Assembly: GCF_019801145.1 (NCBI RefSeq)
Contig: NZ_JAHVJQ010000004.1
Location: 62,001 to 126,000 of the forward strand
DNA from: Leisingera aquaemixtae
GTDB lineage: Bacteria > Pseudomonadota > Alphaproteobacteria > Rhodobacterales > Rhodobacteraceae
DNA length: 64,000 bases
Reading direction: 5' to 3'
Both the position numbers and the translations under genes were made by a program. Each line of letters opens with the position of its first letter. Within the stretch, counting starts at the first letter, position 1. Positions 1 through 64,000 of the stretch are shown piece after piece. The notes under the pieces were generated by a model that was not told where the DNA came from, did no database searches, and saw only the letters and a program-made list of their open reading frames with translations.

Positions 1-1742
1 AGCTCTATGAGCCGCCGGAGGGGGCGGAGAACCAGATCAACGCCATTCCGCTGGATGACAAGGTCACTTATGACCTCTACTCCCGCGCCAAGACGGTGGC
101 GGTGTTCCAGGTGGAATCCACCGGCATGATGGATGCGCTGAAGCGCATGAAGCCCAACTGTATCGAGGACATCGTGGCGCTGGTGGCGCTGTACCGTCCC
201 GGCCCGATGGAAAACATCCCGGTCTATTGCGAGGTGAAGAACGGCCAGCGCGAGATCACCTCGGTCCACCCGCTGATCGACCATATCCTGGAGGAGACCC
301 AGGGCATCATCGTCTATCAGGAGCAGGTGATGCAGATCGCCCAGGTGATGGCGAATTACACGCTTGGCGGCGCCGACCTGCTGCGCCGGGCGATGGGTAA
401 GAAGATCAAGGAGGCGATGGACGCCGAGCGCCCGAAGTTCGAGAAGGGCGCGGCGGAGAACGGGGTCGACAAGAAGAAGGCCAGCGAGGTTTTTGACCTT
501 CTGGAGAAATTCGCCAACTACGGCTTCAACAAATCCCACGCCGCGGCCTATGCGGTGGTCAGCTATCAGACCGGCTGGCTGAAGGCGAACCACCCGGTGG
601 AGTTCATGGCTGGCGTCATGAACTGCGATATCCATCTGACCGACAAGCTGGCGATCTACTTCGAGGAAGTGAAGAAGGGGCTGGGGCTGAAATACGTGCC
701 GCCCTGCATCAACCGTTCGCTGGCGACCTTCAACGTGGTGAACGGTGAGCTGGTCTATGCGCTGGGCGCGCTGAAGAACGTCGGTCTGGACGTCATGCGG
801 CTGGTGGCGGAGGCGCGCAAGGAGGGCGGATATGAAAAGCCGTTTGTCAATGTGTTTGACTTTGCCCGCCGGGTGAACCTGAAGAAGGTCGGCAAGCGGC
901 CGCTGGAAATGCTGGCGCGGGCCGGTGCCTTTGACCAGCTCGACCAGAACCGCCGCCGGGTGTTCGAGAGCCTGGGCGCGCTGGTGGATTACTCTGCTGC
1001 GGTGCACGACCAGCGGAATTCCAGCCAGGTGTCGCTGTTCGGCGAGGCGGGCGAAGACCTGCCGGAGCCGCGGTTGCCCAATGTGCCGGACTGGCTGCCC
1101 GCGGAGCGCCTGTCTGAGGAATTCAAGGCGATCGGCTTTTACCTGTCGGGCCACCCGCTGGACGACTACATGCCCGCGCTGAAGCGCAAGGACGTGATGA
1201 CGCTGGACGAGGTGACGGCGAAGGCAGAGCGCGGCCCGTTCATGGCCAAGATGGCCGGGGTCGTGGCCGGGCGGCAGGAGCGCAAGTCGGCGCGCGGCAA
1301 CCGCTTTGCCTTTGCCCAGTTGTCTGACCCCTCCGGCGCCTTCGAGGTGACGCTGTTTTCAGAGGTGCTGGAGAAATCCCGAGAGTATCTGGAGACCGGT
1401 GCCAAGGTGGTGATCACCGCCGAGGCAACGATGGAGAGCGACCAGCTGAAGCTGCTGGTGCGTTCGGTCGGACCGGTGGACAGCGCCATTGCCGACGCCG
1501 GACGCAGTTCCTTGCGGGTTTACCTGAATGATGCGGCGGCGGTGGGCACCGTGGCGCAGGTGCTGGAGGATGCCAAGGCCGCAGCCCGCAATGCCTCGCG
1601 TGGTGAGGTCTATATGTATCTGCAGGACCCCGGTCTGCCCGGCGATGTGGAGATGGATCTGGGCCAGCCGTTCCCGATCAACCCGCAGATCAAGGGCGCG
1701 CTGAAGTCGCTCGATGGGGTGATGGATGTGGAGGAGATTTGA
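1..1742 (+). CDS. dnaE: DNA polymerase III alpha subunit, 3' part (partial)
   Basis: Catalytic subunit of the replicative DNA polymerase. The reading frame is already open at base 3 and stops with TGA at 1740-1742, so only about the last 580 of roughly 1150 residues are here. Visible are the finger/thumb part of the C-family polymerase (VALYRPGPMENIP, GIIVYQEQVMQIAQ) and the conserved GFNKSHAAAYAVVSYQTGWL block. The OB-fold and C-terminal region follow (residues near GVVAGRQERKSARG, and the late beta-rich tail). The N-terminal PHP domain lies outside the window. No sign of damage. The next gene is on the opposite strand, so this gene ends its transcription unit. Family identity is certain; which dnaE paralogue it is cannot be checked, but the match is to the major DnaE rather than DnaE2/ImuC. 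Confidence 0.97.
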   Translation, partial: LYEPPEGAENQINAIPLDDKVTYDLYSRAKTVAVFQVESTGMMDALKRMKPNCIEDIVALVALYRPGPMENIPVYCEVKNGQREITSVHPLIDHILEETQGIIVYQEQVMQIAQVMANYTLGGADLLRRAMGKKIKEAMDAERPKFEKGAAENGVDKKKASEVFDLLEKFANYGFNKSHAAAYAVVSYQTGWLKANHPVEFMAGVMNCDIHLTDKLAIYFEEVKKGLGLKYVPPCINRSLATFNVVNGELVYALGALKNVGLDVMRLVAEARKEGGYEKPFVNVFDFARRVNLKKVGKRPLEMLARAGAFDQLDQNRRRVFESLGALVDYSAAVHDQRNSSQVSLFGEAGEDLPEPRLPNVPDWLPAERLSEEFKAIGFYLSGHPLDDYMPALKRKDVMTLDEVTAKAERGPFMAKMAGVVAGRQERKSARGNRFAFAQLSDPSGAFEVTLFSEVLEKSREYLETGAKVVITAEATMESDQLKLLVRSVGPVDSAIADAGRSSLRVYLNDAAAVGTVAQVLEDAKAAARNASRGEVYMYLQDPGLPGDVEMDLGQPFPINPQIKGALKSLDGVMDVEEI

Positions 1743-1806
1743 GAGGATGCTATAGATCCCGGTCTGAATCAGGCTCCCCAGCCCGGAACAACGGCGCGGA
1801 GCGCCC

Positions 1807-1944
1807 CGGGCCTGCGGCAGCCCGTACCGGCGGGCTGGCGCATTCGTGGACTAGGCGCTTCGCTGGAGAACTCGTACGGACTTGGTTGGGATAAACGCCC
1901 CGCACAACCGCTGAGGCGCCATCCCACGGGCTGCCGCAGGCCCG
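1807..1944. repeat. Perfect 19-bp inverted repeat flanking a 100-nt spacer
   Basis: Arms at 1807-1825 and 1926-1944 are exact reverse complements (core GGGCCTGCGGCAGCCCGT). They lie in the gap between the convergent dnaE and slyX genes. There is no T-run after either arm, so this is not a standard intrinsic terminator. It could be a long structured RNA 3' end, a dispersed palindromic repeat, or terminal repeats of a tiny MITE-like element. No open reading frame of note lies between the arms. Confidence 0.75.
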
Positions 1945-1957
1945 TTCGCAACTGGTT

Positions 1958-2152
1958 TCAGTAATGCGGCGGGCGTTCGTCGCCCAAGACAACGCCGCCG
2001 CCGCCGTCCTGTTCGCGCTCAGCTTCGCGCTGCATCAGCATGGCGACGCGGCGGGTCAGCAGGTCGATCTCCTGCTGCTGGCGGGCGATCACGTCGCTCA
2101 TCTCCTCCACGCTGCGGGTCAGATGGGCGATTTGCTCTTCCAGATGCTGCAT
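1958..2152 (-). CDS. slyX: SlyX family protein
   Basis: A 64-residue, almost entirely alpha-helical protein. It begins MQHLEEQIAHLTRSVEEMSDV and continues as a heptad coiled coil to about residue 45. It ends with a short Gly-rich stretch and the typical RPPHY tail of alphaproteobacterial SlyX. The molecular role of SlyX is unknown (named from E. coli next to slyD). The length fits the family. It is convergent with dnaE and divergent from hisS, about 200 bases apart. Confidence 0.85.
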   Translation of the reverse strand: MQHLEEQIAHLTRSVEEMSDVIARQQQEIDLLTRRVAMLMQREAEREQDGGGGVVLGDERPPHY

Positions 2153-2349
2153 GGCTCAGACCTTTGATTGCGGATGCGCTTAGATAGGCGCTTTGGCGCG
2201 GCGCGTCCATCATCAAGCCTTGCGCATATTGAAGATGAGAATTTCGGGCAAAAGGAAGCAGGCGCATGTCCCTGCGCAGCCTTGCCGCGCGGGGCGGCAT
2301 CCGCTAGACCGCCGGGCGAGTGAAACCGCTACCCGTGAGGAGGCCGGAT

Positions 2350-3837
2350 ATGGCCAAAGTGAAGAAGCAGCCCCGCCCCAAGGCGCAGACGCCGAAGGGG
2401 TTCCGTGACTATTTCGGTGCGGAGGTGACCCAGCGCAGCGAGATGCTGCGGGCCATCGCGGGTGTGTATCATCATTACGGGTTCGAGGCGCTGGAGAGTT
2501 CGGCGGTGGAAACCGTTGAGGCGCTGGGCAAATTCCTGCCCGACGTGGACCGCCCGAACGAGGGCGTGTTCGCCTGGCAGGAGACCGAGGACGACGGCAA
2601 CGGCGAGTGGATGGCGCTGCGTTATGACCTGACGGCGCCGCTGGCGCGGGTCTATGCCCAGCACCGCAATGACCTGCCGACCCCCTACCGCCGCTACGCG
2701 ATGGGGCCGGTCTGGCGCAACGAGAAGCCGGGGCCGGGCCGGTTCCGCCAGTTCTACCAGTGCGATGCGGACACCGTCGGCACCGCCTCGATGGCCGCCG
2801 ACGCCGAGATCTGCGCGATGCTGTCCGATACGCTGGAGACCGTCGGCATTCCGCGCGGCGATTATCTGGTGCGGGTCAATAACCGCAAGGTGCTGAACGG
2901 CGTGCTGGAGGCGATGGGCCTGGGCGACGGCGATGCCAAGCGCGACGACGTGCTGCGCACCATCGACAAGTTCGACAAGGTCGGCGAGGCCGGCGTGCGC
3001 GAACTGCTGACCAAGGGGCGGCTGGATGCCTCCGGCGCTTTCATTGACGGTGTGGGCCTCAGCGATGATCAGGCAGCGCCGGTGCTGGCGTTCCTGACTT
3101 CCAAGGCGGCGGATGCGGCTGGCACTATTGCCAACCTGCGCGCTGCGGTGGGCGACAGCAAGGTGGGTCAGGACGGCATTGCCGAGCTGGAGCAGATCGG
3201 CGAACTGCTGGCCGCGGGCGGTTATGGCAAGGACCGGATCGAGATCGACCCTTCAGTGGTGCGCGGGCTGGGCTATTACACCGGCCCGGTGTTCGAGGCA
3301 GAGCTGACTTTTGAGATCCTGGACGAGAAGGGCCGCAAGCGGCAGTTCGGCTCGGTCTCGGGCGGCGGCCGATATGACGGGCTGGTCAAGCGCTTCACCG
3401 GACAGGAAGTGCCTGCGGTGGGCGTATCGGTCGGTGTCGACCGGCTGCTTGCGGCGCTGCACGCCAAGGGGCGGCTGTCGGCGGAGGCCACCGGGCCGGT
3501 GGTCGTTACCGTGATGGACCGCGACCGGATGGCGGATTACCAGGCGATGGTGGCGGAGCTGCGCAATGCGGGCATCCGGGCCGAGGTCTATCTGGGCAAC
3601 CCCAAGAACTTCGGCAACCAGCTGAAATACGCGGACAAGCGGAACTCGCCGGTGGCGGTGATTGAAGGCGGCGACGAGAAAGCCAATGGCGTGGTGCAGA
3701 TCAAGGATCTGATCCTGGGCGCCAAGATCGCTGAAAGCGCCACCCTGGAAGAGTGGAAGGAACGCCCCAGCCAGTTTGAAGTGCCGCGCAGCGAGCTGGT
3801 CGCCAAGGTGCGTGAAATCCTGGACGGGCAGGGCTGA
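2350..3837 (+). CDS. hisS: Histidyl-tRNA synthetase
   Basis: Class II aminoacyl-tRNA synthetase charging tRNA-His, cytoplasmic. Starts at the ATG at 2350 because a perfect AGGAGG lies at 2338-2343 with 6-base spacing; an upstream in-frame ATG at 2320 lacks this. Visible are motif 2 ([21 protein letters not shown]), the histidine-specific signature [14 protein letters not shown], motif 3 ([12 protein letters not shown] ... GVSVGVDRL) and a C-terminal anticodon-binding domain (last about 100 residues). 495 residues, longer than E. coli HisS (424) as usual in Rhodobacteraceae. First gene of a tight hisS-hisZ-hisG unit (2-base gap to hisZ). Confidence 0.97.
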
Positions 3838-3839
3838 TC

Positions 3840-4925
3840 ATGGCGCTCCGTTCTGACATTCAGGCCCGCGCCGCACAGCTTCGGGTCCGCTTCGAGGCCG
3901 CGGGTGCGCAGGTGGTGGACACGCCGTTGCTGCAGCCAGCCGGCATTCTGCTGGATCTTTACGGCGAGGACATCCGCGCCCGCGCCTATGTGACCACGGA
4001 TGCGCTGCGCGGCGAGCAGATGCTGCGCCCGGACTTTACCGTGCCGGTGGTGGAGGCGCATATGCGCCACGGCGCCGAGCCTGCGCGCTATACCTACTCC
4101 GGCGAAGTGTTCCGGCGTCAGGAGATGGACCCGGACCGGCCCAATGAATACCTGCAGGTCGGCTATGAGGTGTTCGAGCGCGACGATGCCGCTGCCGCGG
4201 ACGCAGAAGTGTTTTCGCTGTTTGCGCTGCAGGTGCGCGGACTGCCGCTGCGGGCGGCAACCGGGGACATCGGCATCCTGATGGCGGCGGTCGAGGGGCT
4301 GAACACCACCGAGAAGCGCAAGGCGGCGCTGATGCGCCACATCTGGCGGCCGCGCCGTTTCCGCTCCCTGCTGGACCGCTTTGCCGGCCGCACCCCGGTG
4401 CCGGAGAGCCGCAAGAAGCTGCTGTCAACCGAGGGTGACCTGACCGGTTCGGCGGTGGAGGTCGGCAAGCGCCGCGCGGCAGAGGTTCAGGCGCGGGTTG
4501 AAGCGCTGCGCGAGGATGCGAAGGCACCGCCGATTTCCGAAAACGAGCTGCTGGCGCTGGAAGCGCTGATGGCGGTGCGGGAAACCGTGCCATTTGCTAC
4601 CGAACAGATGCGCGACATCGCGGTGGACCTGCCGCAGATCAACCCGGCGCTGGACCGGCTGGATGCCCGCACCGCGGCGATGAAGGCGCGCGGCGTGGAT
4701 GTCGAGAACCTCGATTTTGAGGCCGCCTACGGGCGCACCTCGATGGAGTATTACGACGGCTTTGTCTTTGGCTTCTACGCCGAAGCACGGCCCGATCTGC
4801 CGCCGGTGGCCAGCGGCGGGCGCTATGACGCGCTGACCCGGCGTCTGGGCGAGGGCGAGGAGATCCCGGCAGTCGGCGGCGTGCTGCGCCCGGACCTGAT
4901 GCTGCAGCTTGAGGAGGTGCGCTGA
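3840..4925 (+). CDS. hisZ: ATP phosphoribosyltransferase regulatory subunit
   Basis: A HisS-like paralogue that has lost aminoacylation and acts as the regulatory/activating partner of short-form HisG in the first step of histidine synthesis. 361 residues. It keeps the class II fold (RPDFTVPVVEAHMRH, RRQEMDPDRPNEYLQVGYEVF, ASGGRYDALTRRLG) but lacks the anticodon-binding domain of HisS. Begins 2 bases after the hisS stop and its stop overlaps the hisG start by one base (TGATG), which implies translational coupling and equal expression of the two subunits. Confidence 0.95.
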   Translation: MALRSDIQARAAQLRVRFEAAGAQVVDTPLLQPAGILLDLYGEDIRARAYVTTDALRGEQMLRPDFTVPVVEAHMRHGAEPARYTYSGEVFRRQEMDPDRPNEYLQVGYEVFERDDAAAADAEVFSLFALQVRGLPLRAATGDIGILMAAVEGLNTTEKRKAALMRHIWRPRRFRSLLDRFAGRTPVPESRKKLLSTEGDLTGSAVEVGKRRAAEVQARVEALREDAKAPPISENELLALEALMAVRETVPFATEQMRDIAVDLPQINPALDRLDARTAAMKARGVDVENLDFEAAYGRTSMEYYDGFVFGFYAEARPDLPPVASGGRYDALTRRLGEGEEIPAVGGVLRPDLMLQLEEVR

Positions 4926-5623
4926 TGACCTTGAAGCTGGGGGTGCCGTCCAAGGGGCGGCTGATGGAAAAGACCTTTGACTGGTTCGCCAAGCGCGGCG
5001 TGACGCTGTCGCGCACGGGCTCCGACCGGGAATATGCCGGCGCGGTCGAAGGCGTGTCGAACATGGAGCTGGTGCTGCTTTCGGCGGGCGAGATCCCGCG
5101 CGAGCTGGCGGCGGGGCGCATTCACCTGGGTGTCACGGGCACCGATCTGGTGCAGGAGAAGCTGCCGCGGTTCGAGCAGCAGGTGGAGGAACTGGCGGAG
5201 CTGGGCTTTGGCCATGCCGACTTGGTTCTGGCGGTACCGCAATGCTGGATCGACGTGGATACGCTGGATGATCTGGATGCGGCGGCCTCGGCCTTTCGCG
5301 CGGTGCACGGGCACCGGCTGCGGATCGCCACCAAGTACCACCGGCTGGTGCGCGAGTTCCTGACCGATGCCGGGGTTGCGGATTACCAGCTGGTCGACAG
5401 CCAGGGCGCCACCGAAGGCACGGTGAAGAACGAGACCGCCGAAATGGTGGCCGACATCACCTCCACCGGCGAAACGCTGCGGGCCAACCACCTGAAGCTG
5501 CTGGGGGACGGACTGGTGCTGAAGTCGCAGGCCACCCTGTGGCGCAGCCGGGTGGCGAAATACGGCACCAACGAGAAGGCAGCGCTGAACACGCTGCTGG
5601 ACCTGCTGGAACACCGCAAGTAA
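4925..5623 (+). CDS. hisG: ATP phosphoribosyltransferase catalytic subunit, short form
   Basis: Catalyses condensation of ATP and PRPP to phosphoribosyl-ATP, the committed step of histidine biosynthesis. 232 residues, the short HisG that lacks the C-terminal regulatory ACT-like domain and so needs HisZ, encoded immediately upstream. Visible are the periplasmic-binding-protein-like fold, LGVPSKGRLMEKT at the N-terminus and the PRPP-binding segment near VDSQGATEGTVKNETAEMV. Start chosen at the ATG overlapping the hisZ stop. No other his gene is in the window. Confidence 0.96.
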   Translation: MTLKLGVPSKGRLMEKTFDWFAKRGVTLSRTGSDREYAGAVEGVSNMELVLLSAGEIPRELAAGRIHLGVTGTDLVQEKLPRFEQQVEELAELGFGHADLVLAVPQCWIDVDTLDDLDAAASAFRAVHGHRLRIATKYHRLVREFLTDAGVADYQLVDSQGATEGTVKNETAEMVADITSTGETLRANHLKLLGDGLVLKSQATLWRSRVAKYGTNEKAALNTLLDLLEHRK

Positions 5624-5631
5624 GCGCTGCT

Positions 5632-5653
5632 GCCCGCGCGTCAGCGCGGGCTT
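5632..5653 (+). terminator. GC-rich hairpin after hisG
   Basis: Eight-base perfect stem (GCCCGCGC at 5632-5639, GCGCGGGC at 5644-5651) with a GTCA loop, 8 bases after the hisG stop. Only a TT follows, so it is a weak intrinsic terminator or mRNA 3' stabiliser. Confidence 0.55.
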
Positions 5654-5794
5654 GGCCGAACGCCTTCGAGGCATCTTTGATGCCTGCAAAGAGGGCGGGA
5701 GAGCGTCACTTCTATCTGGATGCATACCGTCTGCCGGGGTGCTCCCGTCCCGGGGCTGGAGCCATCACAGATGCCTCCAGCCTGGTAGGGCCGG

Positions 5795-5816
5795 GCGCCG
5801 GGCTGACGCCCGGCGC
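5795..5816. terminator. Nine-base-pair hairpin between convergent hisG and DUF1489 gene
   Basis: GCGCCGGGC at 5795-5803 pairs perfectly with GCCCGGCGC at 5808-5816 around a TGAC loop. It lies 36 bases past the stop of the minus-strand DUF1489 gene and could end transcription from both sides. There is no T-run. Confidence 0.5.
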
Positions 5817-5851
5817 TGGCGAGGCTAGCCGCGGGGGGAGTGCGGTCAGCC

Positions 5852-6283
5852 TCAGATCACTCCGATTTCGGCCAGCGCCTGCGACAGCTCCGGCGGCAGC
5901 GGTTCTTCCTGGCTCTTGCCTTCGGGCAGGTCGGCGGGCGATTCCTCCGGCTTCAGGTAGCGCCAGCCCTGGAACGGGCGTTTCGGCGCGGTGTGGGTGC
6001 GGTGCAGTTCCGGGTCCAGCACGATGGCGCAGCGGCGAATGCCGTCCTCTCCGGTCACCTCATCCAGCCGCAGCACCCGCTGGCGGCATTGGATCAGCCC
6101 TTTGATCACCCAGTAGATCGAGCCGCCGTTCAGAATCTCCGCCTCGCGCTTGGGCCACATGCGGGTGACGTGGCGGGGCAGGCCTTCGGGCAGCTCGCGG
6201 CGACGCATCTCCTGCCAGGCCATCAGGCTGTCGACGCTTTCGGTACCGACCGAAAGCTTCACAAGATTCACGCACTTATCCAC
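5852..6283 (-). CDS. DUF1489 family protein
   Basis: A conserved alphaproteobacterial protein of unknown function. Matches the family in length (about 140 residues) and motifs: LVKLSVGTESVDSLMAWQ near the N-terminus, then RMWPKREAEILNGGSIYWVIKG, RQRVLRLDEV and the C-terminal FQGWRYLKPEE. No catalytic site is evident. The start is uncertain: GTG at 6283 or an in-frame GTG at 6271; family members usually begin close to the LVKLSVG segment, which favours 6271. Its start region overlaps the DnaA-box-like repeats upstream of nrdJ. Confidence 0.85.
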   Translation of the reverse strand: MDKCVNLVKLSVGTESVDSLMAWQEMRRRELPEGLPRHVTRMWPKREAEILNGGSIYWVIKGLIQCRQRVLRLDEVTGEDGIRRCAIVLDPELHRTHTAPKRPFQGWRYLKPEESPADLPEGKSQEEPLPPELSQALAEIGVI

Positions 6284-6295
6284 AGTTTCCCCACA
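6276..6295. promoter_or_regulatory. Two DnaA-box-like sites 11 bp apart
   Basis: TTATCCACA at 6276-6284 equals the consensus DnaA box; TTCCCCACA at 6287-6295 is a two-mismatch copy in the same orientation, exactly one helical turn on. They sit between the divergent DUF1489 and nrdJ genes, overlapping the 5' end of the former and about 16 bp upstream of the candidate nrdJ -35. DnaA control of ribonucleotide reductase genes is known in E. coli (nrdAB); its use here is inference. Confidence 0.55.
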
Positions 6296-6310
6296 GAGTC
6301 GTCCAGAGCT

Positions 6311-6339
6311 TTGACAGTATATAGTAGTTTACGTATCGC
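6311..6339 (+). promoter_or_regulatory. Candidate nrdJ promoter
   Basis: TTGACA at 6311-6316 is a perfect -35 hexamer; 17 bases later is TATCGC at 6334-6339, a poor -10. The surrounding 100 bases are clearly more AT-rich than the genome. Predicts a leader of about 130 bases before the nrdJ start. Confidence 0.45.
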
Positions 6340-6477
6340 TGACTTCAAGGTATTGTGTTTCTCCACGCATTTGCTGCAAGTAAGCCTGAACAAAAAATGG
6401 ATTCGCCACGGTGCCCTGAAAAAGCAGCCGCAGCGGAGCCGTTTTCATGAAGCCCGAACGACTCAAAGGACCGACAC

Positions 6478-8775
6478 ATGAGCCGCTTTGCCGCCCCAAT
6501 CGCCGAGCAGATCTGGGATATGAAATACCGTTTCAAGCAGGCCGATGGCGCGCCGATCGACGTGACCGTCGAGGACACCTGGCGGCGCATCGCGCGCGAC
6601 CTGGCGCGGGCGGAAAAGAAGCCGGAAGTGTGGGAAGAGAAGTTTTACAGCGCGCTGGAGGACTTCAAGTACCTGCCTGCGGGCCGCATCACCGCTGGCG
6701 CCGGCACCGCACGCCAGGTGACCCTGTTCAACTGCTTTGTGATGGGCACCGTGCCGGACAGCATGTCGGGCATCTTCGACATGCTGAAAGAGGCGGCGCT
6801 GACCATGCAGCAGGGCGGCGGCATCGGTTATGACTTCTCCACCATCCGGCCGCGCGGCGCCGATGTGAAAGGCGTGGCGGCGGATGCCTCCGGCCCGCTC
6901 AGCTTCATGGATGTGTGGGACGCGATGTGCCGCACCATCATGTCCGCAGGCTCCCGCCGCGGCGCGATGATGGCGACCATGCGCTGCGACCATCCGGATA
7001 TCGAGCAGTTCATCACCGCCAAATCCGACCCGGCGCGTCTGCGCATGTTCAACATGTCGGTGCTGGTCACCGACGACTTCATGGAAGCGGTGAAATCCGA
7101 CGGCTCCTGGGAGCTGCAGTTCGACGGCAAGGTCTATCACACCGTCGAGGCGCGCGACCTGTGGAACAAGATCATGCAGGCGACCTATGACTATGCCGAG
7201 CCGGGCGTGATCTTCATCGACCGCATCAACAAGGCCAACAACCTCAACTACGTTGAGAACATCTGCGCCACCAACCCCTGCGGCGAGCAGCCGCTGCCGC
7301 CCTACGGCGCCTGCCTGCTGGGTTCGGTCAACATGGCGCGGCTGGTGGCCAACCCGTTTGAGAAGGACGCCCATCTGGACCAGTCCGCGATGCAGGAGCT
7401 GGTCGCCACCGCGGTCCGGATGATGGACAACGTGGTTGATGTCTCCAAGTTTCCGCTGGCCGCGCAGGCGGAAGAAGCCAGGAACAAGCGCCGGATCGGC
7501 CTGGGCGTCACCGGCCTCGCCGATGCTCTGCTGATGCTTGGGTTGGAATACGGCTCCGACGAGGCGGCGCGTCAAACCGACGAATGGCTGCACGCGATCG
7601 CCCGCGCCGCCTATCTGGCGTCGGTGGACCTGGCCAAGGAAAAAGGCGCCTTCCCGCTGTTTGACGCCGAGAAGTACCTGAACTCCGGCAACATGCTGAA
7701 CATGGACGAGGACGTGCGCGACGCCATCCGCGAGCACGGCATCCGCAACGCGCTGCTGACCTCCATCGCGCCGACCGGCACCATCTCGCTCTATGCAGGC
7801 AACGTGTCCTCGGGCATCGAGCCGGTGTTTGCCTATGCCTACACCCGCAAGGTGCTGCAGAAGGACGGCAGCCGCACCGAGGAGGAGGTGGTCGACTACG
7901 CGGTGCAGATGTTCCGCGAGAAATTCGGCGCCGACGCCAAGCTGCCTGACTACTTCGTCAATGCCCAGACGCTGAGCCCCGCGGCCCACGTCAAGATGCA
8001 GGCGGCGGCGCAGAAGTGGATCGACTCCTCGATCTCCAAGACCATCAACTGCCCGGAAGATATCTCCTTTGACGACTTCAAGGACGTCTACATGCAGGCC
8101 TGGGATCAGGGCTGCAAGGGCTGCACCACCTACCGGCCGAACGACGTGACCGGATCGGTCCTGTCGGTGAGCGAGAGCGCCGACACCGCCCCGGGCGAGA
8201 CCGCCAAGGCGCCGCACGAGAGCGACGTGGGTGAGAACGGGGCGGAAGTCGTCTATATGTCCGAGCCGCTGGACCGCCCGCAGTCGCTGGAGGGCCATAC
8301 CTACAAGCTGAAGTGGCCGGACAGCGAGCACGCGATCTACCTCACCATCAACGACATCATCATCAACGGCCACCGCCGTCCGTTCGAGGTGTTCATCAAC
8401 TCCAAGAACATGGAGCATTACGCCTGGACGCTGGCACTGACCCGGATGATCTCGGCCGTGTTCCGCCGCGGCGGCGATGTGTCCTTTGTGGTCGAGGAGC
8501 TGAAGGCGGTGTTCGATCCGCGCGGCGGCGCCTGGGTGCAGGGCAAGTACATCCCCTCGATCCTGGCGGCGATCGGCGGCGTGATCGAGACCCATATGGT
8601 CAAGACCGGTTTCCTGGAAGGCGAGGGCATGGGGCTGAAGTCCGACCCGCAGGCGCAGGTGGTGAACCTGAACCAGCCCCGCGGCAAAGCCTGCCCGAGC
8701 TGCGGCCAGTTCGACATGCAGATGGTCGAAGGCTGCATGACCTGCCGCAGCTGCGGCCATTCCAAGTGCGGCTGA
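6478..8775 (+). CDS. nrdJ: Adenosylcobalamin-dependent ribonucleotide reductase (class II)
   Basis: Reduces ribonucleotides to deoxyribonucleotides using adenosylcobalamin to generate the thiyl radical, so it works with or without oxygen. 765 residues. The active-site loop NPCGEQPL is at residues 266-273 and the N-terminal half carries VTLFNCFV and MQQGGGIGYDFS of the substrate barrel. The C-terminus has a cysteine cluster (Cys739, 742, 753, 756, 759, 764) that re-reduces the active site. AGGA at about 6467 precedes the ATG at 6478. Monocistronic, followed by a terminator. It makes this organism's DNA synthesis cobalamin-dependent unless another reductase exists elsewhere. Confidence 0.97.
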   Translation: MSRFAAPIAEQIWDMKYRFKQADGAPIDVTVEDTWRRIARDLARAEKKPEVWEEKFYSALEDFKYLPAGRITAGAGTARQVTLFNCFVMGTVPDSMSGIFDMLKEAALTMQQGGGIGYDFSTIRPRGADVKGVAADASGPLSFMDVWDAMCRTIMSAGSRRGAMMATMRCDHPDIEQFITAKSDPARLRMFNMSVLVTDDFMEAVKSDGSWELQFDGKVYHTVEARDLWNKIMQATYDYAEPGVIFIDRINKANNLNYVENICATNPCGEQPLPPYGACLLGSVNMARLVANPFEKDAHLDQSAMQELVATAVRMMDNVVDVSKFPLAAQAEEARNKRRIGLGVTGLADALLMLGLEYGSDEAARQTDEWLHAIARAAYLASVDLAKEKGAFPLFDAEKYLNSGNMLNMDEDVRDAIREHGIRNALLTSIAPTGTISLYAGNVSSGIEPVFAYAYTRKVLQKDGSRTEEEVVDYAVQMFREKFGADAKLPDYFVNAQTLSPAAHVKMQAAAQKWIDSSISKTINCPEDISFDDFKDVYMQAWDQGCKGCTTYRPNDVTGSVLSVSESADTAPGETAKAPHESDVGENGAEVVYMSEPLDRPQSLEGHTYKLKWPDSEHAIYLTINDIIINGHRRPFEVFINSKNMEHYAWTLALTRMISAVFRRGGDVSFVVEELKAVFDPRGGAWVQGKYIPSILAAIGGVIETHMVKTGFLEGEGMGLKSDPQAQVVNLNQPRGKACPSCGQFDMQMVEGCMTCRSCGHSKCG

Positions 8776-8855
8776 GAGGCCAGGCGGGCAGGCTGTGTGT
8801 GAAAGCTAATCCAGTCCATTGCCTATAGTTTTCTGGCCATTGTGAAAACAAATGC

Positions 8856-8890
8856 GGGCCATCGGGAGTAGCCCCGGTGGCCTGTTCTTT
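8856..8890 (+). terminator. Intrinsic terminator of nrdJ
   Basis: Stem GGCCATCGGG / CCCCGGTGGCC (8857-8866 and 8872-8882, one G-T pair) followed by TGTTCTTTA. Lies 80 bases after the nrdJ stop. Confidence 0.7.
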
Positions 8891-9238
8891 ATGTAGTTCA
8901 GGTGGTTCCGGCAGGGAGCTGCCGCCCGCCGGAACCGTTTGCCACCGGCATGATGGACCCAAGGCTGGTCATGCGCTAACAATTAGATGAACCACTCTCA
9001 TGGTCTCCACTCGGGCCGGGCGCAATCTGCTGATTCAGACTGGGCTAAGTCAGTTCGAGGGCCGTTGCCACGGCCCAGGCTGGATTGACGGCGCATCCAG
9101 GCCGCAACCGAACTGTTCGGTGGGTGCCCGGAAACCGCATGCAGCCGAAAACATGGAGACCGGGGGCGCGAAGACTATTTCAAGATCAACGCAGCCGTAG
9201 AATAATACCTTGTAAGTGGATGGAGAAAGGGGGGCACG
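8891..9238. other. Intergenic region upstream of the folate gene pair, with two hairpins
   Basis: About 350 bases without a credible gene. It holds an inverted repeat with 9-base arms (GGTTCCGGC at 8904-8912, GCCGGAACC at 8928-8936). A second tight hairpin has arms GGGCCGT 9059-9065 and ACGGCCC 9070-9076 around a TGCC loop. It may be a long structured 5' leader of the following operon. I could not match it to a known SAM, SAH, THF or cobalamin riboswitch consensus. A G-rich ribosome-binding stretch (GGAGAAAGGGGGG) ends at about 9233. Confidence 0.4.
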
Positions 9239-9811
9239 TTGTACAGGATTCGCCTGTTTGCTATTCGCCATTCGCGCAGCTTTGAGTGGATCTACAAACG
9301 CGTGGAGAAGGCCATGATCGCGCTGGATCCGGTTCTGGCAAGGATCGGGTATGACCGGGTCGAACGCCCCATCGCCTTTGTGGAGAAATGCGTCAAGACC
9401 GTGCTGTTCGACTGCAAGATGTGCGGGCAGTGCGTGCTGTCATCGACCGGCATGTCCTGCCCGATGAACTGCCCCAAGCAGCTGCGCAACGGCCCCTGCG
9501 GCGGGGTGAGGCCGGGCGGATTTTGCGAAGTCAAACCGGAAATGAAATGTGTCTGGGCGCTGGCCTGGGATGGTGCCTCGCGGATGAAAGGGGGCGGGCA
9601 GATTTCAACGGTGCTGCCGCCGGTAGAGCGCAACCTCGAAGGGTCCTCTTCCTGGCTGCGGGTGAGCCGCGAGAAAGCGGCCCATCTGCGTGAAGCCCGG
9701 GAGAAACGCCGTACGGCAATCGCGGATGCCTTTCCTGACGCGCGCAAGAACGAACCTTCTGCCGCGCCGCTGGCAGAAGAGCCCGCCCAGGCCCAGAAGG
9801 GTAATAAATGA
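9239..9811 (+). CDS. Methylenetetrahydrofolate reductase C-terminal-domain protein (cysteine-rich)
   Basis: A 190-residue protein of the MTHFR_C type found as a separate gene next to MetF-like genes. The core is a cysteine-rich segment (LFDCKMCGQCVLSSTGMSCP, then NCPKQLRNGPCGG) that probably binds an iron-sulfur cluster. The N-terminal 30 residues (MYRIRLFAIRHSRSFEWIYK) are amphipathic and the last 50 are charged and low-complexity. The TTG start at 9239 is chosen because the N-terminal sequence looks conserved and a strong purine stretch precedes it. An ATG at 9314 with GGAGAAGG is the alternative. Overlaps the next gene by 4 bases (ATGA). The pair likely acts together in one-carbon (methyl) metabolism; the exact electron donor is unknown. 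Confidence 0.8.
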   Translation: MYRIRLFAIRHSRSFEWIYKRVEKAMIALDPVLARIGYDRVERPIAFVEKCVKTVLFDCKMCGQCVLSSTGMSCPMNCPKQLRNGPCGGVRPGGFCEVKPEMKCVWALAWDGASRMKGGGQISTVLPPVERNLEGSSSWLRVSREKAAHLREAREKRRTAIADAFPDARKNEPSAAPLAEEPAQAQKGNK

Positions 9812-10773
9812 TGGATCATGCTTTGCCCCAGCCCTACTCGGCGCCGCCCGAAGGCCATGTTTCGCACAGCCGGCTGGAACGGGTGCTGCGCTCCGGCCGC
9901 TTTGCCATCACTGCGGAGCTGAACCCGCCCGACAGCGCCGACCCTGCGGATGTCTATGATGCCGCGCGCCCGCTCGGCGAGGTTGCCGACGCAATCAATG
10001 CGACGGATGCCTCGGGCGCCAACTGCCATATGTCCTCAATCGGAATCAGCGCGCTGCTGACCCGGGCGGGGTATTCCCCTGTCTACCAGATCTCCTGCCG
10101 GGACCGGAACCGCATCGCCATTCAGGGCGACGTGCTGGGGGCGGCGGCCATGGGGGTTAGCAATGTTCTGTGCCTGACCGGGGATGGGGTCGGAGTGGGG
10201 GACCAGCCGGGGGCAAAGCCGGTCTTCGATTTCGATTCACTGTCGTTGCTGCGGACCATCAGGACAATGCGGGATGAGCGCAAGTTCCTGTCCGGCCGCA
10301 CCATCAATAACCCGCCGCTGCTGTTTCTGGGGGCGGCTGAGAACCCCTGCATTCCGCCCCATGAATGGCGCCCGGAACGGCTGGCCAAGAAAGTGGAGGC
10401 GGGGGCTGAATACATCCAGACCAACTACATCTACGACGTTCCCCTGTTCGAAAAGTTCATGGCACGGGTGCGGGACCTGGGACTGGACGAGAAGGTTTAC
10501 ATCCTTGCCGGTGTCGGCCCGCTGGCGTCGGCACGGGCGGCGCGGTGGATGCGCTCGAATGTGCCGGGAATCCATATTCCCGATGCGGTCATCGACCGTA
10601 TGGAGAAAGCTGAAAAACCCGGACAGGAAGGCAAGAGAATCTGTATCGAGCTGATCCAGCAGATGCGCGAGATCGCCGGTGTGTCCGGGGTGCATGTAAT
10701 GGCCTACCGGAAGGAGCACGAGGTCTCTGAGATCATACGGGAGTCGGGGATTCTGGCGGCCCGCAAGAGATAA
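9808..10773 (+). CDS. Methylenetetrahydrofolate reductase-like protein
   Basis: A 321-residue TIM-barrel flavoprotein of the MetF superfamily, interconverting 5,10-methylene-THF and 5-methyl-THF. Visible: ITAELNPPDSAD near residue 30 (the EITPP-type strand), LCLTGDGVGVGDQPGAKPVFDFDS around 120-145 and AGAEYIQTNYIYDVPLFEKF near 205-225. The YILAGVGPLAS segment and a C-terminal GVHVMAYRKE follow. AAGGG precedes the ATG by 6 bases. It overlaps and is probably a complex partner of the cysteine-rich protein upstream. This two-gene form differs from the single housekeeping MetF and in related bacteria is tied to demethylation of methylated compounds. Linking it to the DMSP or betaine pathway here would be inference. 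Confidence 0.85.
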   Translation: MMDHALPQPYSAPPEGHVSHSRLERVLRSGRFAITAELNPPDSADPADVYDAARPLGEVADAINATDASGANCHMSSIGISALLTRAGYSPVYQISCRDRNRIAIQGDVLGAAAMGVSNVLCLTGDGVGVGDQPGAKPVFDFDSLSLLRTIRTMRDERKFLSGRTINNPPLLFLGAAENPCIPPHEWRPERLAKKVEAGAEYIQTNYIYDVPLFEKFMARVRDLGLDEKVYILAGVGPLASARAARWMRSNVPGIHIPDAVIDRMEKAEKPGQEGKRICIELIQQMREIAGVSGVHVMAYRKEHEVSEIIRESGILAARKR

Positions 10774-10906
10774 TTGTAGCAGAGCTGAACCACTCTGCAG
10801 GCGAAGGGTGGCTGTTTAAGGCGGCCCCGCTGACGGGAGAGGCCGGACCGCAGTTCTGCTTGTTGAATTTGGGGCTTTCCATGATTTGCCGGCCGGTCTT
10901 TCTGCG

Positions 10907-11308
10907 TCAGCCAGCCCGTCCATCAAGCAGCGCCGCCGAGTCTGCGACGTGCTCCAGCGTCAGCGGCTTGCAGAGAAAGTCCCGTATCAGCGGGAAGTTT
11001 TCTGCGCGTTCCAGATCCGCAGGATTGACTGTGGTGCTGACGATCACCACAGCGGGCACCGGGTCCAGCTGCTGGATCTCGCGTCCGTACATCTCGAGGA
11101 ACTCGAAGCCGGTGATCGGCGGCATATTGATGTCGAGAAAAATCAGATCCGGTTTCGGGCCGCCGTCCTGAATATGCGCCAGCGCGGCTTCAGGGCCTTC
11201 GAATAGCTCCACCCCGCCGAACAGCTGCGACTTGTCGATGATCCGCTTGGCATATTTCCGGTCCATCCGTTCGTCATCAATGACGTAGACGGTTTTGCTG
11301 CTGGCCAT
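10907..11308 (-). CDS. Single-domain response regulator
   Basis: A 133-residue receiver domain without an output domain. Acidic pocket VIDDE near the N-terminus, phospho-acceptor Asp in LIFLDINMPPITGFEF, conserved Thr/Ser in VIVSTTV and Lys in FLCKPLTLEHV. ATG at 11308 with AGGAGA just upstream; it starts 1 base after the kinase stop, so the pair is co-translated. Last gene of the minus-strand stressosome operon. With no DNA-binding domain it must act by protein contact or as a phosphate sink or relay; the partner is not in the operon unless it is one of the upstream Rsb proteins or the Amt-GGDEF-EAL enzyme. Confidence 0.92.
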   Translation of the reverse strand: MASSKTVYVIDDERMDRKYAKRIIDKSQLFGGVELFEGPEAALAHIQDGGPKPDLIFLDINMPPITGFEFLEMYGREIQQLDPVPAVVIVSTTVNPADLERAENFPLIRDFLCKPLTLEHVADSAALLDGRAG

Positions 11309-11309
11309 G

Positions 11310-12554
11310 CTAGGTCTCCTGCAATTCGAGATCGACGCTGAACGTGGTACCCTTGCCGGGCTCGGACGTGAGGCTGATCGAAGCACCGTGGTTTTCGGCC
11401 ACCCGCTTGCACAACGCCAGCCCGATGCCGGAGCCGGGGAATTCGTCGTGGCGGTGCAGGCGTTTGAACAGGTCGAAAACCCTGGATTGCATCGCATCCG
11501 GTATTCCCAGCCCGTTGTCGGTCACCGAAATGCGCACCTTGCCCGGCTGCGCGGCCGGACCGCAGGCGACACGCACTTGTGCCGCCTTGCCCCCGGGGAT
11601 GTATTTCAGCGCGTTGGACAGCAGATTGGTCAGCAGCACCCGCATCTGGAACGGGCTGCCGCGGATGACCGGCATGGGGCCCACAACAATCCTGGCGCCG
11701 CTGCTGGTGACGAGCGGTCCCATATCCTTGAGGATCAGGCGGACCATGTCGTCCAGATCGACCGGTTCCGGGGTGAACTGGTGCTTGACCACTTTGGAAT
11801 AGTCCAGCACGTCATCGACAAGCTGGCGCATCCGCCCGGCGGTGCCGATCAGGTCGCCGATCAGCTCCCGGGCCTCCGGTTTCAGACCGGTGCCGTGATC
11901 TTCCAGCAGAACCTCCAGAAAGCAGTGGATGGTGTTTATCGGTGTCTTGAGGTCATGGGACAGCGCATAGCTGAAGTTGGACTGCTCCTGGTTGGTCTGT
12001 GTCAGCTGGCGGTTCTTGATCTCCAGTTCCTCGGCGCGGGTGCGGATCTCCGCCGTGCGCTTCTTCACCTTCTGATCCAGCTCGTCGCGCTGGCGCGCCA
12101 GTTCGAAGGTGATGTCGCGCAGCTCCTGCTCGACCCGGCGGCGCTCGGCGATTTCCTTGGTCAGATTGCTCATGCTGCTGACATAGCCACGCAGCGCCAT
12201 GTCATAAACGGCCATCCCCTGCAGAAAGAAATCCTCCACCCTGTCCAGGCTTTCGGCGGCCCTGCCGTCCGCGTCCAGGCAGTCGCGCAAGACCGCGAAG
12301 TGGAACAGGCTGAAATCCGACAGCGGCACCTTGGCCTGAAGGGCCAGGCGCGCGGTCTCATAGGCTTCGCCCAGCTGCGTTACGTCGCCGCTGCCGGCAT
12401 AGGCCATGAGGGCGGCCTGGAGCCGGGTGACGTCGTAGGCTTCGCCGCCCTGGTCCGCCTCGCCGCTGTTGATGTACGTCAGCAACGCCTCCTGGTACCG
12501 CTGCGCCGCCTGCACCATTGCGTCCCTGGAGGTATCCCGGGCCACGCCGGTCAC
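11310..12554 (-). CDS. Histidine kinase with RsbU-type N-terminal domain
   Basis: 414 residues. From the C-terminus: HATPase_c (N-box LLTNLLSNALKY, G-boxes DNGLGIP and GSGIGLALCKRVAENHG). HisKA follows, with phospho-acceptor His in SYALSHDLKTPINTIH, then a charged coiled coil. The N-terminal 120 residues contain RYQEALLTYINSGE and GEAYETARLALQAKVPLSDF, resembling the RsbT-binding domain of the phosphatase RsbU. This fits activation by RsbT released from the stressosome. The N-terminal part looks like a tandem duplication (two GEAY segments). GTG start at 12554 overlaps the upstream stop by 4 bases (GTGA); a longer frame runs upstream inside the phosphatase gene but is not real. No membrane segment, so cytoplasmic. 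Confidence 0.9.
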   Translation of the reverse strand: MTGVARDTSRDAMVQAAQRYQEALLTYINSGEADQGGEAYDVTRLQAALMAYAGSGDVTQLGEAYETARLALQAKVPLSDFSLFHFAVLRDCLDADGRAAESLDRVEDFFLQGMAVYDMALRGYVSSMSNLTKEIAERRRVEQELRDITFELARQRDELDQKVKKRTAEIRTRAEELEIKNRQLTQTNQEQSNFSYALSHDLKTPINTIHCFLEVLLEDHGTGLKPEARELIGDLIGTAGRMRQLVDDVLDYSKVVKHQFTPEPVDLDDMVRLILKDMGPLVTSSGARIVVGPMPVIRGSPFQMRVLLTNLLSNALKYIPGGKAAQVRVACGPAAQPGKVRISVTDNGLGIPDAMQSRVFDLFKRLHRHDEFPGSGIGLALCKRVAENHGASISLTSEPGKGTTFSVDLELQET

Positions 12555-13198
12555 TGGCGCCTCTGCCGGTGTGCGATGGCCAGCACCGTGCGGTCGTCGT
12601 GGGGCTTGCCGTAAGCCTCCATGCAGGCGGCGACATATTCCTGCAGCGGCATCTGCGCAGGGGGCGGCATTTCTCGGAAGCGGCGTGAGATACCGTCTGA
12701 GGCCAGCACTATCAGGTGACCCGGGGGGAACGCCTGCCGCTGCGTGTAGATACGGGAAACCTTCATCCCGAGCATGCCGCCGGTTTGCAGGATGCCGGTG
12801 CTTTGGTCCTGGCACGGCGGCAGCGGCCGGATGACTCCGTCAACATCCCCCAGCGCCGCCCAGTCTACAGTGCCGTCACTGGGATCTATCAGCGCCAGAG
12901 CCAGGGCGGCGCCGCGGGTGCCGCGCAGGCTTTGGCCGGCGGCTTCAAAAAGCTCCGGCAGAGGGGCCGCTTGCGCCACCGACAGCACGTGCAGGCAGGC
13001 GTTCGCCGTTTCATGCGCTTCCGCCCCGCTGCCGGTGCCGTCTGCCAGCGCCACCAGCAGCTTGCCGTCAACTATCCGGAAAAGATACCCGTCGCCGCAT
13101 TTGGCGCCGGCCGTCTTTGCAGCCTGCGCGGCGCTCCAGTCCAGCCATGCCCCCTCCGCACCAAGGGATATGCTGCCGCAATCCGTTCTTACCGCCAT
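12551..13198 (-). CDS. rsbX: RsbX-like PP2C-family serine phosphatase
   Basis: 215 residues, SpoIIE/PP2C fold. Metal-binding segments CGDGYLFRIVDGKLLVALADGTGSG (as two adjacent motifs), WAALGDVDGVI and VLASDGISRRF carry the expected aspartates. Length matches RsbX, the feedback phosphatase that resets phosphorylated RsbS/RsbR in stressosomes. It overlaps rsbT by 10 bases at its start and the kinase by 4 bases at its end, so it lies within a single coupled operon. An alternative name is a short SpoIIE-domain phosphatase. Confidence 0.85.
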   Translation of the reverse strand: MAVRTDCGSISLGAEGAWLDWSAAQAAKTAGAKCGDGYLFRIVDGKLLVALADGTGSGAEAHETANACLHVLSVAQAAPLPELFEAAGQSLRGTRGAALALALIDPSDGTVDWAALGDVDGVIRPLPPCQDQSTGILQTGGMLGMKVSRIYTQRQAFPPGHLIVLASDGISRRFREMPPPAQMPLQEYVAACMEAYGKPHDDRTVLAIAHRQRRQ

Positions 13199-13605
13199 TT
13201 CGTCACCGTTACTGTCAGCCCCTTGCCGGGGGCTGAACTGATATCGAATTCATCCACAATCCGCCGCGTCCCCGGCAGGCCGAGGCCCAGGCTGTTGCCG
13301 GTGGAGAACCCGTCCTGCATCGCCAGGTCGATGTCCTCCAGCCCGGGGCCCTGATCACGCGCGGTGACCCTGATCCCGACCCGGGGCCCGCTGGTCACTG
13401 CGCAGATTTCGATGTCCCCGTCTTGCGCGTATTTCACGATATTGCGGGCCAGTTCGGAGACAGCCGTTGCCACCAGCGCCTGATCCGGCCTGGAGAATTC
13501 CAGCTCGACGGCCAACTGGCGGGCCATCTGGCGCGCAGCGACGACATCACTGTCAAGCTTTACCCGCTGGAGAAGCGCGGCGGGATTGGGGGCCAGCTGG
13601 TTCAT
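13189..13605 (-). CDS. rsbT: RsbT-like serine/threonine kinase (GHKL fold)
   Basis: 138-residue GHKL ATPase of the anti-sigma/RsbT class. N-box SELARNIVKYAQDG, G1 box ARDQGPGLEDID and G2 box LGLGLPGTRRIVDEFDI are all present, and length fits RsbT (133). In stressosomes RsbT phosphorylates RsbS and RsbR, is released, and activates an effector through an RsbU_N-type domain. Such a domain is found at the N-terminus of the histidine kinase two genes downstream. ATG overlaps the rsbS stop (ATGA). Confidence 0.92.
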   Translation of the reverse strand: MNQLAPNPAALLQRVKLDSDVVAARQMARQLAVELEFSRPDQALVATAVSELARNIVKYAQDGDIEICAVTSGPRVGIRVTARDQGPGLEDIDLAMQDGFSTGNSLGLGLPGTRRIVDEFDISSAPGKGLTVTVTKWR

Positions 13606-13958
13606 GCGCGTTCACGCAGGAGGGCGATACCGTGATCGAGATTTTGGGCTGTGGGGACGTCTTCCAGCGTCAATCCAAGAAGCACCATGGCCATGGCGAT
13701 TTCGGGCTGGATGCCGACAATCGCCATTCTGGCGCCGCGCAGGGATACCGATGCCGCGATATCGCAGAGCATCCGGGTGCCGAAGCTGTCGATGACATCC
13801 AGCAGGCTGACATCCAGAATGACCCGGGTCGCCGACAGGCGGGAGACTTCCTCCAGGATGCGGGTCTGCATGTCCAGAATGTCGCTGTCCGACAGCTCCT
13901 CCTGAACGGATGCGATCAGCAGGTCGCCCTGGCTGACGATGGGCACACGGCGGCCCAC
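13602..13958 (-). CDS. rsbS: RsbS-like STAS domain scaffold protein
   Basis: 118-residue single STAS domain. Begins at a GTG at 13958, one base after the rsbR stop; an in-frame ATG at 13994 lies inside rsbR and is rejected. PIVSQGDLLIASVQEELSD is the first strand and helix, and LLDVIDSFGTRMLCDIA holds the serine corresponding to B. subtilis RsbS Ser59, the RsbT target. Forms the stressosome core with RsbR. Confidence 0.92.
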   Translation of the reverse strand: MGRRVPIVSQGDLLIASVQEELSDSDILDMQTRILEEVSRLSATRVILDVSLLDVIDSFGTRMLCDIAASVSLRGARMAIVGIQPEIAMAMVLLGLTLEDVPTAQNLDHGIALLRERA

Positions 13959-13959
13959 G

Positions 13960-14853
13960 TCAGGTCTCCAGCAGCTTGCGCGCGGTGGCGACACCGCGTT
14001 CCAGATCGCCCGCGGGGTTCAGCGCCTCGCCGGTCACGCCGATTTTGACCAGCGCCTGGGCCACCTCGGAACTGATGCCGGTCAGAACCGAATAGGCGCC
14101 CATCAACCGGGTTGCGGTCATGGTCTGGATCAGGTGGTTTGCCACCATGCTGTCCACCGCGGCAACGCCGGTGATGTCGAGCACGACCGCCCGTGCGCTC
14201 TGATCCCGGATGGCATCGAGGATCTGAATGGTCAGCAGCCGGGAGCGGTGGCTGTCTAGGGTGCCGACAACCGGAACCAGCAGCAGGCCCTCCTGCAGCC
14301 GCAGCACCGGTGTCGGCAATTCGCTCAGCTGCCGCTCGCGCTGCTCGATGGCTTCGGTGCGGGCGGTGGAAAACGCCTCCATCGTCAGGGCCTGGTGGCA
14401 GGCCGCCGTCTTGCGCAGCGATCGCTGCACCGTCTGGGCCTCCGCTGCGTCCTCGCAGCTGTCCTGCACCAGCTCGCAGACCCGGTTGATGGCATAGGTA
14501 TAAAGTCCCATGTAAAAGCTGGGAGAGATGCCGTAGCTTTCGTTGAAGATGCCCGCGGCTTCGCGGCCTTCGAAGTATTTCTGATCAAGACCGGCATCGA
14601 ACAGTTCGAGGAGGTGGCGCCGCTGCTGCGCGCGGACCTCCTGCATGCTGCCCGAGGTATTCTCGTCGCTGGGGTGGTCGTAGCCGCCGTCGCGGCTGTA
14701 GTAGTCCTGCAGAATACCGTCGATGTTCTGCTCCATCAGCGGAGAGAGGTCAGCCACCCGCGCGCGGTCATCCTGGCTGACGTCGAACCAGCCCCAGACC
14801 TCTCGCAAGCCTTCGCCCGGTGACTGGATCGTCGAAGAAATGACCTCGTTCAT
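13960..14853 (-). CDS. rsbR: RsbR-like stressosome sensor: protoglobin-like N-domain plus STAS
   Basis: 297 residues. Residues about 20-170 resemble the globin-coupled sensor/RsbR N-terminal globin fold (GILQDYYSRDGG, RRHLLELFDAGLDQKYFEGR, GISPSFYMGLYTYAINRV). Residues 185-297 form a STAS domain. At the position of the proximal heme histidine (four residues before the G of the Gly-x-x-Pro turn) there is Asn in IFNESYGISP, so heme binding is doubtful. The STAS sites equal to B. subtilis RsbRA Thr171 and Thr205 are both serine (GTLDSHR, VDSMVANHL). GAGGG precedes the ATG. First gene of the rsbR-S-T-X-HK-RR operon; about 146 bases separate it from the Amt-GGDEF-EAL gene upstream. Confidence 0.92.
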   Translation of the reverse strand: MNEVISSTIQSPGEGLREVWGWFDVSQDDRARVADLSPLMEQNIDGILQDYYSRDGGYDHPSDENTSGSMQEVRAQQRRHLLELFDAGLDQKYFEGREAAGIFNESYGISPSFYMGLYTYAINRVCELVQDSCEDAAEAQTVQRSLRKTAACHQALTMEAFSTARTEAIEQRERQLSELPTPVLRLQEGLLLVPVVGTLDSHRSRLLTIQILDAIRDQSARAVVLDITGVAAVDSMVANHLIQTMTATRLMGAYSVLTGISSEVAQALVKIGVTGEALNPAGDLERGVATARKLLET

Positions 14854-14901
14854 GGTGCCCTCTTGCCTGTATACGTTTGCAGAAAGTGTCTGCCGGGACG
14901 A

Positions 14902-14916
14902 TTAACGAATTGTTAA
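14902..14916. promoter_or_regulatory. CtrA-type binding site upstream of rsbR
   Basis: TTAACGAATTGTTAA at 14902-14916 fits TTAA-N7-TTAA, the full CtrA site of alphaproteobacteria, and is itself a palindrome (TTAAC-N5-GTTAA). It lies 49 bases upstream of the rsbR start, a promoter-proximal position. Direct observation; CtrA control is inference. Confidence 0.5.
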
Positions 14917-14999
14917 ATGTTTCATGCTGAACCGATAAACTGCCGTAAAATCATAAGCTTGAACAGGTTTCGACGCCGGAAGCGTCCGGGCCGCCCGGG

Positions 15000-17726
15000 C
15001 TACCCGGCCCGCAGCGGCCGGTGCTCTTTCTGCCAGGCCAGGGCCCAGACCTGAAACGCCTCCTGGTCCATCGGGTGGCCAAAGGCGTATCCTTGCAGGA
15101 AATCCGCGCCTAGCTCGGCCAGGACCTCCGCCTCCGCCGCGGTTTCCACCCCTTCCACAACCGCCTTGGCGCCCGCGCTTGCCGCCATTTCGATCAGCCC
15201 GCGCATGAGGTCGCGGCGGGCCGGTTTCTGGTCGATCTTTGATGTGAACATGCGGTCGATCTTCAGCCGGTCCGGTTTCAGGGCCAGCACGCCTGCGATG
15301 CTGGCGTGCCCGGTGCCGAAGTCATCGATTTCAATGCTGATCCCCAACTCCTTCAGCGCCTGGATCTGCTTGCCGTAGTCCTCGCTGACATGGTCGAGGA
15401 ACACTGTTTCCAGAAGCTCGAAGGCCAGGCCCTGCTGCGGGATGTCCTGGCGCAGTTTCAGTTCTTCGATCAGGCTGGGGTGAGACAGCCGCGCCGCCGA
15501 GACATTTACCGAGATGCTGGGCAAGCCGATGCCGTTGCGGGCGAATTCCCAATAGGCTGCCAGCGCCAGGTCCAGCACCCGCCGGTCGAGATCCGCCAGC
15601 AGGTTCACCTCGATTGCGATCGGCAAAAACAGATCGGGGCGGAGAATGCCGCGGTCCGGATGGTTCCAGCGCGCCAGCGCCTCGCAGCCTGCCAGCGCGC
15701 CCGTTCTGCCGTCGATCTGCGGCTGGAACAGCACTTCGATCTCATCGTTTGCCAAGGCTGATTTGAAGTCGCGGATCAGGTCCATCTTCTCGTCATGCGC
15801 GGACCCGATGGTAGGGGAGTAGGCGCTGACGCAGGAGCGCCCGTCATCCTTGGAGGCATAAAGCGCCAAATCGGCCCGGCGCAGGGTGTCGGCCAGCGGT
15901 TCGCCTTCCTCTGCAAGGGCAAAACCTATGGAGGCGCCGACTTGCAGTTCCACATCCTTGTAGCTCACCGGCTGCAGCAAGTGGAACAGCATGTCCGAGC
16001 AGTATTCCTGCGCCGCGGCTTCTCCCTCTGAAAACTCCAGCAGCACAATGAACTCATCGCCGCCGATCCGGAACGCAAAGTCCCGCCCCGCGCGGATCCT
16101 TTCCTCCAGGCGCTGCGCAGCTGCAACCAGGATGAGATCCCCGGCCTCGTGGCCATAGGTATCGTTGACGTCTTTGAAACGGTCCAGATCCAGGGCGATC
16201 ACCAGCGTGCAGGGCCGCATTTCCTCAGCGGGGGCAGAGGCGATTTCCTCTAGGTACTTGCGGTTGCCGAGTCCGGTGAGCTTGTCGTGCCGGGCAGACC
16301 AGGCGCTTTCCTCCTGCGCTTCGCGCATGGCTTCAAAGGCCTCCTCGGCCAGTTCGCGGCTCATCCGCTCCTTGCGGATCGCGTCCATGCGCAGGGCAAT
16401 CTCGTCCTCTACCCGGTCGAGAACCCGGTTGTAGCGGAAGGCAAGGGCGCCCAGATCGGTGGACCGTTCTACCCGCACCCGGTTGCTGAACAGGCCCGAC
16501 CTTTGATGCCGCTTCATCTCCTCGAGCAATTCCAGAAGCGCGTTGCGCTGGTTGTTTTCGGCAAGGTTCAGCCCTCTGACCTCATCCCTGGGGCGCGCGC
16601 GCAGCAGCCCGGAGGCTTTCAGAACAAGAGCCAGGGGAACCGTGCACGCAATCACCCATGCGCCGACTGCAAATGCGCCGAGCGCCTGAACGCCCAGCTG
16701 CGCCAGGCGGTCCCCGGCAGGCAGCGCATCAAACGGCACGCTGAAGGCCACAGCCAGCGTGCCGAGCAACCCGGCTGCCAGATGGACCGGTATAGCACCG
16801 ACAACATCGTCGATCTTCAGCGCATCCAGAATGTCGCGCGAGATGATGACCGTGAGCGAGCCCGCAACGCCGATCAGAAATGCGGCGGGACCGGTCACCA
16901 GGTGAATCCCGGCTGTTCCCGCGACCAGCCCGCCCAGGAAGCCGTTGATCAGAATTTCCGCCCGGACATGGCCGAACAGCAGCAGGCCAATGGAAATGCT
17001 GGTGATGCCGGCACCGGCTGCCGACAGCATGGTGCGGGCAATGATCGGGCCGGCTTCAGCATTGAAAGCCAGCGCCGAGCCGCCGTTGAAGGCTCCCCAG
17101 CCAACCCACAGCAACAGGCCGCCAAGCGCAGACAGGGAGATAGAGTTTTCTTCAAAGAACCGTTTCTTCGGCCCGTAGCGGCCAAGCCGCGGTCCCAGAA
17201 AGAGGACCGCCACAAGCGCCGTCCAGCCGCCGACGCTGTGCACCACGGTTGCGCCGGCGAAGTCGATGAAGCCCAGCTGCCGCAGCCATCCGGCCTCGTT
17301 CCAGATCCAATGTCCGGCAACCGGGTAAATGAATGCGCCGAGCATGACCGACATGGCCATATAACCCAGAAACCTTTCCCGCTCTGCAACGGCGCCGGAG
17401 ACAATGGTTGCCGCGGTGGAGGCAAAAGCCATCTGGAACAGGAAGATGGCCGCCGAATGGCCCGCGGAATTGTCCAGCGGGGGAAAGAAGCCGGCCGAGC
17501 CGAACAGGCCGCCTGCGCTTGGCCCGAACATCAGACCGAAACCGGTCAGCCAGAAGGCGGTGCTGACGACGCAGACATCAGACAGGTTTTTCAGTGCGAC
17601 GTTGGCCGCGTTCTTGGCACGCACCGTGCCGGATTCCAGGCACAGGAAGCCGGACTGGAGCACAAGGACCAGAAGCGCGGAAAGGAGCACCCAGGCAGCA
17701 TCGATCTGAGACATGTAATCACTCAT
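15000..17726 (-). CDS. Ammonium transporter domain fused to GGDEF and EAL domains
   Basis: About 908 residues (numbered here from the TTG 3 codons upstream). Residues 10-380 are an Amt channel with about 11 membrane helices and both pore histidines (His166 in DFAGATVVHSVGG, His318 in DDVVGAIPVHLAAG). A coiled-coil linker spans 385-480. GGDEF (558-562) is intact, but the inhibitory I-site reads AGRD, lacking its Arg. EAL (685-687) is intact with DDFGTGHAS and EGVETAAEAE, so a working phosphodiesterase is plausible. It likely senses or transports ammonium at the inner membrane and adjusts c-di-GMP. Start unclear: TTG 17735, ATG 17726 or ATG 17714; no strong Shine-Dalgarno. Same strand as, and just upstream of, the stressosome operon. 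Confidence 0.93.
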   Translation of the reverse strand: MSDYMSQIDAAWVLLSALLVLVLQSGFLCLESGTVRAKNAANVALKNLSDVCVVSTAFWLTGFGLMFGPSAGGLFGSAGFFPPLDNSAGHSAAIFLFQMAFASTAATIVSGAVAERERFLGYMAMSVMLGAFIYPVAGHWIWNEAGWLRQLGFIDFAGATVVHSVGGWTALVAVLFLGPRLGRYGPKKRFFEENSISLSALGGLLLWVGWGAFNGGSALAFNAEAGPIIARTMLSAAGAGITSISIGLLLFGHVRAEILINGFLGGLVAGTAGIHLVTGPAAFLIGVAGSLTVIISRDILDALKIDDVVGAIPVHLAAGLLGTLAVAFSVPFDALPAGDRLAQLGVQALGAFAVGAWVIACTVPLALVLKASGLLRARPRDEVRGLNLAENNQRNALLELLEEMKRHQRSGLFSNRVRVERSTDLGALAFRYNRVLDRVEDEIALRMDAIRKERMSRELAEEAFEAMREAQEESAWSARHDKLTGLGNRKYLEEIASAPAEEMRPCTLVIALDLDRFKDVNDTYGHEAGDLILVAAAQRLEERIRAGRDFAFRIGGDEFIVLLEFSEGEAAAQEYCSDMLFHLLQPVSYKDVELQVGASIGFALAEEGEPLADTLRRADLALYASKDDGRSCVSAYSPTIGSAHDEKMDLIRDFKSALANDEIEVLFQPQIDGRTGALAGCEALARWNHPDRGILRPDLFLPIAIEVNLLADLDRRVLDLALAAYWEFARNGIGLPSISVNVSAARLSHPSLIEELKLRQDIPQQGLAFELLETVFLDHVSEDYGKQIQALKELGISIEIDDFGTGHASIAGVLALKPDRLKIDRMFTSKIDQKPARRDLMRGLIEMAASAGAKAVVEGVETAAEAEVLAELGADFLQGYAFGHPMDQEAFQVWALAWQKEHRPLRAG

Positions 17727-17730
17727 AAAT

Positions 17731-17743
17731 TGCAAAAATTGCA
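17731..17743. promoter_or_regulatory. Palindrome at the start of the Amt-GGDEF-EAL gene
   Basis: TGCAA-AAA-TTGCA is a perfect inverted repeat directly at the 5' end of the gene, and another TTGCAA lies at 17764-17769. Possible operator or promoter element; the region is very AT-rich. Confidence 0.35.
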
Positions 17744-17907
17744 GCCACAGGTGGTATAATTAATTGCAAACGTCAAAATTTCGTTTCCACCGGGCAGGTG
17801 TGTCCGCTGGTCATACTCCGGCACGCGGACTTGCTGTGCCGATGATCACTTGTCCACCGGCGCTGCTGAACGCCCCGGACGCCGCAAGGACCGCGTTGAA
17901 ATTTTGG

Positions 17908-18813
17908 CTATTTCCCCGCCTGCACAGCATCCCTGGCGGCGTCTTTCTCCGCCTGAATGCCCCTGGCAAAGTCCATGAAGGCGCGGATCACCCGGACGTC
18001 GCGGCGCTGGGTGAGGTAGATGATGCTTTCGCTCATCGTCAGGCTGGCATCGCGCAGGCTGTATTTGACAAGGCGGTCATCGTGGCCGAACTCGGCCTGC
18101 GAAACGAAGCCGATGCCCGCGCCCGAGGCGACAAGCTCGCGCACCGCTTCCCGGCCTTCGGCGACAATCGCGGGCTTCAGCCGGACGCCCTGCTCGCGGG
18201 CGGCCATCTCCACCTTTTCTCGGGTCTTGGAGCCTTCCTCGCGGAACACCAGCGGCAGCTGCGCCAGTTCCTGGAACGACAGGGTTTTCTGAGAGGCCAT
18301 CAGCAGGCCGCGGGCCGCAAAGGCGACGATGCCGGTGGCGCCCAGGTTCAGAACGCTCATATCTTTGCCCGGGGACAGGCTGCCGGCAACACCGATTTCC
18401 GCGTTGTAGGCACGCAGCTCGTCGATGATTTCGCCGGTATTGCCGGCGCGCAGTGAAATCACGACATTCGGGTAGCGTTTCTGGAACGGCCCCAGGAAGC
18501 CGGTCATGTGCTGGGCCGAATCCGCGATGATCCGCAGTTCACCCTCAACCGCGGCGCGGGTCGCCGTCAGGTAGTCCTCGATCTGCGTTTCCACTTCGAA
18601 ATACTGCTTGGTGAACTGCAGCAGTTCCTCGCCCGCGCTGGTCAGGAACACCCGTTTCTTCTCGCGCCGGAACAGCAGAACGTCGTGGTCCTGTTCCAGT
18701 TTGCGCACCTGTTCCGAAACCGCAGGCTGGGTCAGGTGCAGCGCCTCGGCGGCGCGGGAAAATCCGCCCAGAAGGGCCACATGGTGAAAAGCCTTTAGCT
18801 GTGAATGGCGCAT
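17908..18813 (-). CDS. LysR family regulator of phosphonate catabolism
   Basis: 301 residues. N-terminal winged helix-turn-helix (LKAFHHVALLGGFSRAAEAL, TQPAVSEQVRKLEQ) then the two-lobed effector-binding domain. ATG at 18813 is chosen because it starts exactly at the LysR HTH; a longer frame to 18945 would add 44 unrelated residues. Divergent from phnW with a 116-base spacer containing an ATAGG-N5-CCTAT inverted repeat, the usual arrangement for a LysR activator and its target operon. Probable effector: 2-aminoethylphosphonate or a breakdown product (inference). Confidence 0.88.
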   Translation of the reverse strand: MRHSQLKAFHHVALLGGFSRAAEALHLTQPAVSEQVRKLEQDHDVLLFRREKKRVFLTSAGEELLQFTKQYFEVETQIEDYLTATRAAVEGELRIIADSAQHMTGFLGPFQKRYPNVVISLRAGNTGEIIDELRAYNAEIGVAGSLSPGKDMSVLNLGATGIVAFAARGLLMASQKTLSFQELAQLPLVFREEGSKTREKVEMAAREQGVRLKPAIVAEGREAVRELVASGAGIGFVSQAEFGHDDRLVKYSLRDASLTMSESIIYLTQRRDVRVIRAFMDFARGIQAEKDAARDAVQAGK

Positions 18814-18834
18814 AATCCGTCCCTGCGGTTTTGT

Positions 18835-18849
18835 ATAGGCTGCACCTAT
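18835..18849. promoter_or_regulatory. LysR-type operator between regulator and phnW
   Basis: Perfect inverted repeat ATAGG-CTGCA-CCTAT in the divergent promoter region, 22 bases upstream of the LysR start and 80 upstream of phnW. Fits the interrupted-dyad (T-N11-A-like) LysR recognition pattern. Confidence 0.6.
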
Positions 18850-18929
18850 TACTGAATTGTTTTTTGCAATTTTACATATGAACGGGGCTGGCGCAATCAT
18901 GCTCTCGAACCATGCATTGGAGACAGGCA

Positions 18930-20117
18930 ATGACCGCTTCCGCACCGCAGATTGACCCGCCTTTTCTGGGCGAACCTTACCTTCTGACCCCCGGGCCGCT
19001 GACCACCTCGTACGAGGTCAAACAGGCGATGCTGCGGGACTGGGGCAGCTGGGACGACGACTTCCGTGCCATGACCAGCGACATGCGCTGCCGCTTGCTG
19101 GCGCTGCTGGGCGAAGGCGCCGCAGAGTTCGACTGCGTGCCGATGCAGGGCTCCGGCAGCTTTGCGGTGGAGGCGATGCTGGCGTCTTTCATTCCGCGCG
19201 ACGGCAAGGCGCTGGTGCTGGCCAACGGCGCCTATGGCCTGCGCTCGGCGCAGACGCTGCAATACCTGGGCCGTGCCTATCGGCTGCTGGACAAGGGCGA
19301 CTACCTGCCGCCGCGCGGGCAAGAGGTGGCGCAGATCCTGGCAGACGATCCTGCGATCACCCATGTGGTCGCCATTCACTGCGAGACCTCTTCGGGCATC
19401 CTGAACCCGGTGGAGGAGATTTCCGAGGCTGTTTACGCCGCGGACCGCAAGCTCCTGATCGACTCGATGTCAGCGTTTGGCGCCATTGAACTGAAACCCT
19501 CGCAGATCCGCTACGAGGCTATGGTTTCCTCGGCCAACAAATGCATCGAAGGGGTGCCGGGCTTTGGCTTTGTCATCGCCCGCAAAGAGGAACTTGAAGC
19601 AGCCAAGGGCAACAGCCATTCGCTGTCCCTGGATGTGCATGCGCAATGGGCGCATATGGAAAAGACCGGGCAATGGCGGTTCACCCCGCCGACCCATGTG
19701 GTTGCGGCCTTCCTGGAAGCGTTGAAGGCGCATGAGGCTGAAGGCGGCGTCGAGGGGCGCGGCGCCCGCTACACCCGCAACCGTGACGTGATGGTTGCTG
19801 GCATGCGCGAGCTGGGGTTCGAGACCCTGCTGCAGAACCGCTGGCTGTCGCCCATCATTGTCACATTCTTTTGCCCTGCTGACAGGAACTTTGTGTTCGG
19901 CCGCTTCTACGACCTGATGAAGGAGAAGGGCTTTATCATCTACCCGGGCAAGCTGACCGTTGTGGACAGTTTCCGTGTCGGCTGCATCGGGCAGATGGAT
20001 GAACATGTGATGCGGCAGGTTGTGACTGCCGCCAGCGAAACGCTTGCCGAAATGGGCGTCGCCAGTGCGGCCCCGCCCGCTGCGGCGCTGGAAGAACGCG
20101 CCAAACTGGCCGCCTGA
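18930..20117 (+). CDS. phnW: 2-aminoethylphosphonate:pyruvate aminotransferase
   Basis: PLP enzyme converting 2-aminoethylphosphonate plus pyruvate to phosphonoacetaldehyde plus alanine. 395 residues, class V aminotransferase fold: YLLTPGPLTTSYEVKQAML at the N-terminus, the GSGSFAVEAML phosphate-binding segment, IDSMSAFGAIEL with the PLP-binding Asp, and Schiff-base Lys204 in SSANKCIEGVPG. Starts at ATG 18930 with GGAG 7 bases before. First gene of phnW-phnA-phnY-pbfA; followed by phnA after 20 bases. Confidence 0.95.
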   Translation: MTASAPQIDPPFLGEPYLLTPGPLTTSYEVKQAMLRDWGSWDDDFRAMTSDMRCRLLALLGEGAAEFDCVPMQGSGSFAVEAMLASFIPRDGKALVLANGAYGLRSAQTLQYLGRAYRLLDKGDYLPPRGQEVAQILADDPAITHVVAIHCETSSGILNPVEEISEAVYAADRKLLIDSMSAFGAIELKPSQIRYEAMVSSANKCIEGVPGFGFVIARKEELEAAKGNSHSLSLDVHAQWAHMEKTGQWRFTPPTHVVAAFLEALKAHEAEGGVEGRGARYTRNRDVMVAGMRELGFETLLQNRWLSPIIVTFFCPADRNFVFGRFYDLMKEKGFIIYPGKLTVVDSFRVGCIGQMDEHVMRQVVTAASETLAEMGVASAAPPAAALEERAKLAA

Positions 20118-20137
20118 GACATAGAGGACTTTAAGAT

Positions 20138-21382
20138 ATGACCATTCAATCCCCCGTCGTTGCAAACGGCCGCGCCTATGAGGTGCCCAAGACCTGCGCG
20201 ATTGCCATTTGCCTGGACGGCTGCGAGCCGGAGTATCTGGACAAGGCAATTGCCGACGGTCTGATGCCCACGCTCAAGCGGATGCGCGCGGAAGGCACCG
20301 ACCGGCTGGCGCATTCGGTGGTGCCCTCCTTCACCAACCCTAACAACCTGTCGATTGCTACCGGCCGCCCGCCGGTGGTGCACGGGATCTGCGGCAACTA
20401 TCTGATCGACCCGGACACCGGCGAAGAGGTGATGATGAACGACGTGCGCTTCCTGCGCGCGCCGACTGTGTTCAAGGCCTTCTATGACGCCGGCGCGCGG
20501 GTGGCCGTGGTCACCGCCAAGGACAAGCTGCGGGCGCTCTTGGGCGCAGGCCTGAAGTTTGGCGACGACCGCGCCAAATGCTTCTCTGCCGAAAAATCGG
20601 ATACCTCGACAGCCGCCGAGCACGGACAGGAGAAGGCATCTGAGTGGCTGGGCATGGCGCAGCCCGAGGTCTATTCGGCAGAGCTGAGCGAATTTGTCTT
20701 TGCCGCCGGGGTGAAGTTGCTGAAGGAATGGGCGCCGGATGTGATGTATCTGACCACCACCGACTATGTGCAGCACAAGTACAGCCCTGATCAGGCGGAG
20801 GCCAAGGCCTTCTATGAGATGTTCGACAAGTACCTGACGGAGCTGGATGCTCTGGGCGCCGCCATCGTGGTGACTGCCGACCACGGCATGAAGCCCAAGC
20901 ACCATGCCGACGGCTCCCCCAGCGTGATCTATGTTCAGGACCTGATGGATGAATGGCTGGGCGAGGGCCAGGTGCGGGTGATCCTGCCGATCACTGACCC
21001 CTATGTGGTGCACCACGGCGCGCTCGGCTCCTTTGCCACCTGCTATCTGCCCGAAGGCGCGGACCGGGCTGAAATCATGGAGAAGCTGGCGGGTTATGAC
21101 GCGATCACCGATGTGCTGACCCGCGAGGAGGCGGTGGCCAGGTTCGAACTGCCTGCCGACCGCATCGGCGACATCATCATGGTTTCCAGCGAGAACATCT
21201 GCATCGGCACCTCGGAGCACCGCCATGACCTGGCTGCGTTGAACGAACCGCTGCGCAGCCATGGCGGGCTGACCGAACAGGAGGTACCCTTCATCTGCAA
21301 CCGCGTCCTGCCGCTGCCGGAGCGCCCGGTGCTGCGCAATTTCGATGCGTTTTTCTATGCGGCGCAGGCGGCGGCGCTGTAA
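20138..21382 (+). CDS. phnA: Phosphonoacetate hydrolase
   Basis: Zinc-dependent hydrolase of the alkaline phosphatase superfamily that cleaves the C-P bond of phosphonoacetate to acetate and phosphate. 414 residues. Visible: [11 protein letters not shown] (first metal Asp), catalytic Thr in [36 protein letters not shown] and the C-terminal [14 protein letters not shown] metal-binding His. Not to be confused with the E. coli protein also called PhnA. Between phnW and phnY, completing the PhnW-PhnY-PhnA route. Confidence 0.95.
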
Positions 21383-21399
21383 CCATGAAGGATCAGGTG

Positions 21400-22848
21400 A
21401 TGAGCGATATCGAAATCCGCAACGAGGGCATGCGCATCGGCGGCGAGGTAGTCTTTACCGAGGAGACCGTGCCGGTTCTCTACCCCTACACCAACGAGGT
21501 GGTGGGCCATGTGCCGGCAGGCCAGGCAGAACACGCCCGCAAGGCGTTTGAGATTGCCGCGAACTACACGCCCAAGCTCACCCGCTATGAACGCAGCCAG
21601 ATCCTGCAGCGGGCAGGGGAACTGATCGGCGAGAAGCGCGAGTGGCTGGCCAAATGGCTGACGCTGGAGCTGGGCATCTGCCACCAGCACGCGATCTATG
21701 AGACCAAGCGCGCCCAGGACGTCTATCAATTTGCCGCTGCCGAGGCGCTGAAGGACGATGGCGAGATCTTCTCCTGCGACCTGACGCACAACGGCAAGGC
21801 GCGCAAGATCTTCACCAAGCGCGAGCCGGTTAAGGCGATCTCGGCGATCACCCCGTTCAATCATCCTTTGAACATGGTTAGCCACAAGATCGCGCCCGCG
21901 ATTGCCACCAACAACTGCATGGTCTGCAAGCCGACGGAACTGACGCCGCTGACCTGCATCGCGCTGGCCGACATTCTGTATGAGGCAGGCCTGCCGCCGG
22001 AGATGTTCCAGGTGGTGACCGGCTGGCCCAAGGACATTGGCGACGAGATGATCACCAATGAAAACATCGACATCATCACCTTCACCGGCGGCGTGCCGGT
22101 GGGCAAGATGATTGCCGAGAAGGGCGTCTACAAGCGGCAGGCGCTGGAACTGGGCGGTAACGATCCGCTGATCGTGCTGAATGATCTTTCGGATGCCGAT
22201 CTGGAAAAGGCGGCCGCCATTGCGGTTGCGGGCGCCACCGGCAACTCCGGCCAGCGCTGCACCGCGATCAAGCGCATCTTGGTGCAGGAAAGCGTCGCGG
22301 AGCGCTTCGTGCCGATGGTGCTGGAGAAGGCCCGAGCGATCAAATTCGGCGACCCGCAGGACCCGGAAACCGAGTTGGGCTGCGTCATCCACGACAAGGC
22401 GGCGGAGCTGTTCGAGAAGCGTGTCTACATGGCTGAGGCCGAGGGTGCCGAGATCCTTTATCACCCTGGCCGCCAAGGGGCGCTGCTGCCGCCCATCGTG
22501 GTCGACAAGGTGCCGCACAACAGCGAGCTGGTGATGGAGGAGACCTTTGGCCCGATCGTGCCCATCGTCCGGGTGCCGGATGATGATGCGGAGGTGATGA
22601 AGATCTCCAATTCCACTGAGTTCGGTCTGTCCTCCGGCGTCTGCACCAACGACCTGAACCGGGCAATTGCCTATATCAACGGGCTGGACGTGGGCACATG
22701 CAACATCTGGGAGCAGCCTGGCTACCGGATCGAGATGTCCCCCTTCGGCGGCATCAAGGACAGCGGAAACGGGGTCAAGGAAGGTGTGATCGAGGCGATG
22801 AAATTCTTCACCAACGTGAAGACCTACTCACTCCCCTGGCCGGAATAA
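21400..22848 (+). CDS. phnY: Phosphonoacetaldehyde dehydrogenase
   Basis: NAD-dependent aldehyde dehydrogenase oxidising phosphonoacetaldehyde to phosphonoacetate. 482 residues from the ATG at 21400, preceded by AAGGA with 7-base spacing; an ATG at 21385 lacks one. Catalytic Cys287 in [11 protein letters not shown], general-base Glu in LELGGNDPL, and the cofactor segment [15 protein letters not shown]. It joins PhnW (upstream) to PhnA (also upstream), so gene order is not reaction order. Confidence 0.93.
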
Positions 22849-22926
22849 CTCCGGCCCGCCGGGGCTGGCTCCACCTGGCCCCGGCCTTTTTTGCTTTCTT
22901 CTTTGACCCTTGAACGGAGGCGGCAC

Positions 22927-24273
22927 ATGCTCGTCCATACGGAAGGTGAATCCAACACATCCGAGGCCCGCAAGGCCTGGCTGAAGACATCCATCGGCCC
23001 CAATTCCGCGCCGCTGCTGGAACGGGACGCGGACGCCTTCCTGCACCAGAGCCTGTCCAGCCCCTGCGTCAGCACCATCGCCAAGGCCGAAGGCATCTGG
23101 ATCGAGGACATGGATGGCCGCCGCTACATGGATTTCCACGGCAACTCGGTGCATCATCTGGGTTATGGCCACCCCAAGCTGGTCGCCGCGATCAAGCAGC
23201 AGCTGGATGATCTGCCGTTTGCGCCGCGCCGCTTCACCAATGAACCGGCAGTGGAACTGGCAGAGAAACTGGCGGCGATCACCCCCGGTGATCTTGGCAA
23301 GACCCTGTTCACCACCGGCGGTTCCGACGCCAATGAGGTGGCGCTGAAGATCGCCCGCGCCGCCACCGGGCGGTTCAAGACACTCAGTTTCTGGGATGCG
23401 TTTCACGGCGCGGGTTTCGGCGCCGCTTCGGTCGGGGGCGAGGCCACCTTCCGCAGCCATATCGCAGGCCCCTTGCTGCCGGGGACGGAGCATGTGGCCC
23501 CGTTCAGCCCGTCGAACTGCGCCTATGGCCACAAGTCGCTGGAGGCCAGCGCCGAAGCCTGCGCCCGGATGATCGACTATGTGCTGGGCCGTGACGGCGA
23601 CTATTGCGCCTTTATCGCAGAGGCGATGCGCGCGGTCCCCAATGTGCCGCCGCCGGGGTTCTGGAAATCGGTGCGCGAGATCTGCGACCGCCACGGGGTG
23701 CTGCTGATCCTGGATGAGATCCCCACCGGGCTGGGCAAGACCGGGCAGATGTTCTCCTTCCAGCATGACGGGATCGTGCCGGACATCGTGACACTCGGCA
23801 AATCTCTGGGCGGCGGCATCCTGCCCATCGCCGCCTGCGTGGCGCGGCGCGATCTGGATGTCTGCGGCGACTTTGCCATCGGACACTACACGCATGAAAA
23901 AAACCCGGTCACGGCCCGTGCCGCCCTGACCACGCTGCAGATCCTCGAAGAAGAAGGGCTGGTGGAACGCTCTGCCGAAATGGGCCGCCACGCGCTGGAG
24001 CGGTTGCGCGACGCACTGGGCCAGGTACCGGTTGTGGGTGACATCCGCGGCCGCGGGCTGATGTTCGGGGTGGAGATTGTCGAGGACCGCCAGACCATGG
24101 CGCCCGGCATCGCCAAGGCAGAGCAGATCTATTATGCCTGCCTTGAGGCCGGCCTCAGCTACAAGATCAGCCAGGGCAGTGTCCTGACCCTGTCGCCGCC
24201 TCTGACCATTTCCCGCGAAGATCTGGACCGGGCACTGGATATCGTGATTGCCGCAGTGAAAGCGGCTGCCTGA
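22927..24273 (+). CDS. pbfA: (R)-1-hydroxy-2-aminoethylphosphonate ammonia-lyase (PbfA-type)
   Basis: 448-residue PLP enzyme of the class III aminotransferase fold. Schiff-base Lys292 in TLGKSLGGGILP, PLP-binding Asp in LILDEIPTGLGKTG, and TTGGSDANEVALKIAR. In phnW-phnY-phnA operons this family member is known to eliminate ammonia from the hydroxylated 2-aminoethylphosphonate, giving phosphonoacetaldehyde and widening the pathway. Start at 22927 has GGAGG upstream. The assignment rests on context plus fold; a plain aminotransferase role cannot be excluded from sequence alone. Followed by a strong terminator. Confidence 0.8.
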   Translation: MLVHTEGESNTSEARKAWLKTSIGPNSAPLLERDADAFLHQSLSSPCVSTIAKAEGIWIEDMDGRRYMDFHGNSVHHLGYGHPKLVAAIKQQLDDLPFAPRRFTNEPAVELAEKLAAITPGDLGKTLFTTGGSDANEVALKIARAATGRFKTLSFWDAFHGAGFGAASVGGEATFRSHIAGPLLPGTEHVAPFSPSNCAYGHKSLEASAEACARMIDYVLGRDGDYCAFIAEAMRAVPNVPPPGFWKSVREICDRHGVLLILDEIPTGLGKTGQMFSFQHDGIVPDIVTLGKSLGGGILPIAACVARRDLDVCGDFAIGHYTHEKNPVTARAALTTLQILEEEGLVERSAEMGRHALERLRDALGQVPVVGDIRGRGLMFGVEIVEDRQTMAPGIAKAEQIYYACLEAGLSYKISQGSVLTLSPPLTISREDLDRALDIVIAAVKAAA

Positions 24274-24296
24274 TCCGGCACTCCGCCGCAAATTAA

Positions 24297-24324
24297 TAAA
24301 GCCCCGCCGATGGCGGGGCTTTTC
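24297..24324 (+). terminator. Intrinsic terminator of the phosphonate operon
   Basis: GCCCCGCC (24301-24308), loop GAT, GGCGGGGC (24312-24319), then TTTTCTC. An AATAAA stretch precedes, so it may also work for the convergent permease gene. Confidence 0.92.
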
Positions 24325-24345
24325 TCTGGTGATGTCGCCCTGCTG

Positions 24346-25713
24346 TCAGTCCAGGAACCTCTTGGCGGCCGGCAGGTGCTGCATCAGCAGGTAGTAGGAC
24401 ACACCGGCGGGCAGCAGGCTGGCGTACCAGGAGATGCCGGAGAAGATCAGCGCCGCTGCAACCCCGATGCCCATGGCAATCACCGCGGCCCAGTTCACAC
24501 CTTGGTAGGGGCCGGTCTCGTCATAAAGCTTGTCTAGGTCCAGCTCCTGCCTGCGCAGGACAAAGTAGTCCACCACCAGGATCGCAAAGATCGGGCCCAG
24601 GAAGGCGGAATAGGTCTGGATGAACAGGCTGAGGCCGGCGGCGGATTCATCCTTGACCAGCTCCCAGGGGAAGGTGGCGAAGGCCAGCAGGCCGACGATC
24701 ACCGCAGAGGTCCTGAACTTGATCTTGAAGATATCCATCAACGCATAGGCTGGCGGCACCACGTTGTTCAGGATGTTGGTGGTGACCTGGGCAAAGGCGA
24801 TGAACAGCAGGGTGATGACCAGCAGCGGCTTGTTGTCGACGGCGCTGGAGAACACCTTGATCGGGTCGACCTCGCCAGTGGCGCCGGAGACCATCAGGCC
24901 GATCAGCCCCATGAACAGTGTCGCGGGCAGGATCGAGTTGGCATAGATTGCCACCTGGCGGAACGGACCGACGTTATGGCGCAGCTCGCGCGAGTAGTCC
25001 GACACGTTCAGCATCATGGTGCTGTAGATGCCCAGGAACAGCATGGTGGCTCCCCAGAAAGGTGCGCCCCAGGTGCCTTCGACATTGACCAGATTGGCCG
25101 AAATCTCATCGCCGTATTTGCTGATCACGCTGAAGAACATGTAGACCAGCGAGCCGATGATGAAGACGGAGCCGATGTTCTCCAGCCATTTGATGCCGTG
25201 GAAGCCCAGCACCGACAGGCCGATCTGCAAGAGCTGGAAGCCGATGAAGAACACCACGATGTTGTCGTAGCCAAACAGCGTGTCGGAGACGAGGTTCAGC
25301 GCCCCGGCGCCGATCCAACTCTGGAAGCCGAACCAGACGATAGCCGGAACAGACCGCACCAGCGCGGGCAGGCGGGTGCCGGCAAAGCCGAAAGCGGAGC
25401 GCGCCTGCACCATGAAGGGGATGCCGTATTTGTGGCCGGCCTGGCCGTTGATCATCAACGCAAGGCCGATCACGGTGCAGCCGATGGCGATGGCAACAAA
25501 GGTCTGCAGCAGGTTCAGCGTGCCCACCAGGCCGGAGCCGATGGTGAAGGTGCCGATCGACACGCAGCCGCCCAGCCAGGCAAACAGGTAGGACCACGGA
25601 TCCATGATCCGGGTTTCCTGCGGTGCAAGGCTCTCCTCCCCGATCCCCTTGCTGCTGTGGTCCTCTATGACGCCGCCGGTTGCGGCGGCTTCCAGTTCTG
25701 CGTTCATGGTCAT
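24346..25713 (-). CDS. NCS1 family nucleobase/hydantoin-type permease
   Basis: 455 residues, about 12 membrane helices of the nucleobase:cation symporter-1 (Mhp1/PucI) family. Visible: WSYLFAWLGGCVSIGTFTIG (helix 1), GIPFMVQARSAFGFAGTRLP (the helix 3 signature) and the LPATLFMGLIGLMVSG region. The inner membrane is its site. ATG at 25713 has GGGAGG 6 bases upstream; an in-frame ATG further upstream is rejected. Follows the racemase gene by 22 bases on the same strand. Substrate unknown: hydantoin, allantoin or another nucleobase derivative are likely options given the racemase. Confidence 0.9.
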   Translation of the reverse strand: MTMNAELEAAATGGVIEDHSSKGIGEESLAPQETRIMDPWSYLFAWLGGCVSIGTFTIGSGLVGTLNLLQTFVAIAIGCTVIGLALMINGQAGHKYGIPFMVQARSAFGFAGTRLPALVRSVPAIVWFGFQSWIGAGALNLVSDTLFGYDNIVVFFIGFQLLQIGLSVLGFHGIKWLENIGSVFIIGSLVYMFFSVISKYGDEISANLVNVEGTWGAPFWGATMLFLGIYSTMMLNVSDYSRELRHNVGPFRQVAIYANSILPATLFMGLIGLMVSGATGEVDPIKVFSSAVDNKPLLVITLLFIAFAQVTTNILNNVVPPAYALMDIFKIKFRTSAVIVGLLAFATFPWELVKDESAAGLSLFIQTYSAFLGPIFAILVVDYFVLRRQELDLDKLYDETGPYQGVNWAAVIAMGIGVAAALIFSGISWYASLLPAGVSYYLLMQHLPAAKRFLD

Positions 25714-25735
25714 GTTGTCCTCCCTGACGATACCA

Positions 25736-26434
25736 TTATTTCCGGTTGGGGCGTGCATAGGCGTTGATCTTGCTGGTCTTCAGGCCGCAGCCCGCCAGTG
25801 CTTCGATCATCCGCGTTGCCGCGCTGACCCCGTCGATGACGGGAATGCCTGTCTCCCGGCTGAGCCATTGGGTGAGATCGGCCATTCCGGCACAGCCCAG
25901 CACCACTGCCTCGCAATGGTCCTCCTCGATGGCGCGCAGGATCTCGGCGCGGATCTTCTGGCGCGCGTCCGGCCCTTCTTCCTCCAGAGCCAGCACCGGG
26001 ATCGCGGCAGAGCGCACCCGGCGGCACTGGCGGCTGAGGCCGTAGCCGTGGACCAGATGCTCGATCACCGGCACTGCGCGGGGCAGGGTGGTGACCACGG
26101 TGAAGGAGGTTGCCAGCATGCTGGCCGCCTTCACCGCCGCTTCGCAGATGCCCAGCACCGGGCCGGTCGCCAGCTCGCGGCAGGCGCCGATGCCGGGATC
26201 GTCGAAACAGGCGACGACGATGCCGTCCACGCCCTGCTCCTCACCCGCGGCGACCTGCGCCAGCAGGCCGGGCAGCGACATCGCCTCGTCGAAATGGCCC
26301 TCGATACTGACAGGCGCACCCGCTGCCGTTGCGCCCAGGATGGTGACACCGGGGCTGGCTGCGGCTTCCGCTGCCGCGACGATCTTCCGCGTCATCGACT
26401 CGGTCGAGTTGGGATTGACGACCAGGATTTTCAT
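25736..26434 (-). CDS. Aspartate/glutamate/hydantoin racemase family protein
   Basis: 232 residues, cofactor-independent two-cysteine racemase fold. MKILVVNPNSTESMT is the typical HyuE/allantoin racemase opening. Catalytic Cys76 in VVACFDDPG and Cys181 in VVLGCAGMADLT are both present. Start ATG 26434 preceded by AGGAGG. Co-directional with the NCS1 permease, so probably racemises the imported hydantoin-like substrate. No hydantoinase or allantoinase is in the window, so the rest of the pathway lies elsewhere. Confidence 0.88.
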   Translation of the reverse strand: MKILVVNPNSTESMTRKIVAAAEAAASPGVTILGATAAGAPVSIEGHFDEAMSLPGLLAQVAAGEEQGVDGIVVACFDDPGIGACRELATGPVLGICEAAVKAASMLATSFTVVTTLPRAVPVIEHLVHGYGLSRQCRRVRSAAIPVLALEEEGPDARQKIRAEILRAIEEDHCEAVVLGCAGMADLTQWLSRETGIPVIDGVSAATRMIEALAGCGLKTSKINAYARPNRK

Positions 26435-26456
26435 GCGCTCCTCCTTTGTTGTCATT

Positions 26457-26470
26457 TATTGTTAACAATA
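26457..26470. promoter_or_regulatory. GntR/FadR-type operator palindrome
   Basis: TATTGTTAACAATA is a perfect 14-bp palindrome with a TTGTTAACAA core, matching the TnGTnnnACnA pattern of FadR-subfamily regulators. It lies between the divergent racemase and gntR genes, 22 bases upstream of the racemase start. A partial second copy (TTGATAACA) follows at 26472-26480. Confidence 0.75.
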
Positions 26471-26568
26471 TTTGATAACACGTCAAGCCGAACGGGCCGC
26501 GGCGCCATTGCCAAGCGCCTTGACGGCCCTTAAGTTGCGGCGGCGCAGGAAAACTTTTTTGAGGCTCC

Positions 26569-27264
26569 ATGAAGGATTCTCCCGAAGATCAGATCGTGAA
26601 TGCGATTCTCGATGCGATTGCCGAACAGCGGCTGCCGGCGGGCACCAAGCTGGGCGAGCAGGCGCTGAGCGATCTGTTTTCCTGCAACCGCGCCAATGTG
26701 CGCCGGGCGCTGGCCTCGCTGGCAGCGCAGCAGGTGGTGGAGCTGCGTCCGAACCGCGGCGCCTTTGTGATGACGCCCTCGCCCAAGGAGGCGCGCGACA
26801 TCTTCCAGGCCCGCCGCGCGATTGAGCGCACCATTGCGCGCCATGCCTCGGGGCAGGCCTCGGCGGACGACATCGCCTTTCTGCGGGACAACATCCTGGA
26901 GGAAGCCGAGGCCCGCAAGGCGGGCGACAAACCGGCGGAGCTGCGCGCCTCGCGCCAGTTCCACATGCGGATTGCGCAAATCGCCGGCAATCTGGTGCTG
27001 GAGCGTTTCCTGTCGGAGCTGACCATGCGCAGCACGCTGATCCTGGGGCTTTATTCGCCCACCGGCAGCTCCTCCTGCGCCGAGGATGAGCATGACCGGA
27101 TCGTCGATGCGCTGGAGGCCGGCGATACCGAAAATCTCGTGCAACTGGCCGACGAGCACCTGCGCCATCTGGAGGCGGGTCTGAACTTCGACGAGCCGCC
27201 CGCCGCGCCGATGAGCCTGCAGGAACAGCTGATGGTGCCGCGCCGCACACCGCCGGCCAAGTAA
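26569..27264 (+). CDS. GntR family regulator, FadR/FCD subfamily
   Basis: 231 residues. N-terminal winged helix (LGEQALSDLFSCNRANVRRALASLAAQQVVELRPNRGAFV, seen as its consecutive helices) and a C-terminal all-helical FCD ligand-binding domain. That domain carries metal-binding type residues (RQFHMRIAQ, EDEHDRIVDAL, ADEHLRHLE). Divergent from the racemase/permease operon, which it probably represses through the palindrome at 26457-26470. Ligand unknown, presumably the permease substrate. Confidence 0.9.
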   Translation: MKDSPEDQIVNAILDAIAEQRLPAGTKLGEQALSDLFSCNRANVRRALASLAAQQVVELRPNRGAFVMTPSPKEARDIFQARRAIERTIARHASGQASADDIAFLRDNILEEAEARKAGDKPAELRASRQFHMRIAQIAGNLVLERFLSELTMRSTLILGLYSPTGSSSCAEDEHDRIVDALEAGDTENLVQLADEHLRHLEAGLNFDEPPAAPMSLQEQLMVPRRTPPAK

Positions 27265-27509
27265 GCCGGGCGCCCAGGCCGCGGGTGCGGCCCAATCTTC
27301 TCCCTGATGCCGCACGCACCAGCGCGTGCCGACGGACCCACGAACGGCCGGTCAGCGGGAAATATTACATCCTTAACGTGTGTTTCTGGCCTCCTAGGCC
27401 GATGCGCCGCACTTCCGGCGCCCGGTAGAGTCAATGCAGGCCGGTGCCAATCGGCGCCGCGACCGCCTGAACCGCCGGACTGCCGGCACTTATCTGATGG
27501 GAGACTGAC

Positions 27510-27689
27510 ATGACTGCATATCTGAACATGATGCTGGCTAAGCTGCGCCGCGACGAGCGCGGCGTGACACTGGTGGAATACGGCATTGCCATTGCGCTTG
27601 CCGTGGCTGTCGGCACTGGTGCATTGGCCGCCCTCGGTGTCGAAATTACGACTGCCATGGGTGTGGCTGGCACTGCGATGCCAAACTGA
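27510..27689 (+). CDS. flp: Flp/Fap-type pilin
   Basis: 59-residue prepilin of the Tad pilus. Short charged leader, then the prepilin peptidase site Gly18 and the mature start VTLVEYGIAIALAVAVG with the invariant Glu23-Tyr24 pair, a single hydrophobic helix and a short tail. GGGAGA lies 4-9 bases before the ATG. First gene of the Tad locus, followed by a strong stem-loop, which fits the need for much more pilin than assembly proteins. Confidence 0.93.
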   Translation: MTAYLNMMLAKLRRDERGVTLVEYGIAIALAVAVGTGALAALGVEITTAMGVAGTAMPN

Positions 27690-27719
27690 TTTCGGTTGGG
27701 CTCGCAGGGAAGCCTGCGG

Positions 27720-27751
27720 TGCAGGTTCCGCTAGGGGGAGCGGAACCTGCA
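27720..27751 (+). terminator. 13-bp stem-loop between pilin and assembly genes
   Basis: TGCAGGTTCCGCT (27720-27732) pairs perfectly with AGCGGAACCTGCA (27739-27751), loop AGGGGG, with no T-run. Probably an attenuator or mRNA 3' stabiliser that raises flp transcript over the downstream tad genes. Confidence 0.75.
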
Positions 27752-27880
27752 CACCCAACGCTGCATTGTTACGTGGCGGCAACAAGCTGAGCAGGAAGCA
27801 GAAGCCTGCGGACTCTTTAGTCAAAGAACAGCCGGGACCGTCTTTCTGCGGCACAAGCCAGCGACGAAAGGATATCTGGC

Positions 27881-28693
27881 ATGAACATTTCATCACTACT
27901 CAGCATGATTTCCGGGCTGGCACTGGCCGGCGGCTCTGCCTATGTCGCCAAGGATTACCTTGACGGCCAGACCGTGGCGAACAGCCCAGAAGGGCCGGCG
28001 CTGGTCGAGGTCGTGGTCGCGTCGCAGGATATCTCCTTCGGAACAGCGCTGACGGCGCAATCGCTGACCACCATTTCCTGGCCGGCGGACGCACGGCCTG
28101 CAGACACATTCACCGACTACGGGGCTCTGCTGCCGGATGCCGGCAAGCCGCCGCGCCGCGCCCGCCGCGCCATTGCGCAGGGGGAGCCGATCCGTGCCTC
28201 GAAGATTTCCAACTTCGGCGAAAAGGTCACGATCGTGCAGACGCTCAGCCCGGATCACCGGGCAATGGCTATCAAAGTCAGTGCGGAAACCGCAGTGGGC
28301 GGCTTTGTGACACCAGGCGACAGCGTCGACGTTCTGCTGACCCAGGGTCGCGGTGCCGATCTGAAGACCGTGACCATCCTGCAGAACGCCCGGGTTATCG
28401 GTGTGGACCAGGATGCCAATCAGGAAACCGACAAGCCCGGGGTGGCCCGCACCGTGACGGTGGAAGTCACGCCGGAAGAAGGCCAGCGCCTGGCGCTGGC
28501 ACAGCGGGCAGGCACGCTCAGCCTGACGCTGCGCAATCTGGACGCACCGGAAGAGGAAGTGCCGCTGGATTCAATTGGCCTGCGGGACGTGCTGCGCACA
28601 CTGCGGCCCGAAACGGAAGCGGCCCCGGAGCGGGTGCGCAAGACCGTGCTGATCCGCCGCGGCACCGAAGTGTCCGAAACCGAAATCCGCTGA
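27881..28693 (+). CDS. cpaB: Flp pilus assembly protein CpaB/RcpC
   Basis: 270 residues. N-terminal hydrophobic anchor (LLSMISGLALAGGSAYVA), an SAF domain (VVVASQDISFGTALTAQSL; GEPIRASKI) and the RcpC/CpaB C-terminal domain (MAIKVSAETAVGGFVTPGDS, VDVLLTQ). Periplasmic, normally works with the outer-membrane secretin RcpA/CpaC. No secretin gene follows in this locus, which is unusual. Confidence 0.9.
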   Translation: MNISSLLSMISGLALAGGSAYVAKDYLDGQTVANSPEGPALVEVVVASQDISFGTALTAQSLTTISWPADARPADTFTDYGALLPDAGKPPRRARRAIAQGEPIRASKISNFGEKVTIVQTLSPDHRAMAIKVSAETAVGGFVTPGDSVDVLLTQGRGADLKTVTILQNARVIGVDQDANQETDKPGVARTVTVEVTPEEGQRLALAQRAGTLSLTLRNLDAPEEEVPLDSIGLRDVLRTLRPETEAAPERVRKTVLIRRGTEVSETEIR

Positions 28694-28723
28694 CCGCAAC
28701 CGCCTTTGGAGCTTAGTCAAGCC

Positions 28724-30181
28724 ATGCGCCTGAACACCCGGATAAAACAGTTCGCAAAGGATGACCGCGGCACCATGCTGGTCATCTGGGGGCTGACCTT
28801 TGTGGTCTTTCTGGGAATCGCGGCGATGTCGTTTGACCTGGGCCGCACCGGCATCACCCGCAGCGAGCTGCAGGTGTTCACCGACAATGTGGCGCTGGCG
28901 GCAGCGGGGGAGCTGGACGGCAAGGACGATGCCATCACCCGGGCCCGCGCGGCGGCGGCCAATCTGATCAGCGACCGCAAAACCTTCGGGACGGGTGGAA
29001 GCCTGCTCAGCGGGGATACAGATTACACCCTGACTTTCTATTCCGAACTGCCCGATGATGACACTGCAGCCCTGACGGCGTCCACGACCGACCCGGAAGA
29101 GGCGGCGTTTGTCCGGGCGGTGGCCACCCCCAGCACAGTCGGCGCCACCTATGGTGCCGCCTTTGCGGCGCTGACCGGAAACGCCCGCCCGAATGAACAG
29201 GCGCGCGCCTCATCAGTGGCCGGCTTCACCCAGTATGCCTGCGACATCACCCCGATGATGTTCTGCATCCCGCCGGGATTTTCAGCAGATGCCAGCGTCG
29301 GCGAGATGATCCTGCTGCGCTCCGGCGGCAACGGGGCCGGCTGGGGGCCGGGGGACTTCGGCTTTCTCGACCCGGCCAAGGTGCTGGTCGATGACGAAGG
29401 CCCTTGCGCCGGTTTAAACGGCGCGCAGCTGGACGCCTGCCTGCTGGGGGCCGAGGGCAGCATCACCCAATGCTTCAACCAGCGCGGCGTTGACACCGAA
29501 CCGGGCCAGAAGGTCGGCATCCGCGACGCCATCTTCAATGTCCGCTTTGACATCTACAACGCGATCATGAACGGCAAGCGCAACAATCCTAACTACCGCC
29601 CGGCCCCCAATGTCATCAAGGGCATCGTGCCGAATGGCGCCGGCAGCTGCATTGGCAATAACGAGGACCCCTCGCCCGACACCGTGGGGCTGCCGCGCGA
29701 CGATTGCTTCAACACCGGCGGCTGCTCCCGCTTTGGCGACGGCAACTGGACTGCGGGCCGGATCAACTATGTCGATACCAACTACGGCGGCGTGGACCCG
29801 CATCCCGGTGCCTCCACCCGCTACGAATACTACTTGGCGGAAATCAATGCCGCAGGCGGCCCGGGCAGCAACGGCGCCATCCTGTCCGGCCTGGCTGAGA
29901 CCGGCCGCCCGGTTTGCGCCCCGAACCAGAGCGTGGATCCTGAGCGCCGGGTGATTGTCGTGGCCGCGATCGACTGCGTCGCCAACCCGGTCAGCGGCTC
30001 CACCACAGATGTGCCGGTCGAGGAATTCGTGAAGGTGTTCCTGACCGAACCTGCGGGGGATGACGGCGCCTCGCCGCCGACCCTGGATATCTGGGGCGAG
30101 GTCATTGGCAGCGCCGGCGGCGGTGCCGCGGGCACTGGCGACAGCGGCATCTTCCGCGACGTTGTTCAATTGTACCGGTGA
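28724..30181 (+). CDS. tadG: TadG-like pilus assembly protein
   Basis: 485 residues from the ATG at 28724 (GGAG 12 bases upstream; a TTG at 28706 is possible). N-terminal pseudopilin-like membrane segment (DDRGTMLVIWGLTFVVFLGI) followed by a large extracytoplasmic Cys-containing region rich in Gly, Asn and Pro and without a clear von Willebrand motif. The position between cpaB and tadE and the N-terminal TadE/G-like motif support the name; the C-terminal domain is not recognised. Overlaps the next gene by 4 bases (GTGA). Confidence 0.8.
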   Translation: MRLNTRIKQFAKDDRGTMLVIWGLTFVVFLGIAAMSFDLGRTGITRSELQVFTDNVALAAAGELDGKDDAITRARAAAANLISDRKTFGTGGSLLSGDTDYTLTFYSELPDDDTAALTASTTDPEEAAFVRAVATPSTVGATYGAAFAALTGNARPNEQARASSVAGFTQYACDITPMMFCIPPGFSADASVGEMILLRSGGNGAGWGPGDFGFLDPAKVLVDDEGPCAGLNGAQLDACLLGAEGSITQCFNQRGVDTEPGQKVGIRDAIFNVRFDIYNAIMNGKRNNPNYRPAPNVIKGIVPNGAGSCIGNNEDPSPDTVGLPRDDCFNTGGCSRFGDGNWTAGRINYVDTNYGGVDPHPGASTRYEYYLAEINAAGGPGSNGAILSGLAETGRPVCAPNQSVDPERRVIVVAAIDCVANPVSGSTTDVPVEEFVKVFLTEPAGDDGASPPTLDIWGEVIGSAGGGAAGTGDSGIFRDVVQLYR

Positions 30182-30690
30182 TCGAAATGGCTGAGAGAAG
30201 ACAAATCAGAACCGGCTGGCGCGCTTTCCGCAAAGACGAAAGCGGCGCGGCGCTGGTCGAATTTGCCCTGATGCTGCCGGTGATGCTGCTGATTTTCGCG
30301 GTGATCATCGAAGGCGGGCGGATGATGTGGTCCTATCAGGCGGCGATCTCCGGCGTGCGCGACGCGGCCCGCTATCTGGCCCGGGTGGCGCCGCAGGATA
30401 TCTGCTCCGCCGGCGGCTCGGTGGCAAGTTATCAGCCGCAGCTTCTGGCAATTGTGCGCGAAAGCATCGATGGCGACGCGCTGTTTCCCGCCAGCCTGAA
30501 CGTGGCCTCGGTCACCCCAAGCCTGGCCTGCCATCCGGGCAGCTACCGGGTCTCGCCGGCGCCGGTGGTGGCGGTGCGGGCCAATCTGACCATGACCTTT
30601 CCCTTTGCCGGGATCTTTGCCCTGAACGGCGGCAGCCTGGGCACAATCAATACCGTCATCACGGACCAAAGCCGGGTGTTCGGGACATGA
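30178..30690 (+). CDS. tadE: TadE-like pseudopilin
   Basis: 170 residues. Starts at the GTG overlapping the upstream stop, or at ATG 30187; neither has a strong Shine-Dalgarno. TadE signature ESGAALVEFALMLPVMLLIF with Gly and the +5 Glu, then an external domain with Cys residues. Minor pseudopilin of the Tad pilus, processed by TadV. Its stop overlaps the next start (ATGA). Confidence 0.88.
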   Translation: MIEMAERRQIRTGWRAFRKDESGAALVEFALMLPVMLLIFAVIIEGGRMMWSYQAAISGVRDAARYLARVAPQDICSAGGSVASYQPQLLAIVRESIDGDALFPASLNVASVTPSLACHPGSYRVSPAPVVAVRANLTMTFPFAGIFALNGGSLGTINTVITDQSRVFGT

Positions 30691-31331
30691 GAGGGCTGGG
30701 TCGGGCATATGCGGCCTTGCGCCGGTTCCGCCGCGAGCAGGATGGCGCCACGCTGGTGGAGCTGGGCATCGCGATTCCCTTGTTCCTGTTCCTGTTCATG
30801 GGCCTCATCGATTTCGGCCGGATGGCCTTTCACTATGTGGTGGCAGAGCGGGCGATGAATGTGGCCGCGCGTGTGGCGGCTGTGCGTCCTCCAGCCTGCC
30901 CCGGGGTGCCGGAAATCCACCAGCGCGACCCTTCCGCCACCGGCACCCTGCCCAATTTCGGCACCTCCTGCCGGGCCGGGCCCGACATCTGCCTCGATGC
31001 GGGCACCGTGACTTGCGACGGTTCGGCAGCCAATGCGACGGCCGACGAAATCTGGGGCCTGGTACGCGGCGCGATGCCGCCGGGTGCCACCATCTCTGCG
31101 CTGTCGTTCAGCTACAGCTATGACAGCAACCTGGGCTTCTTGGGTGGGCCTTACGTGCCCGTGGTCACGGTGGAGTTGCAGAACCAGACATTTGAATTCG
31201 TTTCGCCGCTCGGGCGGCTGGCAGCGCTGGCTGGCGCGCCGGCGGGATCGGCCCTGGGCGCCTCGGTGCCGTTCCCCTCAATGAGCGTTTCACTGCCGGG
31301 CGAGGACCTGGCGCTGGGCCAAAGCGGCTGA
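30687..31331 (+). CDS. tadF: TadE/TadF-like pseudopilin
   Basis: 214 residues. QDGATLVELGIAIPLFLFLF is the TadE-type pseudopilin N-terminus, followed by RMAFHYVVAERAMNVAARV and a Cys-rich external domain (four Cys between residues 70 and 115). Second TadE-family gene in tandem, so named TadF by position. Coupled to tadE by a 4-base overlap. Confidence 0.82.
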   Translation: MRGLGRAYAALRRFRREQDGATLVELGIAIPLFLFLFMGLIDFGRMAFHYVVAERAMNVAARVAAVRPPACPGVPEIHQRDPSATGTLPNFGTSCRAGPDICLDAGTVTCDGSAANATADEIWGLVRGAMPPGATISALSFSYSYDSNLGFLGGPYVPVVTVELQNQTFEFVSPLGRLAALAGAPAGSALGASVPFPSMSVSLPGEDLALGQSG

Positions 31332-31354
31332 AGCGGAGAAGAAAGGAGAAAGCG

Positions 31355-32584
31355 ATGCAGGCTGAAACACAATCTATCGTAGTGGTCTCCAAGGATCCGG
31401 CGGTCAGTGCGCTGGTGGCCAGCGTGGCGCAGTTCAGCCCCGGCACTGGGGTCCGGAACTGCGACGCGGCCTTATCCGAGATCAACGGCACTGCGCTGCA
31501 GCTGGCCGAGACCAATGACCTTATCATTTTCCGGGCCGAAGGAGAGGCCGCCCGTGATGCCGCGGCGGTAAGGGAAATCCTGCGCCACACCGGCGGTGCG
31601 GCGCGGATCCTGGCGCTGGCGGATGCCGCGATGCCCTTTGCCGAACTCAGGCAGTTGACCGATGCCGGGGTCCACGAAGTGCTGCCCGACACGGTATCGG
31701 CGGATGAGCTGTCGGCGGCCATCCGCACCTGCCTGAAGGGGCAGGAACCGCAGCAAGCCCTGTCCGGAGCGCGCGGCGGACGCGAGGGAATGGTGATTGC
31801 GGTCAGCCAGTCGTGCGGCGGGGCCGGGGCCACAACGCTGGCCGTGAACCTGGCCGATTGCCTGACCCGGCGCCGCGGGCTGCGCCGGAAGGAAGCGGAG
31901 TTCAAGGTGGCGCTGGTGGATTTCGATCTGCAGTTCGGCACCATCGGCAATTTTCTGGACCTGCCGGCCAACCGCTGTCTCTATGAGTTGGCGAGCGAGG
32001 GGTTCGTGCCCGACCAGGTCTTTGCTGAACAGTCGCTGACAGAGACCGCGCCTGGGCTCTGGGTGCTGGCTTCGCCTGCCGAAATCGCGCCGCTGCATGC
32101 GCTGAAGCCGGAGCAGGTGGAGGCACTGATCGCCCATCTGCGCTTGCAGTACGACTTCGTGGTGATCGGCCTGCCGCGGGCGCTGGCCGAATGGCTGACC
32201 CCGGTGCTGGAGGCCAGCGAGCGGCTGCTGATGGTGACCGGCAGTTCAGTGCCTGCGGTTTGCCAGGCGCGGCGGCTGCTTGATTTCTACGCCGAGAACA
32301 GCATGCGGCTGCAGGCCGACATCGTCATCAGCCGCGAGCGCAAGCCCTTGCTGGCAGCCAGCCATCACAAGGAAGCCGCCAAGCTGCTGCAAAAGCCGTT
32401 CAAATACTGGTTGCCCGATGACCCCTCGGCGGCGGCAGCGGCGGCGGACCAGGGGGTGCCGCTGTCGGCGGCGGCCGGGCGCTCTGCCCTGGCCAAGGCG
32501 GTCCGCCGCCTGTCCAAGGATCTGATCGAGACACGCAATGCCCGCGCCGCAGCGGCGCAGCCCCAGCACGGAAAGGCGGTTTGA
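31355..32584 (+). CDS. tadZ: CpaE/TadZ-like pilus-localising ATPase
   Basis: 409 residues. The N-terminal 130 resemble an atypical receiver domain (IVVVSKDPAVSALVASV ... ARILALADAAMPF). Residues 145-380 form a MinD/ParA-like P-loop domain. The deviant Walker A reads SQSCGGAGATTLAVNLA and lacks the signature Lys of KGGxGxT, as in several TadZ proteins; the Walker B-like strand is VALVDFDLQFGT. Probably positions the TadA motor at the cell pole. Confidence 0.88.
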   Translation: MQAETQSIVVVSKDPAVSALVASVAQFSPGTGVRNCDAALSEINGTALQLAETNDLIIFRAEGEAARDAAAVREILRHTGGAARILALADAAMPFAELRQLTDAGVHEVLPDTVSADELSAAIRTCLKGQEPQQALSGARGGREGMVIAVSQSCGGAGATTLAVNLADCLTRRRGLRRKEAEFKVALVDFDLQFGTIGNFLDLPANRCLYELASEGFVPDQVFAEQSLTETAPGLWVLASPAEIAPLHALKPEQVEALIAHLRLQYDFVVIGLPRALAEWLTPVLEASERLLMVTGSSVPAVCQARRLLDFYAENSMRLQADIVISRERKPLLAASHHKEAAKLLQKPFKYWLPDDPSAAAAAADQGVPLSAAAGRSALAKAVRRLSKDLIETRNARAAAAQPQHGKAV

Positions 32585-32585
32585 G

Positions 32586-33980
32586 ATGTTCAGGAATTTT
32601 GGCAAGCGGGCCGAAGACGCCAGTGTTGCGGAAACGGTTGTGCCCCTGTGGCCGGACGCCGCCGGAGATGTTGCCGCGGCTGAGCCGGACACCAGCGAGG
32701 AAACCCGCAGGCTGACCGCCTTTCTGGAGCTGAAGAGCCGGATGCACGAGGCGGTGATCGACCGGCTGAACCTGGCTGTGATCGACAAGGTGGAGCCGGA
32801 GGAGCTGCGCCGCGAGGTGGCGGCGCTGGTCAGCGATGTGCTGGCTGAGGAAAACAACCCGATGCGCGCCGATGAATTCCGCCGCTTGGTGGATGAGCTG
32901 ATCGACGAGGTTCTGGGCCTGGGCCCGCTGGAGCCTTTGCTGGCAGATCCGGGTATCAACGATATTCTGGTCAACGGCCACCAGACGGTCTTTGTCGAAC
33001 GCAGCGGTGTTCTGGAACAGACCGGCGTGCGCTTCCGCGATGAAAAGCACCTGTTGCGGATCATTGACAAGGTGGTCTCGCGCGTCGGGCGCCGGGTGGA
33101 TGAGAGCAACCCCTGGGTGGACGCACGGCTGGAGGACGGCAGCCGGGTCAACGCCATCATCCGCCCCTGCGCCATCGACGGCCCGTCGCTGTCGATCCGA
33201 AAGTTTGCCCGCGATCCGCTGACACTGGAGAAACTGGTGGCAGGCCAGGCACTGAACGGGCGCGCCGCTGCTTTCCTGCAGGCGCTGGTCGAGGCGCGGA
33301 TCAACATCCTGATCTCCGGCGGCACCGGCTCCGGCAAGACAACCATGCTGAACGCAATTTCGGCCGGGATCGACCCGCGCTCGCGGATCGTCACCATCGA
33401 GGACGCGGCAGAGCTGCAATTGCAGCAGGCCCATGTGGTGCGGCTGGAGACCCGTCCGCCCAATCCGTCCGGCAGCGGCGCCGTCAGCCAGCGCGACCTG
33501 GTGCGCAACGCGCTGCGGATGCGCCCGGACCGGATCATCGTCGGTGAGGTGCGCGGCGCTGAGACCTTTGACATGCTGCAGGCGATGAACACCGGCCACG
33601 ACGGCTCGATGACAACGGTGCACGCCAATTCCGCCCGCGATGCGCTGGGCCGGATCGAGCAGATGGTCTCGATGATGGGGATGGAGCTGCCGCTGGCGGC
33701 GATCCGGGCGCAGATTGCCTCGGGCCTGCAGATCATCGTGCAGCTGGCCCGGCTGTCGGACGGCCAGCGGCGGGTGATGAGCATCTCGGAACTCACCGGT
33801 CTGGAGGGTGAGGTGATCACCATGCAGGACATCTTCGTGTTCCGGCGGATGGGCAAGACCGCATCCGGCGGTATCGCGGGCGAGTTCATTCCGACCGGTA
33901 TCCGGCCGCAATGCACGGCCCTGCTGGAAGCGGCGGGCGTGGCGTTTGACCAGACACTTTTCCAGCCGGAGGATGCCTGA
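32586..33980 (+). CDS. tadA: Tad pilus secretion ATPase CpaF/TadA
   Basis: 464 residues, GspE/VirB11-type hexameric motor that powers pilus extension and retraction. Walker A ISGGTGSGKTTMLNAIS near residue 245, Asp box ITIEDAAELQLQ (as VTIEDAAEL), Walker B DRIIVGEVRGAE, and His box MTTVHANSARDAL. ATG 32586 is chosen as the first in-frame start after the tadZ stop. Its stop overlaps tadB by 1 base. Confidence 0.97.
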   Translation: MFRNFGKRAEDASVAETVVPLWPDAAGDVAAAEPDTSEETRRLTAFLELKSRMHEAVIDRLNLAVIDKVEPEELRREVAALVSDVLAEENNPMRADEFRRLVDELIDEVLGLGPLEPLLADPGINDILVNGHQTVFVERSGVLEQTGVRFRDEKHLLRIIDKVVSRVGRRVDESNPWVDARLEDGSRVNAIIRPCAIDGPSLSIRKFARDPLTLEKLVAGQALNGRAAAFLQALVEARINILISGGTGSGKTTMLNAISAGIDPRSRIVTIEDAAELQLQQAHVVRLETRPPNPSGSGAVSQRDLVRNALRMRPDRIIVGEVRGAETFDMLQAMNTGHDGSMTTVHANSARDALGRIEQMVSMMGMELPLAAIRAQIASGLQIIVQLARLSDGQRRVMSISELTGLEGEVITMQDIFVFRRMGKTASGGIAGEFIPTGIRPQCTALLEAAGVAFDQTLFQPEDA

Positions 33981-34972
33981 TGCTGAATGATCTTCTCGAC
34001 CAATTGCATGGCTGGAACGGACAGCTGGGCGGATACGCGGTTTTTTGCGGTGTCGCTGTGGGGGTGCTGCTTCTGTTCACCGGCCTGCGGCAGCTGATGG
34101 GCCGCAAGGGGCGGTCCGAGGCCATGCGCGGCCGCCGGATGAGGCTGATTGCCGAAGGGCGGAGCGGCGCGGAACGGCTGGCCATTCTGAAACCGCCGCC
34201 GCGCCGGACCGGCTGGCAGCGCATTCCCGTCGCGGGTGCTCTGCCGCAGATCCTGCGGCAGGCGGACGTGCCGCTGAGCGCGGGGATGTTTTGGGCCGGG
34301 TGCTGTGCGCTGACGGTTTTGATCTCTGTGTTGGCGGCGGGCTATGCCGGCTGGCTGCATGGCACCGTGATCGGGGTGCTCGGCGGTGTCGGTGTGCCCT
34401 TTGCCCTGCTGATCAGCCAGCAGCGCAAGAAGATGGACAAGCTGATGCACCAGCTGCCGGATGCGCTGGAGATGCTGGCGCGCGGCCTCAAGGTTGGCCA
34501 TCCGCTCAACAATTCCATCGGCATTGCAGCGCGCGAGATGCCGGACCCGGCGGGCACCGAACTGGGGATCATCTACGACCAGGTGACCTATGGTGACGAT
34601 CTGCCGGACGCGGTTCAGGAGTTTGCCGAGCGGACCGGCCTGGAGGACACCCGGTACCTGGCGGCCAGTGTCAGCATCCAGCACGGCACCGGCAGCGACC
34701 TGTCGGTGATGCTGGAAACCCTGTCGCGGGTTATCCGCAACCGGATTGCGCTGCGCCGCAAGGTGCACGCGCTGGCCTCCGAAGGGCGGCTGACCGCCTG
34801 GATGCTGTCGGCGCTGCCGCTGATGATTTTTGGATCGGTCTCGGTGATGACGCCGGATTATTACGCGGGCGTGGCGGATGATCCGCTTTTCCGGCCGATG
34901 ATGGGCGGGATCATCGTCCTGACCCTGTTGAATGCGCTCGTTCTGCGCAAACTTGTCAATTTCCGGATCTGA
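33980..34972 (+). CDS. tadB: Tad pilus inner-membrane platform protein TadB
   Basis: 330 residues with a T2SSF/GspF domain. Membrane helices near residues 20-40, 105-145 and 270-330 flank a cytoplasmic helical domain (LPDALEMLARGLKVGHPL, GSDLSVMLETLSRVIRNR). Forms the platform with TadC on which TadA acts. Confidence 0.93.
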   Translation: MLNDLLDQLHGWNGQLGGYAVFCGVAVGVLLLFTGLRQLMGRKGRSEAMRGRRMRLIAEGRSGAERLAILKPPPRRTGWQRIPVAGALPQILRQADVPLSAGMFWAGCCALTVLISVLAAGYAGWLHGTVIGVLGGVGVPFALLISQQRKKMDKLMHQLPDALEMLARGLKVGHPLNNSIGIAAREMPDPAGTELGIIYDQVTYGDDLPDAVQEFAERTGLEDTRYLAASVSIQHGTGSDLSVMLETLSRVIRNRIALRRKVHALASEGRLTAWMLSALPLMIFGSVSVMTPDYYAGVADDPLFRPMMGGIIVLTLLNALVLRKLVNFRI

Positions 34973-34987
34973 TCAGGGAGGTTAGCC

Positions 34988-35989
34988 ATGGAAGAGTTCC
35001 TTACCGGCTTCTTGAACCGAACCGGTCTGACAGCCAGCGGGCTGGCTGCGGCCGGTGCTGCAGCCGCGGTGCTGCTGCTCTATTTCGGCGCTGCTGCCAG
35101 CCTGGCCCGGAAATCCCCGGCCGCGGTGCGGCTGTCATCGCTGAGCGCGGCCCGCCACCGTGGGTCCGGCGATCTGGCGCTGCTCAAGGCGCCGGCGGAA
35201 AAACCGGGCGGGCTGATGAAGGCCTTTGTGCCTGCCAGCCTGACGGAGCGGTCGGAACTGGCGAACAAGCTGTCCCAGGCGGGGTTTTCCCAGGCCGGTG
35301 CACTGCGCAATTTCACTCTGATCCGGGTCCTGCTGGGACTGGCCGTGCCGGGGCTGCTGCTGCTGGTCATTGCCGCCGCCAAGACACCGGGCCTGCTGCC
35401 GCCCAACCCGGTTACCGCGCAAGTGGCGGGCTGGACCAACATGCAGGTATTTCAGACGCTCAGCGGGCTGGTGGGGGCCGGCTTCTTCGGCCCGGTTTAT
35501 GTGCTGAACGCCCGTGCCGCCGCCCGCCGCCGCCGGATCGAGGACGCCTTTCCCAACGCACTGGACCTGATGCGGATATCCGTCGATTCCGGGCTCGGGT
35601 TTGATGCAGCGATGACCCGCGTGGGCAACGAACTGGCCCAGGTCTCGCCGGATCTGGCTTTTGAGCTGCTCAGCGTGCAGCGGCAGATCCAGGCCGGGCG
35701 CGCGCGCAGCGACGCGCTTCTGGATATGGCCAGCCGCACCGGGGTGGAGACTGTCCGCTCCTTTGCCAATGTTGCCCTGCAGTCGATGCAGTTCGGCACC
35801 AGCATGGCCTCGGCGCTAGCCACCTATTCCGATGATCTGCGCAGCCAGCGGGAAATGCGGGCGCAGGAAATGGCCAGCAAGCTGCCAGTCAAGATGTCGG
35901 CTGTTCTGGCCTCGCTGATGCTGCCTGCGCTGGTCGTGATCACCATCGGCCCGGTTGTGATCCGCTACATCCGTTTCGTCGCAAGCTGA
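34988..35989 (+). CDS. tadC: Tad pilus inner-membrane platform protein TadC
   Basis: 333 residues, second GspF-type platform protein. Helices near 18-38, 115-140 and 155-180 and a C-terminal helix (LMLPALVVITIGPVVIRYI). The cytoplasmic domain includes FPNALDLMRISVDSGLGFDA. GGGAGG at about 34976 precedes the start. The normal Tad order would continue with tadD; here an unrelated regulator follows after 250 bases. Confidence 0.93.
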   Translation: MEEFLTGFLNRTGLTASGLAAAGAAAAVLLLYFGAAASLARKSPAAVRLSSLSAARHRGSGDLALLKAPAEKPGGLMKAFVPASLTERSELANKLSQAGFSQAGALRNFTLIRVLLGLAVPGLLLLVIAAAKTPGLLPPNPVTAQVAGWTNMQVFQTLSGLVGAGFFGPVYVLNARAAARRRRIEDAFPNALDLMRISVDSGLGFDAAMTRVGNELAQVSPDLAFELLSVQRQIQAGRARSDALLDMASRTGVETVRSFANVALQSMQFGTSMASALATYSDDLRSQREMRAQEMASKLPVKMSAVLASLMLPALVVITIGPVVIRYIRFVAS

Positions 35990-36175
35990 TTCGCATGCAG
36001 TTGGACAATTGCTGCCGTTTGGCCGCAATTGGTTCCGGCGTATGATGCCGGAATACCGAAAAAATCAGCTAAAAGTTGTAAAATTGAGCTGGTAGCTGCA
36101 ATTTTTGCCAAATTCTTGACGTAATTGAGCGGACTCGCCAGCATGAAGGGACGCAATAAGGAGTCGTTTTGTATG

Positions 36176-36206
36176 AGCGCTTGCTAAGTCACTAAAAGCG
36201 CTAAGT
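36176..36206. promoter_or_regulatory. Inverted and direct repeats upstream of the LuxR-type gene
   Basis: AGCGCTT (36176-36182) and AAGCGCT (36196-36202) form an inverted repeat with a 13-base loop; the direct repeat GCTAAGT occurs at 36183 and 36200, 17 bases apart. Upstream (36140-36187) is a possible 14-codon reading frame behind AAGGAG-like sequence. Candidate operator for the downstream regulator. Confidence 0.4.
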
Positions 36207-36240
36207 TAATAGTTAGTATTGCTGTGGGGGGATGCGCGTT

Positions 36241-37080
36241 ATGGGGACCAATGCGCTTTTTGACACCCACACCGTTCGGGCTGCTGAGGCCGGAATGATT
36301 GCGCCTGTTGCGCGATGGTGTGAGTGTTTGCACGGCTGTGCGCCTTTCAGGGACGCGTTGAGCGGACTGGCGGCGGCCATTAATGGGGAAGCAGCTGCAA
36401 TTTGCAGGGTATCAACCGGCAAGGGGCGGGCTTCAGGTTCGATTTTCTTTGACAAGGGTGCAGGCGGCAGAAACGGCCCGCAACTGGAGCGGTCCTTTGC
36501 CCGCTCAGTGCTGGGCAGTTATCTGGACAAGGCCAAGCCGGGGCTGATCTGGTATAAATCCATGAGCGATGAGGAGGCGGATCCGATGCTGGACCGGTTC
36601 CACAGCGCCCGCAAACTGGTGGAACTGGCGGTGATCCCGCTGTCCTCCGGCAAGCAGCACACGGATTTCTTGGAGCTGCATTTTGCAACCCGGCCCGGGG
36701 CGGTGCAGCAGGCGCTTCTGAACATCATTTCCGGCACTCTGGTGAGGACCTGGACCAACCGGTCGCCCGGGCTCTACGCAGAGGCCTGCCTGAAGGAGCA
36801 GCGCACCGGCCGCTCCGCGGAGGTCCAGGCGCATTTGCTGAGCATGGACAATCCGGCCCAGCTGAGCCGTGCCGAATACCGGGTCTGCGTTCTGCTGAGC
36901 AAGGGCCAGCCGGCCAAGCGGGTGCAGTCGGACCTGGGGATCTCGAAATCGACCCTGCGCACGCATCTGCGCAACATCTATGCCAAGACGCAGACCCGCA
37001 ACATGAGCGAACTGGTCTATCAGCTGGTCTCGGTTGACACCTTCGCCGGGCAGACGCCGCGGCGCAACTCAGCCGCATGA
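36241..37080 (+). CDS. LuxR-type helix-turn-helix regulator inside the tad locus
   Basis: 279 residues. C-terminal LuxR/NarL HTH (LSRAEYRVCVLLSKGQPAKR, SDLGISKSTLRTHLRNIYAK). The N-terminal 200 residues resemble no autoinducer-binding domain I can name; a helical sensor region is likely. Start chosen at ATG 36241 with GGGGGG 9 bases upstream; an ATG at 36232 directly abuts that stretch. Its stop overlaps the prepilin peptidase start by 4 bases, so it is co-translated with a pilus gene and probably controls this locus. Confidence 0.85.
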   Translation: MGTNALFDTHTVRAAEAGMIAPVARWCECLHGCAPFRDALSGLAAAINGEAAAICRVSTGKGRASGSIFFDKGAGGRNGPQLERSFARSVLGSYLDKAKPGLIWYKSMSDEEADPMLDRFHSARKLVELAVIPLSSGKQHTDFLELHFATRPGAVQQALLNIISGTLVRTWTNRSPGLYAEACLKEQRTGRSAEVQAHLLSMDNPAQLSRAEYRVCVLLSKGQPAKRVQSDLGISKSTLRTHLRNIYAKTQTRNMSELVYQLVSVDTFAGQTPRRNSAA

Positions 37081-37559
37081 CGGGCTTCGCGGAACTGCTG
37101 CCGCTGGCCGCGGCCAGCCCGGTGCTGATCTATGCCGGGCTGGGCGACCTGCGCTACCTGCGGCTGTCCAACAGGACAATGCTGGGGCTGGCTGCTGTTT
37201 TCCTGCTGACCGCGCCGCTGCTGCCGCTGGCGGAAACCGGGCTGCGCGTGCTGGCTGCGGGGGTCGTCTTCGCGTTGTGCTTTGCGCTGTTCTGCGGGCG
37301 GGTGCTGGCGGGCGGCGACGTCAAGATGATGGCGCTGGCGCTGCTTTTCGTGCCGTCTTCCGCGCTGGCAACTTTTGCCTGGAGCTTCAGCGCGGCCATG
37401 CTGGCCGTGCCCTTTGCGCTCATGCTGCTGGGCCGGATGGAGGCCGCCGCCGGCTGGCGGCACTGGGCCTCGCTTCAGACGCCAGGGAAAATGCCTATGG
37501 GGGCGGCAATTTCCCTGGCGCTGCTGTTTTTGCTGACTGTTTTAGCCGCCGGAGCCTGA
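37077..37559 (+). CDS. cpaA: Prepilin peptidase TadV/CpaA (A24 family)
   Basis: 160 residues, about six membrane helices. The two catalytic aspartates are Asp24 (GLGDLRYLRLSN) and Asp81 (AGGDVKMMALALL), the second in the GxGD-type motif. Cleaves the Flp leader at Gly18. Last gene of the locus, convergent with mdeR. Confidence 0.92.
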   Translation: MTGFAELLPLAAASPVLIYAGLGDLRYLRLSNRTMLGLAAVFLLTAPLLPLAETGLRVLAAGVVFALCFALFCGRVLAGGDVKMMALALLFVPSSALATFAWSFSAAMLAVPFALMLLGRMEAAAGWRHWASLQTPGKMPMGAAISLALLFLLTVLAAGA

Positions 37560-37580
37560 CAGCGCGGCCTGCCCCGGCCT

Positions 37581-38039
37581 TCAGCGGGCGGGCGGGAACA
37601 CAGCCGTCCGCTTGACCGTTCCATAGACAAAACTGGTGTCGATGGAGGCAATGCCGCCAACCGGATGGATGCGGTTGCGGATGAATTCCTCGTAGGCCTC
37701 CAGATCCGGCACCAGCACTCGCAACTGGTAATCCATTGCACCGGTTAGCACGTGGCATTCCAGCACCTCGTCGATCAGCTGCATCTTGCGCTCGAAATTC
37801 TTCACGTCCGCCTCGCCGTGCCGCTCCAGCTTGATGCGGACAAAGACGGTGATCGGCAGTCCGTAGGATTTGGCATCAACCACCGCGCTGTAGCCCTGGA
37901 TAACGCCTTGGGCTTCCAGATTGCGCACCCGCCGCAGGCACGGGGAGGGGGAGAGGTTTACCGCCTCCGCCAGGTCTTGGTTGGTCATCCGGCCGTCGCG
38001 CTGCAGGGCGCGGATGATCTGGCGGTCCTTGCTGTCCAT
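37581..38039 (-). CDS. mdeR: Lrp/AsnC family regulator, MdeR-type
   Basis: 152 residues. N-terminal HTH (DRQIIRALQRDGRMTNQDLA, SPSPCLRRVRNLEAQGVI) and C-terminal RAM/ACT-like domain (ITVFVRIKLERHGEADVKNF). ATG 38039 is chosen with AGGA upstream; the longer TTG-started version is rejected. Divergent from methionine gamma-lyase with a perfect 17-bp palindrome between them. In Pseudomonas putida the same arrangement (mdeR, then mdeA and mdeB) is an Lrp-type activator responding to methionine. Confidence 0.88.
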   Translation of the reverse strand: MDSKDRQIIRALQRDGRMTNQDLAEAVNLSPSPCLRRVRNLEAQGVIQGYSAVVDAKSYGLPITVFVRIKLERHGEADVKNFERKMQLIDEVLECHVLTGAMDYQLRVLVPDLEAYEEFIRNRIHPVGGIASIDTSFVYGTVKRTAVFPPAR

Positions 38040-38052
38040 TTTGAGGTCCTGT

Positions 38053-38069
38053 TTGGCAGAATCTGCCAA
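38053..38069. promoter_or_regulatory. MdeR/Lrp operator palindrome
   Basis: TTGGCAGA-A-TCTGCCAA is a perfect 8-1-8 inverted repeat in the 115-base gap between mdeR and mdeA, 14 bases upstream of mdeR and 86 upstream of mdeA. Likely binding site for the Lrp-type regulator. Confidence 0.7.
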
Positions 38070-38154
38070 TATTTATATCTGTCTAGAAATAATTCGCAAT
38101 CCATTGCCGCTGAAACAGGCGGATGATGCCTGTAACATCAGACAGGAGCATCCC

Positions 38155-39357
38155 ATGAAAACCTCCGGCGGCTTTGCCACCCGTGCCATCCACCACGCCT
38201 ATGATCCGCAGGACAACGAAGGCGCGCTGACGCCGCCGCTGCACCTGACCTCGACCTTCACATTTGAGACCGCCGAGGCCGGCGGCGAGATGTTCGCAGG
38301 CGAGCGGCAGGGCCATATCTACAGCCGGATATCCAATCCGACCTGCGACCTGCTGGAGCAGCGGATCGCAACGCTGGAAGGCGCCGAGGCGGGTCTGGCT
38401 CTCAGCAGCGGCATGGGCGCCATCACCGCGGTTCTGTGGACGCTGCTCAGCCCCGGTGACGAGGTGATTGTGGACAAGACGCTTTATGGCTGCACCTTTG
38501 CCTTCATGCGCCACGGGCTGGCGAAATGGGGCGTCACCATCACCCATGTCGACATGACCGACATGGAAAATCTGCGCGCCGCTGTCTCGGACAAGACCCG
38601 CGTTGTGTATTTCGAGACCCCGGCCAACCCGAATATGCGGCTGGTCGACATTGCCGCGGCGGCGGAGATTGCCCATGCCGCAGGCGCGCAGGTGGTGGTC
38701 GACAACACCTATGCCACCCCCTACCTGACCCGCCCGATCGAACTGGGCGCCGATATCGTGCTGCACTCGGCCACTAAGTACCTGGGCGGCCACGGCGATG
38801 TGGTGGCGGGTCTGGTCGTCGGCACCGCCGAGCAAATCGGTGAAATCCGCCTGGTCGGCATGAAGGACATGACCGGCGCAGTGATGGCGCCCTTCAACGC
38901 TATGCTGATCCTGCGCGGCCTCAAGACCCTGGCGCTGCGGATGGACCGCCACTGCGCTTCTGCTGTAACCGTGGCGGATTATCTGGCCGCTCACCCCGCG
39001 GTGAAATCGGTTTCCTTCCCGGGCCATGACAGCTTTGCCCAGGCCGATGTCGCCAAGCGCCAGATGGCGCAGCCCGGTGCCATGATCGCCTTTGAGGTCG
39101 AGGGCGGCCTGCACGGCGGCATCGCCTTTATGAACGGCTTGCAGATGATCCAGCGGGCGGTGTCGCTGGGCGATGCCGAAACCCTGATTCAGCATCCGGC
39201 CTCAATGACCCATTCGACCTATACTCCGGAAGAGCGCGCCGAGCACGGCATCAGCGACGGGCTGATCCGCCTGTCGGTGGGGCTGGAGGATGTGGCCGAC
39301 ATCCTGGCCGACTTGGAACAGGCCTTGCCCGCCCCTGTGCAGCACGCCGCCGAGTAA
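38155..39357 (+). CDS. mdeA: Methionine gamma-lyase
   Basis: Cleaves L-methionine to methanethiol, 2-oxobutyrate and ammonia. 400 residues of the Cys/Met metabolism PLP family. PLP Lys208 lies in HSATKYLGGHGDVVAG. Cys113 in LYGCTFAFM matches the P. putida MGL active-site Cys116 with the same 3-residue offset as the lysine (211), which separates it from cystathionine lyases. ATG 38155 with GGAG upstream. Followed by mdeB after 10 bases. Source of volatile methanethiol, a compound characteristic of marine roseobacters. Confidence 0.93.
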   Translation: MKTSGGFATRAIHHAYDPQDNEGALTPPLHLTSTFTFETAEAGGEMFAGERQGHIYSRISNPTCDLLEQRIATLEGAEAGLALSSGMGAITAVLWTLLSPGDEVIVDKTLYGCTFAFMRHGLAKWGVTITHVDMTDMENLRAAVSDKTRVVYFETPANPNMRLVDIAAAAEIAHAAGAQVVVDNTYATPYLTRPIELGADIVLHSATKYLGGHGDVVAGLVVGTAEQIGEIRLVGMKDMTGAVMAPFNAMLILRGLKTLALRMDRHCASAVTVADYLAAHPAVKSVSFPGHDSFAQADVAKRQMAQPGAMIAFEVEGGLHGGIAFMNGLQMIQRAVSLGDAETLIQHPASMTHSTYTPEERAEHGISDGLIRLSVGLEDVADILADLEQALPAPVQHAAE

Positions 39358-39367
39358 GGAGAGAGCC

Positions 39368-41752
39368 ATGCACCCCGATCTGACCCACCTCAAGACCATC
39401 GAACAGCGGCTGTTGTGGCTGTCGCATTGGATGATCCACAACGCGAACCACATCCGCCCCAAGGCGGACGGGATCAAGATCGGGGGGCATCAGGCCTCTT
39501 CGGCGTCGATGGTGTCGATCATGACGGCGCTGTATTTTTCTGCACTGAAGCCCGGCGACCGTGTGGCGGTGAAACCGCATGCCTCGCCCGTCTTTCACGC
39601 GATGCAGTACCTGATGGGTAATCAGACGCGCGAGAAGATGGAGAACTTCCGCGGCTTCGGAGGGGTGCAGAGCTATCCCAGCCGCACCAAGGACGTGGAT
39701 GACGTGGATTTCTCCACCGGCTCGGTCGGCCTTGGCGTCGGGATCACCGCGCTGGCCTCGATGGTGCAGGATTTCATCACCGCCAAGGATTGGGGGCAGG
39801 ACGCCCGCACCGGCCGCATGGTGGCGCTGGCGGGTGACGCCGAACTGGACGAGGGCAACATCTACGAGGTGCTGCAGGAAGGCTGGAAGAACGATCTGCG
39901 CAACACCTGGTGGATCATCGACTACAACCGCCAGTCGCTGGACGGCATCGTTCGCGAAGGTCTGTTCGAGCGGATCGAGAAGATCTTTGACGCCTTCGGC
40001 TGGGACGTGGTGCGGGTGAAATACGGCGCCCTGCAGCGTGCCGCGTTTAAGGAGCCGGGCGGCGAAGCTTTGCGCGCCTGGATCGACGCCTGCCCGAACC
40101 AGCAGTATTCCGCGCTCACCTACATGGGCGGCGCGGTATGGCGGCAGCACCTGATGAATGACTTGGGCGATCAGGGCGATGTCAGTGCGCTGATCGCCAG
40201 GCGCAGCGACGAGGAACTTGCGAATCTGATGGAAAACCTCGGCGGCAACTGCGTGGAGACGATGGCGGATGTGTTCGCATCCATCGACCACGACCGCCCG
40301 GTCTGTTTCCTGGCCTATACGGTCAAGGGCTGGGGCACGCCGATTGCCGGCCACAAGGACAACCACGGCGGTCTGATGACTAAGGCGCAGATGGCGGAAT
40401 GGCAGGCCCATATGGGCGTTGCCGCTGGGGAGGAGTGGGAGCCCTTCGCCACCGTTTCTGACCCCGCCGCGCTGCAAGGTTTTCTTCGCCAGGTGCCGTT
40501 CTTTGCCGAAGGCCCGCGCCGCCATTTCGACGCGACGCTGCCGGTGCCCGCGATTGCCATCGACACCTCCCGCGAAATCTCCACCCAGATGGCCTTTGGC
40601 AAGATCCTCGATGATCTGTCCAAGGGGGACAGCGAACTGGCGGCGCGGATCCTGACCACTTCGCCCGATGTGACCGGCACCACCGGGCTGGGGCCGTGGG
40701 TCAACCGGCGCAAGCTGTTTGCGCGTGAGGTGCAAAAGGATGCCTTTATCGAGCACCGCATCCCTTCCACCGCAAAATGGAACTTCGCCCCAGAGGGCCA
40801 GCATCTGGAACTGGGCATCGCGGAGATGAATCTGTTCCTGCTGCTGGGCGCCGCCGGGCTGTCGCATTCGCTGTTCGGCAAGCGGGTGATCCCCATCGGC
40901 ACCGTCTACGACCCCTTTGTCTGCCGCGGTCTCGATGCGCTGAACTATGCCTGCTACCAGGACGCGCGTTTCATGATCGTCGGCACCCCCTCCGGGGTGA
41001 CGCTGGCGCCTGAAGGCGGCGCGCATCAGTCCATCGGCACGCCGCTCATCGGCATGTCGCAGGACGGGCTGGCGGCGTTTGAGCCTGCCTTTGCCGATGA
41101 GCTGGCAGTGATCATGGAATGGGCCTTCGACTACCTGCAGCGCGACGGCGAGGGCGACCCGGATGAGCGCACTTGGCTGCGCGATGAGATCGGTGGCTCG
41201 GTCTATCTGCGCCTCACCACCAGCCCGATGGAGCAGCCCGGCAAGCGCGCCGATGAGGACTTCCGCCAGGGGGCCATCGACGGCGGTTACTGGCTGCGAA
41301 AGCCGGGGCCGAACTGTGATGTGGTGATCGCCTACCAGGGCGCGGTGGCACCGGAGGCGATCAAGGCCGCGGGCATCATCGGCGAAAGCCGCCGCGACGT
41401 GGGCGTGCTGGCGGTGACCTCTGCCGACCGGTTGAACGCGGGCTGGACCGCGGCGCAGCGGGCGCGCTCGCGCGGCAATACCGCCGCCAAGTCCCCTATC
41501 GAAACGCTGATGCAGGACCTGCCGCCGCATTGCAAGGTGATCACTGTGATCGACGGCCACCCTGCGACGCTTGCCTGGCTGGGCGGGGTTGCAGGCCACC
41601 AGACCATCCCGCTGGGGGTGGAGCATTTCGGCCAGACCGGCACCATCGGCGATCTCTACCGCCACCACGGGCTGGATGCCGCGGCCATCGTTGCCAAGGT
41701 GAACGGGCTGACCGCTGGCAAACGGGTCAGCAACGCGGTGCCGGTCGGGTAA
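39368..41752 (+). CDS. mdeB: 2-oxobutyrate dehydrogenase E1 component (homodimeric PDH-E1-like)
   Basis: 794 residues, thiamine diphosphate enzyme of the single-chain AceE/transketolase type. GDAELDEGNIYEVLQEGWKN with the ThDP-Mg motif, HQSIGTPLIGMSQ and GVEHFGQTGTIGDLYRHHGL late in the chain. Directly after mdeA; the P. putida homologue MdeB takes the 2-oxobutyrate released by MdeA to propionyl-CoA (with E2/E3 supplied elsewhere). Assigned by that pairing; the fold alone would only say pyruvate dehydrogenase E1-like. Confidence 0.85.
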   Translation: MHPDLTHLKTIEQRLLWLSHWMIHNANHIRPKADGIKIGGHQASSASMVSIMTALYFSALKPGDRVAVKPHASPVFHAMQYLMGNQTREKMENFRGFGGVQSYPSRTKDVDDVDFSTGSVGLGVGITALASMVQDFITAKDWGQDARTGRMVALAGDAELDEGNIYEVLQEGWKNDLRNTWWIIDYNRQSLDGIVREGLFERIEKIFDAFGWDVVRVKYGALQRAAFKEPGGEALRAWIDACPNQQYSALTYMGGAVWRQHLMNDLGDQGDVSALIARRSDEELANLMENLGGNCVETMADVFASIDHDRPVCFLAYTVKGWGTPIAGHKDNHGGLMTKAQMAEWQAHMGVAAGEEWEPFATVSDPAALQGFLRQVPFFAEGPRRHFDATLPVPAIAIDTSREISTQMAFGKILDDLSKGDSELAARILTTSPDVTGTTGLGPWVNRRKLFAREVQKDAFIEHRIPSTAKWNFAPEGQHLELGIAEMNLFLLLGAAGLSHSLFGKRVIPIGTVYDPFVCRGLDALNYACYQDARFMIVGTPSGVTLAPEGGAHQSIGTPLIGMSQDGLAAFEPAFADELAVIMEWAFDYLQRDGEGDPDERTWLRDEIGGSVYLRLTTSPMEQPGKRADEDFRQGAIDGGYWLRKPGPNCDVVIAYQGAVAPEAIKAAGIIGESRRDVGVLAVTSADRLNAGWTAAQRARSRGNTAAKSPIETLMQDLPPHCKVITVIDGHPATLAWLGGVAGHQTIPLGVEHFGQTGTIGDLYRHHGLDAAAIVAKVNGLTAGKRVSNAVPVG

Positions 41753-41790
41753 ACACCCTTCTAAGCTTGCTAGATCAGACTGAAGTACAG

Positions 41791-41822
41791 GGGCGGCCGC
41801 GCGGAAACTCGGCCGCCCTTTT
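41791..41822 (+). terminator. Intrinsic terminator of mdeAB
   Basis: GGGCGGCCG (41791-41799) pairs with CGGCCGCCC (41810-41818), followed by TTTT. Sits in the gap before the convergent decarboxylase gene. Confidence 0.9.
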
Positions 41823-41825
41823 GCA

Positions 41826-44114
41826 TTATTCCGCCACGCAGTCGGCGAAGTAGTGGGTCAGCCCGTCGGGGCCGGTCTCCTGCACCAGCCCGTGGATGTC
41901 GGTCTCGAACCCCGGGCATTCCCGCCCGAAGGCGCGGTTGAACTTCAGGTATTCCACGATCTTCTTGTTGAACACCTCGCCCGGGATCAGCAGCGGAATA
42001 CCGGGCGGGTAGGGGGTCACCAGGCTGGTGGTGATGCGCCCCTCCAGATCGTCGATCGGCACCCGCTGGGTGGTGCGCCGGGCGATATGGCTGAAGGCAT
42101 CGCTTGGCTTCATCGCCGGGGTCAGGTCGCTCAGGTACATCTCGGTTGACAGCCGTGCCACGTTATTGCGGGCATAAAGCGCATGCACATGCTCGCAGAG
42201 GTCGCGCAGGCCCATCTGCTCATACCGCGGCTGGCTGGCGCAGAACTCCGGCATCGCCCGCGGCACGGCCAGGTTGCGGGCAAAGTCGTCTTTGAATTGC
42301 TGCAGCGCGCTCAGCAGTGAATTCCAGCGGCCCTTGGTGATGCCGATGGTGAACATGATGAAGAAGGAATAAAGCCCGGTCTTTTCCACCACCACGCCGT
42401 GCTCGGCCAGGTATTTGGTCACGATCGAGGCCGGGATGCCCCAGTCCTCGAACCGGCCGTCCAGGTTGAGGCCCGGGGTGATGATGGTGGCCTTGATCGG
42501 GTCCAGCATGTTGAAGCCCGGCGCCATGTCGCCAAAGCCGTGCCAGCTGTCCTCGCCGCCCGCCTGCACGCCGTCGGCATCGGTTTTCCTCAGAACCCAG
42601 TCTTTTGTGCTGCCGATACCGTCCTCGGCCAGATCCTCCGGGCCCCAGACCTGGAACCACCAGTCATCGGCGCCGTATTCTTCGTCGACCTTGCGCATGG
42701 CGCGGCGGAAATCCAGCGCCTCCATGATGCTTTCCTCGACCAGCGCGGTGCCGCCCGGCGGCTCCATCATCGCCGCCGCCACATCGCAGCTGGCGATGAT
42801 CGAATACTGCGGGCTGGTGGAGGTGTGCATGAGGTAGGCCTCGTTGAACAGATGCCGGTCCAGTTTGGTTTCCTCGCTGTCCTGCACCAGCACGTGGCTG
42901 GCCTGGCTGATCCCCGCCAGCAGCTTGTGAATGGACTGGGTGGCATAGGTCACCGAATGCTTGGTGCGCGCCCGCTTGCGGCCCATCGCGTGATAGCTGC
43001 CGTAGAACGGGTGGAAGGCCGCATGCGGCAGCCAGGCCTCGTCGAAATGCAGGTTCTCGGTATAGCCGTCCAGCTGCCCCTTGATCACCTCGGTGTTGTA
43101 GAGCACCCCGTCATAGGTGGACTGAGTCAGCGTCAGGATCCGCGGCTTCACCGCATCGGCATCCACATCCTCCAGCAGCGGATTGGCGCGGATCTTGGCC
43201 TTGATGCTCTCGATTTCGAACTCTGAATGCGGGATCGGGCCGATGATGCCCCAGTGGTTGCGGGTCGGTTTCAGGAACACCGGGATGGCGCCGGTCATGA
43301 TGATCGAATGCAGGATCGACTTGTGGCAGTTTCGGTCCACCACCACCACATCGCCCGGCGCCACCGTGTGATGCCAGACCATCTTGTTGGAGGTCGAGGT
43401 GCCATTGGTCACGAAATAGCAGTGGTCGGCGTTGAAGATCCGCGCCGCATTGCGCTCTGACGCTCCGATCGCGCCGTTGTGGTCCAAGAGCTGCCCCAGC
43501 TCCTCCACCGCGTTGCAGACGTCCGCGCGCAGCATGTTTTCGCCGTAGAACTGGTGGTACATCTGCCCGACCGGGCTTTTCAGGAAGGCCACGCCGCCGG
43601 AGTGCCCAGGGCAGTGCCAGGAGTAGGAGCCGTCCTCGGCATAATCCAACAGCTTCTTGAAGAACGGCGGCTGGATGCTCTCCAGGTAACTCTTCGCCTC
43701 GCGGATGATGTGGCGCGCTACAAACTCCGGCGTGTCCTCGAACATATGGATGAAGCCGTGCAGCTCCCGCAGGATGTCATTGGGCAGGTGGCGGCTGGTC
43801 TTGGTCTCGCCGTAGATGTAAATCGGCACATCAGCGTTCTTCCAGCGCACTTCCTCGATAAACGTGCGCAGGGCGACTACCGCGGGGTCCAGATCGGGGC
43901 CGGGGGTGAACTCTTCGTCATCGATCGACAGCACAAAGGCGCTGGCGCGGGACTGCTGCTGCGCATATTGCGAAAGGTCGCCGTATCCGGTCACGCCCTG
44001 CACCTCGAACCCTTCATCCTCAATGGCCTGTGCCAAGGCACGGATGCCGGAGCCTGAGGAGTTTTCGGAGCGGAAATCTTCGTCAATGATGACAATGGGA
44101 AAGCGGAATTTCAT
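41826..44114 (-). CDS. Orn/Lys/Arg decarboxylase (fold I, biodegradative type)
   Basis: 762 residues. N-terminal wing domain (response-regulator-like, VIIDEDFRSENSSGSGI), PLP domain with Lys397 in ATQSIHKLLAGISQ and SWHCPGHSGGVAFLKSP, then a C-terminal domain. Length and sequence fit the large decarboxylases of lysine, ornithine or arginine; the residues near the pocket do not let me choose, arginine being a guess. Would consume an amino acid and a proton and release a polyamine or precursor. No antiporter gene adjoins it. Divergent from the MarR gene by 174 bases. Confidence 0.88.
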   Translation of the reverse strand: MKFRFPIVIIDEDFRSENSSGSGIRALAQAIEDEGFEVQGVTGYGDLSQYAQQQSRASAFVLSIDDEEFTPGPDLDPAVVALRTFIEEVRWKNADVPIYIYGETKTSRHLPNDILRELHGFIHMFEDTPEFVARHIIREAKSYLESIQPPFFKKLLDYAEDGSYSWHCPGHSGGVAFLKSPVGQMYHQFYGENMLRADVCNAVEELGQLLDHNGAIGASERNAARIFNADHCYFVTNGTSTSNKMVWHHTVAPGDVVVVDRNCHKSILHSIIMTGAIPVFLKPTRNHWGIIGPIPHSEFEIESIKAKIRANPLLEDVDADAVKPRILTLTQSTYDGVLYNTEVIKGQLDGYTENLHFDEAWLPHAAFHPFYGSYHAMGRKRARTKHSVTYATQSIHKLLAGISQASHVLVQDSEETKLDRHLFNEAYLMHTSTSPQYSIIASCDVAAAMMEPPGGTALVEESIMEALDFRRAMRKVDEEYGADDWWFQVWGPEDLAEDGIGSTKDWVLRKTDADGVQAGGEDSWHGFGDMAPGFNMLDPIKATIITPGLNLDGRFEDWGIPASIVTKYLAEHGVVVEKTGLYSFFIMFTIGITKGRWNSLLSALQQFKDDFARNLAVPRAMPEFCASQPRYEQMGLRDLCEHVHALYARNNVARLSTEMYLSDLTPAMKPSDAFSHIARRTTQRVPIDDLEGRITTSLVTPYPPGIPLLIPGEVFNKKIVEYLKFNRAFGRECPGFETDIHGLVQETGPDGLTHYFADCVAE

Positions 44115-44266
44115 GCTGTTCTCCTAGCGGGTATCCAGCCCTGTTTTTGAGGATACAGGCTGCCCGCAATGATGCAACGCCCGCGGCAGGGCGCAGTTCG
44201 CGTTACGCCTATCCGTAAAGGCCGCCAAGAGGGCACGTGCAGAATTCGCTGGCTTTTGACGGGCAA

Positions 44267-44287
44267 ATAATTGACATTGTCAATTAT
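44267..44287. promoter_or_regulatory. Perfect 21-bp MarR operator palindrome
   Basis: ATAATTGACA-T-TGTCAATTAT is an exact 10-1-10 palindrome ending one base before the MarR ATG at 44289. TTGACG lies at 44256-44261, so the palindrome overlaps the expected -10 region and transcription start. No Shine-Dalgarno fits before the ATG, so the transcript may be leaderless. Typical of autorepression by MarR proteins. Confidence 0.85.
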
Positions 44288-44288
44288 C

Positions 44289-44741
44289 ATGACTCAGACA
44301 CGCTTCCACCTGCACCAATCCCTCGGCTACCAGATCACCATGCTGGCGCGTGTGATCGAACGCCGTTTTGAACAGCGCATCGCCGAATACGGGCTGACCC
44401 GTGTCACCTGGTGCGTGCTGCTGGCCGCAGGGGAGGAAGGGCTGGCGACCCCGTCCGGGATCGCGGACTTTATCGGCATCGACCGCACCGCCACCTCCCG
44501 CGCCTTGCGTCAGATGGAGGCCGGCGGGTTGATCACCCGCCGCAGCGGAGAGGGCGACGGGCGCTCAATCCGGGTGGCGCTGACCGCCGCGGGCCAGGCG
44601 GCGCTGCAGGCGGTGCTGCCCATCGCGCAGGAGAACGCGGCGTATTTCGAGGCCAAACTGAGCGGCGCAGAACTGTCCGCGCTGCGCCACTCCGCCGCCA
44701 AGCTGCTGCAGGACGAGCCGCGCATCGTCGCCAAGCTGTAA
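44289..44741 (+). CDS. MarR family regulator of the dehalogenase
   Basis: 150 residues. Winged helix visible as IADFIGIDRTATSRALRQME and ITRRSGEGDGRSIRVALTAA (wing), with N- and C-terminal dimerisation helices. ATG 44289 is used; a TTG 18 bases upstream would run through the palindrome. Followed after 16 bases by the reductive dehalogenase, so the pair is an operon. Such regulators respond to phenolic or aromatic ligands; a halogenated phenol effector here is inference. Confidence 0.88.
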   Translation: MTQTRFHLHQSLGYQITMLARVIERRFEQRIAEYGLTRVTWCVLLAAGEEGLATPSGIADFIGIDRTATSRALRQMEAGGLITRRSGEGDGRSIRVALTAAGQAALQAVLPIAQENAAYFEAKLSGAELSALRHSAAKLLQDEPRIVAKL

Positions 44742-44757
44742 CTCAAAGGGGCCATCC

Positions 44758-47700
44758 ATGGGCAAATTGTTTTCCTACCGCAACCGGCCCGTGCACCTGG
44801 GGCCCTACCCGATGGAGGCCCTGACACGGCAGGCCCAGCCGGAAGGGCTGGACGCGCTGCCGCCACAGGAGCAGGTCAGTTTCCGCCGCCCCGATGCACC
44901 GCTCTCCCTCGTCAACGCGATGCGCGATTATCAGGCGATGCTGGATGCCACGCGCGAGGGGCTGGTGAAAAAGGAACGCGCCGAAATCCCTGCGGACCCG
45001 CAGGAGCGTAGCGATCACCTGAAGGCCTTCGGATACTTCTGCGACGCCTCGCTTGCAGGTGCCTGCGCGGTGCCCTCCTGCACCTGGCTGGACGCGCCGC
45101 TGGTAAACCCGGATGTGTCGGCGCTGGCGGAAACCCTGCGCACGAAGCAGACCAAGACCTTCGCCTCCGGCATCGACGTGGTGATGGCGAACTTGCGTGA
45201 GGCGATGCGGGCCCCGCCCGCGGACTGCCGCCACCACACGCACGCGCTGGTCTATGTCTATGAATTCCCCCGCGACCCCGGGGCCGGGGAAGATGGCACT
45301 GACTGGCTGCCGGATGCACAGGACCAGCGTGCCTGCCTGCGGGCGGCGGAAACCGTGGTGACCTTGGCCAACTACATCCGCCTTCTGGGGTGGGAGGCGC
45401 GCGCGCATAGCGGTGCCGCCAGTGATGTGCACCTGGGCAAGCTGGCGGTACAGGCGGGGCTTGCCACCTATGAGAACGGCATGCTGACAAACCCGTTTCT
45501 GGGCAGCCGTTTCGGTATCTCTGCCGTTACCACGACGCTGGAACTGGCTCCCGATTTGCCGCTGGTTCTGGGGCAGGCGCCGGGGCTCACATACCGGCTG
45601 GGCCTTGGCGCCCACGCCAAGAGCGCCGCCACCCGCGACCCCTACACCAAGCGCCGCTTCATGGACGGCCCGCACCCGTTCGATACCCTGAAACGGGTGG
45701 CAGACCCCACTACCTACATAGACGAGGTGAACGTCGCGCGGGTCCCGAAACGTGCTGACATGTTTGCACGCTCCCTGTTCGGCGACCTTGGCAAAGGCCC
45801 GCAGGAGGCGGCGAAGAACGGCAACTATGTCCGCAAGTCCTCCTCTGCCTTTGCCTTTCGCTCTTCGCTTGCGGCCTTCGTGCTGCTGCAGGACGGCGAG
45901 GCTGCGCCGCAGGTTGACCCCAGCGCCGCCGATGCCGCCCGCAATGCTGCCAGTATCAAGGCCGCGGCCTATTTCCTTGGCTGCGACGCGGTGGGCATCT
46001 CGCGCTGCCCGGACTGGACCTACTACTCCCACGACGCCGCAGGCGAACCCCTGGCGCCCTACCACGAAAACGCCATCAGCATCATCATCGACCAGGGCCA
46101 TGAGACGATGGAGGGCGCCTCCGGCGACGATTGGATTGCCTGCGCCCAGTCGATGCGCGCCTATCTGCGGTTCTCGCTGCTGGGCGGCGTGATCGCGCAG
46201 CAGATCCGCAACCTCGGTTATACCGCCCGGGTGCATTCGGTGATGGACGGCGAGGTGCTGCAGCCGCCGCTGTTGCTGCTCTCCGGCCTCGGCGAGGTCT
46301 CTCGCATTGGTGAGGTGATCCTGAACCCCTTCCTCGGCCCTCGCCTGAAATCCGGTGCCGTGACCACCAACCTGCCAATGACCCATGACAAGCCGGTAGA
46401 CTTCGGCCTGCAGCGGTTCTGCGAGGCCTGCAATAAATGTGCCCGCGAATGCCCCTCCGGCGCTATCACCGCCGGGCCGAAGCTGATGTTCAACGGTTAC
46501 GAGATCTGGAAGTCCGACAGCCAGAAATGCACCACTTACCGAGTCACCGTGCCCGGCGGCGCAATGTGCGGCCGCTGCATGAAGACCTGCCCCTGGAACC
46601 TGGAGGGCCTGTTTGCCGAGGCGCCGTTCCGCTGGGCCGCGATGAATGTGCCCGGCAGTGCGCCGCTCTTGGCCAAGCTCGATGACGCGCTGGGCAATGG
46701 CGAGGTGAACGGCACCAAGAAATGGTGGTGGGATCTGGAGATGGTGGAGGATGGGCCCTATGCCCCCTCGCAGCATCCCGTGAACGCCCGCAAGCTGTCC
46801 AAGGACCTTAACCTGAAATTCGAGGATCAGACCCTGGCGGTCTACCCCGCACCGCTGGCCCCGCCGCCTTATGCCTGGCCCGCGCCGATGGACCGCGAGG
46901 TCGGGATCGCCGCCTATCAGGCGATGATCCCCGCAGCGGAGCACAAGCGCCGCCGCGCGCAGGGCCTGCCGCCGGAGCATGTCTATACCGCAGACCAGGG
47001 TGATGCGCCTGTGATGCGCGTGCGTCTGTCGAAGGTCGAGCACATGACGGAGGCCGTCACCAAGTACGAGTTCTCGCTGCCGGACGGCGCCTCGCTGCCT
47101 CCGGCCACTGCAGGTGCCCATATCGACGTGGTCGTCGCGCCGGAGTTCTTCCGCCAGTACTCGCTGTCGGGCGATCCGGCGGACCGCTCGAAATACCAGA
47201 TCGCAGTGCTGCGTGAGGACGCGGGCCGCGGCGGTTCCAGACTGATGCACCGGATCTTTGAAGAAGGCCGGATGGTGTTCATCTCTAAGCCGATCAACCA
47301 CTTCCGGCTGGTGGAGGATGCCGCCAAGTCCTACCTGATGGGGGGCGGTATCGGGGTGACGCCGATGATCGCGATGGCCCACCGGCTGCACGCGCTGGGC
47401 CGGGATTTCGAGTTCCGCTATTCATGCTCGAAAATGGCAAATGCCGGGTTTCTGGATGACTTCCGGAACGTCCCATGGGCAGACAAAGTTCATCTGCATT
47501 TCTCCGATCTGGGTACCCGCGCGGACCTTAAGCAGGTGTTGCAGTATACGCCCGGCAGCCACGTCTATACCTGCGGGCCGGAGGTCTATATGCAGGCCGT
47601 GCTGGAGGCGGCAGAAGCCAATGGCTTCCCGGAAGAGGCCCGCCACATGGAATACTTCTCGGTTCCCGAACAGCCCGAATACGAAAACCATCCCTTCACC

Positions 47701-47955
47701 CTGAAGCTGGCGAAATCGGGCCGCAAAATCCTGGTGCCGGCGGAAAAGACCGCCGCCGAGGCGCTGGCCGAAAGCGGCATCCACGTGGATGTGAAATGTT
47801 CCGATGGCATCTGCGGCGTCTGCAAGTGCGGGCTGATTTCCGGTGATGCCGAGCACCGCGATTTCGTGCTCTCGAACAAGCAGCGCGAGGGCGCCATCAT
47901 TCTCTGCCAGTCCCGCGCGCAGGCGCCGGAAGGCGTGCTGGAAATCGACCTCTAG
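44758..47955 (+). CDS. Self-sufficient reductive dehalogenase (RdhA-flavoreductase fusion, BhbA/NpRdhA type)
   Basis: 1065 residues. Residues 1-630 form the corrinoid-dependent dehalogenase with two [4Fe-4S] binding motifs (Cys555/558/561/565 and Cys604/607/611). Ser465, Tyr469, Lys531 and Arg595 have exactly the spacing of the active-site residues Ser422, Tyr426, Lys488 and Arg552 of Nitratireductor NpRdhA. The N-terminal domain (TNPFLGSRFGISAVTT) is an internal repeat of the catalytic one (LNPFLGPRLKSGAVTT). Residues 680-1065 form an FMN/NAD(P)H reductase (FRQYSLSGDP, GGGIGVTPMIAMA) and a [2Fe-2S] domain (CSDGICGVCKCG ... LCQS). No Tat signal or membrane anchor, so cytoplasmic and non-respiratory. 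Removes halogen from aromatic compounds using NAD(P)H and cobalamin; substrate unknown. Confidence 0.93.
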   Translation: MGKLFSYRNRPVHLGPYPMEALTRQAQPEGLDALPPQEQVSFRRPDAPLSLVNAMRDYQAMLDATREGLVKKERAEIPADPQERSDHLKAFGYFCDASLAGACAVPSCTWLDAPLVNPDVSALAETLRTKQTKTFASGIDVVMANLREAMRAPPADCRHHTHALVYVYEFPRDPGAGEDGTDWLPDAQDQRACLRAAETVVTLANYIRLLGWEARAHSGAASDVHLGKLAVQAGLATYENGMLTNPFLGSRFGISAVTTTLELAPDLPLVLGQAPGLTYRLGLGAHAKSAATRDPYTKRRFMDGPHPFDTLKRVADPTTYIDEVNVARVPKRADMFARSLFGDLGKGPQEAAKNGNYVRKSSSAFAFRSSLAAFVLLQDGEAAPQVDPSAADAARNAASIKAAAYFLGCDAVGISRCPDWTYYSHDAAGEPLAPYHENAISIIIDQGHETMEGASGDDWIACAQSMRAYLRFSLLGGVIAQQIRNLGYTARVHSVMDGEVLQPPLLLLSGLGEVSRIGEVILNPFLGPRLKSGAVTTNLPMTHDKPVDFGLQRFCEACNKCARECPSGAITAGPKLMFNGYEIWKSDSQKCTTYRVTVPGGAMCGRCMKTCPWNLEGLFAEAPFRWAAMNVPGSAPLLAKLDDALGNGEVNGTKKWWWDLEMVEDGPYAPSQHPVNARKLSKDLNLKFEDQTLAVYPAPLAPPPYAWPAPMDREVGIAAYQAMIPAAEHKRRRAQGLPPEHVYTADQGDAPVMRVRLSKVEHMTEAVTKYEFSLPDGASLPPATAGAHIDVVVAPEFFRQYSLSGDPADRSKYQIAVLREDAGRGGSRLMHRIFEEGRMVFISKPINHFRLVEDAAKSYLMGGGIGVTPMIAMAHRLHALGRDFEFRYSCSKMANAGFLDDFRNVPWADKVHLHFSDLGTRADLKQVLQYTPGSHVYTCGPEVYMQAVLEAAEANGFPEEARHMEYFSVPEQPEYENHPFTLKLAKSGRKILVPAEKTAAEALAESGIHVDVKCSDGICGVCKCGLISGDAEHRDFVLSNKQREGAIILCQSRAQAPEGVLEIDL

Positions 47956-47994
47956 GCGGTCGGCCTGACAGCAAACCTGGCGGCAGGCGGCGGC

Positions 47995-48387
47995 TCAGAA
48001 CGGCTGCCGCTCTCCCAGCAGGTAGCGGGCCAAGTCCACGTAATCAAACGCCAGCGACACCGCGATCACCGCGCAGACCATCAGGATGATCCGCTGCGGC
48101 CAGGCAGGCATGTCCGGCCGCGCCCGCTGCCGCCACAGCCAGACCGCCAGCGGTGTCCACAGGATCACATGCGGCAGCCCCAGAAGCCGCACATATCCCA
48201 GCTGCCCGTAAATCCAGTAAACTCCGCCGCCCGCCAGCAGGCTCGCTGCCACCGTCACCAGTCCGGCGATCCGGCTGGGCTTCCAGATCAGCAGCGCCAG
48301 CGGCAGCACAAAGGCGCCCAGAAACAGGATGTTGACCCAGACCTGCACCCACTGCGGCTGGGTTGCAATTGCCTCTTCCAATGTCAT
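47995..48387 (-). CDS. Small membrane protein of unknown function
   Basis: 130 residues with four hydrophobic segments (about 17-36, 42-61, 70-86 and 100-118) and no motif I recognise. VWVNILFLGAFVLPLALLIW is the first helix. Convergent with the dehalogenase, on the same strand as the broken sulfatase upstream. Conserved hypothetical at best. Confidence 0.75.
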   Translation of the reverse strand: MTLEEAIATQPQWVQVWVNILFLGAFVLPLALLIWKPSRIAGLVTVAASLLAGGGVYWIYGQLGYVRLLGLPHVILWTPLAVWLWRQRARPDMPAWPQRIILMVCAVIAVSLAFDYVDLARYLLGERQPF

Positions 48388-48440
48388 CGCACGGCCCTCC
48401 CGCTTGCGACCCTAGGTAAGGGCCGTCCGCACGGCAAGCG

Positions 48441-49906
48441 CTACAGTGCCGGGCCTTCGCGCATCTTGTCCTGCTCTTCCGGCGTCGGCGTGTGGTTGAA
48501 AACATAGGCCGTGCGGCAGGCCTCCTCGCCACCCAGTTCCACGATCCTGCGGCGCTGGTCCGCAAAGGCACGGGCGTTCACTTCATCCGGATCGCAGATT
48601 GCCCGCAGCCGCTGCTCGCCTTCCGCCAGAGCCGCCCTGATCTCCGGGTTATGCATCCCGTCCTTTGCCCGGTTCACCTGCTCATGCGGGTCGCCTTCCA
48701 GGTCGAACAGCTGCGGCTGCATCCCGGCATAATGAACGTATTTCCACTTGCCCCAGCGCACCATGAAGGCGCCGGTTCTCGAACCGCCGTCGTGGTATTC
48801 GCTGAACCCGGTGCGGCTCTCGTCATAGGGCGCATTGGCAATCCGGCGCAGCGAGACGCCCGGCAGCTCCGCATCCTCCGCCACGCCGCACACCTCCCGC
48901 GCGGTGGCGGCGATGTCGGTCAGGCTGGTGCAGGTCGCCACGCATTGCCCCGCCGGAATGCCCGGCCCGGCGGCAATCATCGGCACGCCTGCGGATTGCT
49001 CGTACATCACCTGCTTGGTCCAGAACCCCTGGTCCCCCATCATGTCGCCGTGATCCGACACATAGAGGATCACCGTGTTCTCCAGCTGGCCGCTTGCCTC
49101 CAGCGCTTGGATCACCCGGCCGGTGCAATGATCCATGAAGGACGTGAGCCCGTAATAGGCCGCCTTGGCCTCGCGCATCTTCTGTTCGTCGAAGTAATCA
49201 TCGTAGTTGAAGAAGGCGGCGATATTGCGCAGCTCCTCGTGACCCGGCAGGCCCGCGCCATAGCCCACCGGCAGGTCCATCTCTGCCGGGTCGTACATAC
49301 TGTGCCACTCCTCGGGGCAAGTCAGGGGATAATGCGGGCTGACCAGCGACACAAACGCCGCCCACGGCTGCCTCTGCCGCCTGGGATCGACCAGCCAGGC
49401 CTCTGCCGCTTCCGTGATCGCCAGGTCGTAGTCGGTATAGCTGCTGCTGCCCGCGCCCACATCGCCGGCCAGTTCCGCCGCCGAGTCATAAGGCGGCGGG
49501 TTCTCCCGCAGTAGCCCGACGGCCCAGCCGATACCGCCGACCACATGCATCGGCAGGATTTCCTCGGAGAACCCGTTGTCATCCTCGGCAGAGCGGAAAG
49601 CAGTTTGCCGATCGACACCACCTCGCGGCCCGCGTCGCGCAGCGTATGCATCCAGCTGCGCGGGCTGCCAGCGTAGGGGGTCGCGCTGTCCCAATGCCCT
49701 GACTTATGCACCCAGTTGCCAGTAGCCAGCGCCGCGCGGGTGGGCACGCACATGGGCGAGGGCGTATAGGCCGCGGTGAACATCGTTCCGCGCGCCGCCA
49801 GCGCGTCCAGGTTCGGCGTCTTCACAATCGGGTGGCCCGCACAGCCCATCGCATCCTTGCGGTGTTCGTCCGAGATGATGACAAGGAAATTCGGCTGCTG
49901 GCCCAT
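48441..49906 (-). pseudogene. Sulfatase family gene interrupted by a frameshift
   Basis: N-terminal frame 49906 to about 49600 encodes VIISDEHRKDAMGCAGHP (metal Asp) and PMCVPTRAALATGNW with the formylglycine cysteine (Cys53, CxPxR). The remaining frame to 48441 encodes HDGGSRTGAFMVRWGKWKY and VILYVSDHGDMMGDQGFWTK. They join if one base is restored near 49599-49601, where VSIGKL must be followed by H-F-RSAEDDNG. The whole stretch is 1466 bases, one short of 489 codons. Either a real inactivating deletion or a sequencing error. When intact, an arylsulfatase/choline-sulfatase-like hydrolase of about 488 residues; substrate unknown. Confidence 0.82.
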
Positions 49907-50034
49907 CTATGCCTCCCTTTCGGCTGCTGCTCCCAGACTGACGGCAAAAGACGGCGTGTGATTTCCAGTTTGCGGCATCCGGGCGGCGGAATGCTTTCTT
50001 TTTCCAGCCAGAAGCATCCGCTTGAGATTTGCAA

Positions 50035-50049
50035 TGTTATGACATAACA
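50035..50049. promoter_or_regulatory. Operator-like palindrome upstream of the sulfatase
   Basis: TGTTATG-A-CATAACA is a perfect 7-1-7 inverted repeat, 128 bases upstream of the minus-strand sulfatase start and 100 bases upstream of the next plus-strand gene. Looks like a GntR-type site, but no GntR gene adjoins it. Confidence 0.5.
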
Positions 50050-50149
50050 ATGCGACTCGCGGAGGCAACACGAGGCAGAGTGATCATGGCGACGACGGGT
50101 GACAGTGAAGCGGCGGGTTTCCGGGCTTCTGCTGAGGAGTGCGGCCGCA

Positions 50150-50419
50150 ATGGCTGACCGCAGGCCGCGCCGCAACCTGGTGTCCCGGCTCAAACGCAGG
50201 CGCCGGGCAGGGGATCCGATGCAGGCCTATGATGCCTTGCCCCCGGGGTTGCGGCGATGGCTGGCCACCGCCTGCCTGCCCTGGAGCCCGGCCTCAGCCC
50301 TGAAGATCTGGAACAAGGCGGGCGGCAGCCGCGATCCCGGCGCGGCAGCGGCCCGGCTGGACGCCGCCGAACAGGCCATGCTGCGGCGCGACGCAGGCAT
50401 CTGGGATTTGCGCAGGTGA
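50150..50419 (+). CDS. Small basic conserved protein (DUF6525-like)
   Basis: 89 residues, very rich in Arg. Features seen: RRNLVSRLKRRRRAGDPMQA, YDALPPGLRRWLATACLPWS, WNKAGG and a C-terminal LDAAEQAMLRRDAGIWDL. I associate this pattern with a small uncharacterised protein common in Rhodobacterales. No enzymatic motif; may bind nucleic acid. Start ATG 50150 preceded by GAGGAG with 10-base spacing; the longer frame upstream is not supported. Confidence 0.6.
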   Translation: MADRRPRRNLVSRLKRRRRAGDPMQAYDALPPGLRRWLATACLPWSPASALKIWNKAGGSRDPGAAAARLDAAEQAMLRRDAGIWDLRR

Positions 50420-50432
50420 AGGCTTCATCGTG

Positions 50433-50463
50433 CCTGGCAGGGGGGGGCGGGCCTCCTGCCAGG
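50433..50463. terminator. Nine-base-pair hairpin between convergent genes
   Basis: CCTGGCAGG (50433-50441) pairs perfectly with CCTGCCAGG (50455-50463). It lies just after the small basic protein and 9 bases before the stop of the convergent HxlR gene. No T-run. Confidence 0.5.
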
Positions 50464-50471
50464 TCAATCCC

Positions 50472-50849
50472 TCAGGCGGTCTTCTTCTCCGCTTCCGCCG
50501 TAGCATCAAATTCCGCCCGCGCAGCATCAATCACCGGCAGATGCTCCAGCGCCCACAGCCCCAGCGCCTTGACTGGCTCACGGAACGATTCACCCAGCGG
50601 CGTCAGCGCATACTCCACCTTGGGCGGGATCGTCGGGTGATAGGTGCGGCTGACCAGCCCGTCGCGCTCCAGCTCGCGCAGGGTAAGGCTCAGCATCCGC
50701 TGGGAAATGCCCAGATGCCGCTTCAGCTCATTGAACCGCAGCACGCCGTATTGCGCCAATGAGATCACGATCAGCACGCTCCAGCGGTCGCCGACCCGCG
50801 ACAGTACTTCGTTGATGCGGCCGCATTCCGGGCATTGACCCTGCGCCAT
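50472..50849 (-). CDS. HxlR family transcriptional regulator
   Basis: 125 residues. Cys-containing start (QGQCPECGRINEVLSRVGDRWS) then a winged helix (RFNELKRHLGISQRMLSLTL, LERDGLVSRTYHPTIPPKVEY). The pair of N-terminal cysteines suits a redox- or quinone-sensing role, as in other HxlR proteins (inference). Divergent from the nitroreductase with inverted repeats between, so it probably represses that gene. Confidence 0.9.
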   Translation of the reverse strand: MAQGQCPECGRINEVLSRVGDRWSVLIVISLAQYGVLRFNELKRHLGISQRMLSLTLRELERDGLVSRTYHPTIPPKVEYALTPLGESFREPVKALGLWALEHLPVIDAARAEFDATAEAEKKTA

Positions 50850-50864
50850 GGTGGTTCCCTCCGT

Positions 50865-50928
50865 GTAACCGGGGCTCAGGAATGTGCCTTCTTGTGCCCT
50901 GTCTGGTACCGCTTATATAGCCGGTTAC
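50865..50928. promoter_or_regulatory. Inverted repeat pair between HxlR and nitroreductase genes
   Basis: GTAACCGG at 50865-50872 and its exact reverse complement CCGGTTAC at 50921-50928, plus GGTACC at 50905-50910 and an AT-rich TTATATAG core. Candidate HxlR operator overlapping the divergent promoters. Confidence 0.5.
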
Positions 50929-50973
50929 AAATTTATACCACCCTTCCCGTAAGGCCCCGAAAGGACCCGAGAC

Positions 50974-51615
50974 ATGAGCAAGAGCACCCTGATCGAGAAG
51001 CTGAACTGGCGTTATGCCACCAAGAAGATGGACCCCTCCAAAGCGGTCCCGCAAGAGAAGGTCGACCAGATCATCGAGGCGATCCGCATGGCGCCGACCT
51101 CATCCGGCACCCAGCCGTTTGAGGTGTTTGTCATCACCAACCCGGAGATCCGCGCGCAGATCCGTCCCCATGCCTGGGACCAGGCCCAGATCACCGACGG
51201 CTCGCATCTCATCGTCTTTGCCGCCTGGGACAACTACTCCGAGGACCGCATCGACGCCGTCACCCGCCAGATGACCGAGGAGCGCGGCGAGATCCCGATG
51301 CTGAACCAGTACTACGAGAACCTCAAGGCGACCTACCTGCCGCGCGAGGCGCGCACCAATCATGACCACGCAGCCCGCCAAGCCTATATCGCGCTGGGAT
51401 TCGCGCTGGCCGCCGCCGCCGAGCTGGAAGTAGACAGCACCCCGATGGAAGGCTTCACGCCGGAGAAGATCGACGAAATCCTGGGCCTCAAGGACAAGGG
51501 CCTGCGCTCGGTCCTGCTGCTGCCGCTCGGCTACCGCGCCGAAGAGGGCGACTGGCTCTTGCCGATGAAAAAGGTGCGCAAGTCCCGCGAAACCATCGTG
51601 ACTGAGATCGCCTGA
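50974..51615 (+). CDS. NAD(P)H-dependent nitroreductase family protein
   Basis: 213 residues, FMN-binding nitroreductase fold of the NfsB type. WRYATKKMDPSKAVPQEKV at the N-terminus, MAPTSSGTQPFEVFVI (FMN phosphate region), ALGFALAAAAELEVDSTPM and VLLLPLGYRAEEGDWL. Reduces quinones or nitroaromatics; cytoplasmic. Divergent from the HxlR regulator, the commonest pairing for this enzyme type. Confidence 0.92.
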   Translation: MSKSTLIEKLNWRYATKKMDPSKAVPQEKVDQIIEAIRMAPTSSGTQPFEVFVITNPEIRAQIRPHAWDQAQITDGSHLIVFAAWDNYSEDRIDAVTRQMTEERGEIPMLNQYYENLKATYLPREARTNHDHAARQAYIALGFALAAAAELEVDSTPMEGFTPEKIDEILGLKDKGLRSVLLLPLGYRAEEGDWLLPMKKVRKSRETIVTEIA

Positions 51616-51820
51616 GAGCGGTCAATAAAGAAGGCGGGTGGCATTTGGGGCCGCCTGCCTGTGCCGATGATCTGCCGCAAAAGGCGGCCGATTTGAGGAC
51701 GAAACCTTTAATAGACTGATTTCAGGCTACATTAACAGCTGGGCGCTATTCTATAGCACGGCTCTTGCCGCATTCTGAGGGCCGCAGAGTGGAGTGATTT
51801 TGCCAGGGGCAGCCTAAGCG

Positions 51821-52333
51821 ATGTTCAGTTCTGATTTCTCCGCAGGTGATTTGCAGCCGGAGCTGAAGAGCATCTTCTTCACTTGGAAGAGCGCCATGCT
51901 GGACGGTGCTTTTCCAAGGCTGACAGAGCTCGGGTTGCCCAATGCTGAAAACGCGCCAAGCATCCTGTCTATTTTCGAGATCGAACGCACTGCAAGCGGG
52001 ATACTGTCCGATTTCAAGGCACTTTATGTGCGCAGCAGGCTCAGCAACACGCTGCGCGACAAATTCGTTGGCACCCGGCTCTCCGAACATCCGGGGTTCG
52101 GCCCCGGCTCGATGATCTGGACCGGCTTTGCAGAAGCCGCTTCCTCCCGCCAGCCATTGCTTGCGTCGCTGCCCTATGTCGGCCCGCTGCCAGCCTACCG
52201 GAGCACGTCCGAAATCTATCTTCCGCTGCTCGGGGAAGGCGCTGAAGTCGAATACCTGCTGATTGCCGTTGTCCTGTTGGAACAGGAATACCAGCACCGG
52301 AGGCCGGCCGGGCGCGGCCCTGACCGGCGCTAA
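51821..52333 (+). CDS. Probable PAS-fold (PAS_5-like) protein
   Basis: 170 residues. Helical start (SIFFTWKSAMLDGAFPRLTE) then a beta-rich region (SILSIFEIERTASGILSDFK, RLSEHPGFGPGS, RSTSEIYLPLLGEGAEVEYL) like the PAS_5 domain proteins common in Alphaproteobacteria. No output domain. Ribosome-binding site unclear. The frame of the opposite strand over this stretch is long, so strand choice rests on the PAS-like pattern. Confidence 0.6.
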   Translation: MFSSDFSAGDLQPELKSIFFTWKSAMLDGAFPRLTELGLPNAENAPSILSIFEIERTASGILSDFKALYVRSRLSNTLRDKFVGTRLSEHPGFGPGSMIWTGFAEAASSRQPLLASLPYVGPLPAYRSTSEIYLPLLGEGAEVEYLLIAVVLLEQEYQHRRPAGRGPDRR

Positions 52334-52391
52334 GGCCTTCCGCTCCAGGCGGTGTAAATGCGGTTCCGCCTTGCCATGCAGGGCTTTTCCC

Positions 52392-52420
52392 TTGCGCAAC
52401 CTTGGGAATCCGCCTATATC
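52392..52420 (+). promoter_or_regulatory. Candidate rpsA promoter
   Basis: TTGCGC (52392-52397), 17-base spacer, TATATC (52415-52420). Gives a leader of about 180 bases, in keeping with the autoregulated S1 mRNA of other bacteria. Confidence 0.5.
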
Positions 52421-52604
52421 GCGCGCTGTCAGAACATGGGCGGCGAACGTCCGGGCGGCATATCTGAGCAGGGCTGGGGACTACCTCGGCCCTTTGTGTT
52501 TGTTTGATCAGATGTGCTCCGGGCCACGTTCTAGACTGGCTTAACCAAGACCGGCGGAGACAACCGCCCGGCCAGAAACACTAGTAAAGGAAACCTGAGA
52601 CCTC

Positions 52605-54284
52605 ATGGCTCAAAACGCATCGATGGAGGAATTCGAAGCCCTCCTGAACGAAAGCTTCGAAATGGACACCCCGGACGAAGGTTCGGTTGTCAAAGGCAAA
52701 GTGCTGGCAATCGAAGCCGGCCAGGCCATCATCGACGTCGGCTACAAAATGGAAGGCCGCGTTGATCTGAAAGAATTCGCAAACCCCGGCGAAGCGGCTG
52801 AAATCGCAGTCGGCGACGAAGTGGAAGTCTTCCTGCGCGCCGCTGAAAACGCCCGTGGCGAAGCTGTCATCTCCCGCGAGATGGCCCGCCGCGAAGAAGC
52901 CTGGGACCGCCTGGAAAAAGCCTACGCAGACGATCAGCGCGTCGAAGGCGCGATCTTCGGCCGCGTCAAGGGCGGCTTCACCGTCGACCTGGGCGGCGCT
53001 GTTGCGTTCCTGCCCGGCTCGCAGGTTGACGTGCGCCCCGTGCGCGACGCCGGCCCGCTGATGGGTCTGAAGCAGCCGTTCCAGATCCTGAAGATGGACC
53101 GCCGCCGCGGCAACATCGTTGTGTCCCGCCGCGCGATCCTCGAAGAGTCCCGCGCCGAACAGCGCGCCGAGGTTATCGGCAACCTGTCCGAAGGCCAGGC
53201 AGTCGACGGTGTCGTCAAGAACATCACCGAATACGGTGCGTTTGTTGACCTGGGCGGCGTTGACGGCCTGCTGCACGTCACCGACATGGCATGGCGCCGT
53301 GTGAACCACCCGTCCGAGATCCTGTCGATCGGCGAAACCGTCAAGGTTCAGGTCATCAAGATCAACAAAGAGACCCACCGCATCTCCCTGGGCATGAAGC
53401 AGCTGCAGGAAGACCCGTGGGATCTGGTTGGCGCCAAGTACCCGCTGTCCTCCGTGCACAAGGGCCGCGTCACCAACATCACCGATTACGGTGCATTTGT
53501 TGAGCTGGAGCCGGGCGTCGAAGGTCTGGTTCACGTGTCCGAAATGTCCTGGACCAAGAAAAACGTCCACCCGGGCAAAATCGTCTCCACTTCCCAGGAA
53601 GTCGACGTCATGGTTCTGGAAATCGACGGCGCCAAGCGCCGCGTGTCCCTGGGCCTCAAGCAGACCATGCGCAACCCGTGGGAAGTCTTTGCTGAGACCC
53701 ACCCGGAAGGCACCCAGGTCGAAGGCGAAGTCAAGAACATCACCGAATTCGGTCTGTTCATCGGCCTCGACGGCGACATCGACGGCATGGTTCACCTGTC
53801 CGACCTGTCCTGGGACGAGCGCGGCGAAGACGCGATCCAGAACTACCGCAAAGGCGACATGGTTTCGGCCGTTGTCTCCGAAGTGGACGTCGAGAAAGAG
53901 CGCATCTCGCTGTCGATCAAAGCCCTGGGCGGCGACAAGTTCGCTGAAGCCGTGGGCGGCGTGAAGCGCGGCTCGATCGTGACCGTCGAAGTGACTGCCA
54001 TCGAAGACGGCGGCATCGAAGTGGAATACGAAGGCATGAAGTCCTTCATCCGCCGCTCCGACCTGTCCCGCGACCGTGCCGACCAGCGCCCCGAGCGTTT
54101 CTCGGTTGGCGACAAGGTCGACGTGCGCGTCACCAACGTCGACTCCAAGACCCGCCGCCTGGGCCTGTCCATCAAGGCGCGCGAGATCGCGGAAGAGAAA
54201 GAAGCAGTGGAACAGTATGGCTCCTCGGACTCCGGCGCATCGCTGGGCGACATCCTGGGCGCCGCACTGAAGTCGGGCGACTAA
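52605..54284 (+). CDS. rpsA: 30S ribosomal protein S1
   Basis: 559 residues with six S1/OB-fold repeats, clearest as GVVKNITEYGAFVDLGGVDG, GRVTNITDYGAFVELEPGVE and GEVKNITEFGLFIGLDGDID. Binds mRNA leaders and delivers them to the 30S subunit. Codon use is strikingly biased towards a small set (highly expressed gene). Only a distant AAGGA precedes the ATG, as is usual for S1 genes. In E. coli ihfB follows directly; here about 3.7 kb intervene. Confidence 0.98.
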   Translation: MAQNASMEEFEALLNESFEMDTPDEGSVVKGKVLAIEAGQAIIDVGYKMEGRVDLKEFANPGEAAEIAVGDEVEVFLRAAENARGEAVISREMARREEAWDRLEKAYADDQRVEGAIFGRVKGGFTVDLGGAVAFLPGSQVDVRPVRDAGPLMGLKQPFQILKMDRRRGNIVVSRRAILEESRAEQRAEVIGNLSEGQAVDGVVKNITEYGAFVDLGGVDGLLHVTDMAWRRVNHPSEILSIGETVKVQVIKINKETHRISLGMKQLQEDPWDLVGAKYPLSSVHKGRVTNITDYGAFVELEPGVEGLVHVSEMSWTKKNVHPGKIVSTSQEVDVMVLEIDGAKRRVSLGLKQTMRNPWEVFAETHPEGTQVEGEVKNITEFGLFIGLDGDIDGMVHLSDLSWDERGEDAIQNYRKGDMVSAVVSEVDVEKERISLSIKALGGDKFAEAVGGVKRGSIVTVEVTAIEDGGIEVEYEGMKSFIRRSDLSRDRADQRPERFSVGDKVDVRVTNVDSKTRRLGLSIKAREIAEEKEAVEQYGSSDSGASLGDILGAALKSGD

Positions 54285-54313
54285 TAGTACCCGGCCTCAC
54301 GGCTCGAAAACGG

Positions 54314-54342
54314 AAAGCCCCGCAGATCTCTGCGGGGCTTTT
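54314..54342 (+). terminator. Intrinsic terminator of rpsA
   Basis: AAAGCCCCGCAGA (54314-54326) pairs with TCTGCGGGGCTTTT (54329-54342), followed by CGTTTG. Thirty bases after the rpsA stop. Confidence 0.95.
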
Positions 54343-54427
54343 CGTTTGTCTGGCGGGTAAGTCCCCGGGCGATCCGGTGAGGTGCAGGGGCGGGGTGCGC
54401 CGCCGTGCCTGAGCCGCAGAAACCGGC

Positions 54428-55276
54428 CTATTTCGGGGGTGCCATCCTGGTACTGACAAACACCGCGTTCTCGATTTTTTCTTCGATGTTCTCTTCGATC
54501 GTCCCATTGCAATCCTCGCCGCCGAAGAGCCTTGCGGCATTGTGCGAGAATTCCGCAAGGCCTGCCGGCGCGCTGACGGCCGATGCATTCACCAGCATTT
54601 CCTGTGTGCGGCTGCTGATCTCGCACACTGCCAATCTGGCCAGTGAAAGCTCTGTTTCCAATCCTGAGTTTTCATCGCGCAGGGCAACCAGTTCCTGTTT
54701 GGCCTCGTCGCGCTCGATCTGGGCCAGCTCCAGCCTGGTGCGCAGGTCGTCCTCCAGCGCATCAAACAATACGGCGCGCTGTTCCAAATCGGGCAAGCCC
54801 CAAGAGGCGGCCTCGGCGAAATCCATGAAAGAGGCTGCGATCTCCGCGGTGATGTCGGTGCAGGAATCGGTCACCGGCTCTATGCCGTCGAAGCCGGAGT
54901 ATTTCCATTTCCGCGGGGCTTCGCGCCACAGGAATTCGGATTGGGGAACCGAAATGCCGTTGATGCTGCGGTCGCGGGTCACGGCGATCAAGCTGTCGCT
55001 GTACTGGACGCTGGCATCCGGAAATTGGGGCGATTTCAATTCCTGATCAATTGCCCAGACAAAAGACAAGAAGCCAACCTTTTCGCACATCATTGCGCGG
55101 GCGCCTTCTTCGAATGCGTTTGCAACCTGAACGCCGGGCATCTCCGGCTCTATGTATTCCTCACCATTTGCGGTGCTGCCGATGGCGGCAATCGCAGCTA
55201 AAAGCGCTAGCTTCGCCGGAGCAAGCGGCCTTTCATTTCCGTGAAATCCGAAAGGTGAAGCCTCTTGTTTGGTCAT
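54428..55276 (-). CDS. Hypothetical exported protein with coiled coil
   Basis: 282 residues. N-terminal hydrophobic stretch (PAKLALLAAIAAIGSTANG) after a charged start could be a signal peptide or anchor, cleaved near AIGSTANGEE. A middle domain with two or three Cys, then an acidic coiled coil from about residue 170 (RTRLELAQIERDEAKQELVA) to the C-terminus. No family recognised. Start at 55276 because GGAGG lies just upstream. Convergent with rpsA, in the block that separates rpsA from ihfB. Confidence 0.7.
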   Translation of the reverse strand: MTKQEASPFGFHGNERPLAPAKLALLAAIAAIGSTANGEEYIEPEMPGVQVANAFEEGARAMMCEKVGFLSFVWAIDQELKSPQFPDASVQYSDSLIAVTRDRSINGISVPQSEFLWREAPRKWKYSGFDGIEPVTDSCTDITAEIAASFMDFAEAASWGLPDLEQRAVLFDALEDDLRTRLELAQIERDEAKQELVALRDENSGLETELSLARLAVCEISSRTQEMLVNASAVSAPAGLAEFSHNAARLFGGEDCNGTIEENIEEKIENAVFVSTRMAPPK

Positions 55277-55711
55277 GCTGCCTCCAGTCCTCAAGATATT
55301 GATTACCTGTGTGGTTCAGCCTTCAACATGTTGGGGTTGTTGCCAAGTTTTTGGAAGTTTCGGACGTTGTTTGCGAGTCAGTGACACATTCTTGCCATAG
55401 TCCCAGTAGACGGTTTGGCGGAGAAATTCAGGCTCAAATCCGGGGGAAATCTGCCTAAAATTCTGCCGTTCAGCTCAATAAAATACCAAAACCGGGCGAA
55501 ACTCCAAATTGCCGGAAAACGGCAAATGCATTTTTGACCCGCAATGCGTGTGTCAGTTGCCAGCGGTTGGCAGCAGCCGCAGAGCCTGCCCGGCATTCGC
55601 CGATAGTATCACCTTGTGCCGCGCAGTGCTGTGCCCGTTTGTCCCAGCCCGGCCGCGGCATGGCCCAAGTAAAATCTCTGGCCGGAGAACCGGCGGACCC
55701 GTTCCGGCCGC
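55277..55711. other. Gene-free stretch upstream of the exported protein
   Basis: 435 bases with no convincing gene: the frames present are short and look random in composition. A short palindrome TGCCA-GCGGT-TGGCA lies near 55558-55572. It presumably holds the promoter of the minus-strand exported-protein gene. Confidence 0.5.
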
Positions 55712-55909
55712 CTAGTTCGGCCGAACCGCCACCAGCACGACGCCCAGCTCCTCTTCCAGCTCCTGCAGCTTCTTCAACTGATCCTCCGGTAGCGTTGCAG
55801 TGTCGGCTTCAACCCCGGCAAGCGCCACCACCGGGCTGCCGATATCCTTTTCCAAGCTCTTGATCGCGTCGAGTTTATCGGCCTCAAGCGTGGCAAGCGG
55901 GTACAGCAT
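55712..55909 (-). CDS. 65-residue conserved-looking small protein
   Basis: Starts at ATG 55909 with GAGGAG upstream; reads MLYPLATLEADKLDAIKSLE, then DIGSPVVALAGVEADTATLP and ends in a helix and strand (KLQELEEELGVVLVAVRPN). Acidic, with hydrophobic strands flanking two helices. I recognise no family. Good ribosome-binding site and a compact fold-like pattern support it as real. Confidence 0.65.
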   Translation of the reverse strand: MLYPLATLEADKLDAIKSLEKDIGSPVVALAGVEADTATLPEDQLKKLQELEEELGVVLVAVRPN

Positions 55910-56037
55910 GGTGGTCTCCTCTTTGTCGGTCACGGCAAGTATAGCCGATTTTTCCGTTTCGGGGCCGGTTGATTGAAGGGCCGCAGAAGCAGCAATGCCG
56001 ACCGGATACGGCAAGGCCATTCCCGTCCGCCAAAACG

Positions 56038-56063
56038 AAAAAAGCCCCGGCAGATGCCGGGGC
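56038..56063 (-). terminator. Intrinsic terminator of the Amt gene
   Basis: Read on the minus strand: GCCCCGGCA, TC, TGCCGGGGC, then TTTTTTCG. Stem bases 56044-56052 and 56055-56063, T-run from 56043 down. Twenty bases after the amt stop. Confidence 0.93.
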
Positions 56064-56083
56064 CTTCCGTGTTACACGCCGGT

Positions 56084-57457
56084 TCAGGCGTTCTGCGCGT
56101 TGTCCGCATGGGTGACGACATCCGGCTCCAGATCCCAGATCTTGCCGTCCAGCCCGTCGATCTGGTCGTCCTCGGACACTTTCAGGCCGACGGTCCGCTC
56201 CAGGATGAAGGACAGCACAAGCGCCGTCACCACACCGGTGCCGATGCAGGCGGCGGTGCCGATCAGCTGCATCACCAGCGAGATCTCGCCGTGCTGGAAC
56301 GCATAGGCGCCTTCCTCGATCCCGAAATAGCCGCCGCGCGGGGTTCCGGCCTTGAACAGGCCCAGCATCACCATGCCCAGGGTGCCGCAGCCCAGGAATA
56401 GCGGGAACAGCTTGTGCTCGTCGATGCCGCGCTTCAGGGTGAACTCATAGACGGCGTAGGCCGCGAAAGGTGCCACCAGGCCAACGATGAAGGCCTGCCA
56501 GGGCAGGTAGACATCAAAGCCGGACGCGCCAGCCACATAGCCCGCCAGCGGCCCCAGCAGGGTATAGGCGTATTTGCCGGTGCTATAGGCGATCAGCAGC
56601 CCGGTGATGGCGCCGCCGGCCCAGACCATGGCGTAGTTGTTGATGGCGATGCCGACGCTGGTGTCGGCCATGGTGACGCTGACCGCCAGCGCTTCGGGGT
56701 CAAAGAAGAACAGGCAGGACAGGATCACCATCGGCAGGCCCGCAAAGATCAGCAGCAGACCCGGCGCGCACAGACCGATGCTGGGGGCCAGATAGGCAGA
56801 GATCCGCGGATGCGGCGCCATCATGCCGGGCCGCGCGCCCAGTTTCGGGGTAAACACCAGCGCCATGCCGGCCGGGAACAAATAGACAAAGCCGACGCCG
56901 AAGAAGTCGTGAAAGCCCGCATTGGTCAGCGGCCCGACCGAGCCCCAGGTCGCCCAGCTGAGCGCCGAGGACACCACCGCGGCCACGATGCAGGTGATGA
57001 AATAGGCCGCGGCCTTCATCCGCTCGGACACCGCGAAATGCAGCAGGATGTTGATGATCCCGGCAAACACCGCCAGGAAGAAGATGAAGATCTGGAAAGT
57101 ATTCAGCCCCGGAAAGGTGGCCGGGTTGGTGTGATGCGCCAGCGCATTGGTCATGGCGCCGCCAAGCCACCAGTCATTGATGGAATCCATCATGGTCGCG
57201 CCTTCCATGATGTAATACTGCCCGGCCCACAGGCCAAAGCCGATGAAGTAATATGTGGCAAAGCCGAGGAAGAACCCCAGCGTCTTTTCGATGGTCGAGT
57301 TGAACAGGTTCCGCCGCCGCGCGGTGCCCGCGTCAATCAGCAGCAGGCCGACAACGACCAGGATGGCCCCGACGATTCCCGATGCATAAAGGATGTTCTG
57401 CACCAATGAGTTCAGGGTGACTTGCTCTACATGTATCGCGCTCATGTCCAATGGCAT
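56084..57457 (-). CDS. Amt-family membrane protein lacking the twin pore histidines
   Basis: About 457 residues, roughly 11 membrane helices of the ammonium transporter fold. The position equal to AmtB His168 is Tyr (numbered 208 from a GTG 16 codons upstream, in DFFGVGFVYLFPAG). That of His318 is Phe370 (LFPLFLGCGTLG), while the Asp of helix 5 is kept (DFFG). Loss of both histidines should change permeation, so function is open: other substrate, sensor, or altered mechanism. Start uncertain: ATG 57457 used (GGAG nearby); GTG 57505 and ATG 57445 possible. No glnK neighbour. Long membrane-spanning N-terminus (QNILYASGIVGAILVVVGLL). Confidence 0.85.
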   Translation of the reverse strand: MPLDMSAIHVEQVTLNSLVQNILYASGIVGAILVVVGLLLIDAGTARRRNLFNSTIEKTLGFFLGFATYYFIGFGLWAGQYYIMEGATMMDSINDWWLGGAMTNALAHHTNPATFPGLNTFQIFIFFLAVFAGIINILLHFAVSERMKAAAYFITCIVAAVVSSALSWATWGSVGPLTNAGFHDFFGVGFVYLFPAGMALVFTPKLGARPGMMAPHPRISAYLAPSIGLCAPGLLLIFAGLPMVILSCLFFFDPEALAVSVTMADTSVGIAINNYAMVWAGGAITGLLIAYSTGKYAYTLLGPLAGYVAGASGFDVYLPWQAFIVGLVAPFAAYAVYEFTLKRGIDEHKLFPLFLGCGTLGMVMLGLFKAGTPRGGYFGIEEGAYAFQHGEISLVMQLIGTAACIGTGVVTALVLSFILERTVGLKVSEDDQIDGLDGKIWDLEPDVVTHADNAQNA

Positions 57458-57978
57458 TTCCAGTTTTCTCCATGTTGGTTTGTCTTCTTGCCGGTTGTTG
57501 GCCACCGGCTTTGACAGGCCGGCCTGCGCTGCGCCGGAAGGGCAGGGCGTGCCGGTTCGATAGGCACCAGGTCCAGCCAGCTGATGTGACGCGCCTGGTT
57601 TAGAAAAGCATGGGCGATGCGGGGCGCTTTACAATGAAAAATTTTACTTTACGGAAATAAAGTTTCATATGCGGCATCTGAGGCCGGCAGATGACGCATC
57701 TCGCGCTGCTGAACAGGTGAACTGCCGCATTCCGGGCACAGCCGCAGGCGGCTCGCAACTCCCGAATCAAAATGCGGGCCAGCCGCCGGAGGGGGGCGGA
57801 TGCCGCGCCGCGGCGGCGCTTTGCCGCCCTGGATTGGGCGCTTACGGGATGAAAAGGTGGTGAAGAGCCGCCGATTTGCCCGTCAAACCCGCGGCATTTT
57901 GTTCCCCCATGCACGAATTTTTCCTATACTCTCAGAATAATAGCCAAAACATACCGGCATCCTGGGAGGAAAAAGAAC
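57458..57978. other. Intergenic region between amt and ihfB with an inverted repeat
   Basis: About 520 bases without a gene. ACTTTA (57646-57651) and TAAAGT (57658-57663) form an inverted repeat inside a very AT-rich patch, flanked by ATGAAA (57634) and TTTCAT (57663). It could be an operator in the divergent amt/ihfB promoter region. The rest is GC-rich and unremarkable. Confidence 0.5.
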
Positions 57979-58263
57979 ATGATCCGCTCTGAGTTGATTC
58001 AGAAGATTGCAGATGAAAACCCGCACCTGTATCAGCGGGATGTAGAGAGGATCGTGAACACGGTGTTCGAGGAAGTGACCGATGCCATGGCCCGCGGCGA
58101 CCGGGTCGAACTGCGCGGCTTCGGCGCCTTTTCGGTCAAGAAGCGGGACGCGCGGGTCGGCCGCAATCCCCGCACCGGCGAGACGGTCAATGTCGAGGAA
58201 AAACATGTGCCGTTCTTCAAGACTGGCAAGCTCTTGAGGGACCGCCTGAACGGGAAAGCCTGA
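57979..58263 (+). CDS. ihfB: Integration host factor subunit beta
   Basis: 94 residues. DNA-bending protein working as heterodimer with Ihf[21 protein letters not shown] (helices), [20 protein letters not shown] and the DNA-contacting arm [18 protein letters not shown]-like purine stretch (GGGAGGAAAAAG) precedes the ATG. Its stop shares a base with the lapA start, so they are co-translated. Confidence 0.97.
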
Positions 58264-58613
58264 TGCGTTACATTCGCTACGCGGTTCTTGGGGCGCTGGC
58301 CATCGTGCTGGTGTCCGTTTGTCTGGCCAACAGCACGGTGGTCGAGCTGAAACTGATGCCTGCGGCCTTGGCGGAACTTTTCGGCTTCAACTACAGCATT
58401 GCGCTGCCGCTGTTTGTGGTGGTGCTGGGCGGGGTTGGCGCCGGGCTGGTGATCGGTTTCCTTTGGGAATGGATCCGCGAGCACAAGCACCGCAGCGAGG
58501 CCGCCCAGAAAGCGCGCGAGGCGCGCAAGCTGAACCGCGAAGTAACCCGTCTCAAGAAGCAGAAGAACGAAGGCAAGGACGAGGTCCTGGCACTTCTCGA
58601 AGACGCGAACTGA
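58263..58613 (+). CDS. LapA-domain inner membrane protein
   Basis: 116 residues. Two transmembrane helices ([16 protein letters not shown] and [20 protein letters not shown]) typical of the LapA/DUF1049 family, then a cytoplasmic basic coiled-coil tail ([17 protein letters not shown]). In E. coli the relative (LapA/YciS) works with LapB in lipopolysaccharide assembly. No lapB adjoins here; coupled to ihfB. Confidence 0.85.
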
Positions 58614-58620
58614 GCCTGTC

Positions 58621-59274
58621 ATGACGGACATCCGGGTCAAGATCTGCGGGCTCAGCACCCCGCAGGATGTGGCTGCCGTTGCCGCAGCGGGGGCGGCCTA
58701 TGCGGGATTTGTGTTCTTTCCGAAATCGCCGCGCAATGTCTCCATCGCCCAGGCCGCCGCGCTGGCCATCGAGGCGCCCATGGGCCTGTGCAAGGTGGCG
58801 CTGACGGTGAATGCCTCGGACGCGGAGCTGGATGCCATCACCGGCGCGGTGCCGCTCGACATGCTGCAGCTCCATGGGCGTGAAAGCCCGGAGCGTGTGG
58901 CCGAGGTGCGCGCCCGCTACGGCCTGCCGGTGATGAAGGCGGTGGGCATCGCCGATGCCGCCGACATTCCCCAGATTGCGCTTTATGAACAGGTGGCCGA
59001 CCAGCTGTTGATCGACGCCAAACCGCCGAAGGAGGCAGAACTGCCCGGCGGCAACGGCCTCGCTTTCGACTGGCGGCTGCTGGCGGCGCGCAAATACTGG
59101 CAGAAGCCCTGGATGCTGGCCGGCGGGCTGACGCCGGAGAACGTCGCCGAGGCCATCCGCATGACCGGCGCCCGCCAGGTCGATGTCTCCTCCGGCGTCG
59201 AAAGCGCGCCGGGTGAAAAAGATGCGGACCTGATCGAGGCCTTTACCAAGGCGGCCCACGTCGCCCGCGGCTGA
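58621..59274 (+). CDS. trpF: Phosphoribosylanthranilate isomerase
   Basis: 217 residues, TIM barrel catalysing the Amadori rearrangement in tryptophan biosynthesis. [19 protein letters not shown] holds the active-site Cys7-type residue, [29 protein letters not shown], and the C-terminal phosphate-binding [15 protein letters not shown]. Starts 7 bases after lapA, so probably in the same transcript as ihfB. Confidence 0.96.
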
Positions 59275-59778
59275 GGGCTCGCACCGCTGCGGCCTTCTGC
59301 TATGCCGCTGAGGGCGGGATTTGAGAGATTTTTAAAGATGAAAATACCAGGCTTGCGCCTTCATCTTTCCAAAAATACTCACTGTCTAGCGGTTGTCCCA
59401 AGGCGCAGTGCCCGAGGTGTTGCGCACCCTGCGTGCGCTGGCCTCACCTGATCTTAAGCGGCCAATGCCACACTCTCCGCTGATCGCGGTCACCGCCGGG
59501 CCTGACACCCCCGGCACCTTGGAACAGGGCCCTTTGGCAAGGGCGCGCAGAGACAACGTTCAGCGTGCGGGAGGAACCTCCCGTCCCGCCTCCGCCCCTT
59601 GGCGGCGCCGCCAATCTACACCTTCCAGCCTGAAGGACAGGCAGCAGACCATAGCAATAAAGGAACACACCGGCAGGGCAGGGGCCCTGGCCGGATCGAA
59701 CCGGTTGCGCAATCTCCCTTTACCAAGGCGCTGCCGCGCTATAGTCATGGCGGGCGCTGCGAAAGTGAGGGAAGAACC
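59275..59778. other. Gene-free region between trpF and trpB with repeats
   Basis: 504 bases without a credible gene. It contains a 9-bp inverted repeat (AAAGATGAA 59334-59342, TTCATCTTT 59360-59368) beside TTTTTAAAGATG and AAAAATACTC, a pattern I believe recurs in roseobacter genomes. It also contains a tight hairpin CGGGAGG-AA-CCTCCCG at 59568-59583. The trpB promoter must lie here; a GAGGGAAG precedes the trpB ATG. Confidence 0.5.
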
Positions 59779-61038
<1,260 letters not shown>

Positions 61039-61070
61039 GGCAGGCGGGTTCCGCATCTGCATCAATAAAG

Positions 61071-61094
61071 AAAGCCCCGGGAATTCCGGGGCTT
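61071..61094 (+). terminator. Intrinsic terminator of trpB
   Basis: AAAGCCCCGG (61071-61080), loop GAATT, CCGGGGCTTTT, then CTTT. Thirty bases after the trpB stop. Confidence 0.95.
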
Positions 61095-61107
61095 TTCTTT
61101 GTCCAGG

Positions 61108-61452
61108 TTACCGCAGCGACCGCAGCACCTGGTTGCGTTGCAGGGTCTCCTCCTCCATGCAGGCCCAGTAGAACATCGCCGCCGCGCTGCCGCCCGAGGA
61201 TCGCTCCGGCAGGCAGGTGGCGTCGCGCCGTTTCAGCCAGGCGCGCTGCTCTGCCAGCAAGGCCTGGCCAGTGCCGCGGGCATCCGCCGCCGGCTTTACC
61301 TGCTTCCACAGGCGGTTCAGCTCATTGTCGGCAATCTGCCATTTTTCCTTGGCGCAGAAATTGGCGTCGATCTGGGTCTGGCCATTGCAGCTGGATTGCG
61401 CGGATGCCGCAGCGGGGCAGAACGCGGCCAAGAGGAAGAGGATCCGCATCAT
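61108..61452 (-). CDS. Lysozyme-inhibitor LprI-like exported protein
   Basis: 114 residues. Signal peptide MMRILFLLAAFCPAAASAQS cleaved after ASA, then a mature domain with six Cys and the DUF1311 pattern (SCNGQTQIDANFCAKEKWQI, ADNELNRLW, LLAEQRAWLKRRDATC). Periplasmic. AGGAGA precedes ATG 61452. Confidence 0.85.
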   Translation of the reverse strand: MMRILFLLAAFCPAAASAQSSCNGQTQIDANFCAKEKWQIADNELNRLWKQVKPAADARGTGQALLAEQRAWLKRRDATCLPERSSGGSAAAMFYWACMEEETLQRNQVLRSLR

Positions 61453-61481
61453 GTCCGGTCTCCTTCTCCGCGGGTGTTTCT

Positions 61482-61859
61482 TCAGGCCGGATCGGCGGCG
61501 TAGCTTTGCAGCACGCTCAGCGGAACCACGTCCAGCGCCCGTATGTGGGTCGCCTCCAGCTGCACCTTGGGGGCGCAGCCCTCGTCGGCGGCCTGCAGGA
61601 ACCGCGCGGCGCACAGGCACCAGCGGTCGCCGGGTTTGAGGCCGGGGAAATTCAGGCCCGGCAGCGGCGTCGACAGGTCGTTGCCGACATACTTGGAAAA
61701 GGCCAGGAATTCGGCCGTGGTCACCACGCAGACGGTGTGGCTGCCGTGGTCCTGATCGCAGGTGTTGCAATGGCCGTCCCGGAAGAATCCGGTCACCGGT
61801 GCGTTCGAGCAAGGCTCCAGCGGCCCGCCCAGAACGTTGATACTGTCATCTTTCTCCAT
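61482..61859 (-). CDS. DUF2237 family protein
   Basis: 125 residues, conserved bacterial family of unknown function. Matches the family closely: LGGPLEPCSNAPVTGFFRDG, CNTCDQDHGSHTVCVVTTAEFL, GNDLSTPLPGLNFPGLKPGD, RWCLCAARFLQAADEG, VQLEATH. Several Cys and His residues might bind metal. Confidence 0.93.
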   Translation of the reverse strand: MEKDDSINVLGGPLEPCSNAPVTGFFRDGHCNTCDQDHGSHTVCVVTTAEFLAFSKYVGNDLSTPLPGLNFPGLKPGDRWCLCAARFLQAADEGCAPKVQLEATHIRALDVVPLSVLQSYAADPA

Positions 61860-61983
61860 GAAAGCCCTGCTTTCTGTACGTGCCCGGGTAAGAGTAGTGC
61901 AAATTCGCGTCCCGTCCCGGATTTCCGCCCCGGGGCGGCGTTCTCCCTGACGGGATGCCGCCGGTCAGTCCCGCCCTTGCGGA

Positions 61984-62023
61984 AACAAATCCGCCCGCCA
62001 GCAGCGGGGCCGGCGGGCGGATT
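61984..62023 (-). terminator. Intrinsic terminator of ychF
   Basis: Perfect 12-bp stem AATCCGCCCGCC (61988-61999) and GGCGGGCGGATT (62012-62023). On the minus strand the second arm is followed by TGTTTCC, a T-rich tail. Twenty-two bases past the ychF stop. Confidence 0.85.
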
Positions 62024-62044
62024 GGATCTTTTCCGAAATGCGGA

Positions 62045-63142
62045 TCAGGTGTTGAACAGGAAGTGCAGCACGTCGCCGTCCTTGACGATGTAGCTCTTGC
62101 CTTCCGCGCGCATCTTGCCGGCTTCCTTGGCGCCCTGTTCGCCGTTATGGGCGATGAAGTCGCCGTAGGCGATGGTTTCGGCCCGGATGAAGCCCTTCTC
62201 GAAATCGCCGTGGATGACGCCCGCCGCCTGCGGCGCCGCGGTACCGGAACGGATGGTCCAGGCGCGGGCCTCCTTGGGGCCGACGGTGAAATAGGTTTCC
62301 AGGTGCAGAAGCTCGTAGCCTGCGCGGATCAGACGGTCGAGGCCGGCTTCTTCCAGGCCCATTTCCTCCAGGAACATCTGGGCTTCATCGGCTTCCAGCT
62401 GGCTGATCTCTTCCTCGATCTGGGCGGAGATGATCACATGGCTGTTGCCCTGCGCCGCGGCCATTTCCGCGACCTTGGCGGAATGGGCATTGCCCTCGAC
62501 CGATTCCGACTCGCCCACGTTGCAGACGTACAGAACCGGCTTGGTGGTCAAGAGCTGCAGCATCTTCCAGGCCCTGGCGTCTTCGGCATCGACCTCGACC
62601 AGGCGGGCGGGCTTGCCGTCTTCCAGCATCGCCTGGGCGGCAGCCAGCAGGCGGTCCTGCTGCTGGGCTTCCTTGTCGTTGCCCTTCAGCTTGCGCACCA
62701 GGTTGGCGCGGCGCTTCTCGATGCTTTCGAGGTCCGCCAGCATCAGCTCGGTCTCGATCACCTCGGCATCGGCCACCGGGTCGACGCGGCCGTCCACATG
62801 GGTCACGTCGCCGTCTTCAAAGCAGCGCAGCACATGGGCGATGGCGTCGGTTTCGCGGATGTTGGCCAGGAACTGGTTGCCCAGGCCCTCGCCCTTGGAG
62901 GCGCCTTTGACAAGGCCCGCGATGTCGACAAAGGTCATCCGGGTCGGGATGATCTGCTTGGAGCCGGCAATCGCCGCCAGCTTGTCCAGCCGCGCGTCCG
63001 GCACGCCGACCTCACCCACGTTGGGTTCGATGGTGCAGAACGGAAAGTTGGCCGCCTGCGCCGAGGCGGTTTTGGTCAGCGCGTTGAACAGCGTCGATTT
63101 GCCCACGTTGGGCAGGCCGACGATTCCCATTTTAAAGCCCAT
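62045..63142 (-). CDS. ychF: Redox-regulated ATPase/GTPase YchF
   Basis: 365 residues, Obg-related P-loop protein (OLA1/YchF) that prefers ATP and is linked to stress response and ribosomes. Walker A GLPNVGKSTLFNALTK, switch II FVDIAGLVKGASKGEGLGNQF, G4 replaced by NVGE (the usual YchF specificity change) and a C-terminal TGS domain (EARAWTIRSGTAAPQAAGVI, DGDVLHFLFN). AGGAGG precedes ATG 63142. Confidence 0.97.
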   Translation of the reverse strand: MGFKMGIVGLPNVGKSTLFNALTKTASAQAANFPFCTIEPNVGEVGVPDARLDKLAAIAGSKQIIPTRMTFVDIAGLVKGASKGEGLGNQFLANIRETDAIAHVLRCFEDGDVTHVDGRVDPVADAEVIETELMLADLESIEKRRANLVRKLKGNDKEAQQQDRLLAAAQAMLEDGKPARLVEVDAEDARAWKMLQLLTTKPVLYVCNVGESESVEGNAHSAKVAEMAAAQGNSHVIISAQIEEEISQLEADEAQMFLEEMGLEEAGLDRLIRAGYELLHLETYFTVGPKEARAWTIRSGTAAPQAAGVIHGDFEKGFIRAETIAYGDFIAHNGEQGAKEAGKMRAEGKSYIVKDGDVLHFLFNT

Positions 63143-63364
63143 TGCGGCCTCCTGATGCCATTTGGGAGCTGCTTCTAGGCAGCATTGAAGGCCCGCGCAA
63201 GCCATGTATGGCTGGCAGAACTGCCACAGTCGCCATCTGTGTTCCGCTTCACAGACAGTATGCACACTGATTTTTCATAAGGCCCTTGGAAAAAATTTAG
63301 GGAGTTTTAGAAGAGTGCTGAAAAAAGCTTGGCCAAAAGTCATTATTTTTCCGAGGGGCTGGAA

Positions 63365-63862
63365 ATGAAAAAGACAACAATACTGGCGGCCGCAGTTTCG
63401 GCGTCGATGGCGCTGCCTGCGGCTGCGCAGGAAGTGACTCTGGGACTGGGGTACTCCGATTACCATCGCGAAGGGGCGGAAGACGGCGCCATGTTTGCGG
63501 TGGACTACTTGCACGCGCCGTTTCACGAGCGCGGCCGGCTGTCGGCGCGTTTCGGCGCCACGCTGGAGGTGCAGGAGACCGGCGATATCTTTGCCGGTGT
63601 CGGCATCAGCGGCGTGCTGGACCTGAACAACGACTGGTTCCTCGAAACCAGCGTGATGCCCGGCGCCTATCACGACAACGAGCCGGGCAACGACCTGGGA
63701 TCCGCCTTTGAAATCCGCAGCCTGCTGGCGGTGGGCAAGCGGTTCCAGAACGGCAAGGCGGTGTCGCTGGCGTTCAGCCACAAGTCCAACGCCTCGACCG
63801 CGGATGAGAACCCGGGCGTGAACTCGCTGACGCTGCGCTGGCACATTCCGCTGGGCGGCTGA
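63365..63862 (+). CDS. Lipid A deacylase PagL-like outer membrane protein
   Basis: 165 residues. Signal peptide MKKTTILAAAVSASMALPAA (cleaved AAA-QE), then alternating amphipathic beta strands of an eight-stranded barrel and the PagL motif HKSN (His139, Ser141, Asn142). At the position expected for the catalytic Glu (12 after Ser) I read Asn153, so activity is uncertain. Family members remove an acyl chain from lipid A. Start ATG 63365. Confidence 0.8.
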   Translation: MKKTTILAAAVSASMALPAAAQEVTLGLGYSDYHREGAEDGAMFAVDYLHAPFHERGRLSARFGATLEVQETGDIFAGVGISGVLDLNNDWFLETSVMPGAYHDNEPGNDLGSAFEIRSLLAVGKRFQNGKAVSLAFSHKSNASTADENPGVNSLTLRWHIPLGG

Positions 63863-63888
63863 GCCGGGCCGCGGCAGGCGGCCCGCCT

Positions 63889-63910
63889 GCGCGGGATTGA
63901 TTTCCCGCGC
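63889..63910 (+). terminator. Hairpin after the PagL-like gene
   Basis: GCGCGGGA (63889-63896) pairs with TCCCGCGC (63903-63910), loop TTGATT, followed by AACATTC. Between the PagL-like gene and trpA. Confidence 0.5.
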
Positions 63911-63954
63911 AACATTCGGCACACCGGGGCGGACAGATTTCAAAAGGCCCGCCC

Positions 63955-64000
63955 ATGACCCGTATCGATGCCAAATTCGCCGAACTGAATGCCGCCGGCA
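63955..64000 (+). CDS. trpA: Tryptophan synthase alpha subunit, 5' end (partial)
   Basis: ATG at 63955 after an AAAAGG purine stretch begins MTRIDAKFAELNAAG, the usual alphaproteobacterial TrpA start. Only 15 codons are inside the window, so the identification depends on this N-terminus and on the nearby trpF and trpB. Confidence 0.8.
   Translation, partial: MTRIDAKFAELNAAG

Follow-up and report, generated by a model that had tools for sequence, protein, structure and literature searches.

Stressosomes are large protein assemblies that sense stress and release a switch kinase, RsbT, and in the marine bacterium Leisingera aquaemixtae a stressosome operon continues into genes for a histidine kinase and a response regulator, which raises the question of what RsbT acts upon here and which signal it relays. 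Within the window (the whole stretch of 64,000 nucleotides that was analyzed), six close-packed genes run on the minus strand from 14853 to 10907, and neighbors either overlap by 4-10 bases or are separated by a 1-base gap (Table 1). They encode RsbR, RsbS, RsbT, RsbX, a HisKA kinase, and a single-domain response regulator, the first four forming a contiguous RSTX module with the expected domains. A first-pass annotation had described these genes as one operon, and all six ORFs were found where it placed them, with Pfam in agreement. The GTG starts of rsbS and of the kinase gene were our choice, fitted to orthologs; that of rsbS was selected because orthologs L036 and L038 start at the same place. 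An adjacent gene coding for an ammonium-transporter-GGDEF-EAL protein was considered as a further operon member and was not supported, since the 6-kb flanks of the window's operon matched none of the flanks of 12 relatives (four flanks were under 3.6 kb). Candidate sigma-70-type promoters (1 site versus 0.5 in shuffled sequences) and terminators (5 versus 2.8) were likewise not used.

Table 1. Features of the stressosome operon, in positions of the window
Feature	Position	Strand	Basis and content
rsbR	14853-13960	minus	Pfam: Protoglobin (aa 22-164) and STAS (aa 182-274)
Asn104 codon of rsbR	14544-14542	minus	Aligns with the proximal His that binds heme in HemAT and VvRsbR
rsbS	13958-13602	minus	GTG start; Pfam: single STAS domain
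rsbT	13605-13189	minus	Pfam: HATPase_c; HATPase switch kinase
rsbX	13198-12551	minus	Pfam: SpoIIE; single-domain SpoIIE/PP2C phosphatase
Histidine kinase	12554-11310	minus	GTG start; RsbU_N-like N-terminus, helical linker, HisKA (His200), HATPase_c
25-residue insert of kinase (aa 21-45)	12494-12420	minus	Alignments and self-comparison
RsbU_N-like domain of kinase (aa 46-120)	12419-12195	minus	Pfam and family profile
Response regulator	11308-10907	minus	Pfam: Response_reg alone; Asp59, Lys114

The putative core proteins retain the residues expected of a phosphorylation-driven switch. The best solved relative of RsbS was 6qcm_A (E=1.4e-19), and its Ser58 lies in an IDSF motif that aligned to the IDSF of solved RsbS proteins. 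In RsbR, alignment pointed to Ser201 and Ser235 as possible phospho-acceptor sites, and we take these two residues and Ser58 of RsbS to be the phospho-acceptor positions. Among solved relatives of RsbX, 3zt9 ranked first, followed by the RsbX structure 3w40 at 5.1e-9, and the protein is presumed to be the feedback phosphatase. R25 and R29 of RsbT, which presumably correspond to the implicated R19 and R23 of B. subtilis RsbT, were invariant in 11 of 11 aligned proteins, and the residue at the position of N24 varied. These arginines were considered as a marker of an RsbU_N partner and rejected because they are also kept at loci where no RsbU_N ORF was found (R25 in 16 of 17; R29 in 12 of 17, the remaining five having Lys).

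Downstream of this module, the kinase carries its catalytic motifs (phospho-His H200; N- and G-box motifs at N310, D346, and G374) and the regulator its receiver Asp59 and Lys114, so that at motif level the two make up a candidate HisKA kinase and receiver pair. The N-terminus of the kinase had been proposed to resemble RsbU_N, and a search with the RsbU_N profile, as the first-pass annotation had suggested, scored the window protein itself below the Pfam cut-off (18.1 bits versus 25.5, E=0.003). Among the output proteins of related loci, 6 of 10 exceeded the cut-off (best 2.1e-9), as did all six further kinases. When the family profile A3 was compared with the PDB, RsbU supplied the top four of 13 matches (E 6.6e-7 to 7.7e-6). 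For the predicted model of ortholog L064, 1w53 (RsbU) ranked first with a probability of 0.97 and a target TM of 0.65, the first E being 0.26 and no match reaching E <= 0.001. The model of the window N-terminus, which includes an insert, gave no Foldseek match at E <= 0.001, and RsbU was absent among the 50 matches listed. Judged through its relatives, the N-terminus is RsbU_N-like.

None of the other 37 rows in alignments A3 and A6 has the 25-residue insert, which is an ancient tandem copy of aa 46-70, with 13 of 25 residues and 45 of 75 bases identical. The best of 43365 DNA pairs wholly outside it reached only 40 identical bases, and the high-scoring adjacent pairs were shifts of the same duplication. 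At the protein level, it was the best of 66430 25-mer pairs, equaled by 0 of 20000 shuffles; DNA and protein thus agree. The duplicated helix could disturb RsbT binding.

Gene content and order link this domain to RsbT. Across 21 Leisingera genomes, the kinase (cut-off 1e-60) and RsbT (cut-off 1e-15) were each found in the same nine, and in all nine (eight relatives and the window) rsbR-S-T-X precedes the kinase, which answers within this genus the first-pass annotation's call for a gene-order survey. The whole genome holds a single RsbU_N match, beside rsbT. More broadly, at 63 of 80 RsbT loci an RsbU_N ORF followed on the same strand, no more than 5 kb downstream, and of 51 RsbU_N proteins beside RsbT, 38 matched HATPase_c and 4 matched SpoIIE. 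This suggests that, at RsbT loci like that of the window, the RsbU_N partner is more often a kinase than an RsbU-type phosphatase. The earlier proposal that RsbT targets the kinase gains support from domain identity, operon position, and shared occurrence, and we consider it likely that a two-component pair forms the output of this stressosome operon of the Vibrio (rsbRSTX) type, with RsbT acting on the kinase via RsbU_N. The shared occurrence and the position of the lone RsbU_N match argue against the alternative that RsbU_N is merely a dimerization domain, the kinase standing outside RsbT control and the shared operon ensuring only co-expression. We regard this alternative as quite unlikely, even with a hint in its favor at the position of RsbU Q94. 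All 35 non-RsbU rows have Leu there in an alignment-dependent result, as MAFFT aligns the position without gaps and the HMM alignment places a 3-residue gap there, for which reason we keep it as a hint only. Since Q94L renders B. subtilis RsbU active without RsbT (PMC12143880), the kinase linker may be pre-formed.

In place of the RsbT-contact residues E24 and Y28 of RsbU, the window kinase has Val and Gly, a loss that would also suit a dimerization role. Outside a Leisingera sub-clade, 28 of 29 rows retain the E24 equivalent, and the seven kinases of that sub-clade lack the glutamate (Val in the window, Ala or Pro in the others). Y28 is absent from every non-RsbU row aligned, and the I78 position is Ala in the window kinase. 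Most of the residues through which RsbU has been implicated in binding RsbT are thus replaced in the kinase, which counts against RsbT docking. The missing E24 and Y28 would also fit RsbT acting by transient Ser/Thr phosphorylation of the kinase or regulator rather than as a bound co-activator, a mode that Heinz et al. suggested where the downstream kinase lacks RsbU_N (PMC9237108). The window kinase, however, bears an RsbU_N-like domain, i.e., a known docking domain that was undetected in the Vibrio kinase, and we hold transient phosphorylation to be unlikely, if somewhat less so than a purely dimerizing RsbU_N.

If RsbT does act by docking on the kinase, RsbR and RsbS would assemble a core holding RsbT, and a signal at the RsbR globin would cause RsbT to phosphorylate RsbR and RsbS and depart. 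Freed RsbT would then dock on the kinase dimer at its RsbU_N domain; core assembly, release, and binding are drawn by analogy with B. subtilis, Vibrio, and Moorella. Docked RsbT would shift the balance between the autokinase and phosphatase activities of the kinase, activation rather than inhibition being a guess, and the kinase would phosphorylate Asp59 of the regulator. The phosphorylated regulator might act on an unlinked target, also a guess, while RsbX would reset the core. The elements of this scheme that the analysis itself showed are the domain content, the catalytic residues being in place, the gene order, the homology to RsbU_N, and the co-occurrence with rsbT.

The regulator is a single receiver, as the first-pass annotation had held, and no output domain was found in it with Pfam. 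That annotation had also listed a sigma factor, an anti-sigma factor, and RsbW/V as absent, which is correct for the locus and does not extend to the genome. Away from the stressosome operon, contig C2 carries RsbV-, RsbW-, and RsbY-like genes, i.e., a STAS and HATPase_c_2 pair and a REC-SpoIIE protein, and contig C4 carries PhyR, NepR, and an ECF sigma gene (PhyR-NepR-EcfG-like). With these proteins present and a regulator devoid of output domain, the pair might feed an existing stress pathway by exchanging phosphate with the RbaY-like REC-PP2C protein or PhyR, the end point being a sigma factor elsewhere. No such cross-talk was seen at the sequence level, and the operon has its own regulator beside the kinase. 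The EcfG pattern (GGAAC-15 to 18-CGTT) had no site at the operon start and 3 matches in the whole 64-kb window versus 1.53 expected. In R. capsulatus, the kinase that serves RbaY is stated as unknown (PMC3999984), which leaves room for such a link; we nevertheless consider it very improbable.

As for the input, the best solved relative of RsbR was 7o0i_B (E=7.8e-27), which we take to be V. vulnificus RsbR. The distal Tyr of the globin is kept and the proximal His is not: Asn104 stands where HemAT and VvRsbR have their proximal heme-binding His, and an alternative phmmer alignment sets Phe103 there, the segment being without His either way. The window RsbR thus seems to have lost the heme-binding residue. 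Since the proximal His is Asn, O2 input through a normally ligated heme is improbable. The His-to-Asn change marks one supported RsbR clade of eight, whose kinases include the seven lacking the E24 glutamate, and orthologs in Leisingera sp. ANG-Vp and Phaeobacter sp. HF9A are of the His type; by comparison, all RsbR globins examined in the V. brasiliensis clade are reported to retain His and Tyr (PMC4976288). We see roughly even chances that one roseobacter lineage of globin-coupled stressosomes lost the proximal heme ligand and that its Leisingera members then changed the RsbT-docking face of the kinase with the operon intact, so that a system designed for O2 sensing now responds to another signal. 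The lineage without the proximal His would then parallel the non-heme RsbR globins of Bacillus.

The novelty implied by the first-pass annotation does not hold, as stressosome-to-kinase wiring has been published for relatives and the operon belongs to a known kind. Heinz et al. (2022) described RSTX modules with HisKA/REC outputs in alpha-, beta-, and gammaproteobacteria, naming Ruegeria, and section 10 of that paper gives the layout and RsbU_N in some proteins downstream of RSTX (PMC9237108). The window operon shares with those modules a globin-coupled RsbR, RsbS, RsbT, and RsbX followed by HisKA and REC proteins, and differs in the Asn of its RsbR, their globin being discussed as heme-binding. 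The comparison with Vibrio drawn earlier stands insofar as two-component genes follow rsbX in V. vulnificus rsbRSTX-D1-D2, whose RsbR is the best PDB match (PMC9237108, PMC10014275). That locus is not the closest, as Heinz et al. detected no RsbU_N in its downstream proteins (PMC9237108); moreover, its output is thought to be c-di-GMP, and VvRsbR keeps His. Counting against RsbT control of the kinase, Heinz et al. did not succeed in obtaining positive results for the interaction of V. vulnificus RsbT with VvD1, which lacks RsbU_N (PMC9237108). On the one hand, Bacillus subtilis rsbRSTUVW-sigB-rsbX has the same RsbR/S/T core, RsbX, and an RsbU_N docking domain on the target, but there a PP2C phosphatase upstream of sigma-B takes the place of the kinase and regulator. 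On the other hand, Moorella thermoacetica has RsbU_N on a non-phosphatase effector (Quin et al. 2012, cited in PMC12143880), yet its RsbU_N-GAF-GGDEF target is a diguanylate cyclase and not a kinase. RsbT control of RsbU_N kinases has been proposed (eLife 2025, PMC12143880), and the literature on that proposal reports, in the parts covering it, no direct test of RsbT on such a kinase. The window operon offers a case outside Vibrio in which to test whether RsbT controls a histidine kinase via RsbU_N, and operons with and without the heme His inside one genus can be compared directly to learn which signal the stressosome detects.

The operon consists of six ORFs in tandem, each sharing 4-10 bases with the next or separated from it by a single base, and Pfam assigned to their products, in order, Protoglobin plus STAS, STAS, HATPase_c, SpoIIE, HisKA plus HATPase_c, and Response_reg alone. 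The solved protein closest to the rsbR product was 7o0i_B (E=7.8e-27, the match spanning globin and STAS), which we take to be RsbR of Vibrio vulnificus (VvRsbR). The closest solved proteins were RsbS proteins for rsbS, 3zt9 followed by the RsbX 3w40 for rsbX, and the single-domain receiver 4xlt for the response regulator. Inspection of the sequences located the catalytic and acceptor motifs expected of these proteins. The first-pass annotation had called rsbR, rsbS, rsbT, rsbX, a histidine kinase and a single-domain response regulator, and coordinates and domains confirmed all six.

Coordinates and loci of the features described (L-numbers denote related loci from other genomes)
Feature	Locus	Position	Strand	Description
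Stressosome operon	Window	14853-10907	minus	Six ORFs
Fusion of an ammonium transporter domain with GGDEF and EAL	Window	15000-17735	minus	Upstream of rsbR
330-residue protein	L157	7576-8568		After the rsbRSTX operon of a family member; weak RsbU_N (22.6 bits), no further Pfam domain at E <= 0.001
Near-bare RsbU_N ORFs	L066, L068, L085, L091, L092, L094, L095, L096, L099, L107, L114, L118	1.64-1.70 kb past RsbT match start		81-132 residues, in 12 actinobacterial-looking loci among the best 80 of at least 573; L085 ORF cut by contig end
Proteins matching both RsbT and RsbX	L046-L052, L055, L098, L115, L116, L123, L130, L135, L137, others			About 330-360 residues, in the rsbX position, often ahead of the kinase

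Within the genus, the kinase was detected in 9 of 21 genomes (E <= 1e-60), and rsbT in exactly the same nine (E <= 1e-15). A gene-order survey, proposed by the first-pass annotation, found the order, regulator included, unchanged across the genus relatives L035-L042; in the wider family, an RsbU_N profile matched 5 of 394 genomes. A previous family draw queried with the window N-terminus alone had matched 2 of 198 genomes, both among these five. Comparison by blastn of 6 kb on either side of the operon showed similar downstream flanks among L035, L037, and L040 and, separately, among L036, L038, and L039, with good upstream agreement for L036 and L038 only. The flanks of the window, L041, and L042 matched no operon flank in the set, and those of the window share nothing with the 12 related operons compared. 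Because these groupings differ, the operon appears to occupy at least five different contexts within the genus.

A globin match (E <= 0.01) was found in 31 of 94 RsbR sequences (92 candidates, the window and VvRsbR). Nine of them have His at the proximal-His position, ten have Asn and twelve Tyr, counts that include loci fetched twice. Among the 21 non-repeated sequences used for the tree, a set that includes L157 and omits eight Tyr-type rows, the residue is His in nine, Asn in eight and Tyr in four. The eight Asn-type proteins (window, L035-L040, and L065) formed a single clade (support 100/100) adjoining His-type roseobacter relatives, among them two other Leisingera (L041 and L042), in a tree with long branches, VvRsbR most of all, and an uncertain root and deep joins. 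The distal Tyr is present in all eight; the four Tyr-type tree rows carry Phe instead. The HemAT His, presumably the proximal heme ligand, aligned opposite Asn104 of the window RsbR but opposite His in the L042 protein. Asn104 sets the window apart from the V. brasiliensis clade, in which the RsbR globins examined all retain His and Tyr, according to the portion of PMC4976288 available, which also describes Bacillus-type RsbR globins without either residue. An additional globin group (L103, L104, L070, L073, and others) combines Tyr at the proximal-His position with Phe at the distal-Tyr position.

In the window kinase, RsbU_N scored 18.1 bits, below the Pfam cut-off of 25.5. Among output proteins of related loci, six of ten exceeded it (L037, L041, L042, L043, L044, and L045, the others being L035, L048, L053, and L054), as did all six additional kinases (L063, L065, L069, L079, L088, and L131). 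A profile built from 12 N-termini retrieved the RsbU chains 2j70, 2j6z, 2j6y, and 1w53 as the top four of 13 PDB matches, so that the RsbU_N-like reading of this N-terminus is supported through its relatives. The predicted fold of the ortholog L064 (mean pLDDT 93.0) returned 1w53 first with a probability of 0.97, but at E 0.26, with nothing at 0.001. The window model (pLDDT 86.9) gave no clear match in the fold search; it contains an insert of 25 residues, a tandem copy of the first helix region that has since diverged and is found in none of the 37 other rows of two kinase N-terminus alignments (A3 and A6).

The available part of PMC12143880 implicates Y28, E24, I74, and I78 of RsbU and R19, R23, and N24 of RsbT in binding. 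In our 38-row alignment with RsbU, E24 is retained in 28 of the 29 rows (27 distinct loci) outside the Leisingera sub-clade, L043 having Asp, and in none of the nine rows (seven distinct loci) within it. L065 shares the RsbR Asn of the Asn clade, yet its kinase retains E24. Y28 is retained solely in three RsbU-type rows, which also have Gln at the Q94 position, where 35 rows have Leu and the alignment is uncertain. These differences speak against carrying the RsbU mechanism over to the kinase unchanged.

An RsbT-alignment scan, biased toward the window RsbT, provided the best 80 of at least 573 confirmed loci. A same-strand RsbU_N ORF followed within 5 kb downstream in 63 of these 80; five of the other 17 have less than 3 kb of sequence remaining. 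After exclusion of 12 ORFs shorter than 140 residues, all in records taken as actinobacterial, 51 were scanned (E <= 0.01), yielding RsbU_N in 50, HATPase_c in 38, HisKA_3 in 20, HisKA in 19, SpoIIE in 4, and GGDEF in 3. Kinases are therefore the commonest RsbU_N output within this sample. The script chose 41 next genes, of which 31 were scanned; among the ten excluded ORFs (85-141 residues), four come after RsbU-type genes and may be rsbV. Response_reg was found in 23 of the 31 and LuxR-type GerE in 13 (nine acidobacterial records, two rokubacterial, and one each from eisenbacterial and gammaproteobacterial sources). At L059 the script-chosen ORF was not the proper next gene, and this locus does have a regulator. 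The near-bare RsbU_N ORFs are possible free-standing RsbT-docking proteins.

The novelty of layout implied by the first-pass annotation did not stand, since rsbRSTX modules with HisKA/REC outputs are already described, with Ruegeria named, in the accessible text of PMC9237108, which also reports RsbU_N for alpha-, beta-, and gammaproteobacteria. RsbT control of RsbU_N proteins, kinases included, is proposed in the section seen of PMC12143880, and mutants of V. vulnificus rsbRSTX and of D1, encoded downstream, are compared in that of PMC10014275. Our searches found no literature on rsbR in Leisingera or on RsbR globins in Rhodobacteraceae, and nothing joining RsbU_N with a histidine kinase beyond PMC9237108. 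The operon is therefore a further example of a published layout, with an unusual sensor and a proposed docking step.

The absence of a sigma factor, anti-sigma factor, and RsbW/V was upheld at the operon and failed genome-wide. Genes for PhyR, NepR, and one ECF sigma factor are grouped on contig C4 of this genome; contig C2 carries a REC-SpoIIE gene and, at a separate site, a STAS gene next to a HATPase_c_2 gene, which resemble Rhodobacter capsulatus RbaY and RbaV/RbaW, respectively, in the excerpt consulted of PMC3999984, a likeness rather than an established orthology. The whole genome held one RsbU_N match at E <= 10. Because PhyR/NepR/ECF and RsbV/W/Y-like genes are also present, the stressosome supplements the usual response genes of alphaproteobacteria rather than replacing them.
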